33,708 nt of DNA from Thermoproteota archaeon (lineage in GTDB: Archaea; Korarchaeota; Korarchaeia; Korarchaeales; Korarchaeaceae). Below are positions 1-33,708 of the stretch, in pieces (within the stretch, counting starts at the first letter, position 1; each line of letters begins with the position of its first letter). A program made the position numbers and the translations under genes. The notes below the pieces were generated by a model. That model searched no databases. It was given only the letters and a program-made list of their open reading frames with translations, and was not told where the DNA came from. The DNA is taken from the NCBI GenBank assembly GCA_027491435.1, contig JAOZFG010000009.1, forward strand, positions 1-33,708. Reading direction: 5' to 3'.

Positions 1-146
1 AAACCTGTGAACTCGCTTCCTTACGCATCATGGCTCCTCCTGACACCTAGCAAGGCCAAGTTGGCTGACATGCTCAGCTAGGCCCGAAAGTAAGAACAAG
101 GCATAGGCTATACAGCAGGGGTCAGCTCTCTAACGGAGTTGAAAAG

Positions 147-857
147 GTTCCCCCTTTCATCTTCTTAGTCGGGATAAAGCTGGGGAAGATATCGGCGATA
201 CACAGGGATAAGCTTCCCGACCACATAGCCAGGGTTCTGGCCATAGTAGGGTGGTCCCTGCCCACCTTCTGGTCAGCTATCATATTGCTGGCCATATTTT
301 ACGGCTGGCTGGGTTGGTTCCCCCCTGGCAGGTTAAGCCCAGAGGCTCAGGCCATAGTTAGGTCGGAGTCCTGGGTCACTTACACCGGCTTATACACTAT
401 AGATGCCCTGCTCAACGGGAACCTGTTCGTCTTCGTCGATGCCTTGAGGCACCTCTTCCTCCCAGTGTTAAACTTAGTGATAGTGGGCAACACCGGGATA
501 ATGAGGGTTATGAGGTCCAGCATGTTGGAAGAGCTTAACAAGGAGTACGTTTTGGCGGCTAGGTCTAAGGGAGTTGAGGAAAAGGTCATAATAAATAAGC
601 ACGTCACCAGAAACGCTCTGATCCCTGTAGTCACCATGGCTGGAGTTTTGGTGGCTGGGCTGATGACAGGCCTTGTGATAACTGAGACGGTATTCGAGCT
701 AAAGGGGCTAGGGTATTGGGCAGCCCATGCAGCTGAGCAGTTAGACATACCCGCCGTGCTCGCCTTCGCCCTCTTTACCGGCACGGTGTTCGTCATAGCC
801 AATTTGATCGTAGACGTGCTTTACGCCTACATAGACCCGAGGGTCAGGCTCCAGTGA
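147..857 (+). pseudogene. dppB: Di/oligopeptide ABC transporter permease (DppB/OppB family), 5'-truncated
   Basis: This is the C-terminal two thirds of a BPD_transp_1 permease that would pair with the next gene to form the membrane channel. Family-like sequence starts near 168 (the loop after an early helix, then a WSLPTFW helix). It continues through the EAA loop (YVLAARSKGVEEKVI, near 549-593) to a normal end (AYIDPRVRLQ). DppB proteins are about 330 aa with about 110 residues before this point. Here the frame is open only from 69, and the first in-frame start-like codon is a TTG at 285, inside a helix. None of the three plus frames in 1-146 encodes the missing helix and periplasmic loop. 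Frame 1 of that stretch ends at a TAG (79-81) after a short unrecognised peptide. Either the gene lost its 5' end or the contig is misjoined here. Confidence 0.75.
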
Positions 858-866
858 GGTGGTTGA

Positions 867-1796
867 ATGGCGACTGAGATTAAGAAGGTTCCGATCAGGG
901 AGAGGATCTGGTACAAGGAGCTTAGGTTTATGGTCAAGAGGATAAGGGAAAGTCCTCTCTCCCTAATAGGACTTGGGATAATAGCCTTTTACGTTGTAAT
1001 TGCGATACTCGCCCCTTATCTGGCTCCGCCAAGGCCAGGAAGGGATCCTTTCGAGATACCCAGATATGGTTATACTGTTACGCCCTCCCCTCCCTCGCCT
1101 GAGCACCCCTTCGGTTTGACCCAGGGCCAGTACGACCTGTTCTACGGATGCATATGGGGAACCGTCACAGCTTTTAGGGTAGGGTTGCTGGGCGTCTCTG
1201 GCTCCATCTTGATAGGGCTCACGGTAGGGGCTATAGCCGGCTACTTCGGAGGGCTGGTTGACGAGATACTTATGAGGATAGTCGACGTGGTCTACGCCAT
1301 ACCCGGCCTCATACTTGCCATGGCCTTCGTATTGGCTTTAGGACAGAGCTTGGATAACGTGATCATAGCCCTCATGCTGGTGGGCTGGGCCACATACGCC
1401 AGGCTAACCAGGGCTGGCGTCCTTCAGGTTAAGCAGGAGGATTACGTAGAGGCCGCCAGGGCCATAGGCTCCTCCCACCTCAGGATACTGCTGAGACACA
1501 TCCTGCCGAACAGCATATTCCCCGTGTTCGTGGTGGCTACCCTTGATATAGGCTCCATGGTTCTGACAGCTTCAGCCCTCAGCTTCCTGGGAATAGGGGC
1601 TCCTTTAGGCTACGCCGACTGGGGTCAGCTCATAGCCCTGTCCAGGAACTGGTTGATAGGCACGCCGGAGAATCCCTTTGAGTACTGGTACACCTACACT
1701 TACCCAGGGCTGTTCATCTTCACCTTCGTCCTGGGATGGAACCTGCTGGGAGACGCCTTCAGGGACATACTGGACCCGACTTTGAGGAGGAGGTAA
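867..1796 (+). CDS. dppC: Di/oligopeptide ABC transporter permease, DppC/OppC family
   Basis: Inner-membrane permease subunit of 309 aa, the usual DppC length. The cytoplasmic N-terminus (about 35 aa) is followed by a first helix (LIGLGIIAFYVVIAILAPYL). An extracytoplasmic loop with PSPEHPFGLTQGQYDLF follows, the place where the family has its HPLGTDxxGRD motif. Then come about five more helices. The EAA coupling loop (YVEAARAIGSSHLRILLRHI) contacts the ATPases, and the end DPTLRRR is standard. The ATG lies 9 bases after the dppB stop with GAGGTGG just upstream, so the two are cotranscribed. The exact substrate (peptide, nickel or sugar) cannot be read from a permease. Confidence 0.93.
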   Translation: MATEIKKVPIRERIWYKELRFMVKRIRESPLSLIGLGIIAFYVVIAILAPYLAPPRPGRDPFEIPRYGYTVTPSPPSPEHPFGLTQGQYDLFYGCIWGTVTAFRVGLLGVSGSILIGLTVGAIAGYFGGLVDEILMRIVDVVYAIPGLILAMAFVLALGQSLDNVIIALMLVGWATYARLTRAGVLQVKQEDYVEAARAIGSSHLRILLRHILPNSIFPVFVVATLDIGSMVLTASALSFLGIGAPLGYADWGQLIALSRNWLIGTPENPFEYWYTYTYPGLFIFTFVLGWNLLGDAFRDILDPTLRRR

Positions 1797-1798
1797 GT

Positions 1799-2941
1799 AT
1801 GCCGGATAAGATAATGGAGGTGAAGGACCTCTATGTGAGGTTCTACACTTACGAGGGGGTAGTCAAGGCCGTCGATGGCGTTAACCTGGACGTCTTCAGG
1901 GGCGAAACTCTGGGAATAGTCGGGGAGACTGGCAGCGGGAAGTCAGTCACCACTTACGCTATGATGAACATGGTACCTCCTCCAGGCAAGATTACCAAGG
2001 GAACGGTGATTTACCGGAAGGATGGAAAGGAGTACGTGCTCACTGAGATGCCCGAAAGCGAAATAAGAAAGCTCAGGGGCTCGGACATTTCCAGAATATT
2101 TCAGGAGCCTAAAGCCGCTTTAAACCCAGTTTACAAGGTTGGTGATCAGGTTGCTGAGGCCATACTCATACACAGGAGGAGGGAGATGCTCGAGAGGGCC
2201 CTTGAGTCTCTTCAAGGATCCTTGGTTGGCCTTAAGAGAGCTGTGCTCGAGAGGGCCCTGAAGTCTGAGGACGACCTCTTGGTCAGGATCGTCAAGAGGT
2301 TGCCCCTAGTGAGGCGCCTCTACTGGAGCCCGGTGAAGGCTGAGGCGAGGAAGGAAGTAGTGAAGATACTCAGCTTGATGGGCATACCCGACCCTGACAG
2401 GGTTTATGACATGTACCCTCACGAGCTGAGCGGAGGCATGCAGCAGAGGATAGTAATAGCCATAGCCCTATCCTGTAACCCTCAGCTGTTGATAGCCGAC
2501 GAGCCTACCACTAACCTGGACGTTACGGTGGAGGCCCAAATATTGGAGTTGATGAAGGAGCTTAGGGAGAAGTTCGGCATGACCCTAGTGTACATAACCC
2601 ACGATATGGGCGTGATAGCGGAGATGTCCCAGAGAGTTGCGGTAATGTACGCTGGTAACATAGTGGAGATAGCCGACGTTTACACGATATTCAAGAAGCC
2701 CATGCACCCCTACACCAAGGGGCTCCTGGAGGCAATTCCCATGCCCGGGCGCCCCCTGAAGGACATCCCGGGAACCGTGCCTAACCTGATAAACCCGCCA
2801 TCAGGGTGTCGCTTTCACCCCAGGTGCGAGCACGCCATGGAGAAGTGCAAGTCCAGCAGACCCAAGCTGGTGGAGGTGGAACCGGGGCACTGGGTCGCGT
2901 GCTTCCTCTATCACGATGAGGCAGAGGTGAGTGAAGAGTGA
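1799..2941 (+). CDS. dppD: Peptide ABC transporter ATP-binding protein, DppD/OppD family
   Basis: ATPase subunit of 380 aa that drives the dpp permeases. Walker A is GETGSGKS (about residues 42-49), the Q-loop is in RIFQEP, the signature is LSGGMQQR and Walker B is LLIADEPTT followed by the H-loop ITHD. The C-terminus carries the oligopeptide-type extension with [10 protein letters not shown] and a further Cys. The start is ATG 1799, 2 bases after the dppC stop, with GAGGAGG overlapping the end of dppC. A longer in-frame reading from 1736 lies inside dppC and is not likely. Oddity: an insertion of about 60 residues before the signature contains a near repeat, LERALES then LERALKS; at DNA level ctcgagagggccct occurs twice about 58 bases apart. 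Confidence 0.93.
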   Translation: MPDKIMEVKDLYVRFYTYEGVVKAVDGVNLDVFRGETLGIVGETGSGKSVTTYAMMNMVPPPGKITKGTVIYRKDGKEYVLTEMPESEIRKLRGSDISRIFQEPKAALNPVYKVGDQVAEAILIHRRREMLERALESLQGSLVGLKRAVLERALKSEDDLLVRIVKRLPLVRRLYWSPVKAEARKEVVKILSLMGIPDPDRVYDMYPHELSGGMQQRIVIAIALSCNPQLLIADEPTTNLDVTVEAQILELMKELREKFGMTLVYITHDMGVIAEMSQRVAVMYAGNIVEIADVYTIFKKPMHPYTKGLLEAIPMPGRPLKDIPGTVPNLINPPSGCRFHPRCEHAMEKCKSSRPKLVEVEPGHWVACFLYHDEAEVSEE

Positions 2942-4011
2942 TCTCGTTAGAGCATGATGATTGGCTTGCCAAGACCAGGGGCTCCCTGATCAGGACCTAT
3001 AGGTTGAAGAAGCACTTCCCCGTCCTGGGAGGCGTGTTGAAGAGGCCCGTAGCCTGGGTCAAGGCGGTGGACGGCGTTGATATGTGGATAAGAAGGGGGG
3101 AGACTTTAGGGCTAGTTGGTGAGTCGGGCTGCGGGAAGACCACGCTGGGAAAGACCATGATAAGGTTGCTCGACCCGACAAGCGGTCACATATTCTACGA
3201 CGCCCCCGAAGATGTGATCAAGAGGATAATTGAGGGGGACACAAGCAAGGAGCTGAAGGAGCTCAGGAGGAAGTACGACCTGGCCTTCATGAAGGGAAGG
3301 GACTTGAAGAGGTTCAGGAGGAAGATGCAGATAGTCTTCCAGAACCCGTTGACCGCGCTTAACCCGAGGATGATGGTGAAGGACATAGTCGCCGAGCCCC
3401 TGGTGGTTCAGGGGATAGCCAAGGGTGAGGAGGCTTACGAGATGGCCCTCAAAGCCTTGGAAGACGTAGGCCTAGGCAAGGAGCACATGTGGCGTTATCC
3501 TCACGAGTTCTCTGGCGGACAAAGGCAGAGGATTGCCATAGCTAGGGCTCTAGTCCTCAAGCCAGAGTTCATAGTGCTGGACGAGCCAACCTCGGCTGTA
3601 GACGTCTCTGTTAGGGCCAGGCTCCTGAAGCTCTTTAAGGAACTTCAGGAGAAGTATGGGTTGACCTACCTCTTCATAAGCCACGACCTGTCCCAGGTTC
3701 AGGTGATAAGCGACAGGGTTGCAGTCATGTACCTGGGCAGGATAGTGGAGCTGGCCGACGCTGAGGAGATTTTTGAGAAGCCCCTGCACCCGTACACTCA
3801 GGCGCTGTTCTCCGCCAAACCCGTGCCGGATCCCACAGTTAAAAAGGAGAGGATAGTGTTAAAGGGGGACGTGCCCAGCCCCGTCAACCCGCCCTCAGGT
3901 TGTCGCTTCCACCCAAGGTGTTTCAGGAGATTCGAGCCCTGCGATAAGGAAGAGCCTCCCTTGGTGGAGGTGGAACCGGGGCACTGGGTTGCATGTCACC
4001 TTTACAGGTGA
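2938..4011 (+). CDS. dppF: Peptide ABC transporter ATP-binding protein, DppF/OppF family
   Basis: Second ATPase subunit, 357 aa, partner of the preceding one. Walker A is GESGCGKT, the Q-loop is QIVFQNP, the signature is FSGGQRQR, Walker B is FIVLDEPTS and the H-loop is ISHDL. The C-terminal oligopeptide extension has [10 protein letters not shown] and later Cys residues, in common with DppD. A charged insertion (about residues 95-120) precedes the Q-loop. The start is GTG 2938, overlapping the dppD stop by four bases (GTGA), which indicates translational coupling. With dppB, dppC and dppD it makes a transporter set lacking only the solute-binding protein, which is not in the window. Confidence 0.93.
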
Positions 4012-4015
4012 TTCC

Positions 4016-4564
4016 ATGAGCCTTAAGTCCATCGTGGCCGCTCTGGCCCTCCTACTAATTTCTTCCACAGCAAGCTACCTCTTCTTCACCAGCCTGAAGT
4101 CATCTGAGCTCCCTGTACCTCCAGATGACTACTACATAACCAGGCTTCCAGAAGACTTCAGGTGCGAGCCCCTTGAGGTGAAGGGGAGCATGCCCATAAG
4201 GACGACCCCTGAAGGGCTATCCCTGAGGGGGGGTTTAGGAGTCCAGCTGCTCTGCAGGTACAACCCCCCTGAGAAGGTCCTGGTTTACTTGGCTTTCATG
4301 AAGCTGCCTGATAGGGAGACAGCCAGGAGGGTCGCTGAGGACATAGTGAAGTACGTGAACACTTCTAGGGAGAAGTATAATGTGTGGAGCTACCGCTTGG
4401 GTTCTGATGAGGGCAGAGCTTACTTTGACTACCCTGGCTTGAGGTGGGAGATGTGGTACAGAGGAAGGTGGATAGTGGAGGTGGGCGTGGGGAAGTCGGG
4501 TCAACCAGGGGCGGAAATAATAAAGAGGGTTAAGGAGTGCATCTCTAGGCTTGGGAGGCCTTAG
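4016..4564 (+). CDS. Membrane-anchored extracytoplasmic protein, unknown function
   Basis: Protein of 182 aa starting at ATG 4016, 4 bases after the dppF stop. A single N-terminal hydrophobic segment (about residues 5-26, IVAALALLLISSTASYLFF) acts as signal or anchor. A soluble domain follows with two Cys (in FRCEP and LLCRYN) that could pair, and a third near the end (KECISR). The segment YLAFMKLPDRETARRVAEDIV resembles small globular domains found outside the membrane in archaea, but I recognise no named family. Its position directly behind dppF suggests cotranscription and perhaps a role beside the transporter; it is too short and wrongly built to be the missing solute-binding protein. Confidence 0.7.
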   Translation: MSLKSIVAALALLLISSTASYLFFTSLKSSELPVPPDDYYITRLPEDFRCEPLEVKGSMPIRTTPEGLSLRGGLGVQLLCRYNPPEKVLVYLAFMKLPDRETARRVAEDIVKYVNTSREKYNVWSYRLGSDEGRAYFDYPGLRWEMWYRGRWIVEVGVGKSGQPGAEIIKRVKECISRLGRP

Positions 4565-4580
4565 TTATTACCCCTGGCGG

Positions 4581-4946
4581 TCAGTATTTAACCCCCACCT
4601 GTGGTACCTCCACCTGCTTCGCCACCAAGTAACCCCCCTCGTCTGAGACCTCCATGACCACTTGATAGCCCACGAACTTCCTCAAATCGTCCAGCACCTC
4701 GTACCACTTCAAGTCGTGATTTCCGTACCACCCCCTCAGGTAGATCCTGTACTCTCCACGATCCGCTGAGACCACCACGTAGTAATCCCCAACTTCCTTC
4801 AGGACTCCAGTTATCTTGAGCTCTACCTCTCCCTCCTCGCTGAAGAGCTTTGTTTCTACTCCTGTGGTCAAGGGGTACCAGAAAGGGAAGGTCGCTATGG
4901 CTAAGGCTGCTATGAGCGCTAAGGCGAACTTGTACTCTTCCCTCAT
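4581..4946 (-). CDS. Small secreted/membrane-anchored protein, OB-like, unknown function
   Basis: Protein of 121 aa. Residues 8-25 form a hydrophobic signal anchor (ALALIAALAIATFPFWYPL). The rest alternates short beta-strand-like stretches (EVELKITGVLKEVGDYYVVV, EYRIYLRG, YQVVMEVSDEGGYLVAKQVEV), a pattern common in OB-fold accessory proteins, though I cannot assign a family. It contains no Cys. It begins 4 bases after the stop of the membrane protein upstream on the same strand (4951-5223), so the two form a small operon. With the DsbB-like gene upstream, an extracytoplasmic redox or electron-transfer role is possible but is inference only. Confidence 0.65.
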   Translation of the reverse strand: MREEYKFALALIAALAIATFPFWYPLTTGVETKLFSEEGEVELKITGVLKEVGDYYVVVSADRGEYRIYLRGWYGNHDLKWYEVLDDLRKFVGYQVVMEVSDEGGYLVAKQVEVPQVGVKY

Positions 4947-4950
4947 AATA

Positions 4951-5223
4951 TCACCCCGCCAACCTCTTCCACAGAACCTTGAGGGCCCTGAAGTTCAGAT
5001 CTACGTGTATCAGCGCAGTCCCTGCCATTAAGAAGCCTATTATCGTGTGCCAGTACTCCCAATCTGCCTTGGTCATCATGAGGAGCCATGCCTCCGAGCT
5101 ACCCCTCCCGTGAGGGGCTACGTACAGCATGATCCCGCTTAGTAGCAAGAAGGCTCCCATGAACAGCTGGGATATGCTGACCACCGACCTTACCTTCAAC
5201 TTGAACTCGTTGAAGTTCATCAC
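4951..5223 (-). CDS. DUF4405-like small membrane protein with conserved histidines
   Basis: Protein of 90 aa with two transmembrane helices (about 17-36 and 57-76). Histidines H38, H59 and H73 sit at or in the helices, in the arrangement PHGRG, YWHTIIGFLMAGTALIHV. DUF4405 and cytochrome-b561-like proteins place His in this way (HxxxGxxMxxxxxxH) and may bind haem. Here there is only half of a typical four-helix unit, so a functional protein would have to dimerise. Cotranscribed with the 121-aa protein downstream. The ATG at 5223 is followed by another Met; a GGAGGTGATGTG ribosome site precedes it on the minus strand. Confidence 0.7.
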   Translation of the reverse strand: MMNFNEFKLKVRSVVSISQLFMGAFLLLSGIMLYVAPHGRGSSEAWLLMMTKADWEYWHTIIGFLMAGTALIHVDLNFRALKVLWKRLAG

Positions 5224-5508
5224 ATCACCTCCAAGGCGTTCTCGCTATAATCGCTTAAATGGGATATGAACGAATTGTCCTGGTTCAGCTAAATTGGTTT
5301 TAAGGGTTTAACGAGGGAATTTATCAGGGAGTTAGCGAACAGGCTGTGCTGAACCTGTGGGATGGAGGCCTTTATGCTCCCGTAATGAAACTGTACAGTC
5401 ACGTGTTGAGGGCAGGCTGCGTTCACAGCGGTGCACACCCTGAGGTGCTCTAAATGTAAAGGCTGCCTGAATCCAAGGTGGATGAGCAACGGAGCTCCTA
5501 GACTTCGT

Positions 5509-5883
5509 CTAGCTCCTTCTGTTTAACCACCTCCAGGACAGCCAAGTTAAGAAGGCTCCACCTAGGGCTGACAGTGGGAATAGGAGCAAGCTCATCCTCT
5601 CGCTCTCGAGGTAGCAAGCGCTTAGGCAGGGGTTCTGAACCACTCCAAGTAAGCCTAGAATTCCCCAAAGGGAGACGGCCAGCACCCAGATAGATAAAGC
5701 TAGAGAGAGCTTCCTAGCCCTAATCAGGAAGGTTAAGGCCAGTACAGCGTAAGAGTACCTGAGCACCAGGCATGTTAGGCAGGGCATGACGTTAAGGACG
5801 TGTTCGACGAACAGGCTAAGGGCTAAGCCGGATGCCGCGACCGAAGCGCCCAAGTACCTCTCATCTAACATATGAAAATTCAT
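5509..5883 (-). CDS. dsbB: DsbB-like disulfide bond oxidoreductase
   Basis: Membrane protein of 124 aa with four predicted helices that should reoxidise an extracytoplasmic thiol oxidase and pass electrons to quinone. The first Cys pair is PCLTC (C35, C38) followed two residues later by LRY, matching the DsbB motif PCxxCxxQR closely. The second pair is NPCLSAC (C86, C90) in the second outer loop. The protein is shorter than E. coli DsbB (about 176 aa), as in many archaeal versions. Two starts are possible: ATG 5883, or ATG 5871 (MLDERYLG). An A/T box at 5885-5903 would put transcription near 5870, so the shorter, leaderless form is attractive. Its thioredoxin-like partner is not in the window. 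Confidence 0.85.
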   Translation of the reverse strand: MNFHMLDERYLGASVAASGLALSLFVEHVLNVMPCLTCLVLRYSYAVLALTFLIRARKLSLALSIWVLAVSLWGILGLLGVVQNPCLSACYLESERMSLLLFPLSALGGAFLTWLSWRWLNRRS

Positions 5884-5884
5884 T

Positions 5885-5903
5885 TAGATAAAAAATAAAA
5901 ACG
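5885..5903 (-). promoter_or_regulatory. Box A (TATA) candidate for the DsbB-like gene
   Basis: The minus strand reads CGTTTTTATTTTTTATCTA. Its centre is about 25 bases upstream of ATG 5871, the usual archaeal box A spacing for a leaderless transcript starting at that codon. Confidence 0.45.
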
Positions 5904-5948
5904 TAGTTGTGCGACGCCCTCAGTCAAGGGCCCTTTATTTCACATTTA

Positions 5949-5967
5949 CCTCCCTCAGGAGGATTTT
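5949..5967. other. Short inverted repeat with T run in the dsbB/CARF divergent spacer
   Basis: CCTCC and GGAGG flank a CTCA loop (5949-5962) and are followed by ATTTTT. It could be a weak hairpin in the CARF leader, an operator or a terminator-like element. A possible box A for the CARF gene, CTTTATTT, lies just before it near 5931-5938. Confidence 0.3.
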
Positions 5968-6008
5968 TGGGATGACAAGCTTTTCAACTCCTGAACATCG
6001 TTCACCTT

Positions 6009-6764
6009 ATGAGGGAAACGCACGTAATCACCTGTGGGGTGAGCCTCCTAGTTAACACCGCCAGGGCCCTTAAGGGTAAGGGGATTCTAGACGACGAGAA
6101 GCTGAACTCTTTGAGCAACTATGCCAAGATGGAAGAGGTCTTGAACTCTCTATCGCCTGAGGAGAGGAAGGAGCTAAAGGATCAGATGCTGTCTTTCCTC
6201 AGACAGGATCCTAGGAAAGCTAGCGCCGAGATGAACGCTCTCCTGGGTTACTTGAAGGAAGCGGTAGGGGTTGAGGTGGAGAAGGTCCACCTGCTAGTCT
6301 CGGACACTCAGGCCGGTAAGATCACGGCAGACGCCCTGCTCAGTTATCTGGAAGAGGACATGGGCATTGACACCGACAGGCATGTGGTTCAGGGGTTCGG
6401 CTCCGAGGACTTCAAGAGGGCCCTTAAGAACCTGACTAACACGGTCAGGGGGGTAGTGAAATCCTCGAAGAACGTGGTCCTCAACCTGACTGGAGGTTTT
6501 AAGGCTGAGATAGCTGCCCTATCGGCTTTAGCTGCTGAAAGCGGGTTGAGAGCCTATTACATCCACGAGAAGTCCAAGAGAGTGGTTATGCTGCCCACGG
6601 CCGAGGAGCTTAAGGTTAGGGTGACGAGGTGGGAGAAAATAGGCGGAATCTTAGCCCTCCTGCTGGGTTTACCCTATGATTCCCTCTTGGGGTCGCCTGC
6701 TTTCATACCAATAACCGCGGCCTTGGCTGTGGTGACGCTTTGGATCATGTGGACCAAAGCCTGA
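6009..6764 (+). CDS. CARF-domain protein (APE2256/Csx family) with C-terminal membrane segment
   Basis: Protein of 251 aa. The N-terminus (VITCGVSLLVNTAR, S12) and the segment VVLNLTGGFKAEIAALSALA (T161-K165) are the two hallmark motifs of the CARF Rossmann domain in the APE2256 family. That family includes the Sulfolobus ring nucleases, which cleave cyclic tetra-adenylate; the Ser and Lys fall where catalytic or ligand-binding residues lie in them. After the domain comes a basic link (about 201-210) and two hydrophobic stretches, about 211-222 and 231-248, so it is probably membrane-tethered. No HEPN, nuclease or HTH domain is visible. No CRISPR array or cas gene is in the window. It stands alone between a divergent dsbB and the next ABC operon (gap of 82 bases). 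Confidence 0.85.
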   Translation: MRETHVITCGVSLLVNTARALKGKGILDDEKLNSLSNYAKMEEVLNSLSPEERKELKDQMLSFLRQDPRKASAEMNALLGYLKEAVGVEVEKVHLLVSDTQAGKITADALLSYLEEDMGIDTDRHVVQGFGSEDFKRALKNLTNTVRGVVKSSKNVVLNLTGGFKAEIAALSALAAESGLRAYYIHEKSKRVVMLPTAEELKVRVTRWEKIGGILALLLGLPYDSLLGSPAFIPITAALAVVTLWIMWTKA

Positions 6765-6846
6765 TCAGGTCACGGCCACTATTTCCCAAAAATTTTTTAT
6801 GATCGGCGCGAGCCCATTACTTGAATAACATTTTAAGTGACCTGAA

Positions 6847-7857
6847 ATGACAGCTGAAGCCTTAGTCAAGGTTGAGGGGGTGAAGAAGAAGTACGAAACT
6901 TACCTGAGGAAGGGCTTGAAGCGAGAGAAGAGGGTAGTGGAGGCTTTAAAGGGCATATCCTTCAAGGTGTATTCCGGAGAGGTCTTCGGGCTTCTAGGCC
7001 CTAACGGAGCTGGGAAGACAACCACCGTCAAGGTGATCAGCACACTACTTATCCCCGATGAGGGAAGGGCTGAAGTCATGGGTTACGATACGGTAAAGGA
7101 AGCGGTAAAGGTTAGACAGAATATAGGCGTGTCTCTGAGCGTCGAGAGGGGTTTCTTCTGGAAGCTTACTGGAAGAGAGAACCTGACCTACTTCGGGATG
7201 CTTTACGGGCTCGATGGCGAACGGCTTAGGGAGAGGGTAAACGAGTTGTTGGAGCTCGTCGGTTTGAGCGAGATGGACGCCGCCGATAAGCTTTACGAGG
7301 AGTACTCCTTGGGCATGAAGGCAAGGCTCAGCTTGGCCAGGGCCCTGATCACAGACCCTCCTGTGATAATACTTGACGAGCCCACTTTGGGGCTAGACCC
7401 TCCCTCGGCCAGGAGGCTTAGGGAGATATTGGTGGACCTAGCCCACAACCAGGGGAAGGCCGTCATAGTCACCACCCACAACATGTTCGAAGCCGAGATC
7501 ATGTGCGACAGGGTGGCAATAATTAACGAGGGGAGGATTGTGGCCTTAGACACGGTGCCAGGGCTTAAATCTAGAGTTGCTGACTCCATAACGCTTGAGA
7601 TCCTCGCTAGAGTGCCGGCTAACGTGTCTGTGGAGGAGCTGGTTAACGAGTTGAACGGTTACGAGGCGATAACGGCCAAGCCCGAGGGAGAGGGAGTGTC
7701 CATCAAGATAATGATAAGGCCTCAGGAGAAAGAGGCTGTCACAGCTGAAGCCCTGAAGGCCCTGCACTCTAGGGGAGTTGACGTCAGGAGAGTTGAGGTG
7801 AAGGAGCCCACCCTGGAGGAGGTGTTCGTCAAGCTCACTGGGAGGAGGGGGTTCTGA
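6847..7857 (+). CDS. ABC-2 type exporter, ATP-binding protein
   Basis: ATPase of 336 aa that powers the two membrane proteins encoded immediately downstream. Walker A is GPNGAGKT (51-58), the signature region is EYSLGMKARLSLA and Walker B is VIILDEPTLGLDPPS, with the switch His in VTTHNM. The long region before Walker A (RKGLKREKRVVEALKGISF) is typical of the DrrA/NatA type of exporter ATPase. The C-terminal accessory domain of about 90 residues ends PTLEEVFVKLTGRRGF, a standard ending. Substrate is unknown; a glycosyltransferase in the same operon makes a lipid-linked sugar or envelope glycan one possibility. Confidence 0.93.
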   Translation: MTAEALVKVEGVKKKYETYLRKGLKREKRVVEALKGISFKVYSGEVFGLLGPNGAGKTTTVKVISTLLIPDEGRAEVMGYDTVKEAVKVRQNIGVSLSVERGFFWKLTGRENLTYFGMLYGLDGERLRERVNELLELVGLSEMDAADKLYEEYSLGMKARLSLARALITDPPVIILDEPTLGLDPPSARRLREILVDLAHNQGKAVIVTTHNMFEAEIMCDRVAIINEGRIVALDTVPGLKSRVADSITLEILARVPANVSVEELVNELNGYEAITAKPEGEGVSIKIMIRPQEKEAVTAEALKALHSRGVDVRRVEVKEPTLEEVFVKLTGRRGF

Positions 7858-8675
7858 TGGGGGCTCTAACTCTTGTGAAGGCTGGGCTCTACTCCGAAAT
7901 CAATTTCATGAAGAACAACAGGGCTTCCTTTATCGCCGGTCTCGTGTGGCCCTACCTGTTGCTGGGCTTCATGGTTGGGGCTGGCCTCCTGTTAGGGAGC
8001 GAGCATAACTTCAAGGTCAACCTGAAGGTGGACGCTAACCCCTTGCTCTTCTTCGTCGCCTCCACTTTCGTAGCCTCGATCTCACTTAACGTGATGTGGC
8101 AGGTTGGCGGGAGTGTCCTCTTTTACAGGTGGGTTGGCGTGCTTCCTTACGTGCTCCTGGCTCCCCACAGGCCCTCCACCATAATAGTGCTGGAGTACTT
8201 GCCAAAGTACTTCCTTAACTCCCTCATCATGCTCTCAGAATTCTTACCTTTAATCTTCCTGACTGAGGGCTTAGTTGAGGGCGTCCTAGACGTGTCAATC
8301 CTGTTGCTGGCCATGGTACTGGGGATGCTTCCCCTAATAGGCTTTTCAGCTATACTAGCCTCATTCCTGCTCACCACTGAGGAGGAGTCCAACTTCATGA
8401 GCTGGTTGAACCCGCTCATCCTAATACTTTCTGGAGCTTACTACCCGGCTTACCTCTTCCCCCAGTGGATGCAGATGGTATCCCAGATCCTCCCGACCAC
8501 AGTAACCCTTGAGATAGCTAGGCTAATAGCCCTGATGAACACGGAGTTCAGTCACGTTATCTTCTTGGCCGGGGTACTTCTGGGCATGGCTATGTTTTAC
8601 AACGGCCTTTCCCTGCCCATGATAGAGAGAGCGGAGAGGAAGGCCTTGAGGGAGGGAGTTATAGATGTCTACTAA
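7857..8675 (+). CDS. ABC-2 type exporter permease 1
   Basis: Integral membrane protein of 272 aa with about six helices. It has the ABC-2 layout: an N-terminal amphipathic stretch, a first helix (ASFIAGLVWPYLLLGFMVGAG), a central block, and the motif LNPLILILSGAYYPAYLFPQWMQ before the last helices. The ATG shares its A with the stop of the ATPase gene (TGATG), so translation is coupled. It overlaps the next permease by 11 bases. The two permeases probably form a heterodimer with the ATPase. Confidence 0.88.
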   Translation: MGALTLVKAGLYSEINFMKNNRASFIAGLVWPYLLLGFMVGAGLLLGSEHNFKVNLKVDANPLLFFVASTFVASISLNVMWQVGGSVLFYRWVGVLPYVLLAPHRPSTIIVLEYLPKYFLNSLIMLSEFLPLIFLTEGLVEGVLDVSILLLAMVLGMLPLIGFSAILASFLLTTEEESNFMSWLNPLILILSGAYYPAYLFPQWMQMVSQILPTTVTLEIARLIALMNTEFSHVIFLAGVLLGMAMFYNGLSLPMIERAERKALREGVIDVY

Positions 8676-9450
8676 GGTTAAGGCCGTGGTCTGGCTACAC
8701 CTGATAAGGCTCTACAGGTACAGGCTCTCCTTCCTGGGGTTGGTGCTTAGCAACATAATGTGGGTTCTCATGGCCCTCCTGGGAGTGCTCCTGTTCATAT
8801 CGCCGGAGCAGTTCAACGAGGCCACTAAAGCAGCCTTCTGGTCCATAGTAGGGTGGATCTTCCTGGCAGACTTCTCCAACCTGGTGGGCGGGTGGACCAA
8901 CTTCTTCATATCCATACACATGGTGGAGGAGCACATCCTCAGGAACACTTCCCCCTTCCTAGCCCTGCTTGGTAGGGGGATAACCGCTCTAATAGTGACC
9001 GTGGCCTCTTCCGCTGCCATGGGGCTGGTGTTTGGGTCTCTATTCTCTGTGGATATACTCTGGCTGTCTAATCCTGCCCTGTTCCTGGTTGCAGCTTTAC
9101 TACTGGTGGTGGAGGCCCTCTCCTACGGACTGATAATAGCCTCACTTGCCATGAGGACGACTATATCCTATAACTTCCTTGAGATAGCTTCCTTCGTGCT
9201 GGTAGGTCTGTTCATAGTCCCGCTAGATTCGATACCCCCGGAAACCAGGACTGTATTCCTGGCCGTGCCCTTTGTGGCCCCTGTTCACCTGATGAAGGTA
9301 GCAGCTGGCGTCTCTTCGGGTTACTTGCTGGAGTCGTTGGCGATTAGTTTGCTCGAGGCTTTGATCTTCGTTGTCTTAACAGTTCACTCGGCTGTAAAGA
9401 CCATGAAATACGTGATGAAGCAGGGAGTGAAGGCAGTAGGGGCGTGGTGA
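8665..9450 (+). CDS. ABC-2 type exporter permease 2
   Basis: Integral membrane protein of 261 aa with six predicted helices, the second permease of the operon. It begins at ATG 8665 inside the end of the first permease, with GGAGGGAG upstream. The helix starting LSNIMWVLMALLGVLLFI and the late segment IASFVLVGLFIVPLDSIPPETRTVFLAVPFVAPVH match the usual ABC-2 plan, in which a helix is followed by a Pro-rich outer loop. Its stop overlaps the first ATG of the glycosyltransferase (TGATG at 9448-9452). Confidence 0.85.
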   Translation: MSTKVKAVVWLHLIRLYRYRLSFLGLVLSNIMWVLMALLGVLLFISPEQFNEATKAAFWSIVGWIFLADFSNLVGGWTNFFISIHMVEEHILRNTSPFLALLGRGITALIVTVASSAAMGLVFGSLFSVDILWLSNPALFLVAALLLVVEALSYGLIIASLAMRTTISYNFLEIASFVLVGLFIVPLDSIPPETRTVFLAVPFVAPVHLMKVAAGVSSGYLLESLAISLLEALIFVVLTVHSAVKTMKYVMKQGVKAVGAW

Positions 9451-10493
9451 TGAGAGTTATCCAAGTAGCTCACAGGTTCCCGCCCCACCCAGGGGGGATA
9501 GAGTATCACGTGATGGAGCTCTCTGAGTTTTTAGTTGAACGAGGGGTAGAAGTGTTGGTACTTACTACCACCCCCGAACCGTACCCCGGAAATCTTCCCT
9601 TTAGGGTCTACAGGTTCAAGCCATTAGCTGAACCATTGAGAAATCCCATCTCCTTTAAACTGGTCCTCCAATTTAGAAAATTAGCTAGGGAGAGTATAGC
9701 ACATTTGCACTCTCCTTATACCTTCTCCACGCTTTTAACCTACCCGTTTGCAGAGAAGGCAGTTATAACCCTCCATGGGAGGCCTTATTACGGAGGAGTC
9801 TTCAGATACTTAGCCAAGGTCCATGAAAAGGTCTCGATAACTCTCACCAAGGGGGCTCATTTCATATCCTTGACTGAGTTAGGCGCCTCCTACCTAAAAG
9901 CTATGGGCATCCCTGAGGAGAGGATACACGTTATACCAAACTTCGTGAACATCGAAAGGCTTCAATCACTGGCTAAGGGAGTTGAAGGGGGACATGCCTA
10001 CGATCTTCTGTACGTAGGGGGGCTGGTTGAGGCCAAAGGGTTAGATCAACTAGTTAGGGATCTAAGCGAGCTAGAGATGAGTCTAGCGATAATTGGGAAA
10101 GGTCCCCTTAGAGAGAAGCTTGAGGAGCTCGCTAAGGGGCTTGGGGTTAGAGTTCACTTCTTGGGAGCCCTACCCAGGGAAAAGGTTATTCGAGCTTATC
10201 TGTCTGCCCGAGCTGTGATACTGCCTTCTAGAAGTGAGGGCTTCCCTACAGTTGTACTAGAGGCTCTATCTCTTGGAAGGCCGGTGATTTTGTCTGATAT
10301 AGAGGTTCACAGGAGGCTCTTTAAGGACGTGGCCCTCTTATATAGGCCAGGGAATCCCTCGTCTCTGAAAGAGGCCATCCTTTCGCTGGACAGCTTTTCC
10401 CCGGAGAAGGCCGTCAAGTTTGTCAAAGAGAATTACGACATACGGGTAGTTGGCTCCAGGGTACTCTCCCTGTACAAGTCAATCTGGGAGTAA
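9450..10493 (+). CDS. Glycosyltransferase, GT4 family
   Basis: Protein of 347 aa with the two Rossmann domains of a GT-B enzyme. The N-terminus (VIQVAHRFPPHPGGIEYHV) contains the Gly-Gly acceptor-side loop typical of GT4. The C-terminal half has LLYVGGLVEAKGLDQL and the nucleotide-sugar site PSRSEGFPTVVLEALSLGRPV with the E-x7-E pattern. It would transfer a sugar from a nucleotide donor, likely to a lipid or envelope acceptor. I chose ATG 9450, which overlaps the permease stop, over GTG 9444 two codons earlier. Its body is visibly richer in A/T than the exporter genes, which may mean a different history. The stop is immediately followed by a GC-rich hairpin (10494-10518). Confidence 0.9.
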   Translation: MRVIQVAHRFPPHPGGIEYHVMELSEFLVERGVEVLVLTTTPEPYPGNLPFRVYRFKPLAEPLRNPISFKLVLQFRKLARESIAHLHSPYTFSTLLTYPFAEKAVITLHGRPYYGGVFRYLAKVHEKVSITLTKGAHFISLTELGASYLKAMGIPEERIHVIPNFVNIERLQSLAKGVEGGHAYDLLYVGGLVEAKGLDQLVRDLSELEMSLAIIGKGPLREKLEELAKGLGVRVHFLGALPREKVIRAYLSARAVILPSRSEGFPTVVLEALSLGRPVILSDIEVHRRLFKDVALLYRPGNPSSLKEAILSLDSFSPEKAVKFVKENYDIRVVGSRVLSLYKSIWE

Positions 10494-10598
10494 CCGTGGG
10501 CCCCAGAGGGACCCGCGGGAGTCAGGTCATCGCCCTACCCTTGCGGGAGGGAAAACGCAGCATATGGCTACCTTTCCTTTCTAGGGCTCATCCGACCG
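10494..10598 (-). ncRNA. Candidate structured RNA, unknown class
   Basis: This GC-rich island folds well on the minus strand. From its 5' end GGUC (10597-10594) pairs with GACC (10528-10525). An asymmetric 6x3 loop (GGAUGA facing GAU) follows, with the GA-rich look of a kink-turn. Then GCCCUA (10587-10582) pairs with UAGGGC (10537-10532). Inside are GGAAA (10577-10573)/UUUCC (10554-10550), GUAGC (10571-10567)/GCUGC (10561-10557), and CCC-GCAA-GGG with a GNRA loop. A 3' hairpin of 11 positions (10518-10494, loop UCU) ends the element. The GNRA loop and a U-G pair in GUAGC/GCUGC (a C-A mismatch on the plus strand) favour the minus strand. The 3' hairpin is equally good on either strand and may instead end the glycosyltransferase transcript. 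I do not recognise RNase P, SRP or a guide RNA. Confidence 0.5.
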
Positions 10599-10616
10599 AT
10601 TAATAAAAGCTAGCGA

Positions 10617-10626
10617 TATTTAAAAG
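10617..10626 (-). promoter_or_regulatory. Box A candidate for the minus-strand structured RNA
   Basis: The minus strand reads CTTTTAAATA, a good archaeal box A. Its centre is about 24 bases upstream of the first paired base of the RNA (10597), the expected distance to a start site. A second A/T box (CTTTTATTAA, near 10600-10609) is too close to serve the same start. Confidence 0.45.
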
Positions 10627-10754
10627 ACTTTATAGGGTTGAGGGCAGTTTGTCTCACATTGTCATGTACACAAGGGCCTGCTGTAGAACGAAGTAAAGGA
10701 TGATAATTAAAGTGTCTCCAGTGATCTTTAAAAGAGCTCGCTTCAACCTTCCCT

Positions 10755-11651
10755 ATGAAAGTTCGGTATCTACTTCCCATGATCCTGCTCTTCACCGCAA
10801 TCGTTGGACAGGGCGTTCAGGCCAGGATTGAGCCGACACATCTGAGTACATTTCCAGGCGAGAAGGTTGAGTTGACCCTCTACGTGAGGAACCTGGGAAA
10901 AACTCCAATAGAGGTTAGGGCTCTCAGGGTTAAGGTGACCTCAATCAGGCTTTTCTCGCTTCCCATCTCCCTATATCTGGGAGAGTATGAGATACCGTTT
11001 GACGAACCAGTTAAGGTTGATCCTGGGTCCGAGGAGCCCATAAAGAAGGTTATAAGAGTACCCGACGTCCCCCTAGCTGGAGACTTTTCCCTAGAGGTTC
11101 AGGTGGTGACCAACGGAGGGGCTGCATCAACTTCGCTGAGCCTGAGGTTGGGCTTAACCCCAGTAACTGCCGGCTTCATGTTCCTCATACTGCTGGTGAT
11201 ACTCGGCATAATCTACGGGATCTACAGGTACGTAAAGGGGAAGATCTCCAAGGAGGGAAGGCTTAAGAGAAAGATAAGCAGAATTGATAGCCTGCTAGTT
11301 GAGAGGGAGAGGATTCTCGGCCTCAAGATGAGGCTGGAGGAGAGGAGATCTGAAGGCAGGATAGGAGAAGAGGAGTACAAGAAGCTGAAGGAAGAGTACG
11401 ACTCCTCTCTGGAGAGAGTACAGGGACAGCTGGACCAGTTCGTACCCGAGCTTGAAAGGGAGGCCTCTAAAGTTAGAGAGAAAATAGAGGAGTTGGAGAG
11501 GGAGATAAGGGAAATAGAGGCTAGGATAGAAGTCGGGGAGATTAAGAAGGGAGCCGGCAAGTCCATGATCAAGGACAGGAGAAAGAGGCTGGAAAAACTG
11601 CAGAAAAAGCTGAGCGATTTGGAGGCTAGGATCAAGGCCATTAAAAGTTAG
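10755..11651 (+). CDS. Single-pass membrane protein with outer beta domain and cytoplasmic coiled coil
   Basis: Protein of 298 aa. Residues 1-22 look like a signal peptide ending near VQA. Residues about 24-133 are strand-rich (ELTLYVRNLGKTPIEVRALRV, DFSLEVQVVTNGG), as in CARDB/BatB-like or arrestin-like sandwich domains outside the cell. One helix (about 137-158, AGFMFLILLVILGIIYGIYRYV) crosses the membrane. The last 130 residues are a highly charged heptad coiled coil (KISRIDSLLVERERILGLKM to the end). I recognise no named family; the architecture suggests a tether or scaffold linking the surface to the cytoplasm. It converges with the peptidase gene, overlapping by 11 bases. Confidence 0.8.
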   Translation: MKVRYLLPMILLFTAIVGQGVQARIEPTHLSTFPGEKVELTLYVRNLGKTPIEVRALRVKVTSIRLFSLPISLYLGEYEIPFDEPVKVDPGSEEPIKKVIRVPDVPLAGDFSLEVQVVTNGGAASTSLSLRLGLTPVTAGFMFLILLVILGIIYGIYRYVKGKISKEGRLKRKISRIDSLLVERERILGLKMRLEERRSEGRIGEEEYKKLKEEYDSSLERVQGQLDQFVPELEREASKVREKIEELEREIREIEARIEVGEIKKGAGKSMIKDRRKRLEKLQKKLSDLEARIKAIKS

Positions 11652-12669
11652 CTCTAAATTCCTCTAACCTTATAACTTTTTCATCCACTTTCAGCGTGGG
11701 CTTGGGAATCACGAAGTCCACGTGCATGTCAGCGCTAACCCTGCCCCCGAAGTGGGAGTTGTCCCCTATAGCCACGTGAACTGTCCCTAGTATCTTCTCA
11801 GCCTCTAAGACGTTATCTGGCCTTTTGGCGTTGGGATTGGTTCCGACGCCAAGCTCAGCCACGTTCCTCCTGTGGAGCTCAACCTCTGAGGGTTCCCTCC
11901 CTATGGCCAGCAGCTCCCTGAACTTGTCTCCAACGTCCCCTCCACCCTTGACGTCCACCACTAACCCCTTCTCCACTTCCAACACCATGTCCTCCTTTAG
12001 GTTGGGGAACCAACCCCTCTGAACTACCACCCTGCCCTCTGCAGTCCCCTCAACTGGAGCTATGAAGACCTCACCGGCCGGTAGGTTGCCGAAGCTACCT
12101 GGTGAGGTTAATAATCCGGTGTCCAGGTTCCAGACCCTCCCTTCAATTGATAAGGTTAGCCTTGTGCCGTTCTCACTCTCTACAATAACCTTCGAGCCAG
12201 TCAGCTCTTTAGCTAGTCTCTCGCACAGCTCTGCTACCTTCCTATAGTCAACGTCCATAGGACCACCGGGCATGAACATGTCAGCTGTGAAGGTGGGCAT
12301 GCTGGCCACCCTGACGCCTTTTGAGGTTGCCTTCTCCCTAGCCTCTGTGTGGGAGATGGAGTAAGTGGTTATTGCTACTACCACGTCGAAGTCCAGCATG
12401 GCCTTCCCAACGTAGTCGGGAGGCTCGGCTCCATGCCTTCCTGTGGCCGGATAAGCCAGGAAGTTCGCCTTATATCTCTCTGAGATGATCTCATGCACTG
12501 CCTTAGCTAGCAAGGAGCGTTCGGCCATGTCCTTCAACGTATAGTAATCCAGGTTGCACCACTGATCCTGATCAGGGTAGTCAGTCAGTACTAGGACCTT
12601 CTCTCTAGGGCCTGCCCCCAGGTTGACTTCCATCATCCTGAGCACCGATTCCCTAATGTCCTCCTTCAT
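11641..12669 (-). CDS. M29-type metallo-aminopeptidase (aminopeptidase T/leucyl aminopeptidase family)
   Basis: Cytoplasmic protein of 342 aa. Metal-site motifs of the M29 family are visible in order: a Glu in EVFIAPVEGTAEG, a Glu in VAELGVGTNPNAK, then His and Asp in HVAIGDNSHFGG and DMHVDFVI. The family uses two divalent metals to remove N-terminal residues and is found mainly in thermophiles. The length is a little under the usual 370-410 aa, mostly at the N-terminus. ATG 12669 overlaps the stop of the DtxR-type regulator by four bases, so the pair is cotranscribed. That link suggests metal-responsive control of a metal enzyme, which is inference. Confidence 0.85.
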   Translation of the reverse strand: MKEDIRESVLRMMEVNLGAGPREKVLVLTDYPDQDQWCNLDYYTLKDMAERSLLAKAVHEIISERYKANFLAYPATGRHGAEPPDYVGKAMLDFDVVVAITTYSISHTEAREKATSKGVRVASMPTFTADMFMPGGPMDVDYRKVAELCERLAKELTGSKVIVESENGTRLTLSIEGRVWNLDTGLLTSPGSFGNLPAGEVFIAPVEGTAEGRVVVQRGWFPNLKEDMVLEVEKGLVVDVKGGGDVGDKFRELLAIGREPSEVELHRRNVAELGVGTNPNAKRPDNVLEAEKILGTVHVAIGDNSHFGGRVSADMHVDFVIPKPTLKVDEKVIRLEEFRANF

Positions 12670-13361
12670 ATCACCTGCACCGCCCGGGCCTCCTCCTGAG
12701 AGAGGGCCACCTCTACTCCATCAACTTCGACTATAACCTTTCCTTTGATCCTTTTCACCCTGACGGTCACGCCTGGAATTATCCCTTTGTCCAACACGGA
12801 CTCCCTGACATTGGGCTCCCCTAGCACCCTAACCACTTTGACTACGGCACCTTCCTCTGCCCTGTCCAAGGTGCTCATGTTGACGATCACTGCGTTTGTC
12901 TCGCTGAAGCAGTATATTGGCCTTTTGCCGTGTTTAAGGAAGTAGTGAAAGCTAGTCAGCCATAAAGGCTCTCCCCTAGGACACCCCTCCATGAACTCAA
13001 TGAACTTTATCAGCCTTTCGTAGGTCTCGGGGCTCATGTGGTGCTCCATTCCGCAGGCGTCCCTCTCGGCTATCTCGGGGTCTATGTTCAAGTATTTTAT
13101 CAAGAACTTCTTCAGGAGCTGGTGTCTCTCGTAAAGTTTTTTTGCTATCTTAGCTCCCTGTTCGGTGAGCCTTATCAGACCGTGGTTCCCGTATTTGAGC
13201 AGCCCGGCCTCTTCAAGAGACCTGAGCATTTGTATAGCTGAGGGCATCTTGACTCCCAACTGCCTGGCCAGTTCGCTAAGCCTAACTGTTGACTTCTCCC
13301 TAGAAAGCTTGTAAATTGTTTTCAGATAGTCCTCAGCCCTGGGAGAGAGTTCAACTTCCAT
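12666..13361 (-). CDS. DtxR/MntR-family metal-dependent transcriptional regulator
   Basis: Protein of 231 aa in the three-domain form. The winged helix is at residues 1-70 (AEDYLKTIYKLS, VRLSELARQLGVKMPSAIQMLRSLEEAGLL). The dimer and metal-binding domain spans about 71-145, with the segment ERDACGMEHHMSPETYERL supplying Cys, Glu and His ligands as in DtxR and MntR. A C-terminal FeoA/SH3-like domain follows (EEGAVVKVVRVLG, VTVRVKRIKGKVIVEV). I start it at ATG 13361, preceded by GGGGAAAG; a longer reading from 13439 would run through the promoter and is unlikely. It overlaps the M29 gene. It probably senses Mn(II) or Fe(II). Confidence 0.9.
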   Translation of the reverse strand: MEVELSPRAEDYLKTIYKLSREKSTVRLSELARQLGVKMPSAIQMLRSLEEAGLLKYGNHGLIRLTEQGAKIAKKLYERHQLLKKFLIKYLNIDPEIAERDACGMEHHMSPETYERLIKFIEFMEGCPRGEPLWLTSFHYFLKHGKRPIYCFSETNAVIVNMSTLDRAEEGAVVKVVRVLGEPNVRESVLDKGIIPGVTVRVKRIKGKVIVEVDGVEVALSQEEARAVQVI

Positions 13362-13387
13362 CTTTCCCCATACTTCCAGAAGAACGG

Positions 13388-13412
13388 CTATAAAAAGATT
13401 GGGGGAATCCCC
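13388..13412 (-). promoter_or_regulatory. Promoter and palindromic operator candidate for the DtxR-type regulator
   Basis: On the minus strand a box A (CTTTTTATAG, 13397-13388) sits about 27 bases before ATG 13361, so the transcript would be almost leaderless. Directly upstream is an 11-bp palindrome, GGGGAATCCCC (13402-13412). A second A/T box (13418-13430) lies on its other side. An operator touching box A fits autoregulation. Confidence 0.5.
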
Positions 13413-13439
13413 ATGACGCTTTATAAATGTGGAAAGCAC

Positions 13440-14029
13440 CTTTATGGTGGCTAACCCCTAAGAGTCGAGAGGGCCTTCTCTCAGTAAGTAAAGGGTTTCA
13501 AATAGCTCAGATAGAATATTTTATCGTCTGGAGGGATAGTCTGAGGAAGCTAAAGGACATAAAGTCATAGTTACCTTGGGTGGCCTAATTACATAGATCA
13601 GAGATCTACTTAACGTATCGACTCTCATAACCAAAATTTCTTTATAATTCTAGCTAGATCCTATAAGAAGTATGAGTATAACTCCGCTGAGAGTTGGTTA
13701 ACTTAAGTTTTTATAAGATGGCTCGCTAACGCTATAGCTGGAAGGATAGCCCCGTTAGAGAACAAGCCCTTGTAGTCATAGCCCGCTGGCAAAGATCTAA
13801 CCCCTGAAGTTGGCTAGAGCCCTAATCTAAATTAAACTCAGCAACGGTGATTAGAACAAGCTGACCATCTAAGAAGGTCAATAGGGAGTTAGCAGTTACC
13901 ATGGCAACCTTGTACAGCGTATTGCAGCCTCTCCTTAACCAATGCTGATGAACATAAAAACTCTTTAATAATAATTAGACATTAAGACAGCTGGGTTGAC
14001 AACACATCAATCTGAGCTGCAAACTCAAG
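13440..14029. other. Gene-poor spacer with a possible decayed coding fragment
   Basis: About 590 bases with no credible intact gene. On the minus strand 13813-13703 is an open 36-residue stretch with protein-like composition (SLPAGYDYKGLFSNGAILP, then a hydrophobic run) ended by TAA and preceded by TAG. I recognise no family. TGATGA at about 13948 and CTGA near 14011 are spaced too widely for a box C/D guide RNA. The rest is A/T-rich with stops in all frames. Confidence 0.35.
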
Positions 14030-14437
14030 CTAGAAGACCCTCCTCAACGGACCTCTATCGAAGTCCCTGTCATTGCTTATGATCTCATCAGCCTTCATCC
14101 TCATAGCAACTGCCAGGTGGAGGGCATCCTCTAGATCATATTTGTCGACGAAACTGGCCGCTTTAACGTAATCATTCCAAGTTAGAGGGACGACTTTCAA
14201 CCCTCTAATCGATCTAATTGCTTCTAGGATGTCTCTGATGAAGTGAGCATCCTTGATCGACTTATCAGTTATACTAGCCAGTACGACGGCCACCTCGTAG
14301 GGAGTCAGGGATGAGGTGTAGGCCCTACCTAATTCAGCTTCTCCGATCCACTTCTTGGCCCTTTCGCCGTACTCTGGATGGCCCCCCAGCCAATATACGA
14401 AGACGTTCACGTCGTAATAACGTCTCAATCGCTCCAC
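14030..14437 (-). CDS. vapC: VapC-type PIN-domain toxin
   Basis: PIN-domain ribonuclease of 135 aa. The acidic residues of the Mg(II) site are D9 (YYDVNVFVYWL), E48 (TPYEVAVVL), D104 (YDLEDALHLAVA) and D123 (IISNDRDFD), in the usual order and spacing. PIN toxins cut tRNA or rRNA when their antitoxin is lost. It overlaps the antitoxin gene upstream by 13 bases. The pair sits alone between two long A/T-rich spacers, a typical accessory location. Confidence 0.9.
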   Translation of the reverse strand: MERLRRYYDVNVFVYWLGGHPEYGERAKKWIGEAELGRAYTSSLTPYEVAVVLASITDKSIKDAHFIRDILEAIRSIRGLKVVPLTWNDYVKAASFVDKYDLEDALHLAVAMRMKADEIISNDRDFDRGPLRRVF

Positions 14438-14655
14438 CTGATTACTTCCTTCTCTATCACTTCATCCAAGTCCCTAGGCCACCTCTTAACCTTGAACTTG
14501 CCATAATACCTGTCAGCAGCGGATTCAGCTCTCTTTATGATGATAGAGTCTCCCTCAACGTTTATGGAGACCAGGGTGCCCTCTGAAAGGTTCATGGAAT
14601 CCCTGACTTTCTTGGGTATGAGGATCCTGCCCTTCTCATCCACCTTGGAGATCAT
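14425..14655 (-). CDS. vapB: VapB-type antitoxin, SpoVT/AbrB fold
   Basis: Protein of 76 aa. Residues 1-45 form the swapped-hairpin AbrB DNA-binding domain (ISKVDEKGRILIPKKVRDSM, then LSEGTLVSINVEGDSIIIKR). Residues 46-76 are the tail that would bind and block the PIN active site (YYGKFKVKRWPRDLDEVIEK). The gene precedes and overlaps the toxin gene, the standard order, and its product normally represses the operon. Confidence 0.9.
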   Translation of the reverse strand: MISKVDEKGRILIPKKVRDSMNLSEGTLVSINVEGDSIIIKRAESAADRYYGKFKVKRWPRDLDEVIEKEVIRWSD

Positions 14656-15455
14656 CGCCTATTAGTTACCCACCTAATATATAAGTCCCACTATGAGAAT
14701 GGTGGGAAAGATGCTGCCAACTTAAGCTTGTTATAACAGGAGGTCCGCTGATGTCATAAGGAACGAAAGAGAGCCTACTCAACCCCGTCAGATAGGTTAG
14801 GAACTATACAATATTATCTTTTATGGATAAGCTATATGTAAAAAGAGACGTTGTTAGCTTAAGGGCTGATATAAGTAGAGAGTCCGTTAATGCATGGAAA
14901 AAGGTATATTACACTCAACAGATAACGAGCTTCTGCAGTTATAGTAAAACCACTAACTTAAAGGTCTAAGGCGTATCAGCTAGTCATATTTGGGTTAAGA
15001 GGGCAAAGTAGTGAGGAAGGTGACAAGTTCATGTTTGGATGAGTCGCTTACCTCTAAGAGTAGAGAGTGGCTGCTGTAGACGAAACTGAGAACTTCACGT
15101 AAACTTTTTACTGGGCTCTGGGTTTGTAGGGCCTTAATCTTTTGAGCTCAGTGATGAAAGGAGCTGAATAGAAGCTGACCTTCCTAAAATAAAGTAAGAT
15201 AATGGAAAGAATCGTTATAACCGATGGCACTAGTTCACGTTTGTTACTATGCCTCTCATAAGTAACCAGTACAGTTGGCAGCTTATAGCTGAAAACTCCT
15301 AACTTCGATCAAAGCGTATGGATTTGACAGCGTTCCCTGTATAGTTTAATATATGGAAATAATTAAGACTTGATACTGAAAAGCTCAATTATTAACGCAT
15401 GCAGGTGCACAGACATCTTCTAAGTTAACAGTGACCTCTCCCTAATAAAGATCGT
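14656..15455. other. A/T-rich spacer with decayed minus-strand coding sequence
   Basis: About 800 bases without an intact gene. The minus strand is open for 66 codons from 15308 to 15108 (containing VFSYKLPTVLVTYERH and a hydrophobic centre). Upstream of a TGA stop (15309-15311) the same frame reads RCQIHTL. This parallels a reading in the spacer near 24.7 kb (RCQ, ten or eleven residues, then FSYRLP). At DNA level two words are shared: ttggcagcttatagctgaa at 15275-15293 and the ATCAAAG...TTGACAGCG block at 15306-15332. The remainder has no feature I can support. Confidence 0.45.
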
Positions 15456-15905
15456 TTATATTGAAGGGTTAACTTTCTTTCTCAGATATAGTATGTCCAC
15501 TCTCACTTCATATCCCAAGCTAGAGAATAGGGCCAAGCTAGGTTCATTTCTAGAGTATACGAGCGCTGATACTACTCTAGCCCCTTTTCCGACAAGCATA
15601 CTTTCGGCCTCCCTAATTAAGGCCTTTGCGATGCCCCTTCTCCTGTACTCAGGCCTAACCGCCAACCTGTTAATCCAGCCCCTCCTTCCGTCATAAGAGG
15701 CTATGAGTGCTCCCACCAAAGTTTTCCCGTGAAAGGCCCCCAGAAATCCATCTGAGTTGAGCTCCATCTCCCTAAGCAAGGATTCAGGAGAGTCCCTTCC
15801 TCTTGGCTCGTGAGGTAGGCCAGCCAACCTCCAAAGTTCGAGAAGAGCTGGAATATCATCAGGAGTTAGCTTCCTTATCAAAAAGGGAAGGGAGGGTTTT
15901 ACCAT
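15456..15905 (-). CDS. GNAT-family N-acetyltransferase
   Basis: Protein of 149 aa in the RimI-like GNAT fold. The N-terminus is FLIRKLTPDDIPALLELWRL. The acetyl-CoA site is INRLAVRPEYRRRGIAKALIREAE (motif A, RxxGIA), and the C-terminal part SALVYSRNEPSLALFSSLGYEV is the usual motif B. I start at ATG 15905, which overlaps the end of the dehydrogenase gene by 7 bases; a longer frame to 16040 lies inside that gene and lacks GNAT character. The substrate is unknown and the link to the dehydrogenase may be only transcriptional. Confidence 0.88.
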   Translation of the reverse strand: MVKPSLPFLIRKLTPDDIPALLELWRLAGLPHEPRGRDSPESLLREMELNSDGFLGAFHGKTLVGALIASYDGRRGWINRLAVRPEYRRRGIAKALIREAESMLVGKGARVVSALVYSRNEPSLALFSSLGYEVRVDILYLRKKVNPSI

Positions 15906-17011
15906 GGAAGCTCCCACGGGAACTCCACGCCCACCTGCTCGGCCACCTCTTTCATCATTTGAGCCGTCTTCTTGTATATTGGTATGCCATGTTTCATCCT
16001 GTGCTGGGTGGTAAGCCAGGATTTCTCGCCGTGTATCCAAATTCTCTTGAAGTCGGGGTGCAACGGAGCGCTTTTCAGCGTCTTTATCATATAGTCCATC
16101 CTTTCTTTAAACTCCTCTAAGGGCATGAACGCTTCGACGTTGATCGCCATGAAGAAATGACCCACGTTGCTGGGACCTGGTCCCTGAGTTTGACCCACGT
16201 CCCTGAGCATGGCCGCCCCGCTCAGCGCTGCAGTTAGTATCTCAACCATGACCGCTAACCCGTAACCCTTGTGACCTCCAAACAATTCTCCAAGGCCACC
16301 GAGTGGCAGTAAGGCTCCCTCTTTTCTTATCACCATAGGATCATCTGTTAACTTGCCTTCCTTGTCTATCCCCCATCCCAGCGGGGCCTTCTTGCCCTTC
16401 CTAGAGTAAACTTCCATCTTCCCTATAGGCACTATGCTAGTGGCCATGTCCAAGACGAACGGGGGCGGCGTCTTGGTGGGGGCAGCTAATGATATTGGAT
16501 TCGTCCCTATCCACTTACCCAAGGCCCCCGTGTGGGCTACAAGAGGCCTAGCGTTAGTTAAGCTGAAACCGATCATATCGTGCTCCAATATCTTGAGGGC
16601 GTAATAGCCAGCTATCCCGTAGTGGTTACTCATCCTAACAGTGACTACCCCTATCCCAGTCTCCTTAGCCTTCTTAACCGCTATATCCACGGCCCTTATG
16701 CCGACTACCTGTCCTAAGCCTGAATCTCCGTCTATAAGGGCGTAGCTGGGCCCTTCCTTGACGACCTTTATGTTAGGGTTTATCTTGACGGCGCCGTTTA
16801 TTATGCCATCGGTATACCTCTTGAGCCTAGCCACCCCGTGGGATTCTATCCCTCTGAGGTCAGCCGTCACGAGATTCTCTGCAACGTAAAAGGCGTCCTG
16901 ATCTGGGACGCCAAGTTTGATAAAGACTGACTTAACGAAGTTCATTAAGTCATCATACTTAACAATTAAGTAGTCTTCGGGAGGGACAGGTTCGCTCTTG
17001 TCAAACTCCAT
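15899..17011 (-). CDS. Malate/L-lactate dehydrogenase family (LDH2) NAD(P)-dependent oxidoreductase
   Basis: Enzyme of 370 aa, the family's normal length. LDH2 proteins oxidise 2-hydroxyacids such as malate, lactate, ureidoglycolate or sulfolactate with NAD(P) and do not have a Rossmann fold. Family motifs in order: LRGIESHGVARL (catalytic His), VRMSNHYGIAGYYA, KWIGTNPISLAAPT, FVLDMATSIVPIGK and GGHKGYGLAVMVEIL. In archaea such proteins are often malate dehydrogenases, but the substrate cannot be fixed from sequence alone. ATG 17011 follows an A/T-rich stretch. The gene leads a two-gene unit with the GNAT protein. Confidence 0.92.
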   Translation of the reverse strand: MEFDKSEPVPPEDYLIVKYDDLMNFVKSVFIKLGVPDQDAFYVAENLVTADLRGIESHGVARLKRYTDGIINGAVKINPNIKVVKEGPSYALIDGDSGLGQVVGIRAVDIAVKKAKETGIGVVTVRMSNHYGIAGYYALKILEHDMIGFSLTNARPLVAHTGALGKWIGTNPISLAAPTKTPPPFVLDMATSIVPIGKMEVYSRKGKKAPLGWGIDKEGKLTDDPMVIRKEGALLPLGGLGELFGGHKGYGLAVMVEILTAALSGAAMLRDVGQTQGPGPSNVGHFFMAINVEAFMPLEEFKERMDYMIKTLKSAPLHPDFKRIWIHGEKSWLTTQHRMKHGIPIYKKTAQMMKEVAEQVGVEFPWELPW

Positions 17012-17202
17012 GGGTAACCCCGGTTACGTCAGTTCAAAAACTTAAAATCTTGATCTTCGGTCGAGGACGCCCCTGGTATATTTGTTAAAAAAGTTAACGA
17101 CAATTGGCGGACTTAAGCTTCCCTGGTAAATGAATTAAATTAATTTATTATCTTACTTTCAATTGAACTTTTTAGGTAAACTACCTCCGAGGCTCTGGGA
17201 AG

Positions 17203-17664
17203 ATGCCCTGGCTGATAGCTGTCATAGGCCCAAGTAAGAGCGGTAAGACGCTACTAAGTAAGGAGTGTGCCAGTAGAATTGGTGGAGTGGTCAGAGCGTC
17301 CATTAAAGATATGAGGGATATGCTATTCAACGGAAAGAGAATCGATGAGGATCTAGTGCTGTCCTTAGTTAAGGGGACTGTCCAGGTCTTGCTCAAGGCA
17401 GGTTATAACGTTATATTCGATTTAGATCCGGTGGATCTAGTCTACCTAAATGAAATACTTAGGTTGGGAGAGAAGAGAGCTTTAATAGTGTTGAGGGCTG
17501 AGGGGAAGACTCTTAGAGGCCGGGGAGCTGCTCAGGAAGACGTGGAATCCTGGATTTGGGAGGAGCCAGAAGTTGACATAAATTACGTTCTAGAGCTGGA
17601 AAGCGAGGTTGAGGAGGATCTGGAGGAGATCGTGGGGATTGTGGAGGAACTCGTGTCAAAGTGA
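17203..17664 (+). CDS. P-loop kinase-like NTPase
   Basis: Protein of 153 aa. Walker A is GPSKSGKT (9-16) right after a first strand (WLIAVI). The strand GYNVIFDLDPVDLVYL follows, with two Asp where small kinases have Walker B or the substrate-site Asp. The C-terminal quarter is very acidic (ELESEVEEDLEEIVGIVEE). It resembles the AAA_33/adenylylsulfate-kinase-like group that phosphorylates small molecules or RNA ends, but lacks an obvious lid with multiple Arg. It is monocistronic, with A/T-rich DNA on both sides. Substrate unknown. Confidence 0.75.
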   Translation: MPWLIAVIGPSKSGKTLLSKECASRIGGVVRASIKDMRDMLFNGKRIDEDLVLSLVKGTVQVLLKAGYNVIFDLDPVDLVYLNEILRLGEKRALIVLRAEGKTLRGRGAAQEDVESWIWEEPEVDINYVLELESEVEEDLEEIVGIVEELVSK

Positions 17665-17766
17665 CCTTTTTCATCTTAACATTAACCGTGTTATATATAA
17701 ACTGGCTTCACATATGATGCCGGACACCCTTTTCTACTAAATCAGTATAATTATAGCGTTAATTTT

Positions 17767-17776
17767 GTTTAAATAG
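17767..17776 (+). promoter_or_regulatory. Box A candidate for the radical SAM operon
   Basis: GTTTAAATAG in a very A/T-rich stretch, about 43 bases before ATG 17815. It would start transcription near 17797, giving a short leader. Confidence 0.4.
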
Positions 17777-17814
17777 AAATTGTTTTATTAGTTATATTGC
17801 TAATTTAGTAAGTG

Positions 17815-18342
17815 ATGGCCATGACCGGGAGCAGGTTAGCGATCAAGGTGAGCCTGTTAGCTATGTTCTCCGTGCTGGCCTTCTTAGCGGCCATCATAGT
17901 TAAGCTAACCGTGAGTTATGGGGCCATAGTTTACGCTATAGTTTTGTTAGTGGGTGTATTGACACTCAAGGAGCCCTACGGCGCTACAGCGATATCGCTG
18001 ATAGCCGGCTTGCTGTACAGCTTTCAGTCCGCCCTTTTCCTGTTCATACTTGGGGCCTTCCTAGTTAGAGGACTTAGTATAGACGTTCTTTTTAACGCCC
18101 TAGGAGTCTACAAGACGAGGGATTACAGAATCTGGGCTATAGTGCTTACCATGACCGTCTCCAGCTTCCTGGCTGGAGTTTACCAGTACTTCTTCCTGGT
18201 CCTGTTCCTGAAGAAGCTCATCGATTTCGGAGCCTTCATAGTGTCGACAATATTCTTGGTGGCCTTAGTCTCCAACGCCTTAGCTGGATACTTGGTGCCC
18301 AAGTACGTGATGCCCAAGGTTGAGAAGGCCTTAAAGCTATGA
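17815..18342 (+). CDS. Integral membrane protein, ECF transporter S-component-like
   Basis: Protein of 175 aa with five or six helices and little outside the membrane, the size of vitamin-binding S components of ECF transporters. The stretch LIAGLLYSFQSALFLFILGAFLVRGLSIDVLF resembles the central helices of that group. No ECF ATPase or T component is in the window, so it would share them from elsewhere, if the assignment holds. Starts at GTG 17812, ATG 17815 and ATG 17821 are all possible; I give 17815. GAGGTGAT at its stop serves the radical SAM gene, so it is the first gene of that operon. It may import a cofactor or precursor used by the two enzymes. Confidence 0.6.
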   Translation: MAMTGSRLAIKVSLLAMFSVLAFLAAIIVKLTVSYGAIVYAIVLLVGVLTLKEPYGATAISLIAGLLYSFQSALFLFILGAFLVRGLSIDVLFNALGVYKTRDYRIWAIVLTMTVSSFLAGVYQYFFLVLFLKKLIDFGAFIVSTIFLVALVSNALAGYLVPKYVMPKVEKALKL

Positions 18343-18351
18343 GGTGATCTA

Positions 18352-19455
18352 ATGACGCATTTAAGGGCCTTATTCACGCCTAAAGATCCTTTAGAAGATG
18401 CAGAGAGGGCGGCTATGGCTTCTTTGAGGAGAGGAGGTGTTAGCAGCGTTATCTGGGTGGTAACCGAGAGGTGCAATCTCAGGTGTGTCCACTGCTACGA
18501 AGGGGGCAGAGAGCTACCCAAGGAGCTCGGCAAGGAGGAAGCTTTGAAAGTCGTAGATAAGCTATATGAAGCCGGAAAACCGCTTACCTTCATATCCGGA
18601 GGGGAACCTCTGCTTAGAGACGATATAATGGAGATACTGGGCAGGCTGAAAGATCTGGGATTTAGGGTGATTCTTAGCACTAACGGAACCTTAGTTACAC
18701 GTGAAGTGGCCAAAGAGCTGTCTAGAATAGGGGTGGACAACGTGGCAATACCCCTTTACGGGCCTAGGGAGTTCCACGACAGCTTCACAAGGGTGCCTGG
18801 ATCGCACGATAAGGTGATTAACTCGCTGAAACTCCTGAGCGATTTGGGGGTTGGATTAACCGTTAAGACGGTAGTCGCCAAGAGCGTGATGCCTCACATC
18901 AACTACATATTCGACGTGGCCGAGCAATATGGTGCTAGAGCTGTGTACCTCTGTGATTTCATTCCTATAGGGAGGGGGGCTTATCTCAAGCACGAGGTTC
19001 CGACTAAGGATCAATGGAGGAGCCTCCTAGACTCATTTATAGAGAAGATGATCCTGGGGAACGAATACGACGGCGTGGAGATAGATATAGGGCTTCACCC
19101 CTCCACGGCCATATACGTCATGAGGAGGTTGGAGGAGCTGGGATATGACGTGTCTCAGGCCAGGAGTAAAATGGAGAGAAGAAGGCTTTCTGTGGAGGGT
19201 AGAGGTTTCCTATCCATATCCCCTCAGGGAGACGTTCTTTTAAGCAATTACCTGCCGATAAAACTGGGCAACGTGCTTGAGGACGACTTGAAGGAGATCC
19301 TCGAGAACCCCATATACAGGGATGCCGGCGATTCGAGTAAGTTGAAGGGGAAGTGTGGTTCTTGCCCTTACAAGGAGCTCTGTGGAGGGTCCAGGGTAAA
19401 GGCCTTCGTCTACACTGGAGATCTGCTCGGGGAGGATCCGACTTGCGTCATATGA
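18352..19455 (+). CDS. Radical SAM/SPASM protein, AhbC/NirJ-like
   Basis: Enzyme of 367 aa. The radical SAM cluster is C41-x3-C45-x2-C48 (TERCNLRCVHCYEG), followed by FISGGEPLLRDD (the GGE motif) and STNGTLV. The C-terminal SPASM-type site has C335, C338, C344 and C365 (GKCGSCPYKELCGGSR, then GDLLGEDPTC). The ending CGGSRxxAxxxTGDxxxEDPxC is characteristic of AhbC, AhbD and NirJ, which remodel haem side chains, and of related peptide-modifying enzymes. Its four-base overlap with a second such enzyme recalls the AhbC/AhbD pair. No other haem genes are present, so the substrate is undecided. Confidence 0.85.
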   Translation: MTHLRALFTPKDPLEDAERAAMASLRRGGVSSVIWVVTERCNLRCVHCYEGGRELPKELGKEEALKVVDKLYEAGKPLTFISGGEPLLRDDIMEILGRLKDLGFRVILSTNGTLVTREVAKELSRIGVDNVAIPLYGPREFHDSFTRVPGSHDKVINSLKLLSDLGVGLTVKTVVAKSVMPHINYIFDVAEQYGARAVYLCDFIPIGRGAYLKHEVPTKDQWRSLLDSFIEKMILGNEYDGVEIDIGLHPSTAIYVMRRLEELGYDVSQARSKMERRRLSVEGRGFLSISPQGDVLLSNYLPIKLGNVLEDDLKEILENPIYRDAGDSSKLKGKCGSCPYKELCGGSRVKAFVYTGDLLGEDPTCVI

Positions 19456-20546
19456 ACTTCAACGAGAGGCCCATCCTGGTCTTCTGGGAGACCACCAAGG
19501 CGTGTAAGTTGAAGTGCAAACACTGCAGGGCAGAGGCGATACCTGAGCCGCTGCCTGGTGAGCTGACCACTGAAGAGGGCTTCAAACTCATCGAGGAGCT
19601 GACTAAGTTCGGGAAGCCTTATCCGATCCTCATATTAACTGGAGGCGATCCTATGCTCAGGCCCGACCTTGAAGAGCTGCTGACCTATGCTGAAAGTAAG
19701 GGCGTAAAGGTGGGAGTGGCCCCTGCCGTAACGGAGCTTCTGAAGGAGAGGTTAAACCTACTCAGAAAGCATGGAGTTAGGTACATATCAATAAGCCTGG
19801 ACGGCATGAAGGAGACCCATGAGAGGATAAGAGGTGTAGATGGCCACTTTAAAGAAACGGTAGAGCTGCTCAAATCGCTAAAGGGGGATTGGATGCTGCA
19901 GGTCAACACGCTCGTCTCCAAGGAGACGGTAAACGACCTTCCCAAGGTGGCCAAACTGTTAAAGGACTTGGGTATAAACGTGTGGGAGCTCTTCTTCCTG
20001 GTTAAAGTCGGAAGAGGGACTGAGCTTGAAGAGCTCACCCCCGAGGAGAATAGAGACGTCTCTCACTTCCTATTCGAGGTTTCTAGGTATGGATTCGAGG
20101 TAAGGACCGTAGAAGCTCCTTTCTTCAGGAGGGTCTACTTGACCAGGTTAAGAGATGGGCTTAGCGACTTGAAGGAGGTTGTTGAGCGTTATAGCCTAGG
20201 AGAGCTGTACGTAAAATTAACAAAAGAGCTTATTAGTTTGCTAGGTGAGCCAGGCAAGCCCAAAGAGCTTAAATCGGCCTTCACGAGGGATGGATATGGT
20301 GTAATATTCGTATCTTATGATGGCAACGTCTATCCAAGCGGATTCGCCCCTTATAGCTTGGGAAACGTCAAAGAGGATAGCCTGGTCAGTATATACAGGA
20401 GCCATCCCGTACTGATTAAGATAAGGGCTGGGGAATTCAAAGGGAAGTGTGGAACCTGTGAGTACAGGGAGGTATGTGGGGGAAGCAGAGCTAGGGCCCT
20501 GGCCGCAGGAGACATACTCGGGGAGGACCCTGGCTGCCCATTTTAG
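19452..20546 (+). CDS. Radical SAM/SPASM protein, AhbD-like (TIGR04053-type)
   Basis: Enzyme of 364 aa starting at ATG 19452, which overlaps the upstream stop as ATGA; a longer reading from 19353 is inside the first enzyme. The cluster site is C18-x3-C22-x2-C25 (TTKACKLKCKHCRAEA). The next motifs, GKPYPILILTGGDPMLRPDL and RYISISLDGMKETHERIRG, closely follow AhbD/TIGR04053 proteins. The SPASM site has C333, C336, C342 and C362. AhbD converts Fe-coproporphyrin to haem by decarboxylating propionates; relatives modify peptides. The tandem pair behind an S-component-like gene suggests one pathway on one substrate. Confidence 0.87.
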   Translation: MNFNERPILVFWETTKACKLKCKHCRAEAIPEPLPGELTTEEGFKLIEELTKFGKPYPILILTGGDPMLRPDLEELLTYAESKGVKVGVAPAVTELLKERLNLLRKHGVRYISISLDGMKETHERIRGVDGHFKETVELLKSLKGDWMLQVNTLVSKETVNDLPKVAKLLKDLGINVWELFFLVKVGRGTELEELTPEENRDVSHFLFEVSRYGFEVRTVEAPFFRRVYLTRLRDGLSDLKEVVERYSLGELYVKLTKELISLLGEPGKPKELKSAFTRDGYGVIFVSYDGNVYPSGFAPYSLGNVKEDSLVSIYRSHPVLIKIRAGEFKGKCGTCEYREVCGGSRARALAAGDILGEDPGCPF

Positions 20547-20680
20547 TGAGAGAGCTAATACATCCAGTCAATTGATAACATCCAGGTCCTCCAACACTAT
20601 TATCTCATAAAAACCCACTTTTATTATATTCATTTAACTACAACTTGGATCGTATTAGAACTTTCGAAATCAGAGGGAAA

Positions 20681-20690
20681 GTTTATTTTG
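20681..20690 (+). promoter_or_regulatory. Box A candidate for the DUF2341 gene
   Basis: GTTTATTTTG, about 33 bases upstream of ATG 20719. The expected start near 20711 would leave a leader of under 10 bases. Confidence 0.4.
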
Positions 20691-20718
20691 TAGGAGACCC
20701 CTTAGTCCAGGTGCATTG

Positions 20719-22179
20719 ATGAATCGTATCTACGTATACATATTAATTATTTCACTCGTAATGCCCCTAACCCTAATATGGGTGGGCGGCGTTCCCCCAA
20801 CTGAAGTCAAGTTGATCCCCCTGGACGTAAGGGAGAGGTCGGGGAGGGACCTGCATAACTACACGGTAAGCGTATACTTAAGGAATTGCGATAATTATGA
20901 GGCGATAGATGAAGAGGGTAACGTCCTCAACACTTTCTGTGACCATGGAAGGCTCTGGATTAAAGTTCCATGGATACCGGCCAACGGCAACGTCACGGTT
21001 TACCTGAGGAAGGGCAAGCCGGGAAGGGCTCAGGACGTATTCCTGCATTACGACGGGTTCGACACCTTGCCAGATTACAGATTAGTTGATTACGCCTTCG
21101 TTATTCAGGGAAAGACCTATTACTGGTATCCATACGTGGTGGGCAATGAGAAGACGTCCCCTAGCCTCAAGGTGTGTAAGAAAGTCAAAGTGTTCACTTA
21201 TAACGGAGAGCTTAGGGCCACCAGGTATGACATATGCGAGCTCGAAATACTGCTTAGGATATTAAAGGTTCCTGATGATGCCGGCATAAGGGTAGACTTC
21301 AGGGGCACCATCATGAGTAAAAGCAAGGACAAGGATCTGTCCTTGGGACTGTTCGGGTTTTCCGGGCCGACGAGTATGGAAAACGTCACCTCAGATGTGA
21401 TAAACAGGTGGCTGGGCTTCTACCATTACTACCACTATAGTTATACACAGAGCGGCGATAGCGGTTGGAGGTTTGCCCTTTACAAGGAAATCTATAGAAA
21501 GGGCTTCTCTACCTACAACACGCTTAAGATTAAGAGGACTCGCCTGGCCATAGACTCACCTCACGTTTACGGGGTAGCCTATTTCAACCAAAAGGTGTAC
21601 GGATTTGTTGATGAGAAGCTGGTTATATCAGCTGAATCAGGTAAATTTGATAACGAATACGTGGGAGTTTTCATAGGGTTTGATCTAGACTTAACAGGAG
21701 CCGAATACGAGTTGGGGATTAGGCCTGACATAATAGGGTCCGCTGATTGGATAATGGTCAGAAAGTTCGTGGATCCCGAGCCTAGGGTTACTATTAAGGA
21801 GCCCATACTGCCGCAAACTCCCAGCCAGACCCAAACAACGCAAACTCAGACGGAAGAGCAGATAGAAGAGATGACGAAAAGCTTTACGGTGATAACAGAG
21901 ACCGTGACTGAGGGGAGCACTCAATGGACCCCCAAGACCGAGGCTCAAGAAACTACAACTACGCAGCCCACAGTTAAACAGCAAGAGGAGCAGAGCTCTC
22001 CTCTTGAGACCACAGTTAAGGAGACGTCCCAAGTTAAGGAGACTCCCTCCGAGGTGACCATTACTACTACGGAACAGGCGGAAGGCGTCCCTGGGGCTGA
22101 ACTGGCGATGCCCGTAATGCTGATAATACTGATAGTGACCGCCTTGCTGCTCCTAGGTAGGGGGAGGAGGGGCTTCTAA
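20719..22179 (+). CDS. DUF2341-type surface protein with Thr/Gln-rich stalk and C-terminal anchor
   Basis: Exported protein of 486 aa. It has an N-terminal signal segment (residues about 3-22) and a large beta-rich ectodomain. The early part ends with NVTVYLRKGKPG, as in DUF2341. A lectin-like part ends ADWIMVRKFVDPEPRVTI, the usual close of this family. A low-complexity stalk of about 90 residues (rich in Thr, Gln, Glu) follows, then a hydrophobic C-terminal helix (AMPVMLIILIVTALLLLG) with a basic tail. This is the classic archaeal cell-surface layout; the stalk is likely O-glycosylated. Several Cys (in RNCDNYE, NTFCDHG, KVCKKV, YDICELE) may form disulfides, which fits a DsbB-like system in the same region. 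Confidence 0.85.
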   Translation: MNRIYVYILIISLVMPLTLIWVGGVPPTEVKLIPLDVRERSGRDLHNYTVSVYLRNCDNYEAIDEEGNVLNTFCDHGRLWIKVPWIPANGNVTVYLRKGKPGRAQDVFLHYDGFDTLPDYRLVDYAFVIQGKTYYWYPYVVGNEKTSPSLKVCKKVKVFTYNGELRATRYDICELEILLRILKVPDDAGIRVDFRGTIMSKSKDKDLSLGLFGFSGPTSMENVTSDVINRWLGFYHYYHYSYTQSGDSGWRFALYKEIYRKGFSTYNTLKIKRTRLAIDSPHVYGVAYFNQKVYGFVDEKLVISAESGKFDNEYVGVFIGFDLDLTGAEYELGIRPDIIGSADWIMVRKFVDPEPRVTIKEPILPQTPSQTQTTQTQTEEQIEEMTKSFTVITETVTEGSTQWTPKTEAQETTTTQPTVKQQEEQSSPLETTVKETSQVKETPSEVTITTTEQAEGVPGAELAMPVMLIILIVTALLLLGRGRRGF

Positions 22180-22249
22180 CCTTTTTTCTGCTCGCTCGAT
22201 GAAGGTGGAAACATCAAATAGGATCAACGCTTTGTTTAAGGGGGGCTAA

Positions 22250-23968
22250 TTGAAACTTAAGCCCAGAGATTACCAGAGAGAAGCGGTTGATTGGGCGTTG
22301 AATGAAGGGAGAGCCGTTGTCGTAATGCCTACTGGAACTGGGAAGACGTTAGTGGCTTCCATGTGGGTAGATGAACTTATGAGAAGTGGTAAAGTGAGAA
22401 AAGCCTTATTTCTAGAGCCTACTCGTTTTTTAGTAGAGCAGAGCGCCAGATTTCTTAGGGAACAAGGGCTGGACGCATCTCCTGTTCATGGAAGCCTACC
22501 TAAAAGTCTGAGACGTGAGGGGTGGGCCAGCAAGGTGGTAGTAGCTACCCCGGAAGTTGTTCTTTCTGATTGGGACAGGTTCAAGAGCGAGAAGTTTGAC
22601 GCAGTGGTGGTGGACGAGTGCCACCACACGACTGGGAAGGACGCCTACCTTAAGGTAGTGAAACATGGGAGGTTCGAATACAGGCTAGGGTTAAGCGCTT
22701 ACGTCCCTCCCTCCAGGAGGAAAGAAATTGAGGAGAACATAGGTAAGATAAGGAGTTGGAGCTGGAGCGATCCCAGGATAGCTCCATACATACCGGAGTG
22801 GGAAGCCGAGGTTTACGAAGCCCCTTTAAACCCGGAGGAGTTCTCCCTCTACGAGGCCATGGAATCCTTATGGGAGTCCCATCACGGACCTGACAGGGCG
22901 CTCTTGGGCAACGCCATAAGGTGGTTCGTTAGGGATGGAGCCTTAGCCTTGCTCGAGTCCATAGAGAACAGCGAGAGGCTGGCTGACCTGCTAAAAGACC
23001 TGAGAAGGGATGTCATGACCGTTAGACCACTCCACAAGCTGGGTTCATTGATGAGAGTCCTGAATGATCACGAGGGGTTTGAAAAGTCGATAATATTTGT
23101 GGAAAGGGTGTCTGTGGCTGAGGCCTTGGCTGAGAAGTTAAGCACGGACGTCCTTATACTGGGGAGGAGGAAGGTGAACCCTAAAGAGGCCATAGCCAAG
23201 GCAAAAATGCCGGAAAACAGGATTATAATTTCCACTAGCGCCGGGGAGGAGGGCATAGACCTCCCTGAAGCTGACCTGCTAATTATCTGGAGCAACGTTG
23301 CCAGCCCCTTAAGGTTCATACAGAGGATTGGGAGGGTGCTTAGGGCCGGCTTAGAGAGGAGGTACAAGTGGGTAGTTTTCCTGGTCACCCCAGATACCGT
23401 TGACGTGGATAGCCTTATAGACGGCCTCCTACAGGCTAAGATGGCAGGAGTATCAGTCAACATAAGCGAGGAGGTCGTAGAATACGTCTGGAGTTTAAGC
23501 AGGAGGAGGAAGTTCTTAGACGCTTTAGACGAGGAGCCTATGCCAGCGGACGTTTTATCAAAGGCTCTGGGGGCCCCGATCAGCAGGACAAGGGAGGCGT
23601 TAAGGTGGCTATGCTCTAGGGGACTAGCCTTCTACATTTTTACGCCTGTCGGCAAGGTATACTTTACAAAGAATTCCTTGAAAAAGTTAAAGGTTAAGTT
23701 TAGGGAGTACCTAGAACCTGACCAGATAGAAGCTAAAGTTAGGGTGAGAAACGATAGGGAATTATCTGTAAGGGGAGGTTACGAGAGAGTTAAAAGGAGG
23801 TTAGCCAAGGTAGGGGCCGTGAGCTGGTTGCACTTCTCAACTGCGCTCATGAGCGGAGGAGTTGAGAGGCTGGTAAACTTAACCTATAACTTTAGGGTTG
23901 AAGACAGAGAGATCCTAGATATTATCCTCAGGAACGCTTACAGTGTCAAGAAGTTTTACCTGTCTTGA
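22250..23968 (+). CDS. SF2 DNA/RNA helicase, Hef/Mph1-like
   Basis: Protein of 572 aa starting at TTG 22250. The first RecA domain has a Q-motif-like start (LKPRDYQREAVDWAL), Walker A MPTGTGKT (26-33) and Walker B DECHH (122-126) with LGLSAY as motif III. An insertion of about 110 residues follows, rich in charged helix as in Hef. The second RecA domain carries KSIIFVERV, STSAGEEGIDLPEADLLI (motif V) and QRIGRVLRAG (motif VI). The last 150 residues include a winged-helix-like segment (PADVLSKALGAPISRTREAL). No nuclease motif is seen. It probably remodels branched or damaged nucleic acid; alternatives are defence or RNA-related SF2 enzymes. Confidence 0.85.
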   Translation: MKLKPRDYQREAVDWALNEGRAVVVMPTGTGKTLVASMWVDELMRSGKVRKALFLEPTRFLVEQSARFLREQGLDASPVHGSLPKSLRREGWASKVVVATPEVVLSDWDRFKSEKFDAVVVDECHHTTGKDAYLKVVKHGRFEYRLGLSAYVPPSRRKEIEENIGKIRSWSWSDPRIAPYIPEWEAEVYEAPLNPEEFSLYEAMESLWESHHGPDRALLGNAIRWFVRDGALALLESIENSERLADLLKDLRRDVMTVRPLHKLGSLMRVLNDHEGFEKSIIFVERVSVAEALAEKLSTDVLILGRRKVNPKEAIAKAKMPENRIIISTSAGEEGIDLPEADLLIIWSNVASPLRFIQRIGRVLRAGLERRYKWVVFLVTPDTVDVDSLIDGLLQAKMAGVSVNISEEVVEYVWSLSRRRKFLDALDEEPMPADVLSKALGAPISRTREALRWLCSRGLAFYIFTPVGKVYFTKNSLKKLKVKFREYLEPDQIEAKVRVRNDRELSVRGGYERVKRRLAKVGAVSWLHFSTALMSGGVERLVNLTYNFRVEDREILDIILRNAYSVKKFYLS

Positions 23969-23970
23969 GG

Positions 23971-24259
23971 GTGATCAAAGCTTACCTTAAGCTGACAGCA
24001 CCTTAAGGCACTCCCATAGCTAGGTGGTTGTCTGTCCTCTGTCTCAACTAGTATTGCTTTGATGAGAGCCTCTCTAATCCTGGGGTCTCTCCAGAACTTT
24101 TGGTCTGCCTCTAATGCCTCCCAAAGCCACTATCCCTAGCCTCAAACCATTTCCTGCCGAGCTTTCGAACCATCTCTGCCTCCCATCGGGCGTGACGCAC
24201 AACGTCCTCCAAGTTACGGAGCCTATCTTTTCTAACTCTTCAAGTAATTCCTCACTCAC
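23971..24259 (-). pseudogene. Frameshifted gene remnant downstream of the helicase
   Basis: From GTG 24259 the minus strand reads 61 residues (MSEELLEELEKIGSVTWRTL, CVTPDGRQRWFESS) and stops in a TAG at about 24074. In the next frame the same DNA goes on with protein-like sequence (EALEADQKFWRDPRIREALI, then VETEDRQPPSYGSALRCCQL) up to the end of the helicase gene. A single frameshift near 24110 would join the two. The last 30 bases (23971-24000) match blocks at 24726-24754 and 15306-15332. I do not recognise the protein; it may be a partner of the remnant upstream. Confidence 0.45.
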
Positions 24260-24922
24260 TCGAACTCACCTCTCTACCATGTTACAATCAACTTCAAATC
24301 TTCTACACCAAATTAAGAGCTCTTAAAGTCTTATAACTTCCCTAAACAAAGTGTATAGGAAGACTGCATCCCCAACGTCCGTATCGGAGTTGAGATAAAG
24401 CTCATACACTATCTGGAGCTCTAGAGACGAGACCCTAACGACAGGTTCATCGTTTACAATGACCCTGAAACTATTGCTCATAGCGCGTCTATGGATGCCT
24501 GTCTTCGCCAGCCTTAGCTTCCACGCTAGGTACTATTATATCTCCACACATAAACCTCACATTATAGCCCTCCGCAAGGAGGCTTAAGAGGTAAAGGGGG
24601 TTCGACTTCTTTTACAGAAGCGTATTAACAGCTGGAAAGGCTTTACAGGTTCGGTCTCTACAACCCCTTTGTCACCTAGGGGGGTTGGAGCACTTGGCAG
24701 CCTGTAGCTGAAGATGCTCATGCTAGTGACAAAGTTAGCCTCAAGTTGACAGCGCCTATTGAGCTAATGTGCTAGCCACCAGAGGTTCTTCAAGGGCTTT
24801 GAAGCTGCTTAATACCTATTGTAACAGGAGCTAGCGTTGAAGGCGACTGGTTTACAGCCCGTCTTAACTATTCAACGTGGGCTGACTAGAAACTTTTTTC
24901 TTTAGCCCGTCGGTAAGGCAGG
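24260..24922. other. Spacer before the DUF554 gene, mostly decayed coding sequence
   Basis: Apart from the minus-strand remnant at 24323-24721, the stretch 24722-24922 holds another short protein-like minus reading (KPLKNLWWLAH, stop, then RRCQLEANF) and the repeat block 24726-24754. Close to the DUF554 start there is an A/T run (ACTTTTTTCTTTA, near 24892-24904) that may include its promoter. No RNA gene was seen. Confidence 0.4.
24323..24721 (-). pseudogene. Decayed nucleotidyltransferase-like gene with two frameshifts
   Basis: Three overlapping minus-strand frames chain into one protein-like reading. 24721-24584 begins MSIFSYRLPSAP and runs to FQLLIRFC. 24611-24492 contains NPLYLLSLLAEGYNVRFMCG. 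24532-24323 contains LAWKLRLAKTGIHRRAMSN and YELYLNSDTDVGDAVFLYTL and ends in TAA. The last segment resembles the C-terminal part of small archaeal nucleotidyltransferase/AbiEii-type proteins (SxxDxxDAxxLYxLF), a guess from pattern only. The frame is open further upstream (RRCQLEANFVTS) to a stop near 24770. Each shift is by one base. Confidence 0.5.
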
Positions 24923-25591
24923 ATGCTCGGAACCTTAATCAATGCCTTAACTGTCCTGCTAGGAAGCGCTGCTGGGCTGCTTGTTAGGAAGAAGGTGAAG
25001 ACTGGCTTCGTGTTCGATGTTGTAGGCTTATTCACTTTTTACTTAGGGGTAGACATGGCCCTCAAGACCTCTAACCCAGTTGGGCTCATATTGGGGCTGC
25101 TTTTAGGAACTGCCGTCGGGGAAAAGCTCTCTCTAGACACTAGAGTAAAGAACTGGGCTGAAAACCTAAGAAGGAAAGTTGGAGGTGACTCCCTGTTCGT
25201 TGAGGGCATGATGACAGCCTTCATAACCTTCTGCGTGGGCCCTATGACCGTAGTCGGGGCTTTAAAGGACGGGATGGGTGACCCTTCCATAATAATGGCG
25301 AAGGCCGTGATGGACGGCTTCACTTCAGCGGCCTACGCATCTGCGATGGGAATAGGGGTTCTGTTCTCAGTTATCCCCCTGCTGATCTTTCAGGGAGGTT
25401 TAGCTCTAGTGGGCTCTTTAATCGGCCTCTCCCTACCTGTTAGCGCTGTAGCTGATCTAACGGGTGCTGGGGGGGTTATCTTGCTGGGGCTGGCCTTGGA
25501 CCTACTCAAGGTTAAGGAAGTTAGGGTTACCAACATGCTGCCCTCCTTGATCACCGTGCCTCTAACCTCTGCCATCCTCGCGTTATGGTAA
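24923..25591 (+). CDS. DUF554 family membrane protein
   Basis: Integral membrane protein of 222 aa, the family's usual size, with about seven helices. Family signature stretches are present: the start MLGTLINALTVLLGSAAGLL, then GLFTFYLGVDMALKT, FCVGPMTVVGALKDGMGD and MDGFTSAAYASAMGIGVLFS. DUF554 (YdfK-like) proteins may be transporters, but no substrate is known. The ATG follows a short A/T-rich leader. The ClC gene starts 34 bases downstream, so the two may share a transcript. Confidence 0.92.
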   Translation: MLGTLINALTVLLGSAAGLLVRKKVKTGFVFDVVGLFTFYLGVDMALKTSNPVGLILGLLLGTAVGEKLSLDTRVKNWAENLRRKVGGDSLFVEGMMTAFITFCVGPMTVVGALKDGMGDPSIIMAKAVMDGFTSAAYASAMGIGVLFSVIPLLIFQGGLALVGSLIGLSLPVSAVADLTGAGGVILLGLALDLLKVKEVRVTNMLPSLITVPLTSAILALW

Positions 25592-25624
25592 TAAATTGTC
25601 ATCGCTTCCAATGATGGAATCTAA

Positions 25625-27370
25625 ATGATCGTCCCTGAGAGAAGGGAGGACAGGTGGAAGAAGCTTAAGAGAGTGGCTGGCAGGTACGGCAAGATAGAGG
25701 TCCTCTCCGTATTCGTGGGGCTGATCTCCGGGATCTCGGCGGTGGCCTTGGACGCTGCCATCTCCGAGTTCAGGGACTTTCTGGAGTACCTAGAGAGCAC
25801 CTTCACGTTGGGCCCTGTGGACGTTGGGCTCCTGCTGGCTCCGGCAGTAGGTGGGTTAGTGTCGGGGATAATAGTTTGGAGGATAGCTCCAGAGGTTAAG
25901 GGGCACGGGATTCCCAGCGTCCTGGAGGCGTTCCTGTTCAGGAGGGGGATCATAAGGCTCAGAGTGCCCGTAACTAGGATACTAGCCTCGGGAGCCCTGA
26001 TAGGAATGGGAGGGAGCGCCGGAAGGGAGGGACCTATTGGACAGGTGGGCGCGGGAGTTGGATCGGCTGTAGCGCAGTTGTTTAAACTCCCTGAGAGGGC
26101 TAGGAAAATACTGCTGATGTCAGGCCTCTCAGCGGGTATATCAGCGGCCTTCGACACACCGCTAGGCGGAGTACTGTTCGGGGTGGAAGTTATAACCGGA
26201 GCCATATATCCCCTGGAGCTCATACCTATATTCCTAGCTTCAATATCCGCAGTTTCCCTGTCCTGGACCCTTAGGGGAGAGGAACCCATAATTAAAGTTC
26301 CCAAGATGGGGATACCGACCACAGCGGAGGTTTTGGCCCTCCTGGCTCTGGGATCTGTGGTAGCGCTGGTGGCTAAGCTCTGGGTTGATTCCCTCTACTG
26401 GGCCGAGGACTCCTTCAACAAAGTTAAGTTGCCGACCTGGGTCAAACCAGCCATAGGCGGGTTAGGAACTGGAGCTATAGCCTTCTGGTCCTTGGGTTGG
26501 GGGATAATGGGGCCTGGCTTCGATGGGTTGAACAGGATAATAAACGACGAAGTTTACCTACTCTTCCTCCTGCTGTTGGCCTCCATGAAGATAGTTGCCA
26601 CCTCCCTATCTATAGGGTCAGGCGGATCTGGTGGCATTTTTACCCCTACCCTCTTCATAGGGGCTGCCGTAGGGTCTGCTTTTGGTCACCTTCTAAACCA
26701 CTTGAGCCCGGGGACGTTCCCCAGGCCTGAGCTCTTCGCAGTCGCCGGCATGGCCGCGCACTTCTCGGCGGCCGCTAGGGCGCCCCTGACTGCGGTCGTG
26801 CTGACGATGGAGTTGGGCAGGGATTACGCCTTGATACCCTCCCTACTAGCCGCATGCTCTACCTCTTACTTCCTCTCCCTCATATTGATGGATTACACGA
26901 TGTACACCAGGGAGCTTGAGGAGAAGGGCGAGAGGGTGCCAATAGCCGGGCTTGAGGTGCTTGATCACGTTAAGGTGGAGGAGATAATGGCCAGGGATGT
27001 GGTGACGGTTTCGCCAGAAGATACCCTGGATAAGGTGCACGACCTAATAATGAAGACCCACCATCAGGGCTTCCCTGTGGTGGAGGGTAAAGACCTCAGG
27101 GGCATGATAGCCTTCTCAGATATAATGATGGTGCACAGGAAGCTCTGGCCTAGGGTGAAGGTGAAGGACGTCATGAGGAAGAACGTCATAAAGGTTAGCC
27201 CGGATGAGACGGCTCATTCAGCTGCACTTAAAATGCTTAGATGTGACGTGGGGAGGCTTCCAGTAGTAAAGGACGGGAAGCTCGTTGGAATAGTGACTAG
27301 AAGTGACGTTCTGAGGGCCTATAGTAAGGCGGTACACCTCAAGGACTCCGAGGAGGCGGCTGAGCTCTAA
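25625..27370 (+). CDS. ClC-type chloride channel/antiporter with C-terminal CBS pair
   Basis: Protein of 581 aa: about 440 residues of ClC membrane domain, then two CBS domains (from about 455). Selectivity motifs are GHGIP (in KGHGIPSVL), GSAGREGPIGQ (133-137 GREGP, with E135 at the gating-glutamate position) and GSGGSGGIFTPTLFIGAAVG. The CBS repeats are VEEIMARDVVTVSPEDTLDK and VKDVMRKNVIKVSPDETAHS, each followed by the VGIVTRSDV-type end. CBS pairs usually bind adenine nucleotides and adjust transport. Whether it is a channel or a proton-coupled antiporter cannot be settled without aligning the inner proton glutamate. Confidence 0.94.
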   Translation: MIVPERREDRWKKLKRVAGRYGKIEVLSVFVGLISGISAVALDAAISEFRDFLEYLESTFTLGPVDVGLLLAPAVGGLVSGIIVWRIAPEVKGHGIPSVLEAFLFRRGIIRLRVPVTRILASGALIGMGGSAGREGPIGQVGAGVGSAVAQLFKLPERARKILLMSGLSAGISAAFDTPLGGVLFGVEVITGAIYPLELIPIFLASISAVSLSWTLRGEEPIIKVPKMGIPTTAEVLALLALGSVVALVAKLWVDSLYWAEDSFNKVKLPTWVKPAIGGLGTGAIAFWSLGWGIMGPGFDGLNRIINDEVYLLFLLLLASMKIVATSLSIGSGGSGGIFTPTLFIGAAVGSAFGHLLNHLSPGTFPRPELFAVAGMAAHFSAAARAPLTAVVLTMELGRDYALIPSLLAACSTSYFLSLILMDYTMYTRELEEKGERVPIAGLEVLDHVKVEEIMARDVVTVSPEDTLDKVHDLIMKTHHQGFPVVEGKDLRGMIAFSDIMMVHRKLWPRVKVKDVMRKNVIKVSPDETAHSAALKMLRCDVGRLPVVKDGKLVGIVTRSDVLRAYSKAVHLKDSEEAAEL

Positions 27371-27382
27371 CTTTATATATAC
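27371..27382 (+). promoter_or_regulatory. Box A of the Tat phosphoesterase gene
   Basis: CTTTATATATAC begins immediately after the ClC stop codon. Its centre predicts a start near 27402, 30 bases before ATG 27432. A CTCC...GGAG inverted repeat lies between the box and that start. Confidence 0.55.
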
Positions 27383-27431
27383 CTACCTCCACCTTACGGA
27401 GGGCGGGCGAATACGGGTAGGGACTTCACAT

Positions 27432-28253
27432 ATGAACACACCACACCTTCCCACCGATCCAACCGCCCGCCCCCCCATCACCAGGAGGGCATTTCTCAAA
27501 TCTCTCATGTTGGTTGGGCTCTCAACTCTGCCCATTTCAACCCATGACACCCTAAGCTTGGAAGTTAATCACGTTAAGATTAGGCTAAACCTAGGCCGGA
27601 GGCTGAGGATAGGAATAGTAACAGACGCTCACCTCCACACCTGGGGACCCTGGGAGAGCAGGCTCAAGTCCTTACTGGATTCGGTGGCTAAATCAGTTGA
27701 CTTGATGGTGGTTTTAGGGGACATGTACGACTCGGCCACCCCAGACCTCGACCTGTTACCTAAACTTCTCAGTTTGAAGGTCCCTTCAATGGGAGTTCTC
27801 GGTAACCACGAGATTTGGGCTGATAAGCAGGGCTTTCACAGTCTCTCCCATGGTCTAGAAGTTTATGAGGAGGCGGGGGTTACGGTACTGAGGAATGAGG
27901 TGGTGAGCTTTAAAGGGGTTAAAGTAGGTGGAGTAGGTTGGCTCTACTCCATAGATCCAAAATTAATAGACGAGTTAGGCGAGGTGGACGTGCTCCTATC
28001 GCATACCCCGGACATAGTTGCTTTCTCTCCAAGAGCTAAGCTGATCCTTTCGGGACACACCCATGGAGGACAGATATGCCTTCCCTTCGAGGTTCCTTTG
28101 TTCGTCCCGAGCAGGTTCGGCACCAAGTACTCCAAGGGACTTCATAGAGTAGGTCCCTCCCACCTGTACGTCAGTAAGGGGGTTGGGGAGAGCTACGTCC
28201 TTCCAATGAGGACTTTCTGTCGCAGGGAGCTAACCGTAATAGAGCTGAGTTAG
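27432..28253 (+). CDS. Tat-exported metallophosphoesterase (YkuE/calcineurin-like)
   Basis: Protein of 273 aa. The N-terminus carries a twin-arginine signal, TRRAFLKSLMLVGLSTLP (about 18-35), so it is exported folded. The enzyme domain has the dimetal motifs in order: DAHLH, VLGDMYD, LGNHEIW, LLSHTPD and SGHTHGGQ. This set and the late PLFVPSRFGTKYSKG match YkuE-type phosphodiesterases, some of which act on lipids such as UDP-diacylglucosamine. The likely place of action is the outer face of the membrane. It has its own promoter. Substrate unknown. Confidence 0.92.
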   Translation: MNTPHLPTDPTARPPITRRAFLKSLMLVGLSTLPISTHDTLSLEVNHVKIRLNLGRRLRIGIVTDAHLHTWGPWESRLKSLLDSVAKSVDLMVVLGDMYDSATPDLDLLPKLLSLKVPSMGVLGNHEIWADKQGFHSLSHGLEVYEEAGVTVLRNEVVSFKGVKVGGVGWLYSIDPKLIDELGEVDVLLSHTPDIVAFSPRAKLILSGHTHGGQICLPFEVPLFVPSRFGTKYSKGLHRVGPSHLYVSKGVGESYVLPMRTFCRRELTVIELS

Positions 28254-28284
28254 TTTTTAAGTTGAAACTTCCTTTGAGGGGTGG

Positions 28285-28770
28285 ATGACCATTGGCAGGT
28301 TTCAAGTGATGGCCCTGCTACAGGCGGCCAGGTACTACCTGTTGAAGGGGGATCTGGAGAGGGCTAAATCGTTCGGTTTAAACAGGGCCATATTTTATGC
28401 CTGGGCCAAAAGGACCGGTGGTAGGAGGCATAGGTCAGCGGGAGCTAGCCACTACTCTAGGGTGCCCTCTAAAAGCGAGAGGGTTGAAAGTCTGGGGGAT
28501 GAGAGGGCGTACGTGTCGCCAACAGGCCTCTTCGTGATAGGAGATCAGGTGCAGAGGCCTCAAGACTACGACAGGCAGGTTGTCAGGAGGATAGAAAAGT
28601 ACGTTCCATATGAGGTGGCTTGGGAGGCCGCCCTGAAGTACTTGTCAACCTTCCCCAAGTCCGTGCTGCTCAGTCAGAGGGAGTTTTATGAGAAGGTGTA
28701 CAAACCGGTTAGGGACAACTTCGAAGAGGTGATAAGGAGGTACTCCAGGCAATCGAGCCTCCCTAGTTAA
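28285..28770 (+). CDS. Conserved archaeal protein of unknown function
   Basis: Soluble protein of 161 aa starting at ATG 28285 behind a GAGGGGTGG site. The N-terminal 50 residues are helical with many Ala and Lys/Arg (LQAARYYLLKGDLERAKSFGLNRAIFYAWAKR). A basic loop follows (GGRRHRSAG), then a strand pair around AYVSPTGLFVIGDQVQRPQDY, then two charged helices. It contains no Cys and no membrane segment. The basic character suggests nucleic-acid or ribosome binding, which is inference. I do not recognise a named family. It precedes the ATP-cone gene by 39 bases on the same strand. Confidence 0.75.
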   Translation: MTIGRFQVMALLQAARYYLLKGDLERAKSFGLNRAIFYAWAKRTGGRRHRSAGASHYSRVPSKSERVESLGDERAYVSPTGLFVIGDQVQRPQDYDRQVVRRIEKYVPYEVAWEAALKYLSTFPKSVLLSQREFYEKVYKPVRDNFEEVIRRYSRQSSLPS

Positions 28771-28809
28771 AGAATTTATTATGTACGGGTACCAGCTCAG
28801 GGGGTCGCT

Positions 28810-29061
28810 ATGAAGGTTAGGAAGAGGGACGGAAGTGAGGAGGACTTCAACCCGGTTAAGATAGTGGCTGCAGTAGTTAGGGCTGGAGCTAGCGTGGAGT
28901 TGGCTGATAAGATCTCCAAGGAGGTAGAGGAGAAGTTCAAGGGGGTTGAAACTGTTAACAGCTCTGAGATAAGGGAGTTCGTGCTAACCAGGTTGAAGGA
29001 GAGTGAGCCTTCAGCCTATGAGAGCTGGCTTAGGTACGATAAAAATGTCAAGGGGATCTGA
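28810..29061 (+). CDS. Free-standing ATP-cone domain protein
   Basis: Protein of 83 aa made almost entirely of one ATP-cone. It starts VRKRDGSEEDFNPVKIVAAV, continues with a helix pair and the SSEIREFVLTRL segment, and ends YESWLRYDK. ATP-cones normally form the nucleotide-sensing part of ribonucleotide reductases or NrdR; here there is no other domain. It could be a nucleotide sensor acting in trans. ATG 28810 is preceded by GGGGTCGCT. Its stop overlaps the ATG of the phosphatase gene by one base (TGATG), so they are translated together. Confidence 0.88.
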   Translation: MKVRKRDGSEEDFNPVKIVAAVVRAGASVELADKISKEVEEKFKGVETVNSSEIREFVLTRLKESEPSAYESWLRYDKNVKGI

Positions 29062-29828
29062 TGCTAGATGATCTGGTAAAGCTCGCCCTTCGGATCAGGG
29101 AGAAGGCCTTATCCTATGTAGGGATGGACTCTGAGGAGGAGAGACGGAGCTTCGGGGGGGACACTGTAAGGGCTGTCGACGAAGCTGCTGAAGAGGTCCT
29201 GAGCTCCTGGGTTAGAGGGGGTAAGAGGCCCACCGTAATAAGCGAGGAATCTGGGGTCTTGAAGGGGGAGCTTCCGGGCTTCATCATAGTGGATCCTGTA
29301 GATGGAAGCGTCAACGCGGATAGGGGCATACCTTTCGCGTCGGTTTCAATAGCCTACACGTTGGATGGCAGGCTCTCGGGGATGAAATATGGGGTCATCT
29401 TAGACATCTTCAGCGGAGACCTTTACGTGGCTGAGGAAGGGGGCGCTAGGTATAACGGAAAGAGAATCAGGGTAAGGAGATTTAGAGGAACCCCTCTTAT
29501 ATACTCCCCCTGCGAAGGAAGATTTGTAAGCATAAAAGAGCTACTTAAGGTTAACAAAGTGGCTAGAAGAGATTTCGGCTCGGTGGCCTTGGGGCTGGCC
29601 CTCGTGTCTAGAGGAGTCATGGATGGAGTAATTGACCTAAGGGGCGAGTTGAGGGGGGTGGACATAGCTGCAGGCCTTTACATGGTTAAGAAGGCAGGAG
29701 GTAGGGTGGCCATGAACTCAGATGAACTAGTTAAGCGGGCCTTTGACAGGTCCATATCTTTAGTGGCGTTATCTCCAGAGATATTCAGCAGGTTGGACCT
29801 GAGAAGCCTAGGTCTAAATGAAGTTTAA
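29061..29828 (+). CDS. Inositol monophosphatase/fructose-1,6-bisphosphatase family phosphatase
   Basis: Enzyme of 255 aa. The metal-site motifs are SEESG (61-65), DPVDGS (78-83) and, near residue 205, VDIAAGLYMVKKAGG. The early GGDTVRAVDEAAEEVL is the usual start of the fold. In archaea these proteins hydrolyse inositol-1-phosphate, fructose-1,6-bisphosphate or NADP. The canonical WDxAAG is VDIAAG here, losing the Trp but keeping the Asp ligand. Translationally coupled to the ATP-cone gene, which raises the idea that it is adenine-nucleotide controlled. Confidence 0.9.
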   Translation: MLDDLVKLALRIREKALSYVGMDSEEERRSFGGDTVRAVDEAAEEVLSSWVRGGKRPTVISEESGVLKGELPGFIIVDPVDGSVNADRGIPFASVSIAYTLDGRLSGMKYGVILDIFSGDLYVAEEGGARYNGKRIRVRRFRGTPLIYSPCEGRFVSIKELLKVNKVARRDFGSVALGLALVSRGVMDGVIDLRGELRGVDIAAGLYMVKKAGGRVAMNSDELVKRAFDRSISLVALSPEIFSRLDLRSLGLNEV

Positions 29829-29840
29829 ACAGAGAGTTTA

Positions 29841-29913
29841 AGCCCCGGGGGGGCTTCGAACCCCCGACCTGCCGCTTACAAGGCGGCCGCTCTGCCAGCT
29901 GAGCTACCGGGGC
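29841..29913 (-). tRNA. tRNA-Thr (anticodon TGT)
   Basis: A complete 73-base cloverleaf without intron on the minus strand. The 7-bp acceptor is GCCCCGG with CCGGGGC, the D stem GCTC/GAGC and the anticodon stem GCCGC/GCGGC with loop CTTGTAA. The T arm is GGGGG-TTCGAAG-CCCCC. The anticodon TGT reads ACA. Discriminator base 73 is U, as expected for archaeal threonine tRNAs. CCA is not encoded. Confidence 0.96.
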
Positions 29914-30260
29914 CAGCTATCCTAGAAGTCTACAAAAATAAATGTTACTAAAGGTGTAGGCATGGGGCCCTTGAGACAGGATTAGACTTGGCAGCCTACA
30001 GATATTATCATTATGTCTCTGGCCCCTATTCAAAGATAAATACTATAAAGTTTCCATATATCCCCGATTAACGCTAAATATTAAAGGATCATGTCAACTT
30101 TAATGGCGTCACTAAAGCTTGTAGTTATATTAAGCTGAGAGCTTTCTAGAACTTAAGATATGGGCGCGATGTTAGCAACTAGACCTGTTCAGCGGGAAGG
30201 AGAGCGCTTGACTTCAATTTTTAAATGAGTAGAGTGGAGATTCCATGGGGTCATGGCTCT
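29914..30260. other. Spacer between tRNA-Thr and the next gene
   Basis: It contains the tRNA box A and, on the minus strand near 29987-30001, the word ctgtaggctgccaagt. Twelve of its bases also occur in the decayed gene at 24.7 kb. The plus-strand words near 30092-30115 resemble other spacer blocks only loosely. Close to the end, ATTTTTAAATG (30215-30225) is a good box A for the gene starting at 30261. No protein or RNA gene can be supported. Confidence 0.4.
29934..29943 (-). promoter_or_regulatory. Box A of tRNA-Thr
   Basis: The minus strand reads ATTTATTTTT, centred about 25 bases before the first base of the mature tRNA, the normal place for an archaeal tRNA promoter. Confidence 0.6.
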
Positions 30261-30704
30261 ATGGAAAGAGAGGAAGTCCTGATTAAGTTAATCAGCGCTT
30301 TAGAGAAGACTCTATGGAAGGTTTTAGGGGATAAAGCAATAGTCACAGCCTCTGTAATAGGAGAGAGCTTCTATGATTCCTTGGTCAAAAAGGGCTTAAT
30401 GGAGATGGAAGAGGGGCCTGCCTTAGAGGTTATCTCTAAGTTCCTCACAGAAGACCTAAAAGTAGCTGAGTCTGTATCGATAAGAAGGGATGGAAAGGAA
30501 ATAAACATGGAGGTTAAGGGGTGTATCCTACTGAAGGCTGAAGAAGAGCTTATCAAGGAGGGAGTGAAGCCCTTCATTTGTCCCTTTATGAACCTAACTG
30601 CCTACGTCATGAGGAAGAGGGACAAAACCCTCACAAGAATTAAAGATATAGACGTAAATCTCGATCAAAGAGTCTGCCATCTTAAGTTTGAAGAGTTTTC
30701 TTGA
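30261..30704 (+). CDS. Cys-containing soluble protein, possibly V4R-like
   Basis: Protein of 147 aa from ATG 30261. An ATG at 30225 would add 12 residues (SRVEIPWGHG) but overlaps the box A TTTTTAAAT, so the shorter, nearly leaderless start is preferred. The N-terminal half is helical (EEVLIKLISALEKTLWKVLG). The C-terminal half has GCILLKAEEELIKEG, then FICPF, then DQRVCHLKFEEF. Three Cys in this order are reminiscent of V4R/hydrocarbon-binding or metal-sensing domains, but the match is weak. It converges on the protoglobin-like gene, overlapping by 23 bases. Confidence 0.65.
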   Translation: MEREEVLIKLISALEKTLWKVLGDKAIVTASVIGESFYDSLVKKGLMEMEEGPALEVISKFLTEDLKVAESVSIRRDGKEINMEVKGCILLKAEEELIKEGVKPFICPFMNLTAYVMRKRDKTLTRIKDIDVNLDQRVCHLKFEEFS

Positions 30705-31248
30705 GCTCTATCTTAACTAATTTCTTTATAAGAGTCCTAGGAACCCCCTTACTTATGCTCAGCCCTTCTATGGTGGATTCGTGATAAGCGTTGGCTAAGG
30801 TAGCCATTATCCACCACATTACCTTGTTGAGGGACGTGAATAGGTCTTCCTGGGATATCCTCTTCTGATATTCAATTAATATAAGGCCGACCGTTGGCAT
30901 GAGCATCCATAGGGGAGTGCCTAGTTTTAGGTGAATTGCTCCTGACCTAAGTATGGCCTTCAAGGAGGACTCAAAATCGAAGATCATACCTATTATCATG
31001 CCCATGTACCTAGGCAAGGCCTCCTCTGGGACCACAGAAGTTACTGCCTCCCTGAACCTGTCATTAGATAAGAGGGCCCTTGAAACCTCCCTTGAGACTT
31101 CATCCTTGTAAGCTTTTATTAGCTCCTCAGCTTCTTTCACCCTCTTAAGGTCATCATCGCTTATTCCGAGTATTTCCTTATAAAGTAATGCTTGTTCATA
31201 TAAGAATTGTTTAAAGGATTTATTATTAACCCCGGAACTTGATGACAT
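30682..31248 (-). CDS. Protoglobin-like haem protein
   Basis: All-helical protein of 188 aa, close to the length of archaeal protoglobins. The N-terminal helices FLYEQALLYKEILGISDDDL and the segment ELIKAYKDEVSREVSRALL follow the globin-sensor plan. The proximal-His region AIHLKLGTPLWMLMPTVGLI (H106) matches the VHxRIGLPxxW pattern of protoglobins and HemAT-type globins. No signalling domain is attached, so it would bind O2, CO or NO alone, or act in trans. The transcript is probably leaderless: a box A shared with the divergent transporter lies about 25 bases before ATG 31248, with a palindrome between. Other four-helix families cannot be excluded. Confidence 0.65.
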   Translation of the reverse strand: MSSSSGVNNKSFKQFLYEQALLYKEILGISDDDLKRVKEAEELIKAYKDEVSREVSRALLSNDRFREAVTSVVPEEALPRYMGMIIGMIFDFESSLKAILRSGAIHLKLGTPLWMLMPTVGLILIEYQKRISQEDLFTSLNKVMWWIMATLANAYHESTIEGLSISKGVPRTLIKKLVKIELKKTLQT

Positions 31249-31252
31249 ATCA

Positions 31253-31278
31253 TTGTGTCACAAATAATACTTAAAAAG
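31253..31278. promoter_or_regulatory. Shared bidirectional box A and palindromic operator candidate
   Basis: The 49-base gap between the protoglobin-like gene and the EamA gene holds one A/T box near 31268-31278. It reads CTTAAAAAG on plus and CTTTTTAAG on minus, about 25 bases from each start codon. Both transcripts would be leaderless. Between box and protoglobin start is the palindrome TTGTGTCACAA (31253-31263). Confidence 0.5.
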
Positions 31279-31297
31279 ATTTCTGGATTAAGGAGTT

Positions 31298-32107
31298 ATG
31301 TCCATGAGTGGTAAGGTTTACCTAGGGTTGGCCGCTTTCCTCTGGGGAACTCTAGGCCTAGCTGCAAGCATAGCCATGAGAGAGGGCATGAGCCCTGAGT
31401 CCATAAGTTTCTTCAGGGCTTTCATAGGTTCGTTAGTCGGGATCCCGTTGGTGGGCAAGAAGTTCTTAGATAGAAAGCTTATCCTGTTGGGATTGGCGTT
31501 TACCGGGCCTCTCTACCTGAGCTACGTCTACAGCGTCAGGTACTCTGGGATAGGGGTGGCCGCTGCCCTACTCTACTTGGCCCCTTCGATAGTAGTGCTG
31601 CTCTCCCCCAAGCTCTTGGGGGAGAGGATAACTCCTAGGAAGGGGCTGGCCGTATCCCTAGCCACTATAGGGGCGGTGATCACCCAAGTGAGGGGAGGGG
31701 AGTTCAGTCCCAACCCTGTTGGAATTGCCTTCGGCCTTATTACCGCCTTCTCCTATGCTGGAATAATAATGTACGTCAGAAAGTTAGTTTCCACGGGCTA
31801 TGAGCCCATACACGTGGGGATAGCCCCTCAGCTATGGGCCTCCCTCGAGCTACTTCCTTTCTCGTTCAGGGGGGAGATCACCCTAGCTGGGTTAGGAGCC
31901 GTCCTTTACTTGGGAGTCTTCACAGCAGCCTTAGCTTACGTCCTTCAAGCTAAAGGGCTGGAGTTAATGGATGCAGGAAGCGCCAGCGTGATGTCCACCT
32001 TGGAGCCCCTTGTAGCTCTCATTATAGGGCTGTTGATCGGGGAGGACGTGGGACTAGGGGGGATTCTGGGATCCCTCATGATAATATTGGCGTCAGCTAT
32101 CATTTAG
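31298..32107 (+). CDS. EamA/DMT-family metabolite exporter
   Basis: Integral membrane protein of 269 aa with ten predicted helices in two EamA repeats. The first repeat opens LAAFLWGTLGLAASIAMREG and contains SFFRAFIGSLVGIPL; the second contains AGIIMYVRKLVSTGYEP and ends near GSASVMSTLEPLVALIIGLLIGED, the usual close. DMT carriers move amino acids, sugars or other metabolites; the substrate is unknown. It is slightly shorter than typical (about 290-300 aa). ATG 31298 and ATG 31304 are both possible; the box A spacing favours the first. Its end overlaps the convergent threonine-synthase-like gene by 15 bases. Confidence 0.9.
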   Translation: MSMSGKVYLGLAAFLWGTLGLAASIAMREGMSPESISFFRAFIGSLVGIPLVGKKFLDRKLILLGLAFTGPLYLSYVYSVRYSGIGVAAALLYLAPSIVVLLSPKLLGERITPRKGLAVSLATIGAVITQVRGGEFSPNPVGIAFGLITAFSYAGIIMYVRKLVSTGYEPIHVGIAPQLWASLELLPFSFRGEITLAGLGAVLYLGVFTAALAYVLQAKGLELMDAGSASVMSTLEPLVALIIGLLIGEDVGLGGILGSLMIILASAII

Positions 32108-33187
32108 GCTGTAAAGTGCCACTTTTCTTCTTCCCCTCATGACGTGCCTTACCCTAACTTTGCGCTCCGACACTAGCCTGTTCAAAGCCAGATACACCCC
32201 TTGCAGGGTTGCCCCCTTGAGCTCCTTCCATATCTGGTAGGCGGTCTTTTCCCCCTCGGATAGGGACTTAATTACCTCCTCTTGCAGGTGGCTAGATTTC
32301 TCCCTTAATTTGGGAACCTTCCTCATCCCTGTTGCGGTTAGGACTGCCACGTACCCAGTTGACTTGGAGACGTGATACGCCATGGCCGACACCGGCTTTA
32401 CCACTACTCCGACCCTGGATAAGGAGAGAAGGGCATACAAGGCGTCTCTAGCCTTAACCCTGACCACCTTAGCCCCTAGCCCTTCCACGAAGTCCAGCAT
32501 GGGGTGGTTAGCCTCCTCGTGGGCAGCCAACACCACTTGAGGTGAGTTAAGGAGGCCCAGTTCCTCGAGCTCCTGAAATCCCCTAACTACGCTGTAACCC
32601 AGGAACCCGGTCTCCGCTGGCAGCACTACTCCCCTAGGACTTAACTGCTCGTACAGCTCATATGCCAATGTTTTAAATCCTTCCAGCATTAAAGGGTTAT
32701 GATATGAGAGAGATGGATCAATTTTATCAAAAGTTATGTCAACTCCTGTGTTCGCTAAGTAAAGCAGCTCCGTCAGGTCCACGTCTTCAGGATCGACGCT
32801 CACCCTTACTCTAGAGCCTAAGGCCAGGAGGTACTCCGAGATAGAGAGAGTCAGGTCCTTCTCAAACCTGAGGCTAACTTCGGAAGGCCTAAGAACGTTT
32901 GCCAGTACAGCTGAGCCCCTGTCAGCGTAAGATCCAGTGGGATTCCTCGTCTCATCTTTGACCTGAACTCCAAGGACCTTTCTGACTGGAGTTACCCCCT
33001 CTCCCAGGCTTACCCCCTTATCTCCGGGCAACATCCCCCTGTAACGCCATATGCTGGCCTCCTTCTCATCGACCTCCCACCTCTTATCCAGCATGAGCTC
33101 CGTGTAGAAGCCACATCGGGGGCACCTATCCTTAAGCCCGGAGAACTCAGCCCCGCACTTGATGCACCTGACCCTCAGCTCGGGCAC
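32093..33187 (-). CDS. Threonine-synthase-like protein without PLP lysine, fused to a winged helix
   Basis: Protein of 364 aa from GTG 33187. Residues 8-25 are a zinc ribbon (C8, C11, C22, C25). LGEGVTPV (61-68) and DETRNPTGSYADRG (78-91) align with threonine synthase, where the last motif is NPTGSFKDRG. The PLP-binding Lys is Ala here (A88, codon 32924-32926). The Ser-Gly-Asn-Thr-Gly loop that holds PLP phosphate is replaced by FEKDLTLSISEY. The fold continues through GVVLPAETGFLGYSVVRGF, HEEANHPML and MAYHVSKSTGYVAV. The last 65 residues are a winged helix (KTAYQIWKELKGATLQGVYL then HVMRGRRKVALYSL). It cannot be a PLP enzyme as written and may be a ligand-responsive regulator. It overlaps hyuB by 41 bases. 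Confidence 0.85.
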   Translation of the reverse strand: MPELRVRCIKCGAEFSGLKDRCPRCGFYTELMLDKRWEVDEKEASIWRYRGMLPGDKGVSLGEGVTPVRKVLGVQVKDETRNPTGSYADRGSAVLANVLRPSEVSLRFEKDLTLSISEYLLALGSRVRVSVDPEDVDLTELLYLANTGVDITFDKIDPSLSYHNPLMLEGFKTLAYELYEQLSPRGVVLPAETGFLGYSVVRGFQELEELGLLNSPQVVLAAHEEANHPMLDFVEGLGAKVVRVKARDALYALLSLSRVGVVVKPVSAMAYHVSKSTGYVAVLTATGMRKVPKLREKSSHLQEEVIKSLSEGEKTAYQIWKELKGATLQGVYLALNRLVSERKVRVRHVMRGRRKVALYSLNDS

Positions 33188-33708
33188 CTTCCCTTCCTCT
33201 AAGCCTCTTGGTCTCCTCCCAGTCTAACTCGTACCCGCCGTCCTTAACCTTCACCTTGACCCTATAGTACTTAAGGGCAGACTCCGGCGAGACTTTTCCG
33301 TCCATCACATCCTCTAAAACTAGCTTCGGATCCCTGTTTGCGGGATTTCCGTATCCCCCGCCTCCCGGGGTGTTTATGCTCACAACGTCCCCCTTCCTCA
33401 GCTCCACCGTGTCCTTAGCTGAAAGCCTGATCACAGAGCCGTCTGACCTTACGACTAGATGCTCTCCACTCGCCCCTTCCATTCCCCCTCTAAGGCCCCA
33501 GGGCCTGAGCTTGACCCTCTCACAGGCTATTGACAGGGTAGCCCTCTCCGACAAGACCTTGAACTTCCTGGTTATGCCCAGACCTCCTCTGTATTGACCT
33601 GGACCCCCTGAGTCCTCCCTCAGGCTGTACTCCACGATGAGTTTGGGATACTCGCGCTCTATTACCTCTATAGGGGTGTTCATCGTGTTTGTCATATGGG
33701 TGTGAACG
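33147..33708 (-). CDS. hyuB: Hydantoinase/oxoprolinase subunit B (HyuB), C-terminal part
   Basis: The frame is open to the window edge, so the N-terminal two thirds lie outside. What is seen starts VHTHMTNTMNTPIEVIE, a conserved HyuB stretch, and continues with EDSGGPGQYRGGLGITRKF, RPWGLRGGMEGASGEH and STINTPGGGGYGNP-like INTPGGGGYGNPANRDP, the family's late motifs. With HyuA these enzymes hydrolyse hydantoins or 5-oxoproline using ATP. The tail after ESALKYYRV is longer than usual by about 30 charged residues and overlaps the start of the threonine-synthase-like gene. An ATG at 33695 is internal, not a start. Confidence 0.92.
   Translation of the reverse strand, partial: VHTHMTNTMNTPIEVIEREYPKLIVEYSLREDSGGPGQYRGGLGITRKFKVLSERATLSIACERVKLRPWGLRGGMEGASGEHLVVRSDGSVIRLSAKDTVELRKGDVVSINTPGGGGYGNPANRDPKLVLEDVMDGKVSPESALKYYRVKVKVKDGGYELDWEETKRLRGREGARAEGQVHQVRG

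Follow-up and report, generated by a model that had tools for sequence, protein, structure and literature searches.

For the ring nuclease Sso2081 it has been reported that the motif I serine matters for the cutting of cyclic tetra-adenylate (cA4), while the preceding threonine does not, and that the motif II lysine acts on the cleaved phosphate; in Sis0455 the motif I serine is seemingly less critical (PMC10018336). Both are Crn1 enzymes, as are those of the Sso1393/Sis0811 type (CARF7; PF09651, TIGR02619), which have a C-terminal winged helix of their own (PMC10018336). The CARF-tail protein described here is encoded on a stretch of 33.7 kb (the window), which is the entire contig C23 of a genome of 1.64 Mb in 43 contigs. 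Its CARF domain corresponds to that of the Sso1393/Sis0811 type from end to end and has both the motif I Ser and the motif II Lys, but instead of the winged helix the protein carries a hydrophobic tail of about 45 aa C-terminal to the CARF domain; residues 201-251 comprise two predicted hydrophobic helices and had no HTH match. With Sso2081 and Sis0455 it has the CARF fold (Foldseek, 9.9e-5) and the same two residues in common, but it has no recognised helical lid and no motif II Arg, and the identity in the structural alignment is about 13%. The second nearest fold family is Cami1 (CARF-RelE), which belongs to the same CARF7 clade in PADLOC. In contrast to Cami1, the CARF-tail protein has no RelE domain and ends in the hydrophobic tail, and the PADLOC CARF_RelE matches covered residues 3-197 only, i.e., the CARF part.

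Further systems are comparable with respect to the predicted membrane location. Other CARF-membrane proteins depolarise cells (PMC10808066; PMC12642688), and the membrane effectors Cam1, Cap1, and Csx23 share with the CARF-tail protein the layout of a messenger-binding domain plus membrane segments. In all three the membrane part is N-terminal, whereas it is C-terminal here and is joined to a CARF domain of a ring nuclease clade. The order of Cam1, an N-terminal TM helix followed by a C-terminal CARF domain (PMC10808066), is thus reversed, and the CARF domain is not of the Cam1 type, the Cam1 chains 8t66 and 8t65 being found at Foldseek ranks 35 and 39 (E 3e-3 to 4e-3). Cap1 consists of a TM pair, a CARF-like domain, and then DUF4579 (PMC12642688); the CARF-tail protein has its tail at the C-terminus and no further domain. 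The membrane-associated DHH-DHHA1 nuclease (MAD) of S. islandicus degrades cOA at the membrane (PMC7854544; PMC7694759). The CARF-tail protein would resemble it as a cOA-degrading enzyme at this location, but MAD has an unrelated fold and is metal-dependent, while the protein studied here is a CARF protein without a DHH-DHHA1 match in Pfam. CARF-TM fusions have been predicted earlier in bulk (PMC9704534), and they likewise combine a CARF domain with a TM segment; the respective PADLOC model, CARF3--CARF_TM, represents another CARF clade (1.3e-5 for CARF3 versus 1.3e-41 for CARF7). The literature searched contained no Crn1-type protein with such a membrane-like tail at its C-terminus, and the main CARF classification may list one.

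The gene, its contig, and its CARF domain

The open reading frame starts with ATG, encodes 251 aa, and occupies exactly the positions given in the first-pass annotation, 6009-6764 on the plus strand. The position of the start codon is common to the orthologs in an alignment of five sequences. The coordinates of all features are listed in Table 1.

Three profile searches agreed that the protein is of the APE2256-type CARF family, as had been recognised at first sight. Pfam Cas_APE2256 (PF09651) matched residues 69-197 with E=1.2e-30 and 106.6 bits (cut-off 24.8), TIGR02619 was passed with 4.1e-22 and 78.6 bits (cut-off 37.45), and PADLOC CARF7 matched residues 3-197 with 1.3e-41, which is why the domain was set to residues 1-197. 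The CARF identity is far from chance. The closest solved structures in a phmmer search, aligned over residues 1-198, were the ring nucleases Sis0811 (7pq2, 1.2e-12) and SSO1393 (3qyf, 1.4e-6). The predicted structure had a mean pLDDT of 82, with core blocks mostly at 80-95, and its ten best Foldseek matches were all chains of Sis0811 or SSO1393 (E 5e-11 for Sis0811), followed by weaker matches to Cami1, Sso2081, Csa3, and Cam1. By sequence and predicted fold, the CARF domain belongs with the Sso1393/Sis0811 type of Crn1 ring nucleases.

Ser12 and Lys165 are unchanged in all five orthologs, at 46-59% identity. Motif I reads G-V-S versus G-T-S in the full motif, and motif II is without the Arg of Sso2081, which is also missing in Sis0811 (G-L-K). 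Lys165 is read as the putative counterpart of the motif II Lys of Sso2081 by way of Sis0811, not from a direct alignment. The NCBIfam ring nuclease equivalog NF040951 was not reached (43.1 bits, cut-off 600), and therefore the protein is called a Crn1 relative and not an equivalog of Sso1393/Sis0811. A second APE2256 gene in the genome was considered and rejected, as none scored above the cut-off and the only further match, on contig C16, was below threshold. PF09623, a second CARF family seen beside orthologs, was not found in the genome either.

Table 1. Features of the CARF-tail gene and its product (positions in the window).
Feature	Position	Strand	Basis
CARF-tail gene, 251 aa	6009..6764	+	ORF; Pfam, NCBIfam, and PADLOC matches; orthologs with equal length and start
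CARF domain, aa 1-197, Sis0811/SSO1393-like	6009..6599	+	phmmer to 7pq2 (aa 1-198); ten best Foldseek matches Sis0811/SSO1393
Ser12, motif I (G-V-S), aligns with S12 of Sis0811	6042..6044	+	Alignment; invariant in five orthologs
Lys165, motif II (G-F-K), aligns with K169 of Sis0811	6501..6503	+	Alignment; invariant in five orthologs
Linker, aa 198-210, Lys/Arg-rich, ahead of the tail	6600..6638	+	Sequence and alignment; topology inferred
Hydrophobic stretch 1, aa 211-229	6639..6695	+	Predicted helix 207-219, then turn
Hydrophobic stretch 2, aa 230-249	6696..6755	+	Predicted helix 232-249; stronger membrane-segment candidate

The window genes that were scanned have commonplace products, among them ABC transporters, DsbB, radical SAM enzymes, a glycosyltransferase, and an iron-dependent repressor; no cas gene was among them, and no CRISPR array was present. 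A remnant array was also rejected, because neither direct repeats nor the repeat of the relatives (up to 3 mismatches) revealed one. The early statement that there is no array or cas gene nearby holds for the 33.7 kb as far as the genes were scanned. The gene is located 6 kb from the left end of the contig, and the sequence further to the left is therefore out of view. A conserved neighbourhood with dsbB was not found: in 12 other genomes of the genus, about 1.5 kb were read around each DsbB homolog, and these stretches contained neither the CARF gene nor the ABC gene. A viral or plasmid origin was rejected, because viral contigs, searched by tblastn, yielded no relative and phage records had none either; the sole plasmid relative is a distant CARF protein from Allomeiothermus (32%).

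Two other regions of the window were recorded. A 43-nt repeat (86%) at 2868-2910 and 3962-4004 lies at the 3' ends of two adjoining oligopeptide ABC ATPase genes and probably results from tandem gene duplication or conversion. At 18352-20546 there are two adjoining radical SAM/SPASM genes, the substrate of which is not evident from the sequence, preceded by an ORF without Pfam match (17812-18342).

The hydrophobic tail

The two hydrophobic stretches that had been noticed behind the CARF domain were confirmed by hydrophobicity scales and by the orthologs. The mean Kyte-Doolittle value over 19 residues was 1.46 for residues 211-229 and reached up to 1.94 within residues 226-250. By composition alone the second stretch is unremarkable, as 1.94 was also reached in 955 of 5000 cases when the whole protein was shuffled, and one cytosolic control protein had a value of 2.05. 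On the Wimley-White octanol scale, the best value of the tail was -10.6 kcal/mol, while none of the 15 cytosolic Cas/Csa3 proteins taken from this genome as background went below -6.7. Three orthologs had octanol values of -10.4 to -11.7 kcal/mol, while that of the G018 ortholog was just -3.0. At the equivalent place, the tail is strongly hydrophobic in four of five sequences, including the window copy, and weakly so in G018, in which it is amphipathic.

Two structure models, computed with different lead sequences, contained helices at 207-219 and 230/232-249, and the turn after the first helix has a conserved Pro222 and DSLLG in four of the five sequences. The pLDDT of these helices was about 40-59, versus mostly 80-95 in the core, and in both monomer models they lie apart from the confident core structure. 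The models hence do not confidently assign these helices to the soluble fold; buried helices of such a fold were the outcome that the first-pass annotation had named as speaking against a membrane segment. The tail is also much more variable than the core: 4 of 44 positions are invariant in the tail versus 64 of 197 in the core, and outside of one close pair the identity is 19-50% versus 46-61%. It follows that the hydrophobic character was kept while the residues were not, as expected of an anchor. Judged from sequence and models, the tail is best explained as a loosely constrained hydrophobic anchor, and membrane insertion is predicted, with the positive side, i.e., the Lys/Arg-rich linker, probably in the cytosol.

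Orthologs and cyclic oligoadenylate machinery

The gene was found in 5 of the 29 genomes of the phylum sample, in all five cases together with the tail, and a scan of a wider genome collection returned two loci, which are those of G011 and G002. CRISPR arrays are near the orthologs in three of the four relatives (G011, G002, and G018), and a Csx1-like gene is directly beside the ortholog in two of the four (G017 and G011). In G011, the ortholog is followed downstream, at a distance of about 0.1 kb, by an array of three repeats, and upstream of it are a Csx1-like gene and a second CARF gene; the families of these neighbours were assigned from the near-identical copies in G017, where the ortholog has the same two neighbours. 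The G002 ortholog has an array of about nine repeats on its contig, and another contig of this genome, C62, ends in the identical repeat and carries a Cas10 fragment with GGDD as well as a Csx1-like gene. The G018 ortholog is part of a CRISPR cluster with a 42-repeat array and type I cas3/cas5/cas7-like genes, and a GGDD Cas10 is encoded about 16 kb away. Because of these neighbourhoods, the designation as an "orphan" is correct for this contig and this assembly, but not for the family. Across the phylum, a Cas10 is present in four of the five carriers versus 10 of the 24 non-carriers, and thus the carriage of the gene and of Cas10 are linked only loosely. In the remaining carrier, the 96%-complete draft G017, no Cas10 or RAMP was detected.

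The Csx1-like neighbour in G011 (L013 10001-11964 (+)) is split over two frames and apparently broken, while the adjoining CARF-tail gene is intact. A Csx1-like gene copy in G014 is also interrupted.

The genome itself outside of contig C23 was read as stretches around matches. A type III locus elsewhere had been suggested as a point to check, and two type III-B loci were found, on contigs C25 and C43. The GGDD motif is intact in the Cas10 on C43, while the Cas10 on C25 has GGDE. Contig C43 also carries Cas6 and a Csa3 and, judged from the sequences, further genes resembling Cas4, Cas1, and a type I module. A candidate for a Csx1-like CARF-HEPN protein of 547 aa is encoded on contig C27 (L046 12580-14223 (-)). 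Its best stretch has 35% identity to the Csx1-like neighbour of the orthologs, and it has the CARF-type motif DLSQGWN and the HEPN motif R-x4-H (RNLVAH) at a place that is conserved between both proteins. The absence of a cyclic oligoadenylate system, which would have spoken against a role in such signalling, is thus not the case. The producer, the effector candidate, and the off-switch candidate are scattered in this genome, while they are clustered in some relatives; the CRISPR repeat of the relatives was not found elsewhere in the genome.

Several side observations were made at these loci. The Cas10 gene with GGDE (C25, L016 4272-7628 (+)) contains a perfect 39-nt direct repeat (5482 and 5554). 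The Csx1-like gene on C27 is away from cas genes and adjoins genes resembling carbamoyl-phosphate synthase subunits. A family of about 200 aa occurs on C43 (L036 1429-2022 (+)), at L012 1956-2582 (+), and at L013 9362-9991 (+), with either Cas6/Cas1-like genes or the Csx1-like gene as neighbours; it has no Pfam match, and the L012 copy has a weak SAVED4 match (9.5e-8).

Possible functions of the CARF-tail protein

The first-pass annotation had left the choice between a membrane effector and a tethered ring nuclease. The second half of this pair is favoured, because the nearest relatives are the Crn1 enzymes Sis0811/SSO1393 and the key residues are kept, and we consider it somewhat probable that the protein is a membrane-anchored Crn1-type cA4 ring nuclease that acts in trans. 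Computation showed the CARF fold and the family closest to it, the conservation of the key residues, the presence of the tail, the CRISPR surroundings of the orthologs, and a Cas10 together with a Csx1-like candidate in the genome. A short C-terminal hydrophobic hairpin would anchor the enzyme to the inner face of the membrane. The type III-B Cas10 of the C43 locus would sense viral RNA and make cA4, which would activate a Csx1-like RNase, for which the C27 protein is the candidate. A dimer of CARF domains would then bind cA4 on the cytosolic face and cut the messenger via Ser12 and Lys165, so that the alarm would be ended. Cleavage of cA4 to A2>P by a dimer is characteristic of the Sso1393/Sis0811 type. 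We infer dimer formation, cA4 as the ligand, its cleavage, membrane insertion, and action in trans. The rank of Sis0811/SSO1393 at the top by sequence and by fold, the two invariant residues, the genome with a GGDD Cas10 and a Csx1-like candidate but no second APE2256 gene, the Csx1-like gene beside the orthologs of G017 and G011, and the arrays near those of G011, G002, and G018 all count for this reading. The low NF040951 score (43 bits versus 600), the G-V-S of motif I, the motif II without the Sso2081 Arg, the weak tail of G018, the G017 draft without a detected Cas10, and the loose link between carriage and Cas10 count against it.

The effector half of the early proposal is rather unlikely, yet it has the most in its favour among the alternatives. 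Binding of cA4 would rearrange the tail hairpins, which would oligomerise and open or disturb the membrane, and the CARF domain would slowly destroy the activator, so that the protein would be a self-limiting effector that works in the manner of Cam1 or Cap1 but has its membrane part at the opposite end. CARF-membrane fusions are known effectors (Cam1, PMC10808066; Cap1 with its TM pair, PMC12642688), and the two hydrophobic stretches per chain could make a hairpin, but the first stretch is short and marginal, and it would be odd for a pore to be the least conserved part of the protein and weak in G018. The kept catalytic residues do not decide against an effector, because Cami1, which comes next in the fold comparison, combines an effector role with ring nuclease activity (PMC12409355); the nearest relatives, however, are ring nucleases of the stand-alone kind, and another candidate for the effector, the Csx1-like protein, is encoded next to orthologs or elsewhere in the genome. 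In its most explicit form, in which a cA4-bound cytosolic dimer in reverse-Cam1 topology would disrupt the membrane via the C-terminal hairpin and, as its own timer, would destroy cA4 and keep the attack transient, this proposal is unlikely.

It is quite improbable that the protein is a soluble ring nuclease in which the two C-terminal helices would form a lid or a dimer clamp, packed against the dimer or against one another, and would have no role at the membrane. The lid of Sso2081 is indeed a C-terminal helical insert (PMC10018336), the G018 tail is amphipathic, and the Kyte-Doolittle value of the window tail is within the range of shuffling; however, the octanol values of four of the five sequences (-10.4 to -11.7) are beyond the 15 cytosolic Cas/Csa3 proteins, and the two models do not confidently place the tail on the monomer. 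It is very improbable that the protein is a CARF sensor that does not cleave, or that it serves another CRISPR type as a regulator of a type I module or of arrays: the type I-like cas3/cas5/cas7 operon adjoining the G018 copy, the missing detection of Cas10 in G017, and the missing Arg in motif II would agree with it, but the key residues and the frame are kept at 46-59% identity, the Arg is also absent from Sis0811 (G-L-K), and G018 has the GGDD Cas10 about 16 kb from the gene.

A published ring nuclease census was restricted to proteins that are no longer than 250 aa and are encoded at most 6 kb from a type III locus (PMC12409355). With 251 aa and on a contig without cas genes, the gene would fail both filters, which shows a blind spot of the census. 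If the protein acts as an effector, its topology would be reversed and its action on the membrane would be self-limiting. What it looks like is an off-switch of unusual shape, which, judging from sequence and models, is probably tied to the cell membrane by its greasy tail. Should it be an anchored enzyme of the Crn1 type, the CARF family would have its own means of bringing the off-switch of type III CRISPR to the membrane, in addition to the unrelated nuclease MAD, and this placement, if true, would be relevant to the site and the timing of the alarm's shut-off.

Follow-up and report, generated by a model that had tools for sequence, protein, structure and literature searches.

The gene at positions 32093-33187 of the window, the 33,708-nucleotide stretch of DNA analysed here, is best read as encoding a one-component transcription regulator and not an enzyme. 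Its core would be a threonine-synthase fold incapable of PLP chemistry, and a C-terminal PadR-like winged helix would bind DNA. We regard as probable the explanation as a whole, in which such a regulator served ancestrally in PLP- or B6-responsive repression and changed its ligand in Korarchaeum, the genus to which the window genome and its congeners most likely belong.

A threonine-synthase fold without its cofactor residues

The gene, its neighbours and the parts of the protein discussed below are located as follows (window coordinates).
31298-32107, plus strand: EamA/DMT-like transporter gene, convergent with the regulator gene; family name from the sequence by eye
32093-33187, minus strand: gene (GTG start, 364 aa) for the threonine-synthase-like protein that lacks the Lys and ends in a winged helix; from ORF call, Pfam, NCBIfam and orthologues
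33147-33707, minus strand: hydantoinase-B/oxoprolinase-like gene, C-terminal part, directly upstream of the regulator gene; identified by eye
33113-33166, minus strand: zinc ribbon C8-C11-C22-C25, invariant in 14 aligned orthologues
32915-32944, minus strand: NPTGSYADRG motif, with A88 (codon 32924-32926) in place of the Schiff-base Lys; from alignment
32852-32866, minus strand: former asparagine loop, STGNT replaced by F108-E-K-D-L112; from alignment to the catalytic paralogue
32600-32614, minus strand: former Gly-rich phosphate loop, GNAGN replaced by E192-T-G-F-L196; from alignment to the catalytic paralogue
32105-32290, minus strand: C-terminal winged helix, residues 300-361; from the AlphaFold2 model and PadR/HTH_27 Pfam matches in relatives

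The open reading frame runs on the minus strand from 33187 to 32093. Pfam assigned the protein to PALP (E 2e-16) and found no HTH and nothing significant for the tail. In NCBIfam the best family, as for most of its relatives, is PRK05638 (NF004170/PRK05638.1), named 'threonine synthase', in which the window protein scores 118.6 bits, far below the cut-off of 421. The hydantoinase-B-like gene overlaps the regulator gene by about 41 bp and is interrupted by the contig end. Here and below, the names EamA, ArsR-like, acyl-CoA dehydrogenase, ThrB and hydantoinase were given by eye from the sequences.

The protein shares with threonine synthase (ThrC, PLP fold type II) its fold, its ancestry, the PALP domain and the N-terminal zinc ribbon of archaeal synthases. 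The initial annotation had described the zinc ribbon and the NPTGS motif as intact and the expected Schiff-base Lys as alanine; the four cysteines and NPTGSY are indeed present, and the alanine at position 88 was confirmed. It had also reported the loss of an SxGNTG phosphate loop. That motif is gone, but it was substituted at equal length (STGNT to FEKDL) and not deleted; moreover, it corresponds to the asparagine (cofactor-ring) loop, and the true phosphate loop, GNAGN, is gone as well (ETGFL). An internal deletion leaves the core roughly 50 aa shorter than that of the catalytic enzyme. Compared with threonine synthases, the window protein therefore lacks the Schiff-base Lys of NPTGSFK, the asparagine loop S[ST]GN and the Gly-rich phosphate loop and carries an additional winged helix, while the overall fold is retained in the AlphaFold2 model and in its Foldseek matches. 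Four residues that the alignment places at or close to the former cofactor site, D111, E192, K264 and P265, are invariant in the 14 aligned sequences, which include that of the window.

The AlphaFold2 model of the window protein, built with 80 homologues, has a mean pLDDT of 93.9, and its best Foldseek matches are threonine synthases (TM by query up to 0.69). As previously proposed, the C-terminus is modelled as a winged helix (residues 300-361), with helices at 300-309, 316-322 and 328-340 and strands at 344-351 and 354-361, and not as part of the enzyme fold. For L018, a relative from Korarchaeia that keeps the loops, a full-length synthase core with a C-terminal winged helix was likewise obtained from the model (pLDDT 90) and from Foldseek. 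HTH_27 scored above its cut-off in two orthologues. PF03551 (PadR) did so in seven of ten relatives tested, two Korarchaeum orthologues and one Sulfolobales member falling below the cut-off; the window protein gave no match. A PadR-like winged helix would be the feature in common with PadR; the C-terminal dimer domain of PadR is absent, and the putative sensor is a threonine-synthase fold.

A complete or near-complete orthologue (45-51% identity) was found in 14 of 15 congeners, one of them shortened by a contig end, and the fifteenth congener holds an N-terminal fragment at a contig end. Every congener orthologue that covers the Lys site has V or I there, and among these orthologues alanine is peculiar to the window protein. 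Among close pairs (four close sequences) dN/dS was 0.065-0.118, a sign of purifying selection, with higher values in the winged helix than in the synthase part. By these comparisons the Lys-less protein is neither chance nor a sequencing error. Homologues with Lys at this position and a normal loop were also sought; there are none among the orthologues, and in the wider family the Lys is present in six winged-helix forms of one Bathyarchaeal clade. A catalytic threonine synthase, whose presence in the same organism had been raised as a question, is encoded on contig 7 (C7) with its Lys intact, followed by a homoserine-kinase-like ThrB.

One family across the Archaea

Relatives were gathered by an alignment scan of named genomes and by profile searches, with which the counts were widened because the scan patterns were partly biased to Lys-less forms; a single-protein scan of genome contigs found nothing. 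By the titles of their records, the relatives belong to Korarchaeia, Bathyarchaeia, Nitrososphaeria, Methanomethylicota and Culexmicrobium, and further ones to Thorarchaeota, Thermoplasmata, Sulfolobales, Desulfurococcales and Thermococci. The winged helix is present in 105 of 166 distinct sequences. Among these 105 the Lys is absent in 99, which have A, I, L, M, V or R instead; of the 61 forms that lack the winged helix, 57 have the Lys. Three of the four Lys-less forms without the winged helix are probably shortened by contig ends; the fourth is a bacterial protein from Thermogemmatispora (L142:7848-9212), which has alanine at the Lys site, intact loops and no winged helix. The six Lys-bearing winged-helix forms make up one Bathyarchaeal clade nested among Arg forms, and a perfect link between loss of the Lys and gain of the winged helix was therefore rejected.

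When the tree was computed with the winged helix and the Lys column removed, a single branch set the winged-helix forms apart from all others (SH-aLRT 97; the method was a quick one and gave long-branch warnings), and the Korarchaeum genus clade groups with L061. On this tree the archaeal family has a single origin, in which a threonine synthase gained a winged helix; the Schiff-base Lys would have been lost in nearly all lines. The asparagine and phosphate loops are kept in most family members and are both gone in the Korarchaeum genus. A PLP-shaped pocket is thus plausible in most of the family. Arg-form regulators L113, L124 and L127 lie near a conserved gene that by eye resembles threonyl-tRNA synthetase.

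The Lys-less relatives L018, L021, L022, L030, L065, L066 and L094 have a Lys in the asparagine loop (KGN for STGN). A catalytic Lys might have moved there, or to K264 in Korarchaeum, leaving the proteins enzymes; loops such as FKGNL, VKGNL and AKGNV, together with the normal Lys of the six winged-helix forms, speak for this reading. We hold it to be very improbable, since the KGN Lys occurs in only a few relatives and is missing from both the Korarchaeum genus and the Arg clade, and since the phosphate loop is gone in the Korarchaeum genus.

One Thermococcus member, whose Lys is replaced by Arg and whose tail is PadR-like, reaches 785 bits in PRK05638 against the cut-off of 421, and for this Lys-less winged-helix protein the name 'threonine synthase' looks wrong. 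Searches of the open-licence literature for threonine synthase with winged helix or PadR, for fold type II regulators and for PRK05638 returned no description of the family, which is apparently a widespread and undescribed family of archaeal regulators.

Vitamin B6 genes often adjoin the proposed regulator

Loci were compared where each side of the gene had a flank of 800 bp or more. PF07155 (PdxU-family ECF transporter) or pdxS/pdxT lies within 700 bp of the gene in 47 of 77 distinct winged-helix loci outside the Korarchaeum genus and in none of 45 loci of Lys-bearing forms that lack the winged helix (Fisher 1.5e-13, a value that overstates the case because related sequences are not independent). 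The other 30 of the 77 have no B6 neighbour. In five distinct family members pdxST is divergent from the regulator. The identities of the PF07155 and SOR_SNZ/SNO neighbours were checked by Pfam. PF07155, equal to COG4720, includes two of the three B6 transporters given as characterised in prokaryotes, PdxU and PdxU2/HmpT, with the substrate verified only for PdxU2/HmpT (PMC9997740); the substrates of the transporters considered here are inferred from their family. In the phylum of the window genome, pdxS is absent from 26 of 29 genomes and PF07155 is present in 28, and the phylum may therefore depend mostly on B6 uptake. Outside the genus, six of the eight genomes of this phylum that carry the winged-helix form have PF07155 next to it.

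This gene link across the family points to PLP or a B6 vitamer as the ligand, and the ancestral role was most likely vitamin-B6-responsive repression. The ancestral sensor would take up PLP, or a B6 vitamer, non-catalytically in the former cofactor pocket and so read its level. The ligands first suggested, an amino acid, a phosphohomoserine-like compound or a hydantoin product, found no support in the neighbourhoods. The hydantoinase neighbour in particular is specific to the window genome; at that place the congeners have other genes, an acyl-CoA dehydrogenase and a corrinoid protein flanking the regulator.

The regulated vitamin might be other than B6, with PF07155 carrying thiamin, its pyrimidine precursor or something else and the pocket sensing that compound or a related phosphate ester. 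PF07155 is broad and extends to S components for other vitamins, the ECF matches in NCBIfam are no more than weak, and an AIRS protein (ThiL/HypE-like) is the operon partner of PF07155 in several loci. Against these stand the divergent pdxST genes and the fact that the sensor fold has PLP as its natural cofactor, and we think this reading rather unlikely.

A sensor of threonine or phosphohomoserine, keeping the substrate site and controlling threonine synthesis or export, would fit the ancestry of the fold. The neighbourhood of the regulator repeatedly holds EamA-type transporters, whose family has threonine/homoserine exporters among its members, and a Lys-bearing threonine synthase lies within 700 bp of five family members. 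Four of these five are the Bathyarchaeal loci L238, L240, L243 and L257, from which a link to threonine may exist in the family. PF07155, however, is on the other side of the regulator in all four, the thrC-thrB pair of the window genome lies elsewhere with no regulator copy beside it, and both pocket loops are lost in the Korarchaeum genus. As an account of the family, threonine sensing appears improbable to us, and B6 sensing is the probable ancestral role that we retain.

A candidate operator at the regulator promoter

Family members in which the Lys is replaced by a hydrophobic residue share an upstream palindrome, CCTATATATAGG, which sits a few bases downstream of a TATA-like element, ATATATAAG. 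In this AT-rich DNA, dyads were counted 8-14 times, against a maximum of 2 in shuffled sequences. The 12-mer occurs exactly once in each of eight out of 16 genomes. Seven of these sites are just upstream of the regulator gene, and the eighth (G046) is inside an unrelated coding sequence. When the upstream ATAT was included, all seven sites in 19 genomes were at the regulator, and the reversed-pattern control gave 0. Widening the pattern to the pdxST-linked variant added no sites. The palindrome was not found upstream of the window gene, and upstream regions in the Arg clade and in the Korarchaeum genus had no conserved palindrome. The consensus operator of PadR, ATGT-N8-ACAT, was sought upstream as well and is absent. 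In L196 (89-1060) and L221 (3012-3917), EamA-like transporter genes lie across the palindrome from the regulator, in the place of the divergent gene.

We consider CCTATATATAGG a candidate operator at the regulator promoter. We propose DNA binding and repression: the regulator would act from a palindromic operator just downstream of the TATA-like element, on its own gene and on the adjacent PF07155/PdxU-family transporter or pdxST. The protein could instead be a pseudoenzyme that binds the catalytic threonine synthase or another protein, with the winged helix as a protein-protein module; the genome does encode a catalytic paralogue, winged helices can bind proteins, and DNA binding is itself a prediction. 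Against such a role stand a conserved operator-like palindrome at the promoter and divergent transporter genes, and we judge it a quite improbable alternative to transcriptional control.

A probable change of ligand in Korarchaeum

Neither the window gene nor its orthologues in the genus have a B6 neighbour. In the congeners the regulator gene is downstream of an acyl-CoA dehydrogenase gene, an MtbC-like corrinoid protein gene lies directly downstream of the regulator in 12 congener loci, and EamA-like genes occur within 1.5 kb of it in eight congeners. The corrinoid protein had no match in the window genome, in a search run without a positive control, and a corrinoid partner was set aside as an explanation of the window copy. 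In G004 as well as in the window genome, another winged-helix gene, ArsR-like, is divergent from PF07155, which is followed by an AIRS-like gene. The arrangement was located in Korarchaeum at two places.
L273:3076-5220: PF07155 and AIRS (HypE/ThiL-like) pair, divergent from an ArsR-like winged-helix gene
L275:2832-4947: PF07155 and AIRS (HypE/ThiL-like) pair, divergent from an ArsR-like winged-helix gene

L061, which stands closest to the Korarchaeum clade in the tree, still adjoins PF07155. We infer that in Korarchaeum the transporter passed to another regulator, and that the present one changed both ligand and targets. Since the PLP pocket and the B6 neighbours are lost, the Korarchaeum members probably sense something other than B6. 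The pocket appears rebuilt, with D111, E192 and K264 fixed in the 14 aligned sequences and both PLP loops gone. For this reason and for the loss of the B6 neighbours, the effector of the window protein is most likely another small ligand, and its targets would be local genes.

Elsewhere in the window, at 17812-20546, a membrane protein gene is followed by two radical SAM genes. A look-alike of this cluster at L277:359-3038, taken as K. cryptofilum, is followed directly by pdxS and pdxT, which have no counterpart in the window genome.

Relation to known regulators

The closest parallel is with the MocR/GabR regulators, PdxR especially, in which the fold of a PLP enzyme has likewise been turned into a sensor and fused to a winged helix. 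In MocR proteins, which are absent from Archaea, a GntR domain is joined to a fold type I aminotransferase, and PdxR regulons in Bacteria comprise pdxST, pdxK and pdxU (PMC5320631). Genes of this kind adjoin 47 of the 77 distinct relatives and are lacking beside the window gene and in its genus. In contrast to MocR, the archaeal proteins are of fold type II, have a C-terminal PadR-like domain and have mostly lost the Lys; Pfam found no GntR domain and no fold type I aminotransferase in the window protein and its relatives, and PALP instead.

On balance we favour, by a modest degree of belief, an unrecognised archaeal family of B6 regulators derived from threonine synthase, sensing PLP non-covalently and acting at a palindromic operator, with the Korarchaeum proteins rebuilt for another ligand after takeover of the transporter by a different regulator. 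A description of an archaeal vitamin B6 regulator was not found in the open-licence literature; the bacterial one, PdxR/MocR, is absent from Archaea. If this is true, a family labelled 'threonine synthase' in archaeal genomes gains a very different function, and its tree would present a series leading from an enzyme to a sensor using the PLP site, and on to a sensor with a rebuilt pocket.
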